Source of the DNA: a virus
DNA length: 40,650 bases
Reading direction: 5' to 3' (one strand)
IMG/VR virus record: IMGVR_UViG_3300050821_005132
Span: 1-40,650 of that record
The position numbers were made by a program, and so were the translations under genes. Numbering within the stretch: position 1 is the stretch's first letter; each line of letters begins with the position of its first letter. Below, piece after piece: positions 1 through 40,650 of the stretch. The notes beneath the pieces are model-generated. The model saw only the letters and a program-made list of their open reading frames with translations, was not told the DNA's origin and ran no database searches.

Positions 1-3
1 CCC

Positions 4-38
4 CCCCGTTCGTAAAAAAACAAAACGGACGGGGTTTT
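4..38 (+). terminator. Intrinsic terminator at the joined genome ends
   Basis: A 10-bp stem can form between bases 4-13 and 25-34, all Watson-Crick except one T-G wobble, with an A-rich 11-base loop and then TTTT at 35-38. The window's last bases are also seven Cs, directly after the stop codon of the 39819-40643 gene. If the ends join, the hairpin begins immediately after that stop codon and would end the early transcript or attenuate it before the ATPase gene. Confidence 0.75.
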
Positions 39-62
39 ATTAACAACTTAACAACAAGAATC

Positions 63-1343
63 ATGAAAATCAAAACAGTAAAATTCAAGAATTTCCGGGC
101 GGTACCAGACATGGAGACAGATCTTAATGGATATAACTTTCTCCTGGTGGGGACAAACAGAGTAGGGAAGAGCTCTTTCATCAAAGGGATCCTAGCTGCT
201 ATGGGTGGAAACTTTGGAAAGGGAGCCATCAAAAACGGATTCAATCAGGCAGAGATTGAGATCAATCTGGCAGACTTCAAAGAGGACCAGCCTATTGGTG
301 ATACTGGTTATTCTTTTAGAGCTGTGATCACCAAAAAAGGAGAAGAGGAGACAGTGAAGTTAGAAGTGATTGCTCCCAATGGAATGAGAGAGACCAGGAA
401 GACAGTCATTGGATCCATAGCAGGAGAGCTGGAGCTGGATTATAATTTTGTGGAGCTTTCCAAATCAACTGCAGGAAAGAAGAAACAGGTAGAGATAGTG
501 AAGTCATACCTGGATGAAGATATCCTGAAAGACCTGTCAGTGCATGAATCAAAAGCAAAGCACCTGTTTGAACAGCGGACCGATCTGGGAAGGGCTTTGA
601 AAGCTTGCCAGGGCTTCATCAAAGAAGCTGGCCTCAATCCGGATGATTTTGTGAAATATGCCAAACCGGTGGACACTAAAGCCATGCTCCAGCTGAAGGA
701 TGAAGGATCTGCTCATAATGCAAAGGTTGACATGGTAAAGGAAAGATGGTCAATCCGAGAGAAAAAAATCAAAGAAGTAAAAGAACAAATTGATACTTTG
801 ATAAAGGAGCAGGCTCAGCTTTGTCAGCAAAATGCAGATGCTACCCAATGGTTAATTGAAAACACTCCTGTTTCTCTGGAGAAACTTAATCAGGACATTG
901 CCGGTGCAGAGCAGCACAATAAAATGAATTACCAGGTTTCCATGCTTACTAAAAAGCAAAAGGAAGCTGCAGAGCTGGAGACAAATGTGGAAGACCTGAC
1001 AGTGGAAATAAATCTGACCAAACAGGCCATCAGTGATGTGGTGAAGCAAATGGTATTTCCTATTGAGGGCCTTTCCTATGATGATGATAACGTATACTAT
1101 CATGGAAAGCTGGTGGACACTGAGAATATGTCCACAGCTGAGATCATGATATTGGAAGCAGAGCTGAAAATGTGTAAAGCTCCCGGGGTGGAAGTTATCT
1201 TCATTCAGAGAGGAGAATCCATGGGAAGGGAGCTGCTCCAGGAGCTTCAGGCAAAAGCTGAGGAAAAAGGCTTCCAGATTATCATGGAGAAGGTGGACAT
1301 GGATACCGCATCCCTGAAAGTAGAATTGATGCCCCAATACTAA
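63..1343 (+). CDS. AAA ATPase, RecF/SMC-like
   Basis: This 426-residue protein probably works in phage DNA replication or recombination as an ABC-type ATPase of the RecF/SMC/Rad50 class. The N-terminus is the typical MKIKxxxFKNFR start, followed by a Walker A motif (GTNRVGKSS, residues 30-38). The middle, roughly residues 210-325, is charged and looks coiled-coil, and the C-terminus folds back into an ATPase half with an STAE-type signature. It is followed after 7 bases by a zinc-finger gene and then by the helicase genes, which supports a replication role. No nuclease partner (SbcD-like) is visible. The class assignment is firm; the exact function is inferred. Confidence 0.75.
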   Translation: MKIKTVKFKNFRAVPDMETDLNGYNFLLVGTNRVGKSSFIKGILAAMGGNFGKGAIKNGFNQAEIEINLADFKEDQPIGDTGYSFRAVITKKGEEETVKLEVIAPNGMRETRKTVIGSIAGELELDYNFVELSKSTAGKKKQVEIVKSYLDEDILKDLSVHESKAKHLFEQRTDLGRALKACQGFIKEAGLNPDDFVKYAKPVDTKAMLQLKDEGSAHNAKVDMVKERWSIREKKIKEVKEQIDTLIKEQAQLCQQNADATQWLIENTPVSLEKLNQDIAGAEQHNKMNYQVSMLTKKQKEAAELETNVEDLTVEINLTKQAISDVVKQMVFPIEGLSYDDDNVYYHGKLVDTENMSTAEIMILEAELKMCKAPGVEVIFIQRGESMGRELLQELQAKAEEKGFQIIMEKVDMDTASLKVELMPQY

Positions 1344-1350
1344 CCCTGTA

Positions 1351-1746
1351 ATGAACAGGATATTCCTCGGACTTGAATGTCCCTATTGTGGGAAAGACTC
1401 AGAACTCATAGACAGCAAAGAAATGTATCACGGTACCAGTTATGGAATGATGTACATATGCCGGCCATGTCAGGCATGGGTAGGATGTCATAAAGGCACC
1501 ACGAGATCCCTGGGAAGGCTGGCAAATGATACCCTCCGCAAACTGAAGCATGAAGCCCATGAGCATTTTGATATTCTGTGGAGAAAGAAAATGCATCAGC
1601 AGGATGTATCCAAAGGAATAGCCAGGGCAAAAGCTTATATCTGGTTAAGCGACATGATGGGAACGGATCCTGAGTTAACCCACATAGGGATGTTCAATGA
1701 GGAGCAATGTGAACGTGTAATAGAATTTTGTAAACCCTATCTATAA
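1351..1746 (+). CDS. DUF3268-like zinc-finger protein
   Basis: This 131-residue protein matches the phage-borne DUF3268 zinc-finger family. The first Cys pair is CPYC at residues 10-13 and the second is CRPC at 37-40, followed by the family's AWVGCHKGT and GRLAND segments. Near the C-terminus are a WLSDMMG-type helix and HIGMFNEEQC. The biochemical role of the family is not known; members often lie among phage replication genes, as here between an ATPase and a helicase loader. The two CxxC pairs most likely bind one zinc ion. The family assignment is confident; function is open. Confidence 0.75.
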   Translation: MNRIFLGLECPYCGKDSELIDSKEMYHGTSYGMMYICRPCQAWVGCHKGTTRSLGRLANDTLRKLKHEAHEHFDILWRKKMHQQDVSKGIARAKAYIWLSDMMGTDPELTHIGMFNEEQCERVIEFCKPYL

Positions 1747-1748
1747 TT

Positions 1749-2378
1749 ATGGCAAAAGATCCCGCATTCCTTTTTTACCCAGGTGATTATCTGAGAGATA
1801 CGCAAAATTTGAGTGAAAAATCACAAGTGGCTTATGATAGAATCATGTGTGAACATATGAGAAACATATGTATTTCACAGCAACAGCTCCATTTCTTCAC
1901 AAAAAGGCTTTCTCCGGAGGAAGTTTCTGAATTGATGATGGTGTTAACTCAAATTGATGGCGGTTATCAGATCGAATGGGTGGCTTTAAGTATCGAAAAA
2001 AGAAAGAGTTATAGTCAGTCAAGGTCTGATAATAGGAAGGGTAAAGTAAAAGAAGATATCAAAATCACATCTAAATCATATGTTACACATATGGTAAATG
2101 AAAATGCAATTGAAAATGTAATTGGTTTAGATGAAATTAAAAAAGAAGTTTCAAATCATAAAATTTGGTTAGAATCCTTCTGCATGAGTCATCATGTAGA
2201 TGAACCAGATATCATCCGGCACCTGGATAAATTCATCCTGCATCACCGCAAGCAGGGAAAAGAGACATCATCTATCCGGGAGTTCAAAACATACTTTGCC
2301 AATTGGAGCAGATTAAATCCTCCCACCGTTGGTGTATCTGGAGGTGAATTTTCAACAAACACAATAGAAAGCGCATGA
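1749..2378 (+). CDS. Replisome organiser / helicase-loader-like protein
   Basis: This 209-residue protein begins with a DUF1376-like segment (FYPGDYLRDTQ, then a predicted winged-helix region of about 90 residues). That arrangement is typical of phage replication initiators that sit directly upstream of DnaB helicases. The middle is Lys/Ser rich and looks flexible. The C-terminal 70 residues contain a helical region (IRHLDKFILHH, FKTYFANW) resembling DnaT/helicase-loader tails. The stop overlaps the start of dnaB by four bases (ATGA), so the two are probably translationally coupled. Role: bringing DnaB to the phage origin, inferred from context and domain pattern. Confidence 0.6.
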   Translation: MAKDPAFLFYPGDYLRDTQNLSEKSQVAYDRIMCEHMRNICISQQQLHFFTKRLSPEEVSELMMVLTQIDGGYQIEWVALSIEKRKSYSQSRSDNRKGKVKEDIKITSKSYVTHMVNENAIENVIGLDEIKKEVSNHKIWLESFCMSHHVDEPDIIRHLDKFILHHRKQGKETSSIREFKTYFANWSRLNPPTVGVSGGEFSTNTIESA

Positions 2379-3757
2379 TAGACCAAAAAATGCCGAATGC
2401 AATAGAATTGGAGGCGGTGGTTCTGGGTGCAATTCTTCAAGAGTCTGGATTAGGTGATGAGATATTCCCTCTTCTTCCTCCTCTTGCTTTTTACGATGAC
2501 AAGCATGAGATTATATACCGGGCCATCTTGGAGATGAGTAAAGACACAGGGAAGAAAGTTGACAGCCTTACTCTGGGACAATTTCTCAATTCAAAGAAGC
2601 TCTTGGATCAAGCAGGAGGATTTCAATATCTATCCCAGATCTCCCAGGGATATGTCACGGAGGAGCATGTCATTTTCCATGCACACCTTATCCGGGATCG
2701 ATATCTGCAGCGACTGATTATAAATGGATGCTCAGGAACCATGCAGAGGGCTTTTGATGGATTTGAAGTAGCTGATGCATATGATAATCTCCGGAAGCTA
2801 ATCGATGAGGTGGATGGGATCCTTTCCAATAATTCAAAAGATGATTCCTTTGGATCTATAGTAGAAAGATCCATTACCAGAGCACAAACCAGGGAGGAGA
2901 TAGTAAAAAAAGGAGGACACCTTGGAATACCAACGGGATTGACAGATTTGAATAAACAGATCGGAGGATGGCAACCACAAAAAGTATATATCGTTGGTGC
3001 TCGCCCTTCAATGGGGAAGACTGCCCTCATGCTTCACTTTGCCAAATCAGCAGCCAAAGCTCTCGAACCACCAGCTGTATTTTCTTTGGAGACTGATGAT
3101 CTTTCCCTGGTGGACCGGGTGATCATTGGAGAGAGCGGAGTAAAAGCTCAGAATTTCCGAATGGGCCTGATGGATGAAATGGAATGGAGGCAGGTACGGG
3201 ATGCTCAGATCCGTATCAAAGACCTACACATCCACATCGATGATACAAGCTCTGTCACGGTATCCCGGATCCGAGCAAAATGCCGACATCTTCAGAAGAA
3301 GGGTAAACTGAAAGTTCTTTTCCTGGATTATGTTCAACTGATGGAAGGGGAAGAAGGAAACAACCGGGAACAGCAGCTGTCTAAAATATCCAGAGGTCTG
3401 AAACGATTGGCCAGGGATTTGAATATACCGGTAGTTCTTCTCGCACAACTTTCAAGGAAAGTGGAAGACAAGGAAGGGAAAAAACCAGGCATGAGTGATA
3501 TCAGGGAGTGTGGATCCCTGGAGCAGGATGCAGATGTGATCATGTTTCCTTGGCGCCCTTCGTATTACAAAAAGGATGCTATGGATGGAAATGAAAGCTG
3601 GAAAAATAAGGGGGCGTTAGTGATTGTGAAAAACAAAGAAGGGGCCACCGGTGATGTGAAGTTTACCCACAATTCTAATTTAACTCAATTCTATGACTAT
3701 GTCCCAGAAGGATCCAACATCATCACATCCTCAGAACAAACCGATTTACCATTTTGA
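2375..3757 (+). CDS. dnaB: Replicative DNA helicase DnaB
   Basis: This 460-residue protein is a full-length DnaB-family helicase, the hexameric motor that unwinds DNA at the fork. The N-terminal domain opens with the usual NAIELEAVVLGAIL helix. Walker A (GARPSMGKTA) lies near residue 208 and Walker B (VLFLDYVQLM) near 315. The conserved segments LAQLSRKVE, SDIRECGSLEQDAD and NKEGATGDV follow in order. It starts inside the stop of the helicase-loader-like gene. No DNA polymerase or primase gene is visible in the window, so the phage likely recruits the host polymerase through this helicase. Confidence 0.95.
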   Translation: MIDQKMPNAIELEAVVLGAILQESGLGDEIFPLLPPLAFYDDKHEIIYRAILEMSKDTGKKVDSLTLGQFLNSKKLLDQAGGFQYLSQISQGYVTEEHVIFHAHLIRDRYLQRLIINGCSGTMQRAFDGFEVADAYDNLRKLIDEVDGILSNNSKDDSFGSIVERSITRAQTREEIVKKGGHLGIPTGLTDLNKQIGGWQPQKVYIVGARPSMGKTALMLHFAKSAAKALEPPAVFSLETDDLSLVDRVIIGESGVKAQNFRMGLMDEMEWRQVRDAQIRIKDLHIHIDDTSSVTVSRIRAKCRHLQKKGKLKVLFLDYVQLMEGEEGNNREQQLSKISRGLKRLARDLNIPVVLLAQLSRKVEDKEGKKPGMSDIRECGSLEQDADVIMFPWRPSYYKKDAMDGNESWKNKGALVIVKNKEGATGDVKFTHNSNLTQFYDYVPEGSNIITSSEQTDLPF

Positions 3758-3773
3758 ATTAGATTATGATCTC

Positions 3774-3995
3774 ATGAAATTCCTACAAAATATCCTACTG
3801 GAGATGAAGGATGATCAGACCAAACGGGTGGTTATAACGGATCCCAGATTCGGTCAGAAGCTGGAGCTACTATGCTGGCTATGGGATTGTGGATGGTGTA
3901 CAGAAAAAGGTTTTGGAATTAGTTTTGATTTCAAAGTAAGACAAGTGTCAGGCCTGGATCCATTTATACGGATTCGTAAATACATTATCGGATGA
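3774..3995 (+). CDS. Small protein of unknown function
   Basis: A 73-residue protein from the ATG at 3774; an alternative ATG at 3693 would add 27 residues inside the end of dnaB and is less likely. I do not recognise a family. It begins with a hydrophobic/charged helix (MKFLQNILLEMKD) and contains a Trp/Cys-rich segment (CWLWDCGWC) that could bind metal or pack a small core. Its stop overlaps the next tiny gene by ATGA, which supports both as real members of the replication operon. Confidence 0.5.
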   Translation: MKFLQNILLEMKDDQTKRVVITDPRFGQKLELLCWLWDCGWCTEKGFGISFDFKVRQVSGLDPFIRIRKYIIG

Positions 3996-4123
3996 AAGGA
4001 AGATGTAGAAAATATAAATGCTATCAGTTTCCATTCTCGGAAGGATTATGTATTAGACATTGGGCTGAAGCAAATCAGGATAAAGTGAAGATTATCAAAC
4101 CAATTAAAAAATCAAAGCCATGA
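3992..4123 (+). CDS. Tiny Cys-rich basic protein
   Basis: A 43-residue ORF linked by ATGA overlaps at both ends, to the gene before it and to the HTH gene after it. The N-terminal half has Cys at residues 5, 10 and 20 (RCRKYKCYQF, GLCIRHW), a pattern like half of a zinc knuckle completed by His23. The C-terminus is Lys/Ile rich. Function unknown; the exact double overlap is the main support for its being translated. Confidence 0.5.
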   Translation: MKGRCRKYKCYQFPFSEGLCIRHWAEANQDKVKIIKPIKKSKP

Positions 4124-4380
4124 ATATTTCTATTCCACTTCAAATGGCAATGCACCGTAAAAAGCTGACTCCGGAAAAACTGGCTGAACAATCAGGTGTT
4201 AGTTTATCAACCATCTATAAAATGCGTTTAGGATGGGAAGATTATAATATGTCTGTTTTGCAGGCTCTTTTTGAAGTGTTACAGCTGGAGCTCCAGGTGG
4301 TTTCGAAAAAAGACACCGCAGCAGATCTATCCGAAGATCAATTAAGAAGAATCAATAATTTTTTAACCCGTAATTATTAA
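4120..4380 (+). CDS. XRE-type helix-turn-helix regulator
   Basis: An 86-residue protein whose first 60 residues form a compact Cro/C1-type HTH: MHRKKLTPEKLAEQSGVS, then LSTIYKMRLG as recognition helix. A short helical tail (LSEDQLRRINNFL) follows. It lacks the long C-terminal dimerisation or peptidase domain of lambdoid repressors, so it is more likely a Cro-like or copy-number regulator than a lysogeny repressor. It lies 27 bases before the ParB-like gene, which it may regulate. Confidence 0.7.
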   Translation: MNISIPLQMAMHRKKLTPEKLAEQSGVSLSTIYKMRLGWEDYNMSVLQALFEVLQLELQVVSKKDTAADLSEDQLRRINNFLTRNY

Positions 4381-4407
4381 TTAATCAAATAACCAAAAAC
4401 AACACGC

Positions 4408-6183
4408 ATGAAAAAAGAAACAGTGAAAACACCGCCTAATCCGGCAAAGACAGTAATGCAGAGTGTCAAGCTCTCTGATATTGTGATCGGAGACAGTAAT
4501 CCGAGAAAAGATTTCGATAAAGATGATATCGCCGAGCTGTCAGCCTCTATCAAAAATCAAGGAGTGCTGCAGCCCATTCTTCTCAGACCAAAGGGAAAGA
4601 AGTATGAACTCGTTTGTGGTGAGCGACGCATGAGGGCTTCCAAAGCTGCCGGCCTGATAGAAATCCCTGCCAATATCCGGACCCTTACCGATGATGAGGC
4701 ACTGGAGTGTCAGATCACCGAGAATCTCATGCGTAAGGATGTACACCCGATGGAAGAGGCTAATGCCTTTCAGGATCTCATCACCCGCAAAAAATGGAAG
4801 ATAGAGGAGTTGGCTAATCGGATCGGCAAATCAGCCACTTACATCGCTGGCCGCCTGAAGCTCAATGATCTCATCCCGGCATTCCAGAAGGCATTCTTCA
4901 AGGAACGGATGAGTCTTTCGGATGCACTCCGGGTATCACGGATCCATAAGAACTCTCAGGCTGAAATGTGGGAGGAGGATTTTTCCAATGATGAGGAGAT
5001 CGAAATAGACAGCCATTACCTCAAGAGTTACCAGGGGGATCTGTCTGATGCTCCTTTCGACACCAAGGATCCTGGCCTCAACAAAACAATGGGCTCCTGC
5101 GGATCCTGCCCGTTCAATTCAGCATCCAATACCCTTCTATTCCCTGAGGGCGGGAAAGCTATCTGCACGAATATCTCCTGCTTTTCTGGCAAGGCGAAAG
5201 CATCCTTTGATCAGCAGCTTAAAGCAGCTCTGAACGATCCTTCTGTCATCCTGGTAAGCGACAACTGGCAGTTTGAGGCTAAGGCTAAGGAGCTGATCTC
5301 GAAAGGCCATACCGTTCTCATTAAACGCAGTCTGACTATTCTTGAGGCTCCCGAAGCTCCGGAGATGGCTGATTTTGAAAGTAATCTAAAAGTGGGTGTT
5401 TTCGATACCAAGAAGGAAATGATGGAAGACTTCAAATCAGCTAAAGAAGATTACGAGAAGGAGCTGAAGGCTTACGAAAAGGAAAAGACTGCTGGCAAGC
5501 TCACCCGGGCCTTTGTGGTGGAGGGGGATGATGCCGGTAAGTACTGGCTGGTGAAAAAGAAATCAGAACCGGCTCCTGGGGCTAAGGCAACAACTGCTGG
5601 CGCCGTAAAAGAGAAGATCGCTGAAGGCAAAGCAACAAAGGCCGATATCGAGGGCGAGATTAAGCGCATCGAGGAGCGCCTGAAGCGATCCAACGAGATC
5701 GAGGATGGTGAGGTGAGGGATAAGGTGTTTGATCTGATTTGTGAAAACGAAGATGAATTCTTTGCCTTTAACATCAACAAGATGACAGGCCTGCAGGCAG
5801 CAATTGTTATCCTCAGTAACGAATGCCAAATGTACACTGATGAGTTCCAGAAAGCCATTGGTTTTGATGGGAGTGACGAGGATATGTGGGCCCATCTTTC
5901 CACAATGACCGATAAGCAGCTGGTGGATGCCATCGTTTCCATTTCCCGTTTTGTGGTGGTGGATTCATTCGCAATCAGTCAGGATCATGAATATCATGTC
6001 ATCGAAGCGATGGCTAAGGAGTTCAAAGGGGATGATGTTCAGGCTCTCCATGCGGAACAATCTAACAATGCTGTGGACCGTAAACTCAAAGCTGATAAAC
6101 GAATTGAGGCTATGAAGAAGGAACTTCCTGAACAGAAAAAAGGAAAAGGGCTCGCGGCTCTTTTGCCTGAGGCCAAAAAGTAA
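4408..6183 (+). CDS. Large ParB-like CTPase/DNA-binding protein
   Basis: This 591-residue protein has a full ParB/Spo0J N-terminal domain. Visible parts are LSDIVIGDSNPRKDFD, the GERRMRA CTP-binding motif (residues 71-77), ENLMRKDVHPMEEA (105-118) and an HTH (IEELANRIGKSATYIAGRL). A Cys cluster follows (CGSCPFN and a second CxxxxC) that may bind zinc. The second half is a long Lys/Glu-rich helical region ending in GKGLAALLPEAKK. No ParA ATPase is present, so classical partition is unlikely to be complete. Possible roles are a replication or transcription factor, or use of a host ParA. The gene ends 15 bases before a strong terminator. Confidence 0.85.
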   Translation: MKKETVKTPPNPAKTVMQSVKLSDIVIGDSNPRKDFDKDDIAELSASIKNQGVLQPILLRPKGKKYELVCGERRMRASKAAGLIEIPANIRTLTDDEALECQITENLMRKDVHPMEEANAFQDLITRKKWKIEELANRIGKSATYIAGRLKLNDLIPAFQKAFFKERMSLSDALRVSRIHKNSQAEMWEEDFSNDEEIEIDSHYLKSYQGDLSDAPFDTKDPGLNKTMGSCGSCPFNSASNTLLFPEGGKAICTNISCFSGKAKASFDQQLKAALNDPSVILVSDNWQFEAKAKELISKGHTVLIKRSLTILEAPEAPEMADFESNLKVGVFDTKKEMMEDFKSAKEDYEKELKAYEKEKTAGKLTRAFVVEGDDAGKYWLVKKKSEPAPGAKATTAGAVKEKIAEGKATKADIEGEIKRIEERLKRSNEIEDGEVRDKVFDLICENEDEFFAFNINKMTGLQAAIVILSNECQMYTDEFQKAIGFDGSDEDMWAHLSTMTDKQLVDAIVSISRFVVVDSFAISQDHEYHVIEAMAKEFKGDDVQALHAEQSNNAVDRKLKADKRIEAMKKELPEQKKGKGLAALLPEAKK

Positions 6184-6198
6184 AAACCTGCCATGGTT

Positions 6199-6232
6199 CC
6201 GGGAGAGTGAGGATAGCTTTCCCGGTTTTTTT
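6199..6232 (+). terminator. Intrinsic terminator after the ParB-like gene
   Basis: CCGGGA at 6199-6204 pairs with TCCCGG at 6220-6225. The stem extends inward by four more pairs including two wobbles, and a run of seven Ts follows at 6226-6232. It lies 15 bases after the stop codon and should end the replication operon. Confidence 0.85.
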
Positions 6233-6260
6233 ATATATTGCACTGCTGAAACTGACAAAA

Positions 6261-6350
6261 ATGAAGCAAGCTGTGAAAGAATCTTTAAAGTGGCTTATAA
6301 TCAAAATGATTGTAGCTGCTGCCATTATAGCAGTTTTTAAATGCACATAA
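6261..6350 (+). CDS. Tiny single-span membrane peptide
   Basis: A 29-residue ORF: a basic start (MKQAVKESLKW) followed by a hydrophobic stretch of about 15 residues (LIIKMIVAAAIIAVF) and a short KCT tail. This is the layout of a small inner-membrane peptide. It stands alone between a terminator and the folded noncoding segment, so it would need its own promoter in the 28-base gap. Its length makes chance possible. Confidence 0.35.
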   Translation: MKQAVKESLKWLIIKMIVAAAIIAVFKCT

Positions 6351-6556
6351 GGGGAAAGTGTCAGATGACAGCTGTCCCTGTCTGGATAATTGGGCTTTAG
6401 ATCTCTAACTGTATTGAGCCCCCGCTGCACCGCCCTGCAGTTTGTAAATGGTACAGGATGGGTAAAATCGGTGACACTTGAAAGCATCTTGCCGATTAAT
6501 CTATTTGAATGACTGACAGCAGGCAAAGACCGCTCCCTTCGGGGATAACTTTTTTA
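6351..6556 (+). ncRNA. Candidate structured RNA upstream of ninG
   Basis: No plus-strand ORF is visible here, yet the sequence folds well on paper. AAGTGTCA (6356-6363) pairs with TGACACTT (6472-6479). Inside it CCTGT (6377-6381) pairs with ACAGG (6453-6457). Within that junction lie two hairpins, GGGCT/AGCCC (6392-6396/6417-6421) and CTGCA/TGCAG (6425-6429/6436-6440). A further helix TTGCC/GGCAA (6489-6493/6522-6526) and a CCC-TTCG-GGG hairpin followed by six Ts come next. The nested order fits a multibranch RNA with a weak terminator. It could be a small RNA or a leader controlling ninG. The class is not recognised. Confidence 0.45.
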
Positions 6557-6572
6557 GATCATCCATTTGTAA

Positions 6573-7043
6573 ATGAGCTTCACGCCGGGATTCCATCCTG
6601 ATCCTAAAAAGGAATCGTTAAAACCAAAGCGCCCCCGCGTAAAAATTGGTAGCATTCAAAAAGAAACATCAAGGCTTATTCAGGAAGCTGATAGGCTTTT
6701 TTCCATTTATATCCGGTCTAGGGAAGCTGATCAATATGGGATGGTAAGATGTTTCACCTGTGGGACTAGGGCTACCTGGAAAGTCATGCAATGTGGCCAT
6801 TTTGTCGGGAGAGCCAATTTTTCCACCCGGTGGCATGATGAGAATTGTCAAATACAATGTCAGACCTGCAATGTAATTAAACATGGTAATTTGGCAGAGT
6901 ATGCCAAAAATCTGGATCTGAAGTACGGGGAAGGAACTGCTGATGAACTCAGAGCCCTTTCCCGGCTCATCCAGAGAATGAATGAGAATGATCTTCGGAA
7001 GTTAATAGTATCAATCAAATCCAAAATCCACCCATCAATATGA
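6573..7043 (+). CDS. ninG: NinG/Rap-like recombination protein
   Basis: This 156-residue protein matches the lambda NinG (Rap) family of Holliday-junction and branched-DNA nucleases that act in phage recombination. Cys pairs CFTC (residues 60-63) and C-x-H at 74-76 (QCGHFVGR) are followed by the family block ANFSTRWHDENC, CQTCNVIKHG and AEYAKNLDLKYG. These residues form the zinc-binding core. The gene follows the folded segment 6351-6556 and its stop overlaps the next start (ATGA). With the RecF-like ATPase and the ssDNA-binding-like protein it would complete a small recombination set. Confidence 0.85.
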   Translation: MSFTPGFHPDPKKESLKPKRPRVKIGSIQKETSRLIQEADRLFSIYIRSREADQYGMVRCFTCGTRATWKVMQCGHFVGRANFSTRWHDENCQIQCQTCNVIKHGNLAEYAKNLDLKYGEGTADELRALSRLIQRMNENDLRKLIVSIKSKIHPSI

Positions 7044-8194
7044 AAACAATGGAAAATGAAAAGAATTACCTACTGACAGGAGTAACGCATGAATTAAAAT
7101 GTTGGCCCGAATATTACAAATATGTAAGGGACGGTAGTAAGCCATTTGAAGTTAGAAAGAATGACCGAAACTATCAGGTAGGAGATATTCTGAACCTAAA
7201 AGAATGGCATCCAGATAACGGATATACCGGAGTAGGAACACAGGTTGTTGTAACCTATATTCTTTCCTCGAACATTTTCAATCCCCTTCCCGCTGGATTC
7301 GTAGTTATGGGTATCGCTCCCTACCTCGTCCCCTCCACCGAGCTAAAGCAAGCCGAGAGGATGAGGGAGGCTTACGATGAATATATACAGCTTTTAACAG
7401 ATGAGATTTCCGAGCTTGCTGGGATGGCTGCTGTTCATGGATGGAAGTCTACGCGACATGAAAAAGGTATTGAGCTTCGTAAGAAAATTCAAGACCTCTG
7501 TACCCTCTCAGAGAATCCCGAAGAGAATCCAGGGAAGGGGGAAGAGAAGCCATTGAATGATATAACCTTCGATAAAGAGGAAGAAAGACTTGTAAATGAA
7601 TTAGCTAAAAAGGGTATCGCTCCTACGTCTACAATAGTTATGGATTTCACAGAAGGATTCAGAGCTTGTACATCATTCGTTAATAAACATCTGGATGCCA
7701 CCTTTTCAGACTTACAGAAACAGGCAAAAGTTCAGCCGGAGCAACAAAAGGCGGGGAGTGTGGAACAGGAGAAGGAGGTGAGTGCGGAGGAATTTTTAAA
7801 GAGTAAATTCGATGTTTCAACATCTTCTGATGGAACAAATCGTTGTATATATGAACCACTTGAATCGGTAGTAGAGGCAATGGAAGAATACGCCTCCCTT
7901 CGCTCCTCTGTAACAATGACAGGGTGGCCGAGTGAGGAGGAGATAAGAAAAGAAATTGAAGATGAATTATTTAGAATTGACCCTACGGAAGTCCAATCTT
8001 GGAATTGGTTTTCAACAGGTGCTGAGTATATAATAAAATACCTCCGCACCCGTCTTGCTCCGGTGGATATGGAGAAGGAGTTGGAGGAAGCACTTAATGA
8101 TGGTTGGAGAATTGGAAACAATGGAGAAACCTATAGCTTTAGACGATGGTATGCTCAGTTACTAAAGGACAGAAAGGAGGGGAAAGGAATATGA
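7040..8194 (+). CDS. DUF3850 (PUA/ASCH-like) domain protein with long extension
   Basis: The first 95 residues of this 384-residue protein match DUF3850: THELKCWPEYYKYVRDGSKPFEVRKNDR, then YQVGDILNLKEW and a GFVVMGI end. The domain is a PUA/ASCH-like fold thought to bind RNA or modified nucleotides. The remaining 290 residues are acidic and helical (many Glu/Lys runs, a WPSEEEIRKEIEDEL segment and a WRIGNNGETYSFRRWY end) and are not recognised. Free-standing DUF3850 proteins are much shorter, so this is a fusion or a long extension. Both ends overlap their neighbours by ATGA. Confidence 0.65.
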   Translation: MKTMENEKNYLLTGVTHELKCWPEYYKYVRDGSKPFEVRKNDRNYQVGDILNLKEWHPDNGYTGVGTQVVVTYILSSNIFNPLPAGFVVMGIAPYLVPSTELKQAERMREAYDEYIQLLTDEISELAGMAAVHGWKSTRHEKGIELRKKIQDLCTLSENPEENPGKGEEKPLNDITFDKEEERLVNELAKKGIAPTSTIVMDFTEGFRACTSFVNKHLDATFSDLQKQAKVQPEQQKAGSVEQEKEVSAEEFLKSKFDVSTSSDGTNRCIYEPLESVVEAMEEYASLRSSVTMTGWPSEEEIRKEIEDELFRIDPTEVQSWNWFSTGAEYIIKYLRTRLAPVDMEKELEEALNDGWRIGNNGETYSFRRWYAQLLKDRKEGKGI

Positions 8195-8424
8195 AATACT
8201 TATTCATCATCACCTGGTGCTCCATCCACTATGTCCCGTATGCCTGTGGGGATGTATTCTGCACAAAGGACCACGGAAAAGTCCGCTCTATCAACTGTAA
8301 GAATGAAGCACTCTTCAGGGATTCAGAGAAAGCCCATGTTTTCCGGACAAATCTGATACATGGAAATTCCGACACTATCCAGCGGAACAATATCCACATG
8401 GACTCAATCCCTTTATGCCAATGA
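8191..8424 (+). CDS. Small Cys/His-containing protein, unknown
   Basis: A 77-residue protein from the ATG at 8191, which overlaps the previous stop by ATGA; an ATG 45 bases upstream is possible but less well placed. It has a mixed hydrophobic start (MKYLFIITWCSIHYVPYAC) with Cys and His residues spread through it. The start is too polar for a clear signal peptide. No family recognised. It belongs to a run of small genes joined by four-base overlaps. Confidence 0.5.
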   Translation: MKYLFIITWCSIHYVPYACGDVFCTKDHGKVRSINCKNEALFRDSEKAHVFRTNLIHGNSDTIQRNNIHMDSIPLCQ

Positions 8425-8567
8425 GCAGTAAGATTGTAAAAATAAAACAGCAGGAGCTGCAGGGACAGAGAGTCTTTGCAGCTTTGAGCATTATGAATGC
8501 AGCCAATAAACTCACTGGGACCATTGATAAGACTCTGGAGATCCTGGACAAACAGAAAAAGCAATGA
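8421..8567 (+). CDS. Small helical protein, unknown
   Basis: A 48-residue ORF with ATGA overlaps on both sides. It is predicted almost entirely helical (KIVKIKQQELQGQRVFAALS, LTGTIDKTLEILDKQ) and strongly charged. Function unknown; could be a small binding or antirepressor-type peptide. Support comes from the exact coupling to both neighbours. Confidence 0.5.
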   Translation: MSSKIVKIKQQELQGQRVFAALSIMNAANKLTGTIDKTLEILDKQKKQ

Positions 8568-8782
8568 GTAGAGAGCTCCCCAACAAACAGAGAAAAGGAA
8601 ACATGGAGAGAATAGTCCAGACTATTTTCGGACTCCATGGCCAGCCCTTTGCACACGCATACGGAGCATGGATGCCTATCCTTCCTGAATATAAAGAACC
8701 TCCACCCGGATGGAGCTGTAGATCATGTGGAGCCAATAGCGTAAAGCATGGAAGATGTGAATATTGTGATACCAAACTCTAA
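8564..8782 (+). CDS. Small zinc-ribbon protein
   Basis: A 72-residue protein ending in a clear zinc ribbon: CRSC at residues 52-55 and CEYC at 65-68, separated by a short GANSVKHGR turn. The N-terminal half (MERIVQTIFGLHGQPF, then a Pro-rich linker) is not recognised. An internal ATG at 8603 could also serve as the start, but the ATGA overlap with the previous gene supports 8564. Likely a nucleic-acid or protein adaptor. Confidence 0.55.
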   Translation: MSRELPNKQRKGNMERIVQTIFGLHGQPFAHAYGAWMPILPEYKEPPPGWSCRSCGANSVKHGRCEYCDTKL

Positions 8783-8786
8783 AAGC

Positions 8787-9002
8787 ATGAAAAAGAAATC
8801 ATCTTATCAGCGTCTGAAAGAAGAGAACAGAATGCTGAAAGCAAAGTTTTACAAAGAGATGGAGATGCTAATTGAGCAGCCTGATTCCCCTGCAGCTGTC
8901 TTGCTTAAAGTCAGATGGCATTTTAATAAGCAAACAGAAAACGCCCTTTGGGCTGGAAAGTATTTTACCCTTCAGCCCTCAGATAAAATACAATTTCACT
9001 GA
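8787..9002 (+). CDS. Small coiled-coil protein, unknown
   Basis: A 71-residue protein starting at 8787, four bases after the previous stop; the ORF is open from 8748 but that start would overlap the zinc-ribbon gene by 35 bases. It begins with a Lys-rich helical stretch (YQRLKEENRMLKAKFYKEME) and ends in an aromatic segment (ALWAGKYFTLQPSDK). No family recognised. Confidence 0.5.
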   Translation: MKKKSSYQRLKEENRMLKAKFYKEMEMLIEQPDSPAAVLLKVRWHFNKQTENALWAGKYFTLQPSDKIQFH

Positions 9003-9025
9003 TTAATGAATTTAAAACCAATGCC

Positions 9026-9826
9026 ATGAATTTCATCATTGAAGCACAAGAAAAGAGAATAGCCTTTCTGGAGGAAGAGAACCAGGTCCTGATGGAGAAG
9101 TTGCATGGAAAGCAGACAGCCTATCTAGAACCCTGCCCGAATGATAAAGGGCCAGATGATTGTGAAGACTGCTTCCATGGAATCTGTATATACAAACGGT
9201 TTCTCCTTCCGGAAATGAAAGCTCAGATCCCGCCCTCTACAGAGAGTTTTTGTAGCAGAGCATTGCGGGAGTGGTTTCCTTCTTCCAGAATGCCAATTGA
9301 TTTTAATTCAGAAGAATACTGTAAACCCATCCAATTCTTCCGGATATTTCCGTCTTACTCTGCCCCTCCGGATCCAGAAGTGTACAAATCCACCATCCTG
9401 TCCCTGCAGGAGAAGATAAAATCACAACGAACTCACATAGAAGATCTTCAAAAGCTATGGAGGGATTCTGAGGCAAAAGTGAAGGAACTGGATAAAGGCT
9501 GGGGAGATACATGTGAGACCGGTCTGGAATTAGTCGAAAGGATCCAGAGATTGGAGCATGAGAAGGTAAAGCTGCAGGAAGACAACAAAAAACTGGATGA
9601 AGCAGGGGTAAAAATCATGCAGGACCTGATAAAATCAGAAACTCAAAACAGGGATTTGTCCCTAGATATGAATCTGAAAACGGAAGCCCTGCAGGAAACC
9701 ATAAATTTATACCAGAGAGTCAATCAGCACACCATTACCTTTTTCGTGCAATGGATTGAGGGAATGAAGTCCAAATTGACCCGGAAAGGATTGGGGAAAA
9801 AGGGATCTTCCCGCTCCAAAAAATAA
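9026..9826 (+). CDS. Coiled-coil protein with Cys cluster, unknown
   Basis: A 266-residue protein. Residues 1-30 are a short coiled coil (AFLEEENQVLMEKL). Next is a Cys cluster (C38, C46, C49, C54; PCPNDKGPDDCEDCFHGIC) that probably binds zinc. Residues 125-235 are a long coiled coil, and a Lys/Arg/Ser-rich tail ends the protein. The design suggests a DNA- or protein-binding scaffold. It is the last gene before a promoter-like site and the second ParB-domain gene. Confidence 0.55.
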   Translation: MNFIIEAQEKRIAFLEEENQVLMEKLHGKQTAYLEPCPNDKGPDDCEDCFHGICIYKRFLLPEMKAQIPPSTESFCSRALREWFPSSRMPIDFNSEEYCKPIQFFRIFPSYSAPPDPEVYKSTILSLQEKIKSQRTHIEDLQKLWRDSEAKVKELDKGWGDTCETGLELVERIQRLEHEKVKLQEDNKKLDEAGVKIMQDLIKSETQNRDLSLDMNLKTEALQETINLYQRVNQHTITFFVQWIEGMKSKLTRKGLGKKGSSRSKK

Positions 9827-9831
9827 TTTTC

Positions 9832-9839
9832 TATATTTG
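9832..9839 (+). promoter_or_regulatory. Bacteroidota -7 promoter element
   Basis: TATATTTG matches the TAnnTTTG -7 consensus of Bacteroidota promoters exactly. A start point about 7 bases downstream would leave a leader of about 20 bases before the ATG at 9866. No good TTG -33 element is seen at the right spacing, so the call is moderate. Confidence 0.4.
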
Positions 9840-9865
9840 CCCTATACACATCTAATTGTCATCAC

Positions 9866-10483
9866 ATGAGTAAAATCACAATTAAGCCCACTTACACCCT
9901 CCAGGATATCCCCCTGGAGCTTTTATTTGCCAATACCGGCCAGATAGAAGGCCTGCCCCGAAATCCCCGGACCATATCGGACTCCGGAAAGGAGAAACTG
10001 AAGAATTCCATCCAGGATGATCCGGAGATGCTGCACCTCCGGGAGCTGATTGTATTCCCCTTCAATGACATTTTCATTGTCATAGCCGGAAACCAGCGGA
10101 GAGATGTCTTGGCAGAGCTGGGGTACAAAACAGCCCCATGTAAGATCCTGGACAAATCAACCCCCCTAGATAAGCTAAAAGCTTATGTGATCAAAGACAA
10201 TGTAGACCACGGAGATCATGATTGGGATGCTTTGGAACTGGAATGGGATCAGACCGATCTGAAAGACTGGGGACTGGAGCCCGAACCAGAGAAACTCTCT
10301 GAGGATCTGACAGAAAGCAAAGAAGTATACCACCTATCCATCCGGATGTCCACAGAGAAGAAAGCCAAAACCCTCATGGAGGATTTAGAAGGTAAAGGCC
10401 ATAAAGTCAAATTAATTAAACGTAAATCAGTCATCAAATCAGAAAAAACAGCAAAAAATGGATCTTCTACACCCAACAAATAA
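9866..10483 (+). CDS. ParB-like nuclease-domain protein
   Basis: This 205-residue protein carries a ParB N-terminal fold of the type found in phage and plasmid modification modules. The core reads GLPRNPRTISDSGKEKLKNS, then FIVIAGNQRRDVLAELG in place of the canonical GERR motif, and then NVDHGDHDWDALELEWDQTDLKDWGLE, the tail that usually precedes a DNA methyltransferase domain or gene. No methyltransferase is present here. It lies before the terminase genes, behind a promoter-like site. Role unknown; could be a remnant of a modification module or a regulator of packaging or transcription. Confidence 0.7.
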   Translation: MSKITIKPTYTLQDIPLELLFANTGQIEGLPRNPRTISDSGKEKLKNSIQDDPEMLHLRELIVFPFNDIFIVIAGNQRRDVLAELGYKTAPCKILDKSTPLDKLKAYVIKDNVDHGDHDWDALELEWDQTDLKDWGLEPEPEKLSEDLTESKEVYHLSIRMSTEKKAKTLMEDLEGKGHKVKLIKRKSVIKSEKTAKNGSSTPNK

Positions 10484-10495
10484 CCCATCCTACTA

Positions 10496-10822
10496 ATGGA
10501 TTACGACAAACTTTGTGAATTACTCCACCATGCTTCCTACATAGAGAGAGAAAAGCCTGAATTCTTCATTATCAATTCAATGGATGCCATAAAGATCATG
10601 GAATATCTTTACCGTAAAACTTTCACTAATTATTTACGATCCGGTTATGCCATGACGGATATGACGATCATGGGAATAAAGATGATACGATCTGATGACG
10701 TACCACAAGGATCTCTCCGGGTAGGAAACAACCTGTTAAAGAAGTCGGTAGATGAACTAATCCAAGTTCAAGAACGCAAGCAAGGAAAAGAGTTGGAAAA
10801 CCTGAAAAAGCTAAACTCATGA
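10496..10822 (+). CDS. Conserved-looking small protein, unknown
   Basis: A 108-residue mixed alpha/beta protein with no recognised family. Segments such as FFIINSMDAIKIMEYLYRK and MTIMGIKMIRSDDVPQGSLR suggest a globular domain, and the tail is helical and charged. Spaced 12 bases after the ParB-domain gene and overlapping the next small gene by ATGA, so probably one operon leading into the terminases. Confidence 0.5.
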   Translation: MDYDKLCELLHHASYIEREKPEFFIINSMDAIKIMEYLYRKTFTNYLRSGYAMTDMTIMGIKMIRSDDVPQGSLRVGNNLLKKSVDELIQVQERKQGKELENLKKLNS

Positions 10823-10998
10823 CCTTTCAAATGAGGAAGCCTAACCAAATTACATGGGATTTGTTTCTTTTGGAAGCATTTGGCGCTGGATGGTATGGTG
10901 TTCCAGAGAAAAAAGATCGGCATGGGCTACGAAGAGGCCACATATATGGAAAGGTTTGGCAAGGAAAAATGAGTTTAAGGGATTATGGGTTAAAATAG
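10819..10998 (+). CDS. Tiny basic protein, unknown
   Basis: A 59-residue ORF coupled by an ATGA overlap to the upstream gene. It is basic and aromatic (ITWDLFLLEAFGAGWYGVP, then KKDRHGLRRGHIYGKVWQG). The KKDRHGLRRGHIYGKVW stretch has the look of a nucleic-acid-binding loop. No family recognised. A 69-base noncoding gap follows with a short GC-rich hairpin (CTCCGGCCGGTGGAG). Confidence 0.45.
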   Translation: MTFQMRKPNQITWDLFLLEAFGAGWYGVPEKKDRHGLRRGHIYGKVWQGKMSLRDYGLK

Positions 10999-11067
10999 TT
11001 GTCTCCGGCCGGTGGAGCAACCGCATTTTAGTATTGATTATCAATTAATTACAAAATACATTAAATT

Positions 11068-11445
11068 ATGAAAGAGCCAACGGATTCCAACGGGACAGAA
11101 CAAAAGGCATTATCCACCAAAGCCCGCAAAAAGTTGATGATTGAGGCCCTAAAGAAAACCCTTGGTGTGGTGACCCCAGCAGCAAAGGAAGTAGGGATTA
11201 ACCGGGAGACACATTACTCCTGGTTGCTGAAGGATAAGAAATACAAATCGGCTGTGGAATCCATCAAGGATATCAGTTTGGATTTTGCAGAGAGCAAGCT
11301 GCATACCATGATCAAAAACGGCAATGTGATTGGCACCATATTCTTTTTGAAAACTCAGGGCAAAGGTAGGGGGTACATAGAGCGGACAGAGACAGAAATC
11401 TCCGGAGCAAAGATCACAGTGAAAATCAAACCTAGTGGCAGTTGA
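11068..11445 (+). CDS. terS: Terminase small subunit (HTH, putative)
   Basis: This 125-residue protein sits directly before, and overlaps by 11 bases, the terminase large subunit. Residues 18-60 form an HTH of the phBC6A51-like type (KKLMIEALKKTLGVVTPAAK, EVGINRETHYSWLLKDKKY), and the C-terminal half is a helical oligomerisation region. Small subunits recognise the packaging site and deliver DNA to the motor. Identification rests on HTH type and position rather than on a strong motif. Confidence 0.75.
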   Translation: MKEPTDSNGTEQKALSTKARKKLMIEALKKTLGVVTPAAKEVGINRETHYSWLLKDKKYKSAVESIKDISLDFAESKLHTMIKNGNVIGTIFFLKTQGKGRGYIERTETEISGAKITVKIKPSGS

Positions 11446-12982
11446 AATAGAAGTAGAGATCTCTGAAGATGTTTTTCTCCCGGTGTACCGGCACTTACTC
11501 AAAACAGAAACGAATCTAAATTTTCTGTGGGGTGGCCGGGACAGCGGGAAATCTTATTTCATAGCCCAGCAGATGATTATAGCGTGTCTCATGCAACCTT
11601 ATTTCCGCTGCATACTGGTGAAGAAGACAGCCGAATCAATTCAGGATGCCCAATACCAAACTATCAAAGATATCTGTGAAGATTGGGGTGTAGATCACCT
11701 CTTCACATTTGGCACCTCCCCGCTGAAGATCCAGTGTGTTAATGGCAATAAGTTCATAGCGCGGGGATGTGACAAGCCAGGGAAACTCAAATCCATTGCC
11801 AACCCTTCGGATGTATGGTATGAGGAGGGCAATCAGTTAACCCTAAACGATTATATCATTGTTTCCACTACCCTGCGGAGTAACAAAGGCCCGATCAGAG
11901 AATGGTTTTCTTTTAATCCGGAATGTGAAGATGGAGACCCAGCTGATCATTGGCTATATAAAATATTCTTCAAAAAGTACTATGAAAAAGGCATCATGAC
12001 CTTCACAGGATCTGCTGATATCACCACTCCGGATAAGAAAGTACTGAGCAAGCGCTATAGTTCTACCCATACCACATACAAAGACAATCCAAACGTCACA
12101 TCGGACCGGATAGCCAATCTCCAGCTGATGGCCTCCGTTTCCGCATATTACAGTGATGTATTCCGGGACGGCTTATGGGGTAAACGCATCACTGGGGGGG
12201 AAGCTCTGAAGCAGTTCAAAAAGGAAAAGCACGTGCAGGCATTCCCGATTGCAATTGTGCCGGGTTATGATCCGCTGCTGCCTCTCCATCTGTCCTTTGA
12301 CGAAAACACGGCTCCTTATTTTCCATGTGGTATCTTTCAGATCCATGAGAAGTACCAGGATAAGCTGCTGGTAGGTTATGAGGTCCGTATGATAGCAGAG
12401 AGCCTGGGATATCATCCCGACAACACCATTACGTGGGTGTGCAAACGGGTAAAAGAATTATTCCCAGCTCATGAACCGATGGTATATGTTTACGGAGATG
12501 CCACCAGTGACAAAGATGATGTGAAACAAGAAAAGGGTGATGACCTTTTTAATCTCATCATCAAAGAGCTTCGAAAACATAACTTCCGAACGGAGCGAAG
12601 GGTGCCGGAATCCAATCCTAACGTCACCAGATCGCTGGATTTCTTCAATACAATCCTACTGGAGGATCCGGTGCTTAATCCGGTGGATGGCATAACCTTC
12701 CGGATGTCGGATAAATGTCTTATCAGCATCAAAGATTTTGAGAATACGAAGGAAAATAAAAACGGAGGGATAGACAAATCCACCGTCCGGGATAAAGACA
12801 CTAAGGTGACATATCAGCCGTTCGGCCATATTGTGGATCTTACCCGTTATCTGCTCACTTATTTCTTCTCAGATCAATATTCAAACTTCCGTATTGGTGC
12901 CAAACCCTTTGAAAATACTGTATGGGGTACCAAAAAGGATGCCCATGATGAATGGTCTGGTACAGTCAATGATAAGTGGTAG
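11435..12982 (+). CDS. terL: Terminase large subunit (PBSX-like)
   Basis: This 515-residue protein is the packaging motor. Walker A is GGRDSGKS at residues 33-40 and Walker B is in DVWYEEGNQ at 126-134. The coupling region STTLRSNKG and a FSFNPE segment follow. The C-terminal RNase H-like nuclease shows LSFDEN (Asp near 289) and VYGDATSDKDD (Asp near 353). The start codon is GTG at 11435; no ATG lies before the Walker A motif in this frame. Sequence features fit the PBSX/Terminase_6 type. Confidence 0.93.
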   Translation: MAVEIEVEISEDVFLPVYRHLLKTETNLNFLWGGRDSGKSYFIAQQMIIACLMQPYFRCILVKKTAESIQDAQYQTIKDICEDWGVDHLFTFGTSPLKIQCVNGNKFIARGCDKPGKLKSIANPSDVWYEEGNQLTLNDYIIVSTTLRSNKGPIREWFSFNPECEDGDPADHWLYKIFFKKYYEKGIMTFTGSADITTPDKKVLSKRYSSTHTTYKDNPNVTSDRIANLQLMASVSAYYSDVFRDGLWGKRITGGEALKQFKKEKHVQAFPIAIVPGYDPLLPLHLSFDENTAPYFPCGIFQIHEKYQDKLLVGYEVRMIAESLGYHPDNTITWVCKRVKELFPAHEPMVYVYGDATSDKDDVKQEKGDDLFNLIIKELRKHNFRTERRVPESNPNVTRSLDFFNTILLEDPVLNPVDGITFRMSDKCLISIKDFENTKENKNGGIDKSTVRDKDTKVTYQPFGHIVDLTRYLLTYFFSDQYSNFRIGAKPFENTVWGTKKDAHDEWSGTVNDKW

Positions 12983-13003
12983 ATATTTAATTATATTTAC
13001 CCC

Positions 13004-14026
13004 ATGTACATCAGACAACGCGACTATGATAGAGTAATCCAGGCTGTGGAGCTGCAGCAGGTGATCAATACCGACACCGGAGTGCAGAATATGGCATATT
13101 GGACCGCTCTGGCCAAAACAAAGGCTAAACTGAAACAGAAGTATTATGTGGATCTGGAGTTTACCGATACCAACGTATACGGTCCCGCTCTGTCTTACAC
13201 CGGATCCTCCCGGGTGGAGTTAGACTTTCCCCAATACAATCCAGCCAATACTTACAACAAAGGAGATGTGACTGCAGTAGGCACTGCTCAGTATATCGGC
13301 AATCAAAATACCATCACTGGTGCTTTCGATGCCACCAAATGGTACCTGGTGGGCCAGCAGTATGATCTGTGGTACCTGGCTCTTCCCTATCAGCTTTTTG
13401 ACATGCAAAGAGGGATCTACGGGCCCGGTGATATCGTGTACTGGTTTGGCAATGTGTATACTTGTGTCCAGGGCACTCCAGGGCTATCCAATTCTGATGA
13501 GCTGGAGGCAATCATGGATAGTGCCATCCCTTTCCCGAATGTATTCCCGAATGATCCCAAAAATGGTGTTACATATTGGGGCAATCCTCAGCCATATAAT
13601 ATCCAGGGCATTGCTCCGGGGTTACCGCTGAGTGCTTATACGGCATATTCCAATGCAACAAATTACGGAGCTGGAGCATTGTCCACTTATGCAAATCAAT
13701 TATGGCAAAGCCAAAAGGTTGGTAACCTAAACATCACACCTGGTACCGATATCACCGCATGGCTTCCTATCATCTGGATCGCTGGAGACAACAGAGATCA
13801 GATGGTGCTGGATTGTTTGCTTCATCTAATTGTTTTTGATCTCACTCCCCGGATCGCTGCAGACAATGTGGAAGATGCCCGTCTGGAGAATATGAAAAGA
13901 GCCTGGAAGATGCTCACAGATTTAGCCCAGGGAGAAATGAATGCCGATCAACTTATCATCATTGAAACAAATCAAGGCCTCTCCACTCAATATGGAGGTG
14001 TCACAAAAACAGGAAACACATGGTAA
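13004..14026 (+). CDS. Mu gp36-like head-tail connector with inserted carbohydrate-binding-like modules
   Basis: The two ends of this 340-residue protein look like the DUF1320/Mu gp36 neck protein: MYIRQRDYDRVIQ at the start, and a C-terminal helix bundle (RDQMVLDCLLHLIVFDL, ARLENMKRAWKMLTDLAQGE) at residues 264-311. Between them lie three Tyr/Trp-rich segments at about 78-117, 136-195 and 213-255. They follow the Y-x-x-GD-x-V ... Y ... G-T-x-x-W-x-x-V/L pattern of chitin-binding-type modules (YNKGDVTA..KWYLVG; YGPGDIVYWFGNVYTC; YGAGALSTYANQLWQS..AWLPI). Usual gp36 proteins are about 140 residues. The inserts may sit on the neck surface and bind glycans; that is inferred. Confidence 0.65.
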   Translation: MYIRQRDYDRVIQAVELQQVINTDTGVQNMAYWTALAKTKAKLKQKYYVDLEFTDTNVYGPALSYTGSSRVELDFPQYNPANTYNKGDVTAVGTAQYIGNQNTITGAFDATKWYLVGQQYDLWYLALPYQLFDMQRGIYGPGDIVYWFGNVYTCVQGTPGLSNSDELEAIMDSAIPFPNVFPNDPKNGVTYWGNPQPYNIQGIAPGLPLSAYTAYSNATNYGAGALSTYANQLWQSQKVGNLNITPGTDITAWLPIIWIAGDNRDQMVLDCLLHLIVFDLTPRIAADNVEDARLENMKRAWKMLTDLAQGEMNADQLIIIETNQGLSTQYGGVTKTGNTW

Positions 14027-14307
14027 AGAAATTAAAGAAGCTCTGGAAGCAGTGCCATGAAAGGTGCCGCAAGAAATACCGATTAGTCCGATACACAAAT
14101 CCTCTCACTGCAGAGGATAGTTTGTTTTATATAGAGGAGACTTTTTTTATCTTTTGGTGGAGAAATGTGCGGATCAAAAAGGCAGAATATCAAACCATCT
14201 TTGGCTGTGATAAGGATGGCATGTATGGAAAGCTGGAGAATGCCGAAAGGGTTCTCAGCTTTCTCCGTGGGGATATCAAAGTAACCCGTGACGTACTTAC
14301 TAAATAA
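14020..14307 (+). CDS. Small basic protein, unknown
   Basis: A 95-residue protein that overlaps the connector gene by 7 bases. The first 25 residues are very basic (KKLKKLWKQCHERCRKKYR), followed by an aromatic core (SLFYIEETFFIFWWRNVRIKK) and a charged helical tail. No family recognised. Its place between neck and portal genes suggests a head-assembly or accessory role, but nothing in the sequence proves it. Confidence 0.5.
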   Translation: MVKKLKKLWKQCHERCRKKYRLVRYTNPLTAEDSLFYIEETFFIFWWRNVRIKKAEYQTIFGCDKDGMYGKLENAERVLSFLRGDIKVTRDVLTK

Positions 14308-14315
14308 ATTTTCCC

Positions 14316-15767
14316 ATGAGCAGAATTGATAAGTTAATGAATAATCTTTCAGTGCTGAAGAATATCAATCTTCCAGCCGGATGGCAGGATGCAGCACCAG
14401 GAGGCACAAGAAAAGGCAGAGCTGCTATGGTGCAGCCCTTCGATTTTGCCAATTGGGGAAAGGTTCCGGATAAACTCCTGGCTCCCTGGTCGGATCCCAG
14501 CACAAAAGATATCTCTTCCAATATTGCACCAGTACAATTTCAGCGGATCCGGCATAATATCAATCTGTGGAGAGAAGCGATTCGTGAAACAGAATTGATG
14601 ATTCTCCCTTTCCGTGTCCGGATGCAGCGGCTTTTTGTTGATACTGTTCTTAATCCACACGTGCAGGCTTGTATGCTGAGAAGAAAGCAGCTCACACTCC
14701 TCAGAGAGTTTGACATTGTAGATGCAAAAGACAAGCCCATTGATGAGTTAACAGAGTTTTTCAAGGGCCAATGGTTTGCTGATTACTGCTCCCTAGTACT
14801 GGATGCCCAGTTTTACGGTTATAGCCTCATACAGCTGGGTGATATCACTGGAGACGAAGTAACAAACATAGACCTGGTAAGACGTTTTAACGTATCACCA
14901 GACAGGAGATGTGTCAGCCTATTTGAATATTCTGTATCGGGAATATCTTTTGATGATCCTGATTTTGCCAAATATCTGGTTTGGGTACCAACACCCACGG
15001 AAATAGGTATCAGTAAATGTGGTTATGGTCTGCTGTACAAAATTGCAAACTATGAACTGTATCACAGGCAGATCTCCCAGCATAATGCAGATTACTGTGA
15101 AATGTTTGTGCATCCCTTCCGTCTGGCCCATACAAACAAAACCCAGGCTGATGCAGAATACAAGAACCTCATGGCTATGCTGGACAATATGGGAAGCCAG
15201 GCGTGGGGTATTATCAATCATAATGATAAGCTGGAATTTATTTCAGATGCTTCCGGTACCGGCTGGCAATCGTATGGAGATTTCAGCAAGCGCCTGGAAG
15301 GAATGATCTCCAAAGTGATGCTGGGACATGCGGATGCTATTGATCAGCAAGCTGGAAAGCTGGGTGGTGGACAGGGAGGACAGGAGAGCCCTGTTAGTGC
15401 TGCCCTGGAGGACACCAAAACACAAGATGGCCGCCTGATCGCTCACAATGTAAAGAATATGCTGATTCCAAAGCTCAGAGGCCTGGGTGCTCAGATCCCC
15501 GATGGAATAAAGCTGAAGTATAAAAATGATGCGGAGATTATTCAGGGGCTGGATAAAGAATCATCTGCTATGCTCAAATTTGGGCAAATGCTGCAGGCAT
15601 TCAAACAGGCTGGATATACACTTACGCCAGAACAGATAAAAGAACACACAGGTTTGGATGTAGAAATATCTATGCCTCCGGATGAAGGTGGCCTGGAGGA
15701 AAATCCAGATTCACAGAATAGACAGGCTAATCTGCAGAATAAAATCAGGCTGATATACAATCACTAA
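14316..15767 (+). CDS. Portal protein (Mu gp29/DUF935-like)
   Basis: This 483-residue protein has the DUF935 portal pattern. It has an early helical stretch with RVRMQRLFVDTVLNPHVQACMLRRKQ and a YGYSLIQLG core. A KYLVWVPTPTEIGISKCGYG segment and a long C-terminal helical clip with GHADAIDQQAGKLGGGQGG follow. The portal is the 12-subunit ring at the head vertex through which DNA passes. The gene lies next to a MuF-type gene as in Mu-like phages, though here the gp36-like gene precedes the portal, which is a shuffled order. Confidence 0.85.
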   Translation: MSRIDKLMNNLSVLKNINLPAGWQDAAPGGTRKGRAAMVQPFDFANWGKVPDKLLAPWSDPSTKDISSNIAPVQFQRIRHNINLWREAIRETELMILPFRVRMQRLFVDTVLNPHVQACMLRRKQLTLLREFDIVDAKDKPIDELTEFFKGQWFADYCSLVLDAQFYGYSLIQLGDITGDEVTNIDLVRRFNVSPDRRCVSLFEYSVSGISFDDPDFAKYLVWVPTPTEIGISKCGYGLLYKIANYELYHRQISQHNADYCEMFVHPFRLAHTNKTQADAEYKNLMAMLDNMGSQAWGIINHNDKLEFISDASGTGWQSYGDFSKRLEGMISKVMLGHADAIDQQAGKLGGGQGGQESPVSAALEDTKTQDGRLIAHNVKNMLIPKLRGLGAQIPDGIKLKYKNDAEIIQGLDKESSAMLKFGQMLQAFKQAGYTLTPEQIKEHTGLDVEISMPPDEGGLEENPDSQNRQANLQNKIRLIYNH

Positions 15768-15772
15768 ACGAC

Positions 15773-16597
15773 ATGGCTAAGAAGCAGAAACCGAAGAAGC
15801 CAGACATGGATAAATCCCTCCACCGGGTTTATAATGGCATCGATACGGTTCATTCTCTCCCTACTGATATATACCTGTATAATGCCGGTACTATCATGAA
15901 TGGAGTGGATAGTGGCTTTAGATCTACTGTGGAGTTTGGATCACCTGATTACAAAATGTACGAAGCAATCGGTGATAATGTGTATATATTTTCTGCTGCC
16001 AAAACATTTCAGCAGACCATGGCCATGTCTAATGAGATTGTGAAGGATGGCCAGCTCCGGACATTTGCAGAATTTAAAGAAGCAGCTGGTCCTATCTTCC
16101 AGGATTTCAATGAAAACTATCTGCATGCTGAATATGCCACAGCCATTACCGGTGCCAGCTCAGCAAAGAAGTGGGCCAAAGCCCAGCGGGAAAAGAAAAC
16201 GTTTCCATATTTAGTATGGAGGACTTCCGGGGATGAGACGGTCTGCCCGATATGCGGACCAATGGATGGATTCACTGCAAAAGCTGACAGTGGGGAATGG
16301 CACAAAGCTTTTCCCCCTTTGCATTTTCGGTGTAATTGCATGGTGGACCAGGTGGACCAAGAAGAAATTGATGATCCGGATAGTGATGAAGAAGTCAGCA
16401 CTCCTGAAGAGGTGAGAGAGATAAATGCACATCTTCAGAAGAATGTGGACAAAACCTTTCATGGAAATACCGGTATAACTGGTCAGATCTTCTCCAGTAG
16501 TCATCCGTATTTCCAGATACCAAAAGAGTATAAGAGCTTAGCCAAAGACAATTTTAACCTGCCTATTCCGGAAGGATATGGGCGCTATCACAACTAA
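15773..16597 (+). CDS. MuF-type head morphogenesis protein
   Basis: This 274-residue protein ends in the MuF/gpF C-terminal domain: a WRTSGDETVCPICGPMDG segment with C158 and C161, then PPLHFRCNCM with H184, C187 and C189, the expected zinc-type site. The N-terminal half (SGFRSTVEFGSPDYKMYEAI, FQQTMAMSNEIVKDGQ) is the region that packs against the portal. MuF proteins are minor capsid proteins often ejected with DNA. In some phages the C-terminus carries a toxin or enzyme; here it is of ordinary length with only about 85 residues after the Cys block. Confidence 0.85.
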   Translation: MAKKQKPKKPDMDKSLHRVYNGIDTVHSLPTDIYLYNAGTIMNGVDSGFRSTVEFGSPDYKMYEAIGDNVYIFSAAKTFQQTMAMSNEIVKDGQLRTFAEFKEAAGPIFQDFNENYLHAEYATAITGASSAKKWAKAQREKKTFPYLVWRTSGDETVCPICGPMDGFTAKADSGEWHKAFPPLHFRCNCMVDQVDQEEIDDPDSDEEVSTPEEVREINAHLQKNVDKTFHGNTGITGQIFSSSHPYFQIPKEYKSLAKDNFNLPIPEGYGRYHN

Positions 16598-16598
16598 C

Positions 16599-17048
16599 AT
16601 GGCAAAGAAGCTAGATATATCACAAATGATAAAGCGCCTGGAGAAAGAGAAATCTGATCTCCCCGCTCTCATTGCTAATGATGCTCTTAAATATTTCACC
16701 GGATCTTTTCACAGGCAGCAATGGGATGGACAAAAATGGCCTGAAGTTAAAAGAAGGGAAGAGGGAACTCCAGAGTATAAATACCCAAAGACAAAAGATT
16801 TGCAGCGAAGAAAGAGGGGCATTTTGTACGGCCCGGATAGGACACTATATAAAGCCGTCCAGAATAGTCTTAGATCTGTCTCCTGGGCTCAGATCGTCTT
16901 TGGGGTGGACACAGACCATGGACAGTACCATAATGATGGTATGGGGCACAATCCAAAGCGAAAATTTATTGGTACATCCCGATATTTACAGGGTAAAATT
17001 AGAGACAGAATAGTAAACGCAATGAAAAACATTTTTACAAACCCATGA
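16599..17048 (+). CDS. Virion morphogenesis / tail completion protein (Mu gpG-like)
   Basis: From the ATG at 16599, just after the MuF stop, this is a 149-residue protein; the frame is open from 16578, which would overlap MuF. It shows the virion morphogenesis pattern: N-terminal helix, SFHRQQWDGQKWPEVKRRE, a LYGPDRTLYKAVQNS segment, then YHNDGMGHNPKRKFIG with the conserved PxRxFxG-like motif. Proteins of this kind close the head-tail junction. The next start overlaps the stop by ATGA. Confidence 0.75.
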   Translation: MAKKLDISQMIKRLEKEKSDLPALIANDALKYFTGSFHRQQWDGQKWPEVKRREEGTPEYKYPKTKDLQRRKRGILYGPDRTLYKAVQNSLRSVSWAQIVFGVDTDHGQYHNDGMGHNPKRKFIGTSRYLQGKIRDRIVNAMKNIFTNP

Positions 17049-17605
17049 GCAGCGGAAAAGCACAGATACTTCTGGATATTAAAAACAGATTGCAGACATC
17101 ACCGGCACCTGTCACACTACCCGCCTCCCTCGTTTTCTCCAAAACGGGGAATTTTGTTTCATTGTGGAATAACACACTGAAGCGTCTAAGAGACGGAAAG
17201 CTTCCCATGACCATGCTGCCCCTCATATCACTCCGGTATATGAAACCACTGGGTATAAAAACCCTGGGGAATGTGGTGCAGGATTTCTCTATGAAGCTGG
17301 AGGTTCACTGTATACACAAGTTTCTCAATGCTAATGATGGATTGGTATCATTCGATCAGGATCTATCCATATTTGAATTTACCGATTGGACATATATGAT
17401 GCTGGAGAATTTCATGCCGACTAATTGCGGCACGATGGTCCGGGTGGACGAAGATGTAGATGATGATCATGATCAGATTGTGGACCATATCCAGGTATAT
17501 GAATTCCGATATATTGATTCTCTTCTGGATCAGCCAGTCGGTGGCCAGATAATGGATCCACCACCAGCTTTGGATATTACAACTAACCCAATGACAATTT
17601 CTTAA
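17045..17605 (+). CDS. Putative tail terminator / neck protein
   Basis: A 186-residue protein without a firm family. It follows the gpG-like protein, where a tail terminator or head-tail adaptor is expected. A beta-rich middle (FSMKLEVHCIHKFL, DLSIFEFTDWTYMM) and an acidic segment (RVDEDVDDDHDQIVDHIQ) then lead to a VYEFRYIDSL strand, like the fold of Mu gp37/lambda gpU-type terminators. The call relies on position and secondary-structure look. Confidence 0.45.
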   Translation: MSSGKAQILLDIKNRLQTSPAPVTLPASLVFSKTGNFVSLWNNTLKRLRDGKLPMTMLPLISLRYMKPLGIKTLGNVVQDFSMKLEVHCIHKFLNANDGLVSFDQDLSIFEFTDWTYMMLENFMPTNCGTMVRVDEDVDDDHDQIVDHIQVYEFRYIDSLLDQPVGGQIMDPPPALDITTNPMTIS

Positions 17606-17607
17606 AT

Positions 17608-18498
17608 ATGGCAAGATCCTCCGCTCAAATCAGTGCAGCTCTGATGAATTACCTGCAAACAACGTATGGCCAGGTGAATCAGCCATTTTATAATTATTTC
17701 AATGATATAAATGGCAATCCCATTACACCATCCAACACAGCTTTTCTCACTATGGTGATCGATGTGGTTAGCTGGGGAGATAATCTCTTTGAGCAGCTCT
17801 TGGATCAGTATCAGTTGGATGTAGAGGCAGCTATTGCAGCCGGTGTACCTGAAACTTCCGATTGGATAAAGCAGCAGGTGCTGAATTTCCAATACTCCGC
17901 TACCACACCACAGATCCTTCAGTTTACTAATCTGGTACCGGCATATCCTTCCATTCTGCCAGCTCTGAGAATTGTCACCCAATGTGCCATTACTACAGAT
18001 CCAACCATACCCGCTGCGTATGTAGTAAAATGTAAAGCCAGCGGATCTGTATTGACCACTCCACAGATCACAGCGCTCTCCAGCTACCTCGATATCCTCA
18101 TGCCTCCTGGTTTGCATTTTGCAATCCTCACGGCTCCGGATGACTTCATCATGATTGGGGCTACCATTTATTATGATGGGCAATATGCTCTTACATCTGT
18201 TCAAACCAACGTACAAAATGCGATCACTACCTATCTCTCATCTTTGCCGTTTAATGGTGTTGTGGATCTTTCTGATCTCATGGTCCTCATTAAATCAGTG
18301 TCCGGTGTTAAGGATATTACCTGGAGCCAGGTGGAGGCACGTGCGTACAATGTAGTGGTAGGAAGCGCTACAAAACTGGTAAATGCTTCAACCATGCTGC
18401 AGAGAAACTATGCAACCTATTCCGGTTCTGTTATCCCTGATACCGCCACAGGTCGAGATCTGGCCAGCACACTCGTTTATTCAATCGCTACCTCATGA
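17608..18498 (+). CDS. Baseplate J-like wedge protein
   Basis: This 296-residue protein resembles baseplate J/gp47 proteins that form the wedge of contractile tails. Its C-terminal part shows the usual pattern: VKCKASGSVLTTPQITALSS, a MPPGLHFAILTAPDD strand, MIGATIYYDGQYAL, then VQNAITTYLSSLPFNGVVDL, SDLMVLIKSVSGVKDI and a YNVV end. It lies about 14 kb upstream of the other baseplate genes (spike and W-like at 31453-32516), an unusual split of the wedge module. Confidence 0.7.
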   Translation: MARSSAQISAALMNYLQTTYGQVNQPFYNYFNDINGNPITPSNTAFLTMVIDVVSWGDNLFEQLLDQYQLDVEAAIAAGVPETSDWIKQQVLNFQYSATTPQILQFTNLVPAYPSILPALRIVTQCAITTDPTIPAAYVVKCKASGSVLTTPQITALSSYLDILMPPGLHFAILTAPDDFIMIGATIYYDGQYALTSVQTNVQNAITTYLSSLPFNGVVDLSDLMVLIKSVSGVKDITWSQVEARAYNVVVGSATKLVNASTMLQRNYATYSGSVIPDTATGRDLASTLVYSIATS

Positions 18499-19181
18499 GT
18501 ATATATGATGTGAATTATTTGGCTCAGGCCGAGACAAACATCCCTCCATCTAAACGGAAGGACACGATTCTGGATTTTCTGGATGCCATGCTGTCTGTTT
18601 TCCAGTTTGATCATGACAATTATTTTACTCTCTACCGGCAAGGCTCCGGAGCTGCCAGATGGGACAGTGCTACCACGTTTGCTGATGAGGTATACATTGT
18701 AGGAAGTGATGGAGCTGTCTACCAATCTCTGCAGGCAACCAATACCGGTAATGATCCAACCCACACAGTGAATCAAGGCGTATGGTGGGTGTTGGTATCT
18801 CCCAACTTTGTTGGAAATGATGAGCGGTTGAAATATACCACACAAAAGATCACAGTGGAATGGGCGCTTAATAAATGGTTCGGTACTACCTTCAGGCAGC
18901 CACCAGGAGTAAGCGATATCTTCATAGCTCGTATAACTCCATCTAAATTAATCCTAGGAAGGGCCAATCAGGATGGCCTATGCAGAGGAGGTCGTGGTAA
19001 CAACGAATCATACATGAATTCTGGCCGAAAAAACGTGGTAACATCCTACAATACCGCCACTTTTTCCGTCAATGCACCCAATGCGCTGCAGGTTGCTGAT
19101 AGCGATTTCACCAATAAATTGATAAATTACACGCAAAAGTTCACAGTGGTGGGGATAACTTTCACCGTAATACTATATTAA
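18495..19181 (+). CDS. Tail-associated protein with carbohydrate-binding-like module
   Basis: A 228-residue protein whose residues about 50-107 form a typical carbohydrate-binding-type module: W-D-S-A-T-T-F-A-D-E-V-Y-I-V-G, then AVYQSLQATNTGNDP, then GVWWVLV. The first 45 residues are likely a docking region to the baseplate J protein, whose gene it overlaps by ATGA. The C-terminal half (LILGRANQDGLCRGGRGN, then a beta-rich end) looks like a small fibre tip. Probably a baseplate-attached receptor-binding or surface-binding component. Confidence 0.55.
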   Translation: MSIYDVNYLAQAETNIPPSKRKDTILDFLDAMLSVFQFDHDNYFTLYRQGSGAARWDSATTFADEVYIVGSDGAVYQSLQATNTGNDPTHTVNQGVWWVLVSPNFVGNDERLKYTTQKITVEWALNKWFGTTFRQPPGVSDIFIARITPSKLILGRANQDGLCRGGRGNNESYMNSGRKNVVTSYNTATFSVNAPNALQVADSDFTNKLINYTQKFTVVGITFTVILY

Positions 19182-19183
19182 CT

Positions 19184-20023
19184 ATGGGAAGAAAAATAAA
19201 TTTCAGCTATGAAATCACAAATAATGTCATAGCTCCTTTTAAAACCGGTACACACAAACACATTGAGAATGCTATAGCCGAAATGGGGCACATGCTTCTG
19301 AAGAGTATGATGTTTCCAGATGTGGATGACCTGGCTGGGCACGTGCAAATACTTTATGGCTGCAAAAACACCGGTACTTATCCGAATTTCGTAATAGGTG
19401 AAGGAGCTGCCATATATCAGGATCCCAATAGTGATGAGATTGAATTTTTCTATATCCCATCAGCCACATTTACACTCTCCGGAGGACAAACTGCAGTGGC
19501 CGTAATTGTAACGGCTTCTTATACCGGTAATGGTACATTGGGTGATCATGCGGATCCCGTTCTGATGAGTAATCTAGTGTCACAAGACATACATGATATC
19601 CGGACCATTAATTTTATTGCTGGATCTTCCAGCTCTCCCGGATATATCAAAGACTATTCTTCTGTCTCCTTTGGCCAGCCATGGATTAATATTGTGGGTA
19701 GTGTAGGATTGCAAGGAAGCTGGGTTGCACCAGGATCTCCTTATGGTCCTCCTCGTTTGAGATTAGAAGGTCCTGGCCGGTCCCGCCTGGAGCTTTCCGG
19801 TGTTGTATCGGGAGGGGGAAGTGGAAATCCTATTTTTATTCTGACGGATCCCTCTCTGATACCAAAATATACTACCACAATGCCTTTGCTCATGCAGGCA
19901 AACTATCCAGGTAGATTGGTGCTGCAGGGAGTATCTGATTCAGCACCCGGTACCCTGACACCATTCTGGACCGGTTCCGGATCTCCTCAGCTGGATATTT
20001 CTTGTCTGATTCCTTTGGATTAA
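19184..20023 (+). CDS. Fibre-like structural protein
   Basis: A 279-residue beta-rich protein. The first 100 residues include a helical region (HKHIENAIAEMGHMLLKSM) and aromatic strands. The middle is rich in Gly, Ser and Thr (TASYTGNGTLGDH), and the end contains GSVGLQGSWVAPGSPYGPPR, RLEGPGRSRLELSGV and a QANYPGRLVLQGVSD repeat-like stretch typical of short tail-fibre or tip domains. It follows the carbohydrate-module protein by two bases. No enzyme motif is seen. Receptor binding is inferred. Confidence 0.5.
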   Translation: MGRKINFSYEITNNVIAPFKTGTHKHIENAIAEMGHMLLKSMMFPDVDDLAGHVQILYGCKNTGTYPNFVIGEGAAIYQDPNSDEIEFFYIPSATFTLSGGQTAVAVIVTASYTGNGTLGDHADPVLMSNLVSQDIHDIRTINFIAGSSSSPGYIKDYSSVSFGQPWINIVGSVGLQGSWVAPGSPYGPPRLRLEGPGRSRLELSGVVSGGGSGNPIFILTDPSLIPKYTTTMPLLMQANYPGRLVLQGVSDSAPGTLTPFWTGSGSPQLDISCLIPLD

Positions 20024-20032
20024 TTATGTTTG
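20002..20032 (+). promoter_or_regulatory. Bacteroidota-type promoter
   Basis: TTG at 20002-20004 and TATGTTTG at 20025-20032 are separated by 20 bases, matching the -33/-7 pattern (TTG, TAnnTTTG). It overlaps the 3' end of the fibre-like gene and would drive the gene at 20067 with a leader of about 28 bases. Confidence 0.55.
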
Positions 20033-20066
20033 TATTCCTAACCAATCAAACATAAAAACAAAAATT

Positions 20067-20351
20067 ATGGAAGGAACTCATGAAATTGAAACAGTACGCG
20101 AAAAATTCAAAGTAGTAAGTGCTTTCAAGAATGATGATGAAAGTCTTAATGTATCTGCAGTGCATGTAAATAATGGTCCATTGAAACCGGGAGAAGTTCC
20201 CACTATTGGAACTATAGAAATGCAATTAACAAAAGAAGATACACGTCAAAGCTTTTTTAAAGCCGGCCAGGAGTATTATGTGGATTTCACCAAAGTGGAA
20301 GAAGAACAAAATGCTGCTGTGAAAGCAGATGCCGGTGAAGGAGCCGAGTAA
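20067..20351 (+). CDS. Small acidic protein in its own transcription unit
   Basis: A 94-residue acidic protein with no recognised family. It reads as a small beta-rich fold (KFKVVSAFKNDDESLNVSAV, GTIEMQLTKEDTRQSFF, EYYVDFTKVEEEQ) with a disordered acidic tail. Unlike its neighbours it has a promoter-like site just upstream and a strong terminator 24 bases downstream, so it is probably transcribed alone and perhaps strongly. Candidates are a decoration protein, a regulator or a host-interaction protein; the sequence does not decide. Confidence 0.5.
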   Translation: MEGTHEIETVREKFKVVSAFKNDDESLNVSAVHVNNGPLKPGEVPTIGTIEMQLTKEDTRQSFFKAGQEYYVDFTKVEEEQNAAVKADAGEGAE

Positions 20352-20375
20352 GACAAAACCCCCGACCCGAAGAAA

Positions 20376-20413
20376 GGAGAGCCAGTGGAGAAATTCCTGG
20401 CTCTTCCCTTTTA
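20376..20413 (+). terminator. Intrinsic terminator after the acidic-protein gene
   Basis: AGAGCCAG (20378-20385) pairs perfectly with CTGGCTCT (20397-20404), extended by two pairs including a wobble, and is followed by TTCCCTTTTAT. It separates the plus-strand gene from the converging minus-strand cassette. Confidence 0.75.
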
Positions 20414-20445
20414 TATAAAAGCAAGGCCCCCCGTGTGGGAGGCCT
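20411..20445 (-). terminator. Minus-strand terminator of the reverse cassette
   Basis: AGGCC-x-CCC at 20424-20432 pairs with GGG-x-GGCCT at 20437-20445. On the minus strand the hairpin is followed by TTGCTTTTAT. It lies just after the last minus-strand gene and faces the plus-strand terminator next to it. Confidence 0.65.
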
Positions 20446-20475
20446 ATACAGAGCAGGACACTCATCCTGGTGCTG

Positions 20476-20700
20476 CTATTTCTCGACTAGAGAAATGGAT
20501 GTACCATTTGATCGTAATACATCAATTACTTGTTGGGATGATGCCATTGATTTTGACATCATATCTAATGCTATAATCAGAAAATCAAAAGATCTCATTT
20601 CATTATACATCCAGGCTATCTCAGCCAGACTGTTTTTATAAGAGGCTGCAATGGAATACAACACACTCTTTTCCATGTGAGAGAAATTATATTTGTCCAT
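20476..20700 (-). CDS. Reverse cassette gene 5, small helical protein
   Basis: A 74-residue, Met/Ser-rich, probably all-helical protein (EKSVLYSIAASYKNSLAEIA, SFDFLIIALDMMSKSMASS). No family recognised. Last gene of the minus-strand cassette: its start overlaps the end of the preceding gene by 14 bases, and a terminator follows. A 7-bp inverted repeat (ATTTCTC/GAGAAAT) overlaps its stop codon. Confidence 0.5.
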   Translation of the reverse strand: MDKYNFSHMEKSVLYSIAASYKNSLAEIAWMYNEMRSFDFLIIALDMMSKSMASSQQVIDVLRSNGTSISLVEK

Positions 20701-21091
20701 CAGATTGCTTTTGTTTTTTTAAATACATCTTTAGAATATTCCTTTCATGGAAGTTGAGTTTTTCTCCACGGCCTTCTTTATTTATGATGTTGACAGTATT
20801 CTGGAATTCCCTATTCCTTTCGGATTCCGTCTTTCTCTTCTTAATCTTATAAGAAGATGCTTTGTAATAACCCCGGCTAAGTATTCCGAAAAAATCACGT
20901 GGATTGAATTCTTCGTATACCATTAAATTCTGTGGCTCTAACATTTCAAAGGCAGGAGGAGTAATAGATTCTACAGCATGATCCATCATCTGTTTTATAT
21001 TTTCTTTTGTTATAATAGGAAAATGTCTGAAGGTATATGTAGAATCTTCTATCACTAGAATGTTTTTGAGTTTAAGGCCTTTAATACTCAT
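20687..21091 (-). CDS. Reverse cassette gene 4, basic protein with capsid-like peptide
   Basis: A 134-residue protein. The N-terminal 50 residues are mixed alpha/beta, and the last 60 are strongly basic and helical (KIKKRKTESERNREF, HERNILKMYLKKQKQ). Residues 53-67 (PQNLMVYEEFNPRDF) match residues 80-94 of this phage's major capsid protein (PQDVMVYKEINPRDF) at 11 of 15 positions. The matching DNA (20891-20935 minus, 23412-23456 plus) agrees at 35 of 45 bases in the same codon phase. The rest of the two proteins shows no clear similarity. It could mimic or bind a capsid interaction surface; no family recognised. Confidence 0.55.
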   Translation of the reverse strand: MSIKGLKLKNILVIEDSTYTFRHFPIITKENIKQMMDHAVESITPPAFEMLEPQNLMVYEEFNPRDFFGILSRGYYKASSYKIKKRKTESERNREFQNTVNIINKEGRGEKLNFHERNILKMYLKKQKQSDGQI

Positions 21092-21210
21092 CTGTTTGAT
21101 TTTTTCTGTTTGAATCCAATCAGGCTTTCTGATCGTTTTTTTTCTTCCAGCTTCTCCAGCTGCTTCCGGAGCTGCTCAATCTTCTGATCCAGGCTTTTCC
21201 GTTTCTTCAT
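21088..21210 (-). CDS. Reverse cassette gene 3, tiny coiled-coil peptide
   Basis: A 40-residue, Lys-rich coiled-coil peptide (SLDQKIEQLRKQLEKLEEKK) read on the minus strand. Its stop overlaps the next start by four bases, and it starts inside the end of the preceding gene. Tight packing on both sides supports translation. Function unknown. Confidence 0.45.
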   Translation of the reverse strand: MKKRKSLDQKIEQLRKQLEKLEEKKRSESLIGFKQKKSNR

Positions 21211-21493
21211 CTGCCTCCTTTCTGTTTGGATCCACCCACGGCTCCAGATCAGACTCCTTCACCATGTAGACTCTTTCTGATTGTTTCCTCAGATAGGAGA
21301 AGTGCATGGCCATCACATGGTAAACAATTGCACACTCAATCCGGGTGGAGTTTGGAGCAATCCCTTCAGTATACATCCGGGCCAGTACTTTGTATTTCTC
21401 CTGGGGAGTGATGAGAGGGAGAGCGGTCCCGTCTACTTTCTGAGGTAAAGCCCTCACCAGGGCACCCAATTCATACTTAAAATTTAGTTCCAT
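21176..21493 (-). CDS. Reverse cassette gene 2, unknown
   Basis: A 105-residue protein with a well-formed globular look: ELGALVRALPQKVDGTALPL, KYKVLARMYTEGIAPNSTR, a CAIVYHVMAMHFSYL helix, a VYMVKESDLEPWV strand and an acidic tail. I could not place it in a family. It overlaps genes 1 and 3 of the cassette (17 and 35 bases), so the five genes form one compact operon. Confidence 0.55.
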   Translation of the reverse strand: MELNFKYELGALVRALPQKVDGTALPLITPQEKYKVLARMYTEGIAPNSTRIECAIVYHVMAMHFSYLRKQSERVYMVKESDLEPWVDPNRKEADEETEKPGSED

Positions 21494-21686
21494 TGTCTGC
21501 TTTTTTTTGTGTTAATGAATTTTCATACAGTTTAAGGAGCTGGTCCTGTTCTGCTTCAGGTATTGCGTTGATCATCTGAATAGCCCCTCTCCTGACTATC
21601 TCACATTCGCTGCATCCATTTTTAAAAGCAAGGCCTCCTATAATTTTTGAATGCCTGGAGGAGAAAGTCGGATTGATTCGGGCCAT
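21477..21686 (-). CDS. Reverse cassette gene 1, small CxxC protein
   Basis: A 69-residue protein from the ATG at 21686; the frame is open to an ATG at 21716 but that start overlaps the promoter-like box, so the shorter form is preferred. It has a basic, Gly-rich start (INPTFSSRHSKIIGGLAF), a CSEC pair and a helical tail (EAEQDQLLKLYENSL). First gene of the minus-strand cassette. Function unknown. Confidence 0.5.
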   Translation of the reverse strand: MARINPTFSSRHSKIIGGLAFKNGCSECEIVRRGAIQMINAIPEAEQDQLLKLYENSLTQKKADNGTKF

Positions 21687-21713
21687 AATAAATGTGTTAC
21701 GATTTGGTACAGA

Positions 21714-21721
21714 CAAATATA
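21714..21721 (-). promoter_or_regulatory. Minus-strand Bacteroidota -7 element
   Basis: Read on the minus strand this is TATATTTG, an exact TAnnTTTG match, about 28 bases before the ATG at 21686. No clear TTG -33 element is seen at the right distance. It would drive the reverse cassette, divergent from the protease gene at 21753. Confidence 0.45.
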
Positions 21722-21752
21722 AATAAAAAACGGAAAGAGCATCTTTGTCTCA

Positions 21753-23114
21753 ATGAAGGACTTTCCCATATATCCACAAACATCTTCTCTCAGGCTCCCA
21801 TACTGTGAGTACCTTGATTCTGCTGAGCCGGAGATGTATTTGACGGATGATATTGGAAAGAATCCTGATGGATCCGGTATAGATTGTGAATTATTTTCCC
21901 GTACACTCATGACTCTTGACCAGATCGCTCAGGAAAAAGGGTACAAAAGAATCTGTATCTATATCAACAGTGGAGGTGGAGAAGTTGAAACCGGCATGAG
22001 TATCTATGATGCCATCCTCAATGTAACGATTCCAGTTGATACCTATGTCACCGGTCGGGCTGCTTCCATGGCCGGTGTTATTTTTCAGGCAGGCAGAAAG
22101 CGCTTCATGGCAGAATATGCTCAGCTTATGCTTCATAATCCTTCCGGTACCTCCAATGAGAAACAGATTGAAGCAGCAAAAAAATCTCTTGTAAAAATGC
22201 TTTCCCGTCATGGAATATCCGAAAAGAAAATTTCCACATTGATGGATGATGAGAGCTGGATCCTGGCAGACAAATGTAAACCTCTCGGCCTCTGTGATGA
22301 GGTCATTGATATTTCCAAATTAAACAATAAAACTCCAGAGCATAAAGTGCTATGGAATCAATTTGAAACCGTTACCAATTCACTTGCAAAAACAAAAACC
22401 ATGAAAAATATTGCTTTGGCCCTGGGCCTTTCTGAAACCGCTACAGAAAACGAAATCAAAGAAAAGGCTGCACTCCTCAATATGGATGTGAAGGATGGCA
22501 AACTGGTAGCTAAAGACAAAAAGAAAAAAGAAGATGAGGAAGAAGATGATGAGGAAGGTGAAGGTGAAGACAAGGGTGGTAAATCCAAAAATGCAGAATA
22601 TCCTTCCAAAAAGGAGCATGATGCACTCTGCAAAATGGTAGAGAAGCATGGAAAACGTCTGGATAAGATGGAAGAGAAGATGAAAAACCAGGCTGAAGCA
22701 GAGATGACAAACAAAGTAGAGAACAAAATCAATGCTTTGATCGCATCCGGAAAGCTTAAAAATGAAGAAGCCCTGGTGACCAAAGCACGTGCTTCTTTGA
22801 CTGCTGCTTTTGATGTAGCTGCTGAAGTATATGATATGCTTCCTGGTACTGTGAATGCAGGAGGAAATGGCAATGTGATAAAGCTGGGATCAACCCGCAT
22901 CAATCAGCTGATCGAAACTGCATCTGCAGAGAACAAAGAGAACAAAGAAAAGACTGATCTTGCTGTGAAAGTAGAGCCAGCCACCTCTTTGTCTGCAGAA
23001 ACCCTGACAGATCATGTGAATCATGGTGATTACGTGACACCTGTATCTCCTGCAGCAACTGTGAAACGTCCTAACATCCGGGATGCTAAAGCAGAAATTT
23101 CTAAAGGAAAATAA
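21753..23114 (+). CDS. Fused ClpP-like head protease and scaffold
   Basis: This 453-residue protein combines a ClpP-type prohead protease (residues 1-190) with a scaffold-like tail. The serine nucleophile is S105 in GRAASMAG, the His is H128 in LMLHNPSG, and D173 in WILADKCKPLGLCDEV is the likely third member. INSGGGEVETGMSIYDAI is the oxyanion segment. From M217 (base 22401) a helical, very acidic region (KKEDEEEDDEEGEGED) and a coiled coil follow. In Mu-like phages the scaffold is also made from an internal start; M217 would suit that role here. The next gene is the major capsid protein. Confidence 0.88.
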   Translation: MKDFPIYPQTSSLRLPYCEYLDSAEPEMYLTDDIGKNPDGSGIDCELFSRTLMTLDQIAQEKGYKRICIYINSGGGEVETGMSIYDAILNVTIPVDTYVTGRAASMAGVIFQAGRKRFMAEYAQLMLHNPSGTSNEKQIEAAKKSLVKMLSRHGISEKKISTLMDDESWILADKCKPLGLCDEVIDISKLNNKTPEHKVLWNQFETVTNSLAKTKTMKNIALALGLSETATENEIKEKAALLNMDVKDGKLVAKDKKKKEDEEEDDEEGEGEDKGGKSKNAEYPSKKEHDALCKMVEKHGKRLDKMEEKMKNQAEAEMTNKVENKINALIASGKLKNEEALVTKARASLTAAFDVAAEVYDMLPGTVNAGGNGNVIKLGSTRINQLIETASAENKENKEKTDLAVKVEPATSLSAETLTDHVNHGDYVTPVSPAATVKRPNIRDAKAEISKGK

Positions 23115-23174
23115 TTAAACCGAAAACCGAACCAAAAAATTTCATATACCAAAACCCTGTAAACGCCCAACACG

Positions 23175-24167
23175 ATGAATGACACGCTCGCAATTTTAGA
23201 TACCAAATACGCTGGAGATCAGCAAGCTTTCTGGTGGCCACGTGCTACCGTCACCATGACCACAGTGGCAAAGAATGCTGTCCTGGCCATTGACGGTATC
23301 AAAAAAGAGACTACCGTGACCACTCTGGACACTGACATGCCTCTCCAGGACCGTCAGCCTGAGCCAGTAAGTGATGATAACCTCATCAACGTGGATGGCC
23401 GTACTGTATTTCCACAGGACGTGATGGTGTACAAAGAAATTAACCCACGTGACTTTGAAGCTCACTGGAATGCTGTAAATCTTTCCAAAGTGTTGCTGGC
23501 ACGTGAACTGCCTGCCACTGCAGCTGCCTTCATCACCTCTCAGGTCCTGCGGAGATCCTTCCAGTATCTGGATCAGTGTGTATGGATTGGAAGTACTGCC
23601 TATAAAGGCAATGTGGCCAAAACTGATGTACGTAGCCAATATAAATTTTTCAATGGCTATCTGCAGCGGATGGTGAATGATGCCCTGGTACAATCTGTTG
23701 CCGGTGTCACCACCTTCTCGACCTCCAATATCATTGGTTACATGCAGAGCTGTATCACCCAGTGTGATATTTTCCTGAAAGCAAATCCAGCGAAATATGA
23801 GCGCCTGCGTTTTGCCATGAACCCAAACAGCAAAACCCTGTTTGATCAGGCATTGTCAATCGGTACCACATACAAGAATGATAATTACATGGTGAAAGGC
23901 CAGAATTACTTCCAGGGCTATGAGATCATAGAGCTGTATGGTATTCCTGACAATACCATTGTATTTGGTGAATTCATTGATGATGGCACTGGAAATTTTG
24001 CCCTGGGAATGAATGCCTTTGAAGACATGCAGCTGGAGCTTATGCGTAAACAGAATAACGCGGAGACCTGGTTTGTAAAAGGCCTATTCAAAATGGATGT
24101 GAATTATGGATGGGGCGCTCAGATCGTTCTTGCCACCACCCTTACTGCTAATAGCTTCCTCCCTTAA
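23175..24167 (+). CDS. Major capsid protein
   Basis: A 330-residue protein directly after the protease/scaffold gene, as expected of the HK97-fold major capsid protein. Notable segments are the FPQDVMVYKEINPRDFEAHW stretch (79-98), a long helix region (LARELPATAAAFITSQVLRR), the YLQRMVNDALVQSV turn, ANPAKYERLRFAMNPNSK (P-domain-like) and a C-terminal FKMDVNYGWGAQIV strand. There is no sign of an N-terminal delta domain, fitting a separate scaffold. Its 60-base leader is A-rich with no Shine-Dalgarno. Part of the 79-98 segment recurs in a minus-strand gene. Confidence 0.85.
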   Translation: MNDTLAILDTKYAGDQQAFWWPRATVTMTTVAKNAVLAIDGIKKETTVTTLDTDMPLQDRQPEPVSDDNLINVDGRTVFPQDVMVYKEINPRDFEAHWNAVNLSKVLLARELPATAAAFITSQVLRRSFQYLDQCVWIGSTAYKGNVAKTDVRSQYKFFNGYLQRMVNDALVQSVAGVTTFSTSNIIGYMQSCITQCDIFLKANPAKYERLRFAMNPNSKTLFDQALSIGTTYKNDNYMVKGQNYFQGYEIIELYGIPDNTIVFGEFIDDGTGNFALGMNAFEDMQLELMRKQNNAETWFVKGLFKMDVNYGWGAQIVLATTLTANSFLP

Positions 24168-24233
24168 TCGGGGGGGAAGTATTTCCCAAAAAACAATAAA
24201 ATAATATTTTTCAAAACCTTAAATCAAAACCAA

Positions 24234-24716
24234 ATGAAAAAGTTTCTCTTTGCTTCCCTTTTCCTGATTCCCCTGCTCTTTACCGGCACATTGGATGCTC
24301 AGCATACCAGGCCACGTGTAGGAATTCACCCGAATGAAAATAACACGTTCACCCACTTGTCATTCACTTATGTGATGCAGGCAGACACCACTGGTGCAGA
24401 TACGGTGAAACTTTTTCCGGGCACCTATGAATCGGTAGCCACCACAACCATAAAGGATTCTCTTACCTATGCGGTAAAAAGTGTTACTGGTTGCTGGTTC
24501 GGTGATAAGCTGACATTCAATATGCTTAATGCCACCGGATCTGGCCACAAAGTCAAGTTTACCAATAAAGTGGCACATCAGACTGCTGTGAAACCTTTTG
24601 TATTTTCTATTTCGGCTGCAGACAGTTCCATAACCTTAAATTCCGGGAAAGGATTGTATATGAGTTTCGTCTTTAATGGAGTGCAATGGATTGAAGTCGG
24701 GAAAGTCGTACAATAA
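24234..24716 (+). CDS. Secreted or virion protein with Sec signal peptide
   Basis: A 160-residue protein starting with a clear signal peptide: MKKFLFASLFLIPLLFTG, then a likely cleavage after LDA just before QHT, the Bacteroidota style. The mature part is Thr/Ser/Val-rich and beta-like (TFTHLSFTYVMQADTTGAD, LYMSFVFNGVQWIEVGKVV) and resembles a head-fibre or decoration domain end. A Sec signal in a gene next to the major capsid gene is unusual, since virion proteins assemble in the cytoplasm. It might be a periplasmic or surface protein made late in infection, or the signal may be uncleaved. Confidence 0.6.
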   Translation: MKKFLFASLFLIPLLFTGTLDAQHTRPRVGIHPNENNTFTHLSFTYVMQADTTGADTVKLFPGTYESVATTTIKDSLTYAVKSVTGCWFGDKLTFNMLNATGSGHKVKFTNKVAHQTAVKPFVFSISAADSSITLNSGKGLYMSFVFNGVQWIEVGKVVQ

Positions 24717-24783
24717 CATCCGGGAACACGGCCCGGCAGCATGAGCAAGAAATCACAATCTTTTAATCATAAAATATTTTCAA

Positions 24784-25167
24784 ATGAAGCCTAAAATCAC
24801 CAGAGAACTTCAGCAAACCCTAGATGCTGATCCACGCATTGAAATTGTGCATTTTGAAACCGCTACCGGTTTGCACCATTTCAACCATGTCCGTCGTGAA
24901 AAAGTAAAAGAAGTTGGTAAAGACGGTAAAACAGTGGAAAAGGAAACTGGCCGCCTGACAGTAAACGGAAAAGAAGTAGAGCCCGTAAAGCGCAAAGATA
25001 TTATGGCTGCTACTCCGGACAGCAAAGCCTCTGAAGAGATGGCTGGCTACAATGCCATCCTGATTGCTGATGCCCTCAAAGGTATGCTCCAGGAGATGAT
25101 GAAGAATGGCACCCTGTCCCCTGCAGGAATGGCTCTGGCTTCAGCAGCTGAAAAGGACGGGAAATAA
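24784..25167 (+). CDS. Unknown protein in the head-to-tail region
   Basis: A 127-residue protein. The first half is mixed (PRIEIVHFETATGLHHFNHV) with a Lys/Glu-rich hairpin-like stretch, and the second half is helical (AGYNAILIADALKGMLQEMM). No family recognised. Its TAA overlaps the next ATG by one base. Its place between capsid and sheath genes suggests a virion or assembly role. Confidence 0.5.
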   Translation: MKPKITRELQQTLDADPRIEIVHFETATGLHHFNHVRREKVKEVGKDGKTVEKETGRLTVNGKEVEPVKRKDIMAATPDSKASEEMAGYNAILIADALKGMLQEMMKNGTLSPAGMALASAAEKDGK

Positions 25168-25394
25168 TGAAGCGCAAACGAATTGAAGCACACCAGGCCC
25201 GGAAGCATGCAAAAGATGCCCCGGGCTTTGCCTCAGCTCACACAGTACTGGTGAGTGAGCATGGAGACATCCGCATTGATCCAGCTCCAGGGGAGAAGGA
25301 ACGGATGGAGAAAGATGGTGTGGTAGTTTACGTAGTAAAAGAAAAAAATTCACCTGCTGGCACTGAGGAGATTATTCCCCCAGACAGCGAATAA
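25167..25394 (+). CDS. Small protein upstream of the sheath gene
   Basis: A 75-residue protein with a very basic start (KRKRIEAHQARKHAK), a beta-like middle (SAHTVLVSEHGDIRIDPA, GVVVYVVKEK) and an acidic end. No family recognised. It overlaps the previous gene by one base and lies 8 bases before the tail sheath gene, so it may be a tail-assembly accessory. Confidence 0.45.
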   Translation: MKRKRIEAHQARKHAKDAPGFASAHTVLVSEHGDIRIDPAPGEKERMEKDGVVVYVVKEKNSPAGTEEIIPPDSE

Positions 25395-25402
25395 GAATAA
25401 AG

Positions 25403-26980
25403 ATGTTTCCAACCGTCAAAATAATTCCAGGTAAAGGTTCCTCTGGACAACAGGCTCCCGGTGAAGATTTCTTCTCCGGGAAGTTGTTTTATGTACCCAA
25501 TGCTGCTCTGCCTGCAGGATTTTCCACTACTAACAGGATAATCCGAATGACTTCGGTGCCTGATGCGGAAGCAGCTGGAATCCTGTCCACTTATCCTGAT
25601 GAAACCAGGGCCATCCTACATCTGCCTATTTCTGCAGTAGGATCTACCGGCGATATCATACAAGTGGTTTATGATCATCCTTTTTTAGGACCTCTTATAC
25701 TTTGTACTTATGTACAAGCTGCAGGCGATACCACAGCCACGATTTTGGGAGCCAGTATAGCAGCTGCCATCACGGCAAATCAAGCCAATACCGGTTTCAC
25801 TGCAGTATCGGCCACTGGTACGATTGCCGTCACTGTGGCAAAAGGATTGGGAATTACTCCCAACACCGGCACACCTCTCACCACAGTCATTACCGGTACC
25901 ATTACGGTGGGATCTATCACAGTGGCCACCTCTGGTGTAGCTTCTCTTCTTGCCGTATGGCACTATGAGATCTCTGAATTTTTCCGCATGAATCCAACCG
26001 GAATTTGCTACGTTGGTTTCTTTCTGATTCCTACCACTGCAGCAGGATATAATTTTGCCGAAATACAAACTGTGCAAACCTTCGCTAGTGGCATTATTCG
26101 TAATTTCATGGTATATCCACACGTGCCCAATGGCAGCGCCGGTACCACTATCACCAATGCGTCAACACTGCAGGCGTGGATTCAGTCTTCACTTGGCTTA
26201 TTGCAGACACAATACACGGCTATTTTTAATGCCAAAACACCTGGACAGATCCTTTTCTCCACAGACTTTACACTCCTGGGGGGGATTGCAAATCTATCTT
26301 TGGACCTATCAACCCTTACGAGTAACCGATTATCAGTTATAATTTCTCAGGATGGTAACGGTTTGGGATCACAATTGTTTGCCATGACCGGCTTTTCCAT
26401 CCCTTCTATTGGAAATGCTTTAGGAGTAATGTCAGCGGGTTTGGTTTCCGACAATATCGGGGATCTAAGCCAGTTTAATCTGACAGATGGATCTGAGCTG
26501 GCAGTACCGGCTTTTGTAGATGGTACGCTGGTAAAAAATGTATCTGCAAACCTCATCACCTTGCTGGACCTATACCGGTATATTTTCGTAACTGCTTACC
26601 AGGGATATCCCGGAGTGTATTATAACAATGATCACGTAGCAGCTCCTTACACGGATATGTTTTACCGCATAGCTCGGGGCCGTACCTGGGATAAGGCAGC
26701 CAGAGAACTGTATGCCGGTTATCTCCCATACCTAAAGGCAAAACTTCCCCTTACCGGTGCCGGACAGCTGACAGTACAGACACAGGCAAATCTCGTCTCT
26801 GCAGGTAACCAGGTACTGGCTCCTATGGTAAGAGATGAAGAGCTTTCTGCCTTTAGCGTAGCAGTACCTGCAGCGCAAAACCCTAACGTCACCGGTAAGC
26901 TGGCCATAACAGTGAACCTGGTGTCCATTGCTGAAGCTTCCGAAATTGATATCACTTCCACCTTTGTAGCCTCCTTATAA
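25403..26980 (+). CDS. Tail sheath protein (DUF2586-like)
   Basis: This 525-residue protein is the contractile sheath subunit. It has the DUF2586 pattern: an N-terminal Gly-rich arm, a Thr/Ile/Val-rich middle domain (about residues 110-190) and ICYVGFFLIPTT. Then come VQTFASGIIRNFMVYPH, a VIISQDGNGLGSQLFAM segment, GDLSQFNLTDGSELAVPAF and the C-terminal YYNNDHVAAPYTDMFYRIAR with RTWDKAAREL. The extra Thr-rich middle domain probably projects outward. The tube gene follows 3 bases later, confirming a myovirus-type tail. Confidence 0.85.
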   Translation: MFPTVKIIPGKGSSGQQAPGEDFFSGKLFYVPNAALPAGFSTTNRIIRMTSVPDAEAAGILSTYPDETRAILHLPISAVGSTGDIIQVVYDHPFLGPLILCTYVQAAGDTTATILGASIAAAITANQANTGFTAVSATGTIAVTVAKGLGITPNTGTPLTTVITGTITVGSITVATSGVASLLAVWHYEISEFFRMNPTGICYVGFFLIPTTAAGYNFAEIQTVQTFASGIIRNFMVYPHVPNGSAGTTITNASTLQAWIQSSLGLLQTQYTAIFNAKTPGQILFSTDFTLLGGIANLSLDLSTLTSNRLSVIISQDGNGLGSQLFAMTGFSIPSIGNALGVMSAGLVSDNIGDLSQFNLTDGSELAVPAFVDGTLVKNVSANLITLLDLYRYIFVTAYQGYPGVYYNNDHVAAPYTDMFYRIARGRTWDKAARELYAGYLPYLKAKLPLTGAGQLTVQTQANLVSAGNQVLAPMVRDEELSAFSVAVPAAQNPNVTGKLAITVNLVSIAEASEIDITSTFVASL

Positions 26981-26983
26981 AAT

Positions 26984-27439
26984 ATGAACCAGATAGCAGT
27001 TATCAACGGAATTATGTACAGCTGGGCTAACATTAGCCTGCTCTTATTTGGTGGTATCACACGTGGTGTGAAGGGTATCAAATATGGCTATAAACAGGAT
27101 AAAAAGAATGTTTATGGTTACGGAATTGAACCTATCGGCCGTACCTATGGAAACATAGAATATCATGCTGAAATCATTCTGCTCAGGGATGAAGTCCAGT
27201 CTATTCTGACTGGTCTCAAATCAAAGGGCATGAATAAGCTCACAGATATTGGCCCGTTTGATATTCCGGTTATTTATGGAGCCAATCCTGCTGCAGGGCT
27301 TAATCCTGTGCCTGCAGCTCAGTCCCAGGACACCCTTTTATTCTGTGAATTCCTTGATTTTAATTTTGATGGGAAGCAGAATGATCAGGAATTTGACATG
27401 ACCCTGCCCCTCATTGTCGGTGGCATACAACACGTTTAA
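26984..27439 (+). CDS. Tail tube protein
   Basis: This 151-residue protein follows the sheath gene and has a tube-like beta-rich sequence (MYSWANISLLLFGGITRGVK, YGYKQDKKNVYGYGIEPIG, YHAEIILLRDEVQSILTG, CEFLDFNFDGKQND). Tube proteins stack as hexameric rings inside the sheath. Size and position match other contractile-tail phages. The next gene, a tail chaperone, starts 2 bases later. Confidence 0.8.
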   Translation: MNQIAVINGIMYSWANISLLLFGGITRGVKGIKYGYKQDKKNVYGYGIEPIGRTYGNIEYHAEIILLRDEVQSILTGLKSKGMNKLTDIGPFDIPVIYGANPAAGLNPVPAAQSQDTLLFCEFLDFNFDGKQNDQEFDMTLPLIVGGIQHV

Positions 27440-27441
27440 AA

Positions 27442-27831
27442 ATGGAAGAAACAAAAAACACGGAGCTGTCTCCGGAAGAAAAAGCTGCAGCAGATCTGCA
27501 GGCACAAAAAGATGAGGCTATGCTAAAAGCTGAAGCGCTCACCAAAGAGATTGGAAAAAAAGTTTCCTGTTTATTTGTAAAAACACCCACCGGTCTGGCC
27601 ATTGGTTATGTCCAGGAGCCACATATCCGCAATAAGATTGCCGCTATCAATTATCTGGCAGCAAAACAAGTAGATCTATCCGGAGAGCTTATTCTGAATG
27701 CTTCTATTTTGAAAGAGCAATCAGATCCACGTTTCTGTATTGGTGGTGGTGATGATATCGTATATGCCTCAGCTGCCCTGGCCTGTAATCAGTTTGTTGA
27801 ACTCTATGATGTGGAATTAAAAAAAAATTAG
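27442..27831 (+). CDS. Tail assembly chaperone, short form
   Basis: This 129-residue protein sits between tube and tape-measure genes, the standard position for gpG-type tail chaperones. The first 35 residues are Glu/Lys/Ala-rich and helical; the rest is globular (VSCLFVKTPTGLAIGYVQEP, IRNKIAAINYLAAKQVDL, a FCIGGGDDIVYASAALAC segment). It ends in ELKKN right at a nine-A run, from which a -1 shift enters a second open frame (27828-28028). The short form would be the major product. Confidence 0.75.
   Translation: MEETKNTELSPEEKAAADLQAQKDEAMLKAEALTKEIGKKVSCLFVKTPTGLAIGYVQEPHIRNKIAAINYLAAKQVDLSGELILNASILKEQSDPRFCIGGGDDIVYASAALACNQFVELYDVELKKN
27819..27827 (+). promoter_or_regulatory. -1 ribosomal frameshift slippery run
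   Basis: Nine As lie at the end of the chaperone gene. In the zero frame the heptamer is A AAA AAA (27819-27825) followed three bases later by the TAG stop. A one-base back-slip enters an open frame of 67 codons up to 28025. A perfect 9-bp stem (27865-27873 with 27880-27888, one wobble) lies about 37 bases downstream and may stimulate slippage, although the distance is long. Confidence 0.65.
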
Positions 27832-28028
27832 AGAGCTCTGAGATTGGTAAGGAATCAAAGTACACATGGGCGCGGATTTGCGCCTATGTTCGTTTTCACT
27901 ACCCTGCATATCGATTAGACGAAGAGACTGAAGAAGGGCAGAGTGAAATATGGAAGCTCTGGAGTGAGCTTTGTTTTATAAAAGATAATCCGTTCGTGAA
28001 AACACTTTCAATAATGACCTCCTTATAA
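27825..28028 (+). CDS. Tail assembly chaperone, frameshift extension (gpT-like)
   Basis: Reading in the -1 frame from the A run gives 67 codons without a stop, ending at TAA 28026-28028. The full fusion product would be 195 residues (128 plus 67). The extension reads as a plausible protein (YTWARICAYVRFHYPAYRLD, SEIWKLWSELCFIKDNPF). It fills the gap between the short form and the tape-measure gene exactly; the tape-measure ATG overlaps its stop by one base. The pattern equals the lambda gpG/gpGT and Mu-type tail chaperone system. No good independent start codon for the extension is seen. Confidence 0.7.
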   Translation, partial: KLESSEIGKESKYTWARICAYVRFHYPAYRLDEETEEGQSEIWKLWSELCFIKDNPFVKTLSIMTSL

Positions 28029-29590
28029 TGGCCGATACATCGATAGAATATGTAATGAAGCTTCAGGATCAGATGTCTGAAACCCTGAAGAAAATCGAAG
28101 CCAATACAGGCAAGATGAATCATGCCATTGAGCATTCTGAAAATGTAATAGGGAAATTGAAAACAGCTTTCATTGAGCTGCAGGTGGTGGAGAAAGTCAT
28201 TGATCTTACCAAAGATGCTTTCAAAGCATTTACGGATTTCAATATGGCCACCGCTCAGGTACAGGCCTCCATTACCTCTACCGGTGGAGCTGCAGGCGTA
28301 ACGGCTGAAGAGATAGATAAACTTTCTGAATCACTTTCTAAAAACAGTCTCTATACAAAGACTACTGTCAAGTCTATGGAATCGGTTCTGTTGACTTTTA
28401 CTGCTCTTAAAAAAGACATTTTACCACAGGCTTCTCAAGCTATTGCTGATATGGCTTCAAAAATGCACAGTGATCTGCAGGAGACAGCCGTACAGGTAGG
28501 TAAAGCCCTTCAGGATCCCATCCATGGTATTGCAGCTCTGCATCGTGTGGGCGTTAATTTTTCTGAGGCTCAAAAGGTAGTGATTGAGCGATTGGTGAAA
28601 ACAGGGCAGGTGGCCAAAGCCCAACAGTTAATCCTGGGAGAATTAAAAACAGAATTTGGAGGATCTGCTGCTGCTGCTGCTAAAGCAAATCCTTTCCAGG
28701 TAATGAAAAACCAGGCAGAGGAATTTATGGTGAAGATCGGTGGAGGTGTTAGTAAGATGCTTACTATGATAACACCGGTGATTCAAAAGGTAATGGAATT
28801 CGTAGAGAAACTATTCCAAACATTGGAGAGCTCTGGCATTGGAGATATCTTCAAAGAATTGGCTTCTATTGCCGGTGAAGTAGTTGATGCCCTCATGCCA
28901 ATCATTGAGGAAATATTACCTCCCATCCTGGCACTCATGAAGCCTATTGTACAAATGTTTCATAATGTATGGGACCTGGTGAAGGAGATTATTAAGCCGC
29001 TGCAGGGAGAGCTGGCACCTATTTTGGAATATGTGGGTGAATTGGTCACCATGATTGCTGATGTTTTTCAGCATCTTATGCCTATTCTCAAACCCATCTT
29101 TTCAATCATTGGCAGTATAGCATCTATTATCATAAAGATTGCTCTGTGGATTGATAAGACTATCATCAAATTTGTGAAATGGCTTTCTCACACTAAAGTC
29201 TTCAAAGCCGTATGGGACACTATTGCAAAAGTGATTGAAAAGGTGGTGGGATTTATAGGAAAGATAGTAGGAGGAATTAAAAAGCTCCTGGGCATGTCAA
29301 AACAAGCCGGTGGAGAGACTTCAGCCAAAGAAGAGGTGGAAGCAGCTACCGGGGCCGAAACAGCCGTAGGATCCGATAAAAAGGAACTTTCCAATACACC
29401 CCAGCAAGCCATGACATCTCAGCCCAAAGAAGCGAAGATGACAAATCTTTACATTACTATGGGAAGCCTGGTGAATGAGTTTAAAATTGTCACACAGACT
29501 TTAGGAATGTCGGAAAGAGCTGCAGAGGAGTTTATTGTCAAGACGCTCCTGGGAGCCACCAATGGTTTTAATTTAATACCAGGACAATAA
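28028..29590 (+). CDS. Tape measure protein
   Basis: This 520-residue protein sets tail length. It has the expected parts: a helical N-terminus, a TMP-like core with DFNMATAQVQASITSTGGAA, SLSKNSLYTKTTVKSMESVL and QVGKALQDPIHGIAALHRVG. A long hydrophobic and Ile/Val-rich region (about 240-420) and a charged C-terminus follow. At about 0.15 nm per residue a tail of about 75-80 nm would be expected. Its start overlaps the stop of the frameshifted chaperone by one base, coupling the two. No peptidase motif was seen. Confidence 0.85.
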   Translation: MADTSIEYVMKLQDQMSETLKKIEANTGKMNHAIEHSENVIGKLKTAFIELQVVEKVIDLTKDAFKAFTDFNMATAQVQASITSTGGAAGVTAEEIDKLSESLSKNSLYTKTTVKSMESVLLTFTALKKDILPQASQAIADMASKMHSDLQETAVQVGKALQDPIHGIAALHRVGVNFSEAQKVVIERLVKTGQVAKAQQLILGELKTEFGGSAAAAAKANPFQVMKNQAEEFMVKIGGGVSKMLTMITPVIQKVMEFVEKLFQTLESSGIGDIFKELASIAGEVVDALMPIIEEILPPILALMKPIVQMFHNVWDLVKEIIKPLQGELAPILEYVGELVTMIADVFQHLMPILKPIFSIIGSIASIIIKIALWIDKTIIKFVKWLSHTKVFKAVWDTIAKVIEKVVGFIGKIVGGIKKLLGMSKQAGGETSAKEEVEAATGAETAVGSDKKELSNTPQQAMTSQPKEAKMTNLYITMGSLVNEFKIVTQTLGMSERAAEEFIVKTLLGATNGFNLIPGQ

Positions 29591-29591
29591 T

Positions 29592-30176
29592 ATGATCAAT
29601 ATAAGGATTCAGATAATAAAAGCTTTTAACCTGGCTAATTTCAATATCCCGGTTAATGGCCAGGGGTACGGATCCCCACAAACTATTCCTAATCTCCCTG
29701 ATGCCACTCAGGGGGATTCTCCGCTTTATATAAGTAAGCAAGGCACACCGGTATTTTCCGACTTAGATATCGAAGCAGGAAAGTATATTGATTTTGATGG
29801 ATCTATAAAATCATATCCGGGCATAAAGATTCCTACGGTCCTCATCACTGCCAGAAGAGGTAAAAATGTCGTTACCACTTCCATGAATGGCCTAGATGGT
29901 ACTGTAAAGCAGCATACTTCAAATAAGGATTGGGAAATAAATGTGAAAGGGATCATCACCGGTGCCAATGGAAAATATCCCGCTACTGATATGAGCGCTC
30001 TGAGAAGAATTTTGGATTCAAAAGCATCCATCACGGTAAATTCCTGGTATTTGTCACAGCTGGGGGTATATATGATGACCGTAATAGATGAAGCTGATCC
30101 ACAAGTGGCCGGTGGATATAGCCAGCAAGTTTTTGAATTCACAGCATTATCTGATAAACCTGTAGACCTATTCTGA
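29592..30176 (+). CDS. DUF6046-like tail protein
   Basis: This 194-residue protein fits DUF6046 of Bacteroidota phages: a GTPVFSDLDIEAGKYIDFDG segment, YPGIKIPTVLITARRGKN, then the signature TSMNGLDGTVKQHTSNKDWE, INVKGII and a FEFTALSDKPVDLF end. It lies between tape measure and hub genes, so it is likely the distal tail or LysM-free hub adaptor that connects the tube to the baseplate. Its stop overlaps the next start by one base. Confidence 0.7.
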   Translation: MINIRIQIIKAFNLANFNIPVNGQGYGSPQTIPNLPDATQGDSPLYISKQGTPVFSDLDIEAGKYIDFDGSIKSYPGIKIPTVLITARRGKNVVTTSMNGLDGTVKQHTSNKDWEINVKGIITGANGKYPATDMSALRRILDSKASITVNSWYLSQLGVYMMTVIDEADPQVAGGYSQQVFEFTALSDKPVDLF

Positions 30177-31450
30177 TGGATCTCATCTGCCTTTCTGAGG
30201 TGCATATAAAACAATACCCTTCTTCTGACTTTCCGGATAGGAGCCAGGAATTCAATTTTAATTTTTTTGCTGAATATGATGTACTCAGCGGATGGCCAGA
30301 TCTCACTTCTAAAGGAAAGATTAAATTTCCTAAAAATATTTGGGTAAAAGATAAGAATGGAAATACCATCAACCTGGGAGGAGAAATAGGAGGGGACATT
30401 AATAATCTTCCCATCAATGCACCGCTAGGAAAACAACCCGCCATAGTGATGAGAGGTGATTTCATGACACTAAAAGTGGGTTATGGATATTTTGATACTT
30501 CAGGAAATCCGAAGATTATAAAAAACCAGCTTGCTGCAAACTGGGTTTCAAAAGTTGCCAATCAATTGCTTATTGAAATTGATTACGAAGATCACATGTA
30601 TCTCCTAAAACAAGTGCAAGCGCCAAACAAAGTGTGGGGAGCTACTCAATATACGCTGGAATCTATGATGACAGAGCTGCTGGATCTGGTCAATACGGTA
30701 AAAGCAGATAGGCTGCAGGGGATTAAATTAACCTTGGCCAATAATCCGCAAGTTTCCACAAAAATTGGAGATTTCAGGACTCAAAATGAAACAGTCTGCC
30801 AGGTCCTGGAGCGCTTACAAAAAACATTCAAATTTGAAAGTTTCTTCAGAGGCTCCCAGCTTCATTGCGGGTGTATTGTTTATTATCCTGGTGAAGGAAC
30901 AGAACACAGTTTTGTATTTGAGAAAAACATTGTTCCGGGAGATAGTTTGAATTATACCCGGGCTGATGATATCCAGCTTTCTCTTACTGCTTATTCGGTG
31001 AATAAAACCGAACTCCTCACTACTACAAAATCCGGAAGACTTAAAACAAAGAAGCAGCGCCTCGAGGTAACGATCACAAATATTAACGGTGAGTATGTGG
31101 AGGTAAACACAAAAGATCCAAAACAAAAAGAAAGCCTGGGACAGATGCGGACCATGTTTTTTTGGGACATACAAACTGCAGCAGAGCTAAAGACAAAAGC
31201 AATCAGTATGCTCCGGAGATTATATTATGAAGGGTATAGAGGTAAGTTCACCACGTTTGCCCTTCCTTTTGTGCAGCATGGTGATATCGCTGTCATCAGC
31301 TCTATAAAATTACCTGAGCGGTATGGGAAATACTTTGTAAAATCAGTGAGATATTTTGGATCTCCTGAAGGAGGAATGTGGCAGGAGGTAGAATTAGATC
31401 TCCGTATCGATGGAGTTTTGACAGATGAACAATTATTAACGGGATTATAA
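30176..31450 (+). CDS. Baseplate hub protein (gpD/gp27-like)
   Basis: A 424-residue protein in hub position. It has a hub-like order: an N-terminal beta domain (SEVHIKQYPSSDFPDRSQEF), a FMTLKVGYGYFDTSG strand pair and the central LLIEIDYEDHMYLLKQVQ with TYTLES-like segments. TVCQVLERLQKTFKFESFFR and a C-terminal FALPFVQHGDIAVISSIKLPERYGKYFVKSVRY are typical of late-control/hub proteins. It forms the trimeric platform for the spike, encoded next. Confidence 0.7.
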   Translation: MDLICLSEVHIKQYPSSDFPDRSQEFNFNFFAEYDVLSGWPDLTSKGKIKFPKNIWVKDKNGNTINLGGEIGGDINNLPINAPLGKQPAIVMRGDFMTLKVGYGYFDTSGNPKIIKNQLAANWVSKVANQLLIEIDYEDHMYLLKQVQAPNKVWGATQYTLESMMTELLDLVNTVKADRLQGIKLTLANNPQVSTKIGDFRTQNETVCQVLERLQKTFKFESFFRGSQLHCGCIVYYPGEGTEHSFVFEKNIVPGDSLNYTRADDIQLSLTAYSVNKTELLTTTKSGRLKTKKQRLEVTITNINGEYVEVNTKDPKQKESLGQMRTMFFWDIQTAAELKTKAISMLRRLYYEGYRGKFTTFALPFVQHGDIAVISSIKLPERYGKYFVKSVRYFGSPEGGMWQEVELDLRIDGVLTDEQLLTGL

Positions 31451-31452
31451 CA

Positions 31453-31971
31453 ATGAGCTCAGCGCAAAGATCTATTAGGGAAGTCATACAACAGATGTCC
31501 GGTACCCATCTGGAGGATAAGGTATACCTGGTAGCGTGTACTATTGTATCTGTTGATATTCCATCTGGTACCTGTGAGGCCACACCGATTAATGGAAACG
31601 CTGAGACGGACCTGGTACAGATTAATATGGAGGCCGAGGTAGCTGATGGGCTTCTCCTGGTACCTGCAATTGATTCGACAGTACTGGTGATTTTTTCTGA
31701 TCGCAATGATCCATATATCATTCTCTATAGTGATATTGATGGTGTTTTTTATTCCGGAGGATCCTGGCAGTTTGGTGATGGTTCTTTTGGGGGATTGGTT
31801 AATGTCATAACACTCTCTCAAAGGATCGCTCGCCTGGAGCAGCAAATGAATACACACGCTCATTCTGGTGTCACCACCGGTGCTGGTGTTTCAGGAACAA
31901 ACACCACACCCATTACGCAATTAACCACCAGAGCAGATCTGGAAAATCCAAACGTAACCCATGGTAACTAA
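31453..31971 (+). CDS. Baseplate spike / assembly protein V-like
   Basis: This 172-residue protein has the gpV/gp45-like pattern. An OB-fold region (YLVACTIVSVDIPSGTCEAT, LLLVPAIDSTVLVIFSDRND) is followed by a short helix and the end segment MNTHAHSGVTTGAGVSG, the HxH-type motif seen at the base of spike tips. The protein likely forms a short membrane-piercing spike on the hub. The next gene overlaps by 11 bases. Confidence 0.8.
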   Translation: MSSAQRSIREVIQQMSGTHLEDKVYLVACTIVSVDIPSGTCEATPINGNAETDLVQINMEAEVADGLLLVPAIDSTVLVIFSDRNDPYIILYSDIDGVFYSGGSWQFGDGSFGGLVNVITLSQRIARLEQQMNTHAHSGVTTGAGVSGTNTTPITQLTTRADLENPNVTHGN

Positions 31972-32203
31972 AGGACAATTTCTAAAACAGGACATGCTGG
32001 TATATTTCAACACTTTTCATATTAATAAAAACGGAGAGAAGTTTTTCATGCTTCCTCATTGTTTGGGAATCATGGTGTCGGAATCTATACCAGCTCTTTA
32101 TGGATCCATGGGCCTGTCTTTTAAGGAAACATTGGGAATACTGGCATTTAAACAGTATAAGGAAATAAGACATTTTGAACATCATTTAATAATCATGAAC
32201 TAA
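31961..32203 (+). CDS. Small baseplate-region protein, unknown
   Basis: An 80-residue protein overlapping the spike gene by 11 bases and the next gene by a one-base gap. It is aromatic and mostly beta/helix mixed (DMLVYFNTFHINKNGEKFFM, LSFKETLGILAFKQYKEI). Could be a spike-tip or wedge accessory; no family recognised. Confidence 0.5.
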   Translation: MVTKGQFLKQDMLVYFNTFHINKNGEKFFMLPHCLGIMVSESIPALYGSMGLSFKETLGILAFKQYKEIRHFEHHLIIMN

Positions 32204-32204
32204 T

Positions 32205-32516
32205 ATGAGATACCGGAGCGATATCCTATTGAAAAACGGAGACTTATACATAAACCCCAATACTGGGGATTTTGACTTTGGTCCCAGCGATGTCCAGCAC
32301 TTAAACGATATCCTGCTCTCTGCTCCCGGATGGTGGAAGAGGAAGCCCACTTTAGGCGTAGGAATCATGAGTTATCTGAAGAGTAAAGTAAATCCTCAGA
32401 AACTGGTCCAGTCTATCCGGTTAAATTGTCAAGCTGATGGATATGCTGTGAATGAAGATTTTTCTTTCCAGGGATTTGATCTGTTAAAAATAATTAACAA
32501 TGCAAGCCTTCTCTAA
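32205..32516 (+). CDS. Baseplate wedge protein (GPW/gp25-like)
   Basis: This 103-residue protein resembles the wedge lysozyme-like gp25/gpW of contractile phages of Bacteroidota: an LLKNGDLYINPNTGDFDFG start, DVQHLNDILLSAPGWWKRKP, the LGVGIMSYLKS motif and a C-terminal helix/strand pair. It lacks catalytic residues of lysozyme, as usual. It sits between spike and LysM-like genes. Confidence 0.65.
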   Translation: MRYRSDILLKNGDLYINPNTGDFDFGPSDVQHLNDILLSAPGWWKRKPTLGVGIMSYLKSKVNPQKLVQSIRLNCQADGYAVNEDFSFQGFDLLKIINNASLL

Positions 32517-33042
32517 AATTCCTCCGGGGGTGTCGGTGAGTGATTTGGTGGTCCAGTTATATGGATCACTAGATTATTCTGTGAAGTTTATGAAAGACAA
32601 TCCTTTCATTACTTCTATCACTTTTGATATCTCCATCCTTGCTGGCCAATACGTTAGTTATGATCCTACAATCAGTCAGGCTATACCGGCTAATCTTGCT
32701 CCAGCTCCTACGATTGTTCCTACAAACGGGGTGCATGTGGTACAACCTGGCCAGACGGTCCAGGATATTCTGATGCAGACGTATGGATCTATGGATTATG
32801 CCGTTAAGTTGATGCGGGAAAATGGAATTGACAATATTATGGTACAGTCTGATTCTCTGATTGGGAAAAATATCATATTTGACAAAACTCTGGTACAGAA
32901 TCAATCTATCTATAATCACAATAAAAACAAATCAATCATTTACGCCACATCAAAATCATCTCAGATAGGTCCACAAGCTCTGGAAACAGCTTCAGGAATA
33001 GACCTACAAGATGCAAGTGGAAACCAATTAGATGCAGCTTAA
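32500..33042 (+). CDS. Tail protein with two LysM-like repeats
   Basis: This 180-residue protein contains two copies of a LysM/gpX-like unit: residues 12-55 (VSDLVVQLYGSLDYSVKFMK, then ILAGQYVSYDPT) and 83-125 (VQDILMQTYGSMDYAVKLMR, then LIGKNIIFDKT). The units are clearly duplicated from one another. Such domains occur in tail X proteins and baseplate hubs and may contact peptidoglycan. The gene overlaps the wedge gene by 17 bases. Confidence 0.7.
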   Translation: MQAFSKIPPGVSVSDLVVQLYGSLDYSVKFMKDNPFITSITFDISILAGQYVSYDPTISQAIPANLAPAPTIVPTNGVHVVQPGQTVQDILMQTYGSMDYAVKLMRENGIDNIMVQSDSLIGKNIIFDKTLVQNQSIYNHNKNKSIIYATSKSSQIGPQALETASGIDLQDASGNQLDAA

Positions 33043-33046
33043 TAAC

Positions 33047-34489
33047 ATGAAAAAACTACTCTTTTTACTTCTGATGACATTATCCGGCATGGCCGGAACA
33101 GCTCAGATAAAAATTCCTATTTTGCCCATAGTTACTTCTGTGGCTCCAAATGATTACACGATAGAGCAGCAGCATTCGGGACTACCTGGTACCACGAAGA
33201 TTATCACATGGACCGATCTGATGAATTCCCTTCATTTATCCACGGCTTCCGGAATAAATCACTATCTACCTATTTTCATTTCCTCCGGAGGAATGGGAAA
33301 TTCTTTCATGTTTCAAGGATCAAATTTTGTTTCCATGACTGTTGGGAAATCTTTTTCCGAACCTGATAGTATTGGGACGTTTGAATTTTTGACTGGTACA
33401 CACGGAGGCTGGGGATTATATTCTCATGGAAAAGATGAGAGCCATCCATTTATATGGATAAAAAGATTAGAAGGAACAAAAGTGGGAAATGATTCTGTAA
33501 ATTTCTTTCTCTCCACCAGTAATGGTAATGAACTCCAAAGTGAAACGCAAAATATATTATCAGCCCCTTCTAATATTATTCCAACTGGAGATAGTTTAGT
33601 GGCCAGAGGGACTTTGCAATTTTCAAACGGAAACCCTAAGCCCGGAAAATTTTTAGCCGCTATAGATACGAAAGGAACCGCTGTATGGGATTCTGTAGCC
33701 TCTGGTAGTGGAATCGACACCTCCGCTCTTCATGGATATGGAGTAACAGGACAGGTTGCATATTATCAAACTTATAATACGATATCTAGCTCTCCAGATC
33801 TTTTTTGGGATAGGCCTAATCACCGGCTTGGAATATTAAACAATACCCCTGCAGTATCATTGGATGTAAATGGAATTGTTCATTCTGAAGATTCTTTACA
33901 AATAGGTGATTATGCTGCTATAAAAAGCACATCAACAATTCCTTTTCTTTTCGTCCCTCATTATTTCGGACAGCCTAATAGCCAAATATATTTTCAGATT
34001 CAGGACCGTCTGGGAGATGTCCGAATGAGAGTAAACGAAGGATCATGTTTGATAATGGGCCCTGGAAGTGGAAATGACTTTTATGGAAACCCGGCTAATC
34101 TTTATATTAATGGAGGGCAGTTTACTGTTTATGCCGAATATGCCCTACTTAATCAATCTGGCAATGTGGGTCTTTGGTCTAATTCAAATGATGGATCCAT
34201 TCAATTTGGATCATCCGTAGGAAGTCAGGGAGACGTAATTTTTTATACGGATAATCAAACTGAAAGGATGAGAATAAAGGGCATTGTTGGAAATATAGGA
34301 TTAGGAACTTCTACTCCAGATCCCTCTTCTATAGTTGACGAAGAAAGCACTACACAAGGCCATCTTATTCCCCGTATGACTACAATACAAAAACTTGCCA
34401 TTTCTTCTCCTGCAGAGGGATTAGAAGTGTATGATCTTACTCTGCATCAAAAATCATATTATAACGGTACAACCTGGGTAAACTATTAA
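33047..34489 (+). CDS. Tail fibre-like protein with signal peptide
   Basis: From the ATG at 33047 (the frame is open from 33032, which would overlap the previous gene) this is a 480-residue protein. It starts with a Sec signal peptide (MKKLLFLLLMTLSGMAGTAQ). The body is beta-rich with fibre-like segments: NTPAVSLDVNGIVHSEDSLQ, a YFQIQDRLGDVRMRV core, and the C-terminal block HLIPRMTTIQKLAISSPAEG, LEVYDLTLHQKSYYNG, which is common at the ends of Bacteroidota surface and fibre proteins. Likely a receptor-binding or surface protein; how it joins the virion with a signal peptide is unclear. Confidence 0.6.
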   Translation: MKKLLFLLLMTLSGMAGTAQIKIPILPIVTSVAPNDYTIEQQHSGLPGTTKIITWTDLMNSLHLSTASGINHYLPIFISSGGMGNSFMFQGSNFVSMTVGKSFSEPDSIGTFEFLTGTHGGWGLYSHGKDESHPFIWIKRLEGTKVGNDSVNFFLSTSNGNELQSETQNILSAPSNIIPTGDSLVARGTLQFSNGNPKPGKFLAAIDTKGTAVWDSVASGSGIDTSALHGYGVTGQVAYYQTYNTISSSPDLFWDRPNHRLGILNNTPAVSLDVNGIVHSEDSLQIGDYAAIKSTSTIPFLFVPHYFGQPNSQIYFQIQDRLGDVRMRVNEGSCLIMGPGSGNDFYGNPANLYINGGQFTVYAEYALLNQSGNVGLWSNSNDGSIQFGSSVGSQGDVIFYTDNQTERMRIKGIVGNIGLGTSTPDPSSIVDEESTTQGHLIPRMTTIQKLAISSPAEGLEVYDLTLHQKSYYNGTTWVNY

Positions 34490-34499
34490 ACCAAACCAC

Positions 34500-34898
34500 A
34501 TGAAAAAAATTCTCTTTTTATTCGCAATCCTCTTCAGTTTTTATCTTCCGGCACAAACAATAGCTCCTAAGCCCATCATCACCCAGGCTATGGGGATTGA
34601 TTCTGCTTCTAAGCTACAAAAACAGATCTCTATTTATAAAATCGTAATAGATGGAGAGATGCAGCGGATAGTTGTTATGTACAGGATTGAATTAACAGCA
34701 AATGGCATCATAGTGAATTCTTCTAAAAATCTCACCTATCACCGGTATGACAACCCAGGTAAGAAAGATGCAAATGGAAATATAATTATTGCTCCAGATA
34801 TGAGATGGGACACGCTACAGCAATCACAAATTGGTCAGGCTATCATTCAAATGTTAAAAGGTGATCTGGCCACCTATCCGAAAATAGATCAACCATAA
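34500..34898 (+). CDS. Signal-peptide protein, unknown
   Basis: A 132-residue protein with a clear signal peptide (MKKILFLFAILFSFYLPA, then QTIAPK) whose cleavage before Gln is typical of Bacteroidota. The mature part is mixed alpha/beta (LQKQISIYKIVIDGEMQRIV, GIIVNSSKNLTYHRYDNPG). No family recognised. It lies between the fibre-like gene and the lysis cassette, suggesting a periplasmic or surface role late in infection, perhaps as a partner of the fibre. Confidence 0.55.
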   Translation: MKKILFLFAILFSFYLPAQTIAPKPIITQAMGIDSASKLQKQISIYKIVIDGEMQRIVVMYRIELTANGIIVNSSKNLTYHRYDNPGKKDANGNIIIAPDMRWDTLQQSQIGQAIIQMLKGDLATYPKIDQP

Positions 34899-34908
34899 AA
34901 CCGGCACT

Positions 34909-35127
34909 ATGCTTCACTTCACTTTCAGCTTTTTACACAATCATCCCATCATTGCAAAATTGATGGGATCTTCCACTTTTATAACTATCATCAGTTTTTC
35001 AGACATTGAAAAAGGTGTACGGTTTTTTTTAGTTGTCGCTACTGGTAGTGTGACGCTAGGTTACACCGTTTGGAAATGGATAACTGAATATAGAGAAAAA
35101 CATCCCGTTAAAAAGAAAAGAAAATGA
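34909..35127 (+). CDS. Holin-like membrane protein
   Basis: A 72-residue protein with one strong membrane span (VRFFLVVATGSVTLGYTVWK, about residues 37-56), a weaker one before it, and a basic tail (REKHPVKKKRK). The tail and size fit a holin. It overlaps the DUF5675 gene by ATGA, matching a holin-lysis enzyme pair. The call rests on topology and context. Confidence 0.55.
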   Translation: MLHFTFSFLHNHPIIAKLMGSSTFITIISFSDIEKGVRFFLVVATGSVTLGYTVWKWITEYREKHPVKKKRK

Positions 35128-35633
35128 TCAATTTTCAAGCAAAAGTTCAGCGCTTCGCTCCAGGACATCCTTTGTATTCCGACGCTATTTTTATCGGACC
35201 GGATCCAGAAGATCCCACTGGGAATCCTGCCCGTAAATTTCAATCCACTTTCGGCCAGATTGTGGATATAAATGGAAATTTTATTTGTTACGATCTGGAA
35301 AGACGTGATAAACTTATTCCGGAAGGAACCTTCAATTTCACATTTACCAAATCAACGGTGAACAAATGTATTGTTCCGTTACTCATTGGAGTACCAGGTA
35401 GGCAGGCCATTGAGAATCACATAGCCGACACTCCAGCAGAGCTTTTGGGCTGTACCGCTCCAGGTACATTCATAAATAAAGCTGCCGGCATAGTATCTGC
35501 CTCTGAGCTGGCCTGGTGTAAACTCATTACTCTCATCATTGGCCAGCCATTTAAACGCTGGCAGGATGAGCTTTTAGTCCCTTACCTCGGACAGGTATGT
35601 GGATCCTTTACCTATGAAACCTTAAAAAACTAA
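35124..35633 (+). CDS. DUF5675-like protein (possible cell-wall enzyme)
   Basis: This 169-residue protein shows the DUF5675 pattern: FICYDLERRDKLIPEGTFNF, VPGRQAIENHIADTPAELLG and C-TAPGTF, where His and Cys lie in the places seen in that family. DUF5675 proteins are common in phage lysis regions and have been suggested to act on the cell wall, though activity is not established to my knowledge. No other endolysin is visible in the window, so this is the best candidate. Confidence 0.6.
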   Translation: MINFQAKVQRFAPGHPLYSDAIFIGPDPEDPTGNPARKFQSTFGQIVDINGNFICYDLERRDKLIPEGTFNFTFTKSTVNKCIVPLLIGVPGRQAIENHIADTPAELLGCTAPGTFINKAAGIVSASELAWCKLITLIIGQPFKRWQDELLVPYLGQVCGSFTYETLKN

Positions 35634-35636
35634 CCA

Positions 35637-35972
35637 ATGAAATCTATTAAACATTCTATTTTCACAAACTGGAGGACCTCTTTGATGGGATTTGGTACTG
35701 CACTTATATTGAAAGTGTGGCCAATGATCGAAGCCGGACAGGTAGATCCAAAAGGTTTGGCAATTGCTGCCTTTATTACGCTGTGGGGATTCGTGTCAAA
35801 AGATGCAATGGTCTCCGGACTACCCTCTGCAGATAAAGTGCTTTCTATAGGCAAGCGCCTGGTAAATGCCTGGAAAGCGCTCAGTGGAAAAAATCTCACT
35901 GAGATAGTTCCTACAGCTGAAGCTATCCTGACAGCAATCGAAACACAAAACGCGGAGGACAAGAAATCATGA
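35637..35972 (+). CDS. Second holin-like / lysis-associated membrane protein
   Basis: A 111-residue protein with two hydrophobic stretches near the N-terminus (WRTSLMGFGTALILKVWPMI, GLAIAAFITLWGFVSK) and an amphipathic, charged C-terminal half. This resembles small membrane proteins found next to lysis genes in Bacteroidota phages. Could be a second holin, an antiholin or a spanin-like factor. Its stop overlaps the patatin start by ATGA. Confidence 0.5.
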   Translation: MKSIKHSIFTNWRTSLMGFGTALILKVWPMIEAGQVDPKGLAIAAFITLWGFVSKDAMVSGLPSADKVLSIGKRLVNAWKALSGKNLTEIVPTAEAILTAIETQNAEDKKS

Positions 35973-36829
35973 TGAGAGATATCAGAAATTTATCCTTTGA
36001 AGGTGGTGGTGTAAAAGGGATGGCTTATGCCGGTTTCATTTTCGGCCTCGAGGAGGCAGCTATTATGAAAAATATCCTTCAGGTAGCCGGTACTTCAGCC
36101 GGTGCCATTACTGCTGCCCTGGTATCTCTTCGATATACTGCAGGAGAAATACATGATATCATGATGAAGACGGATTTCAGCACCTTTGAAGATTCAGAAA
36201 ATCCTTTTCGCATTGCCACTCAATATGGAATTTATCAGGGAGATGTGTTTCTATCCTGGATGAAGGAACGAATCAAAGGAATGATCAGCACTCCAGATGC
36301 TACTTTTGCAGAGTTTGAAAAAGCAGGATGTATAGATCTCCACATATTTGCTTATGATGTAACAGATGAAAGACTGATACGATTTTGTGCAAAAACTACT
36401 CCGCAGGTTATAGTAGCTGAAGCCGTGAGAGCTTCCATGTCGATTCCTTTCTTCTTCAAAGGTTTTCAATTCTCTACCGGCCATCCCAATGATCATATCC
36501 ACGTGGATGGTGGAACTGTTTATAATTATCCGGTGGATGCTTTTGATACAGATGGTCCTAATCCACAAACATTGGGAGCTTTCCTGAGAGGTGTCCCTTC
36601 TCCTGCAGGGGTTAGGTATAATGAACTGATAAAATTCACCAGGAGCATATTTAATGGCATCCTGGATAGCCAGAATATAAATCTATATACCAATAAGGAA
36701 CAGCTGGCCCGGACGGTCCAGATCCCCTCCCTGGGAATATCTGCCACTGACTTTAGCCTCACCGGTGATCAGAAGCAAGCGCTTTATGATTCTGGTCTGG
36801 CTTCTATCCGGTCCTTCCTATTGGCATAA
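35969..36829 (+). CDS. Patatin-like phospholipase
   Basis: This 286-residue protein is a patatin-family lipid acyl hydrolase. The oxyanion loop is GGGVKG (residues 12-17), the nucleophile Ser43 lies in GTSAG (41-45), and the catalytic Asp is D180 in HVDGGTVYNYP. All dyad motifs are intact. It is the last gene of the lysis cassette, coupled by ATGA to the membrane protein before it, and a terminator follows. Probable role: cutting phospholipids at lysis, perhaps of the outer membrane; effects on a new host or on superinfection are alternatives. Confidence 0.88.
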   Translation: MMRDIRNLSFEGGGVKGMAYAGFIFGLEEAAIMKNILQVAGTSAGAITAALVSLRYTAGEIHDIMMKTDFSTFEDSENPFRIATQYGIYQGDVFLSWMKERIKGMISTPDATFAEFEKAGCIDLHIFAYDVTDERLIRFCAKTTPQVIVAEAVRASMSIPFFFKGFQFSTGHPNDHIHVDGGTVYNYPVDAFDTDGPNPQTLGAFLRGVPSPAGVRYNELIKFTRSIFNGILDSQNINLYTNKEQLARTVQIPSLGISATDFSLTGDQKQALYDSGLASIRSFLLA

Positions 36830-36856
36830 TAATAATCCTTCCTTTTATATTTCTTA

Positions 36857-36887
36857 AACCCTGGCATGTGGTGCTGGGGTTTTTTTT
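36857..36887 (+). terminator. Strong intrinsic terminator of the late operon
   Basis: A 10-bp stem between 36857-36866 (AACCCTGGCA) and 36872-36881 (TGCTGGGGTT), with two wobble pairs and a five-base loop, followed by Ts to 36887. It lies 27 bases after the patatin stop and separates late from early genes. Confidence 0.85.
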
Positions 36888-36924
36888 GTTTCTGATAATC
36901 AAATCATTATGATTTATTGCAATT

Positions 36925-36936
36925 GTTTTGCAAAAC
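36925..36936. promoter_or_regulatory. 12-bp perfect palindrome, candidate operator
   Basis: GTTTTGCAAAAC is a perfect palindrome in the short gap before the early block at 36965. A TTG at 36928-36930 and TTCCTTTG at 36953-36960 could be a weak promoter whose -33 region overlaps the palindrome. The HTH protein at 4120 is a possible binder. Confidence 0.3.
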
Positions 36937-36964
36937 CTATGCTTTTTTTTCTTTCCTTTGATCC

Positions 36965-37210
36965 ATGCAAAAACAAACCGTAAAACTCTCCCACCTGGAG
37001 AAACAAGAACTGAAGCTCCGTGTCATGCAGGCACGTGTCAGGATCTTCAAAGCCATTCGTCCTTCCACTCAATACATGCCTTTTTTCATTGAGCATTTTG
37101 GTCCAGACGTGGATCAGGTACTTATAGCGCAAGTAATGAATGATAGGAGAATTGATCAGGACTGTACCATTCTGATTGAATCCTTAGCCACTAAACTGGA
37201 AAAGCCATGA
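36965..37210 (+). CDS. Small helical protein, first gene of the early block
   Basis: An 81-residue helical protein (LSHLEKQELKLRVMQARVR, FFIEHFGPDVDQVLIAQVMN, TILIESLATKL). No family recognised. First gene after the late terminator; its stop overlaps the next tiny gene by ATGA. Possibly an early regulator or host-interaction protein. Confidence 0.5.
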   Translation: MQKQTVKLSHLEKQELKLRVMQARVRIFKAIRPSTQYMPFFIEHFGPDVDQVLIAQVMNDRRIDQDCTILIESLATKLEKP

Positions 37211-37350
37211 AAAAGTACTATGTCATTGTAAATAATACCAGTGCTCCGGTAGCATTCGCATATTCTCACATTCAGGCTATGCGATCCATCCGGCTTCTGA
37301 AAATTATAGACAAAGCCATGGGGAAAAATTGTAATTATTCAATAATTTAA
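37207..37350 (+). CDS. Tiny protein, unknown
   Basis: A 47-residue ORF overlapping the previous stop by ATGA (YYVIVNNTSAPVAFAYSHI, then SIRLLKIIDKAMG). Mixed strand and helix, no family recognised. The overlap is the chief support. Confidence 0.45.
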   Translation: MKKYYVIVNNTSAPVAFAYSHIQAMRSIRLLKIIDKAMGKNCNYSII

Positions 37351-37364
37351 AACCATCATCATCC

Positions 37365-37631
37365 ATGTGTAAAGAAAACGATGTAGAAGCACCTCTCACA
37401 GTGCTGGAATATTCTCTCAATATGGTTACTCAGGCCATAGAGAAAAACCGGGCTTATCTTCCCGCTAATACTAATACAACTCATGAGCTTACTGGATTGC
37501 CAAAGCAACAAGTGATTGAATATGCAGTGAAAAATACACTGATAATTCATTCTAAAGCCGGGAAAAAATGGTGTCGTTTTCTATACGGTCCGGATAGCCG
37601 GTTCACAATCATATTAACTTCCGTTTACTAA
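37365..37631 (+). CDS. Small protein, unknown
   Basis: An 88-residue protein with a helical N-terminal half (VLEYSLNMVTQAIEKNRAYL) and a beta-like end (CRFLYGPDSRFTIILTSVY). TAATG overlap with the next gene (one base). No family recognised. Confidence 0.45.
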   Translation: MCKENDVEAPLTVLEYSLNMVTQAIEKNRAYLPANTNTTHELTGLPKQQVIEYAVKNTLIIHSKAGKKWCRFLYGPDSRFTIILTSVY

Positions 37632-37864
37632 TGAAGAAGCACAACAATAAGCTCATGCACTCAATTTCTCTTCATTGTGATGAACATACTAGCTTAAAAT
37701 CAGATCTGGAATATTTCTGGAGAAAAAAGATGGATGAGGCTCAATGTATCATGAATGCGCTCCATGAATTGGAACACGGAAAACTAAAAAGTATTGCCGG
37801 TACATCTCATGAGGCCTATGTGAAAGCTTTTACTTGTCAAGTCACTACTAACAAAATCAAATAA
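37631..37864 (+). CDS. Small His-rich protein, unknown
   Basis: A 77-residue protein rich in His and charged residues (LMHSISLHCDEHTSLKSDLE, KMDEAQCIMNALHELEHGK), probably helical. Coupled by a one-base overlap to the previous gene and 8 bases before the nucleotidyltransferase-like gene. No family recognised. Confidence 0.45.
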   Translation: MKKHNNKLMHSISLHCDEHTSLKSDLEYFWRKKMDEAQCIMNALHELEHGKLKSIAGTSHEAYVKAFTCQVTTNKIK

Positions 37865-37872
37865 TCAAAATC

Positions 37873-38805
37873 ATGCAAATCAAAACCATCAAAAAAGTAC
37901 TGCACACTAAGCTCATTGAATGGCTGAAAACCATTAGCATAGTGAAGCTCCGTGAAGACATTAAAAACAATCTTTTAGTCAGCGGAGGATCCATCACCTC
38001 CATGCTCCTGGGAGAGAAAGTGAATGATGTGGATATATACATCAAAGACAGAGATGTATTAATGGAGCTGGTAAAATACTACACCGGAGGATCTGACAGA
38101 ATTGTCATCATGGATGGTCATAATAAAGACAGATTCATGAATGATGAAATCCTCAAAGGGGATAATTACTATTCGATTGCCTGCAGAAATCTCAAAGATG
38201 ATCAGATCCGACTTTATATCAAAGGAGGCAGAGGGGGACTGAATGTAAATGAAGAAGCAGCTAAGGATGCAAAAAACTATATCCCCCTTTTCTTTTCTCC
38301 CAATGCAATCAGTCTCACTGATCAGATCCAGATTGTCATCAGGTTTCACGGTGATGATAAAGCAATACACAGCACCTTTGACTTCATTCATGCCACTAAT
38401 TACTTCACCTTCAAAGATGGCCTGGTGACAAACAAAGAGGCCTTGGAATCCATCATCACAAAGCAATTGAGATATCAGGGATCCTTCTATCCAGTTACTT
38501 CCATCATCCGGGCAAAAAAATTCCTTAAAAGAGGATGGAATATATCTGCAGGAGAATTAATGAAAATCATGTTTCAGATCTCCATGCTGAATCTGTCTAA
38601 TCCTGACACCTTAGATGAGCAGCTCATTGGTGTGGATGTAGCCTATTTTGAGCAGCTCATTGCCATACTCAGAAATATACAGGAGAAGGATCCAAACTAT
38701 GAACTGACTGCAGAGAAATTCAATGGCCTCATTGATATTGTTTTCAACAATTCAGATGATGAGGATATTGATCTTTCCAGGGATGATGATAATTTGCCTT
38801 TCTGA
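37873..38805 (+). CDS. Nucleotidyltransferase-fold protein
   Basis: This 310-residue protein has the pol-beta-type nucleotidyltransferase signature: LLVSGGSITSMLLGEKVNDV, i.e. GGS at residues 38-40 followed by the two acids D52 and D54 in NDVDIYI. A third acid could lie in the following strands. The central part (FDFIHATNYFTFKDG) and a helical C-terminal half resemble phage proteins of this class whose substrate is unknown. It could transfer nucleotides to RNA or protein, perhaps tRNA-like. The C-terminus is acidic (DDEDIDLSRDDDNLPF). It overlaps the next gene by one base. Confidence 0.65.
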   Translation: MQIKTIKKVLHTKLIEWLKTISIVKLREDIKNNLLVSGGSITSMLLGEKVNDVDIYIKDRDVLMELVKYYTGGSDRIVIMDGHNKDRFMNDEILKGDNYYSIACRNLKDDQIRLYIKGGRGGLNVNEEAAKDAKNYIPLFFSPNAISLTDQIQIVIRFHGDDKAIHSTFDFIHATNYFTFKDGLVTNKEALESIITKQLRYQGSFYPVTSIIRAKKFLKRGWNISAGELMKIMFQISMLNLSNPDTLDEQLIGVDVAYFEQLIAILRNIQEKDPNYELTAEKFNGLIDIVFNNSDDEDIDLSRDDDNLPF

Positions 38806-39092
38806 TGAGCTACTGCTTACATTGTGGGAAAGAGTTTGAGTACAATGAAACTACAGAGACAGAACGGGGACCAGCATGTACTACATGCCTCCGGATCCTG
38901 GAAGATGGTAATGAAGATGAGGTATTGTGCTGCTGCTGCTTTCATTTCTTTGGATGGGATGATACAGTCTTTAATCCTTCACAGGGACATAAGTGCTTCC
39001 CCTGCTATGAGAAGCCATACATTGAGGACCAAAAACAAAACGAAGATGTTAGCACCTACAAAGATTATCCAATCCTTCACCGACACTATTAG
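38805..39092 (+). CDS. Multi-CxxC zinc protein
   Basis: A 95-residue protein with four Cys clusters: CLHC (4-7), CTTC (25-28), a CCCC run (42-45) and CFPC. The arrangement fits two zinc ribbons or one treble-clef-like unit. The first 20 residues (SYCLHCGKEFEYNETTETER) are typical zinc-ribbon. It overlaps the stop of the nucleotidyltransferase-like gene (TGATG) and its end overlaps the next gene by 47 bases. Confidence 0.6.
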   Translation: MSYCLHCGKEFEYNETTETERGPACTTCLRILEDGNEDEVLCCCCFHFFGWDDTVFNPSQGHKCFPCYEKPYIEDQKQNEDVSTYKDYPILHRHY

Positions 39093-39291
39093 CTTCAAGC
39101 GCCTCCGGTATACAGTGAAGGGTAAATATCATCAGGAGACATCAGAAATTGAAATTGAAGCTATTCGACTTCACCGAATGGGTAAAGGATGTGATTTTCT
39201 ATATGACGTTACACCTTTGGCTCTTCAATATCTTACTGGAGCTGGCTTGATGAATTCATTCAAATTAGAATTAAAAAAGAAGCTTAAATGA
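39046..39291 (+). CDS. Small basic protein, unknown
   Basis: An 81-residue protein from the ATG at 39046. The frame is open from 38824, but upstream it is a shadow of the zinc gene, whose Cys pattern is clearly the real one. The protein has beta-rich and helical segments (SFKRLRYTVKGKYHQETSEI, CDFLYDVTPLALQYLTG) and a Lys-rich tail. No family recognised. Confidence 0.45.
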   Translation: MLAPTKIIQSFTDTISFKRLRYTVKGKYHQETSEIEIEAIRLHRMGKGCDFLYDVTPLALQYLTGAGLMNSFKLELKKKLK

Positions 39292-39536
39292 TAAGAACTA
39301 AAGAATTATTCCAGGCTCAAAGAGAGTGGGAAGAAAATCAAATCAATAATCATCCGACATGGAAACAAAAACAAGCAAAGTCACCGGAATTACCTACAAA
39401 AAAGAATGGTCTGGAAGAAACGGACCCATGCACGACTTCTATATTGATTTCGAGAATGGGGACAAAGGAGTATTCACCTGCAAAGACAAAAATCAAAACA
39501 AATTCCAAGAAGGCAAAGAAGAAAAATATACCATAA
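39288..39536 (+). CDS. Doubtful small ORF overlapping the ssDNA-binding-like gene
   Basis: An 82-residue ORF beginning with an ATGA overlap to the previous gene. Only the first 24 residues (LFQAQREWEENQINNHP) lie outside the next gene; the rest is a Lys/Thr-rich reading of that gene in another frame and looks unstructured. It may be a short leader ORF coupling translation into 39359, or an artefact. Confidence 0.25.
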   Translation: MIRTKELFQAQREWEENQINNHPTWKQKQAKSPELPTKKNGLEETDPCTTSILISRMGTKEYSPAKTKIKTNSKKAKKKNIP

Positions 39537-39799
39537 AACAGGATGGAATATATACTAAAATTGATAAGCCTAACGAAGGAGGAAGAGGAGGATATCAACT
39601 GGATCCTAAAACAGAGAAGATGAAGAATATGATGATCATGAGACAATGTGCCCTTAAAGCAGCAAATGAATGGGCTGTAGGTAAGAATACAGGTTTGGAG
39701 GAATCAAAGAAATTATCTTCTAAACAAACTACTGAATTGGCTACAGTATATTATGATTGGCTTATGGCCCCATTCAAAGAAGAACTAGAAAAAATTTAA
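39359..39799 (+). CDS. OB-fold, ssDNA-binding-like protein
   Basis: This 146-residue protein has an OB-like N-terminal half: KVTGITYKKEWSGRNGPMHD, FYIDFENGDKGVFTCKDK, then EEKYTIKQDGIYTKIDKP. This resembles small phage ssDNA-binding proteins of the T7 gp2.5-unlike, Bacteroidota type. The C-terminal half is helical (MIMRQCALKAANEWAVG, TELATVYYDWLMAPFKEEL). It would serve the DnaB helicase and the RecF-like and NinG-like proteins. Nucleic-acid binding is inferred from fold pattern and context. Confidence 0.55.
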   Translation: METKTSKVTGITYKKEWSGRNGPMHDFYIDFENGDKGVFTCKDKNQNKFQEGKEEKYTIKQDGIYTKIDKPNEGGRGGYQLDPKTEKMKNMMIMRQCALKAANEWAVGKNTGLEESKKLSSKQTTELATVYYDWLMAPFKEELEKI

Positions 39800-39818
39800 C
39801 CAATAAAAACAAATACCA

Positions 39819-40643
39819 ATGACCAAACCAAAATTTTCAGCCTTTCATGGCAAACAGGAAATCAAAGACAAGTATATTGCCCGTATGAAGGCCCACATGA
39901 TAGCTGATGAGCTAGTGCAGGGTACTGGCTTTGATAAATCAGAAAACAAAGGATGTGCAGTAGGGTGTACCCTTGACAACTATTCTCACTTCGATTATGA
40001 AAAGGAGTTAGGTATTCCTTTCACCATTGCAATTTTAGAAGACAACATTTTTGAATCACTTAAAGTTGAAAAGGCGCTTTCTTTTCCGCTCGAATTTCTG
40101 CAGTCTGTAAATGTTGGTTGTGATCTTTCTTTAGTTTATAATAAATTAGAAATGTGGAGTTTGATTGATGAAACACATGGATTAATTACCAGGTTGAAAA
40201 CCGATAAAGAGAAGAAAATCTGTTCTGATTTGGCAGCGCTTCATCTTAGAGTGATTGAAGAAAAAGAAGTGGGTGAGGGTGAATGGAAAAAATTATATAA
40301 CCTGGCAGACCTGGCAGACCGGGCAGACCTGGCAGACCGGGCATACCTGGCATACCGGGCATACCTGGCATACCGGGCAGACCGGGCAGACCTGGCAGAC
40401 CGGGCATACCTGGCATACCGGGCATACCGGGCAGACCTGGCAGACCGGGCAGACCGGGCAGACCGGGCATACCGGGCAGACCGGGCAGACCGGGCAGACC
40501 GGGCAGACCTGGCAGACCGGGCATACCGGGCATACCGGGCATACCTGGCATACCGGGCAGACCGGGCAGACCGGGCAGACCGGGCAGACCGGGCAGACCC
40601 AATGCGTGAAAAATTTATTCAGTTAATAAAAGAAACACACTAA
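39819..40643 (+). CDS. Phage protein with 33-unit tripeptide repeat
   Basis: The first 162 residues form a conserved-looking domain ([40 protein letters not shown], then [20 protein letters not shown]) that I recognise from other phages, where it also carries an Ala-rich repetitive tail. Here the tail is 33 in-frame copies of Ala-(Asp/Tyr)-(Arg/Leu), ending in ADP and a short [13 protein letters not shown] helix. Copy-number changes of the 9-bp unit would keep the frame, so the tail can vary in length without loss of the protein. Function unknown. Confidence 0.7.
40305..40601 (+). repeat. 33-copy 9-bp tandem repeat with two G/T sites
   Basis: The unit is GCA-kAC-CkG, where k is G or T, so each unit encodes Ala-(Asp or Tyr)-(Arg or Leu). 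The last unit is GCAGACCCA. I count nine Leu units. Each is followed by an Arg unit with the same Asp/Tyr choice, showing an 18-bp higher-order unit. No other base varies in the first 32 units. On the minus strand the same array reads Gly-(Leu/Met)-Pro. Confidence 0.9.
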
Positions 40644-40650
40644 CCCCCCC

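Follow-up and report, generated by a model that had tools for sequence, protein, structure and literature searches.

A small protein with a conserved capsid motif in a phage accessory cassette, a candidate mimic of capsid interfaces

Part of a capsid protein can serve as a recognised defence signal, as in the Lit/Gol system. Interference with virion assembly has so far been known from satellites, which use scaffold mimics, and from one prophage protein, Tab. The satellite protein CpmB has an RIIK motif in common with the scaffold protein (PMC5644958), and Rcm, which binds the major capsid protein (MCP), is a proposed competitor of the scaffold (PMC12409344). Tab is a prophage accessory protein that blocks the tail assembly of invading phages (PMC10884400). 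Outside phages, capsid or nucleocapsid gene fragments or their relatives (Fv1, enJSRV Gag and itEBLN) inhibit related viruses, some of them by disturbing assembly (PMC6361761). The capsid surfaces that matter here have been described for phage 80alpha, where E-loops and A-domains are the primary contacts within the pentamers and hexamers of the procapsid (PMC5644958).

We analysed a stretch of 40,650 nucleotides from IMG/VR record IMGVR_UViG_3300050821_005132 (the window). Between its tail-fibre and head genes lies a cassette of four minus-strand genes whose content is variable (Table 1). One of them encodes a small protein that contains a capsid motif. Codon usage of this gene is coding-like, with 0.25 bits per codon in frame and negative values in the five other frames, and its GC content is 32% vs 43% for the window and 46% for the phage's own MCP gene. 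On its coding-like frame, low GC, overlap with the next gene and position in a terminator-closed cassette, it looks like a genuine accessory gene. We identified the MCP of this phage from the position of its gene directly after that of a ClpP-type protease and from its AlphaFold2 (AF2) model, whose best Foldseek matches were HK97-fold capsids (E about 1e-10).

Table 1. Features of the minus-strand cassette and of the adjoining head genes, in positions of the window.
Feature	Position	Strand	Basis
Terminator-like hairpin, 9 pairs with a T-rich tail, closing the cassette	20424–20445	−	sequence
Next cassette gene, 74 aa	20476–20700	−	shares 14 bases with the end of the motif gene
Small cassette protein with capsid motif, 134 aa	20687–21091	−	open frame, codon usage, gene overlap
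Residues 51–68 of the small protein, LEPQNLMVYEEFNPRDFF, capsid E-loop-base motif	20888–20941	−	hhalign, HMMER, shuffles
Residues 53–67 of the small protein, PQNLMVYEEFNPRDF	20891–20935	−	
Residues 11–68 of the small protein, possible in-register relict of a whole E-loop (IED..P.I...N..Q...LEPQ)	20888–21061	−	phmmer, shuffle test
Cassette gene, 105 aa	21176–21493	−	common to the L004 and L005 cassettes, 33–37% identity
First cassette gene, 69 aa from ATG at 21686	21477–21686	−	open frame
Head maturation protease (ClpP type), first head-module gene beside the cassette	21753–23114	+	PF00574 E 9e-27; phrog_94 E 3e-31
Major capsid protein, HK97 fold	23175–24167	+	AF2 pLDDT 77; Foldseek; phrog_11320 E 3e-30
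MCP residues 80–94, PQDVMVYKEINPRDF: strand 81–89 after the E-loop hairpin, and short helix 91–94	23412–23456	+	DSSP on AF2 model

Three other genes of the window deserve mention in their own right. Positions 4408–6183 (+) encode a protein with ParB_N and HTH_ParB domains that is unusual in its length, 591 aa; no partition genes were recognised in this phage. A patatin-like phospholipase (PF01734, E 9e-30) is encoded late in the genome at 35969–36829 (+) and is possibly related to lysis. The 274-aa protein encoded at 39819–40643 (+) has a C-terminal half made up of a long run of a short repeat of the A-D/Y-x-A-D/Y-R type.

The preliminary description of this DNA had reported that residues 53–67 of the small protein match residues 80–94 of the MCP at 11 of 15 positions and at 35 of 45 bases in the same codon phase, with several of the base differences at third positions and with the rest of the two proteins unrelated by eye. 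Recomputation returned the same two counts. The ten base differences were distributed 4/0/6 over codon positions 1, 2 and 3, and only residues 50–67 aligned to the MCP. In an all-against-all BLASTP of the whole window, the pair stood out with an E value of about 4e-4; its best ungapped score was 66, and the maximum in 400 shuffles was 48. The match also withstood the two checks that had been suggested at the outset, namely profile alignment to the capsid proteins of related phages and comparison with shuffled sequences. For the profiles, MCPs were collected from related phages located via their tail sheath, plus other searches. The small protein matched MCPs in hhalign with E values of 2.6e-7 (8 MCPs) and 3.4e-8 (37 MCPs), and HMMER aligned its residues 50–67 to columns 78–95 of a 58-MCP profile with 17.5–17.8 bits. 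The highest score in 20,000 shuffles was 12.4 bits. The capsid-motif match is well beyond chance.

The matched stretch turned out to be a motif of the whole capsid family, LxPQDxMxYxEFNPRD[FY], or LxPQDxMxYxEFNPRD[FY]ExHW in its longer form, which is among the most conserved MCP stretches. In 37 MCPs, P80, P91 and E95 were invariant, and conservation of D82, M84, Y86, E88, F89, N90 and R92 was at least 90%. In the AF2 model of the MCP, the stretch forms the base of the E-loop and precedes the long P-domain helix. The small protein has this E-loop-base motif of an HK97-fold MCP. However, the complete fold (N-arm, E-loop, P-domain spine helix and A-domain) was not found in it, residues 50–67 being the only part that aligned. 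Only 18 residues of its 134 match MCPs. Since the full fold is absent and the remainder of the protein is without MCP similarity, the small protein is not a capsid protein. A single-sequence AF2 model of it was poor (pLDDT 42).

The first comparison had been made with the phage's own MCP, and the small protein is closer to the family consensus than that MCP is. At L51, L56 and F61 the small protein keeps to the consensus, from which its own MCP departs. Ranked by fit to the small protein, the own MCP came 28th of 57, and the best was that of L086. Over 51 bases, 37 were identical to the own MCP gene and 38 to those of L063 and L083. Where the small protein and its own MCP have the same residue, the codons agree in 8 of 11 cases vs 5.7 expected. 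Recent copying of the neighbouring MCP gene is therefore unsupported, because the DNA match to it is no better than that to other MCP genes, and we rejected such an event on the grounds that synonymous agreement is at expectation and MCPs of other clades are closer. Of the two ideas put forward earlier, that the small protein, otherwise unrelated to capsids, contains a peptide derived from or mimicking a capsid is upheld by the profiles and shuffles, whereas a recent DNA copy of the adjacent capsid gene finds no support in the codons or in the MCPs of other clades, which fit better.

The likeness shows no mark of recent DNA copying; it lies in the protein sequence and is either old or derived from a foreign source. 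As far as sequence goes, the similarity of the small protein to MCPs appears at the level of the motif, and common descent is unprovable over 18 residues. Some phmmer alignments extended to residues 11–67 of the small protein (e.g., with the L086 MCP), nearly in the register of the E-loop, and a register-constrained shuffle test of this extension gave p values of 0.002–0.01. Residues 1–50 alone gave no significant signal in a free-alignment profile search. Descent of residues 11–68 from a whole E-loop is suggestive only.

Relatives of the small protein were sought widely. It had no family match in Pfam, NCBIfam or PADLOC, and no PADLOC anti-phage defence model matched. A weak relationship to phrog_13120 (E 0.01–0.02) was rejected, having been lost when the motif and the C-terminal part were searched separately. 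A peptide-pattern search of IMG/VR for homologues returned only an MCP, and DNA patterns of the motif in the same database yielded no homologue and one unrelated sulfatase. Searching phages and plasmids with tblastn gave only MCPs or weak matches, and a search of genome contigs found no homologue. In another 39 full records of viruses or phages, all matches fell within frames of 300 or more amino acids, again with no homologue. A scan with 26 window-protein profiles, one of them for the protease together with its C-terminal region, revealed no scaffold-type motif in the small protein; the MCP profile was the only one to match.

A scan for more phages that carry the cassette found two sister phages only, L004 and L005, whose MCPs are about 67% identical to that of the window. 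The equivalent minus-strand cassette of L004 contains a second capsid-like gene (L004:6008–6271, −). Its 87-aa product matches the MCP A-domain over its whole length, aligning to columns 178–261 of the MCP profile with 17.1 bits (maximum 7.1 in 5,000 shuffles), with an hhalign E value of 1.7e-4 and with 18.9 bits against an A-domain-only profile. The closest single MCP was that of L014, and L004's own MCP came 16th of 52. As with the small protein, no homologues of the L004 protein were found. Its gene overlaps both neighbours, one of which is the homologue of the 105-aa cassette gene of the window, and a terminator follows. Both capsid-like genes are low in GC and stand in overlapping minus-strand runs with terminators. 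When the 26 window-protein profiles, mostly structural, were run on every cassette ORF from L004, L005 and the window, only the small protein and the L004 protein had matches with E <0.003, both to the MCP profile. No capsid-like gene was detected in L005 with the MCP and A-domain profiles or in the 26-profile scan. That the L004 cassette has a second capsid-like protein makes a capsid-related role under selection more likely than an isolated fragment.

Several weaker resemblances were recorded in the same phages. The protein common to the three cassettes (also at L004:5619–6011, −, and L005:3604–4167, −) consists of two tandem domain copies in its L005 version. A helix common to residues 26–41 of the small protein and the L004 protein (p 0.037) was not used. 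L074:4254–4472 (+), a small ORF near baseplate genes, matched MCP columns 192–230 with 11.0 bits, a borderline score among 13,779 ORFs; we considered this ORF and L018:6711–6950 too weak to claim as further capsid-like genes. At the start of its contig, L035:1–636 (+) has MCP-like sequence (MCP residues about 176–266) running straight into unrelated sequence; L035 also has an intact MCP gene at 5449–6474, and positions 1–636 reflect either a gene chimera or an error of assembly.

The E-loop and the A-domain, the main capsomer contacts of 80alpha, are the same two capsid parts that we found here. Interface mimicry is our best reading. We put at about 40% the probability that the small proteins of the window and L004 are mimics of MCP interfaces and, by binding capsid subunits, alter or poison assembly; this function is inferred. 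Presented on its own, an E-loop base or an A-domain surface would occupy the site normally taken by the E-loop or A-domain of a neighbouring subunit. Such docking on capsid subunits could slow head assembly or divert it; more likely, it would poison capsomers of a competitor that infects the same cell. Action on the heads of other phages is favoured because non-self MCPs fit better, the setting is accessory and the gene is absent from the sister phages. A more specific version, that the cassette recruits foreign pieces of capsid (the E-loop motif here, the A-domain in L004) as dominant-negative capsomer poisons against competing phages, is a doubtful proposition for now.

Other accounts of the match have to be weighed against interface mimicry. 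Chance resemblance of two unrelated segments could draw on the shortness of the matched segment, on its selection from many windows read and on its fit to a common strand-helix pattern. However, none of the 20,000 shuffles reached the score, and the column-reversed MCP profile gave at most 9.2 bits among 13,779 ORFs, against 17.5 bits for the true profile. The match also falls on the conserved motif of the family, where the small protein is closer to the consensus than the MCP first compared is, and a sister cassette has a second capsid-like gene. We rejected chance on the shuffles and the reversed profile and regard it as very improbable. It is unlikely, but deserves to be taken seriously, that the gene is a fragment of another phage's capsid gene acquired by illegitimate recombination, either functionless or recently repurposed, whose surviving motif has no role. 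The better match of non-self MCPs and the GC content so far below that of the own MCP gene agree with such an origin, as does the failure to find homologues, one capsid stretch alone being recognisable. Yet the frame is intact, codon usage is host-like, and the gene has both its overlap and its terminator. The flanks have diverged past recognition and the motif has not, and another capsid part is present in the sister cassette of L004.

Two further accounts give the small protein another task. As a decoy, it would show the capsid motif to a capsid-sensing host defence without full activation and so titrate the sensor. Sensors of this sort read features of the kind that a highly conserved capsid motif offers. 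Escape of phi80alpha from Thoeris maps to W84 in the E-loop and V273 in the P-loop of the capsid protein (PMC11312562), an MCP directly triggers CapRel-SJ46 (PMC9712102), and the low-GC accessory cassette would suit such a gene. We consider this clearly unlikely, as the proposed target of Sau-Thoeris is the capsid hexamer and not an isolated E-loop (PMC11312562), a protein bearing the motif could trigger the sensor instead of blocking it, and the L004 A-domain would need another sensor. Quite improbable, to our reading, is that the small protein binds its own capsid or scaffold and controls the timing, form or size of the head. Its gene adjoins the protease–MCP module, transcription from the opposite strand permits separate timing, and small satellite proteins that compete for capsid contacts, CpmB and Rcm, control head form (PMC5644958, PMC12409344). 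However, foreign MCPs fit the motif better than its own, and the gene is missing from L004 and L005 despite their similar MCPs. Because these relatives lack it, the motif gene is not needed for head assembly.

If interface mimicry is confirmed, small phage proteins built round the MCP's own interface parts would represent a new principle, and they would reveal capsid surfaces, the E-loop base and the A-domain, that are vulnerable to competition. If the foreign-piece version is also true, it would be the phage counterpart of Gag-derived restriction in animals. Whatever the function, it merits follow-up that two sister phages each have a small capsid-like gene in the corresponding cassette. We know of no described case of a phage gene that consists of a separate part of an MCP, and our search of the open literature found none.

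Among known systems, CpmB and Rcm of the SaPIs resemble the proteins described here in being small accessory proteins thought to act via shared capsid-contact surfaces. They differ in being scaffold-like and satellite-borne, whereas here the motif is the MCP's own and lies in a phage genome. We do not claim the small protein as a redirector of the CpmB or Rcm type because it has no detectable motif in common with the protease/scaffold protein. CapRel-SJ46, Sau-Thoeris and Lit offer a likeness in that conserved capsid parts act as recognised signals (PMC9712102 and PMC11312562 for CapRel-SJ46 and Sau-Thoeris). In those systems the trigger is the real capsid protein, whereas here a separate gene bears the motif. 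Fv1, enJSRV Gag and itEBLN belong to animal genomes and comprise large portions of Gag or N; here there are two small phage genes, each with a single capsid part and a role that is only predicted. Tab, like the small protein in its putative role, is a phage-encoded accessory protein that acts on virion assembly. However, its target is tail assembly, it has no known capsid motif, and it is expressed constitutively from a prophage; no lysogeny genes were recognised among the annotated proteins of the window. By analogy, the small protein may at best work as a dominant negative of capsid origin or in the manner of Tab, which blocks assembly.
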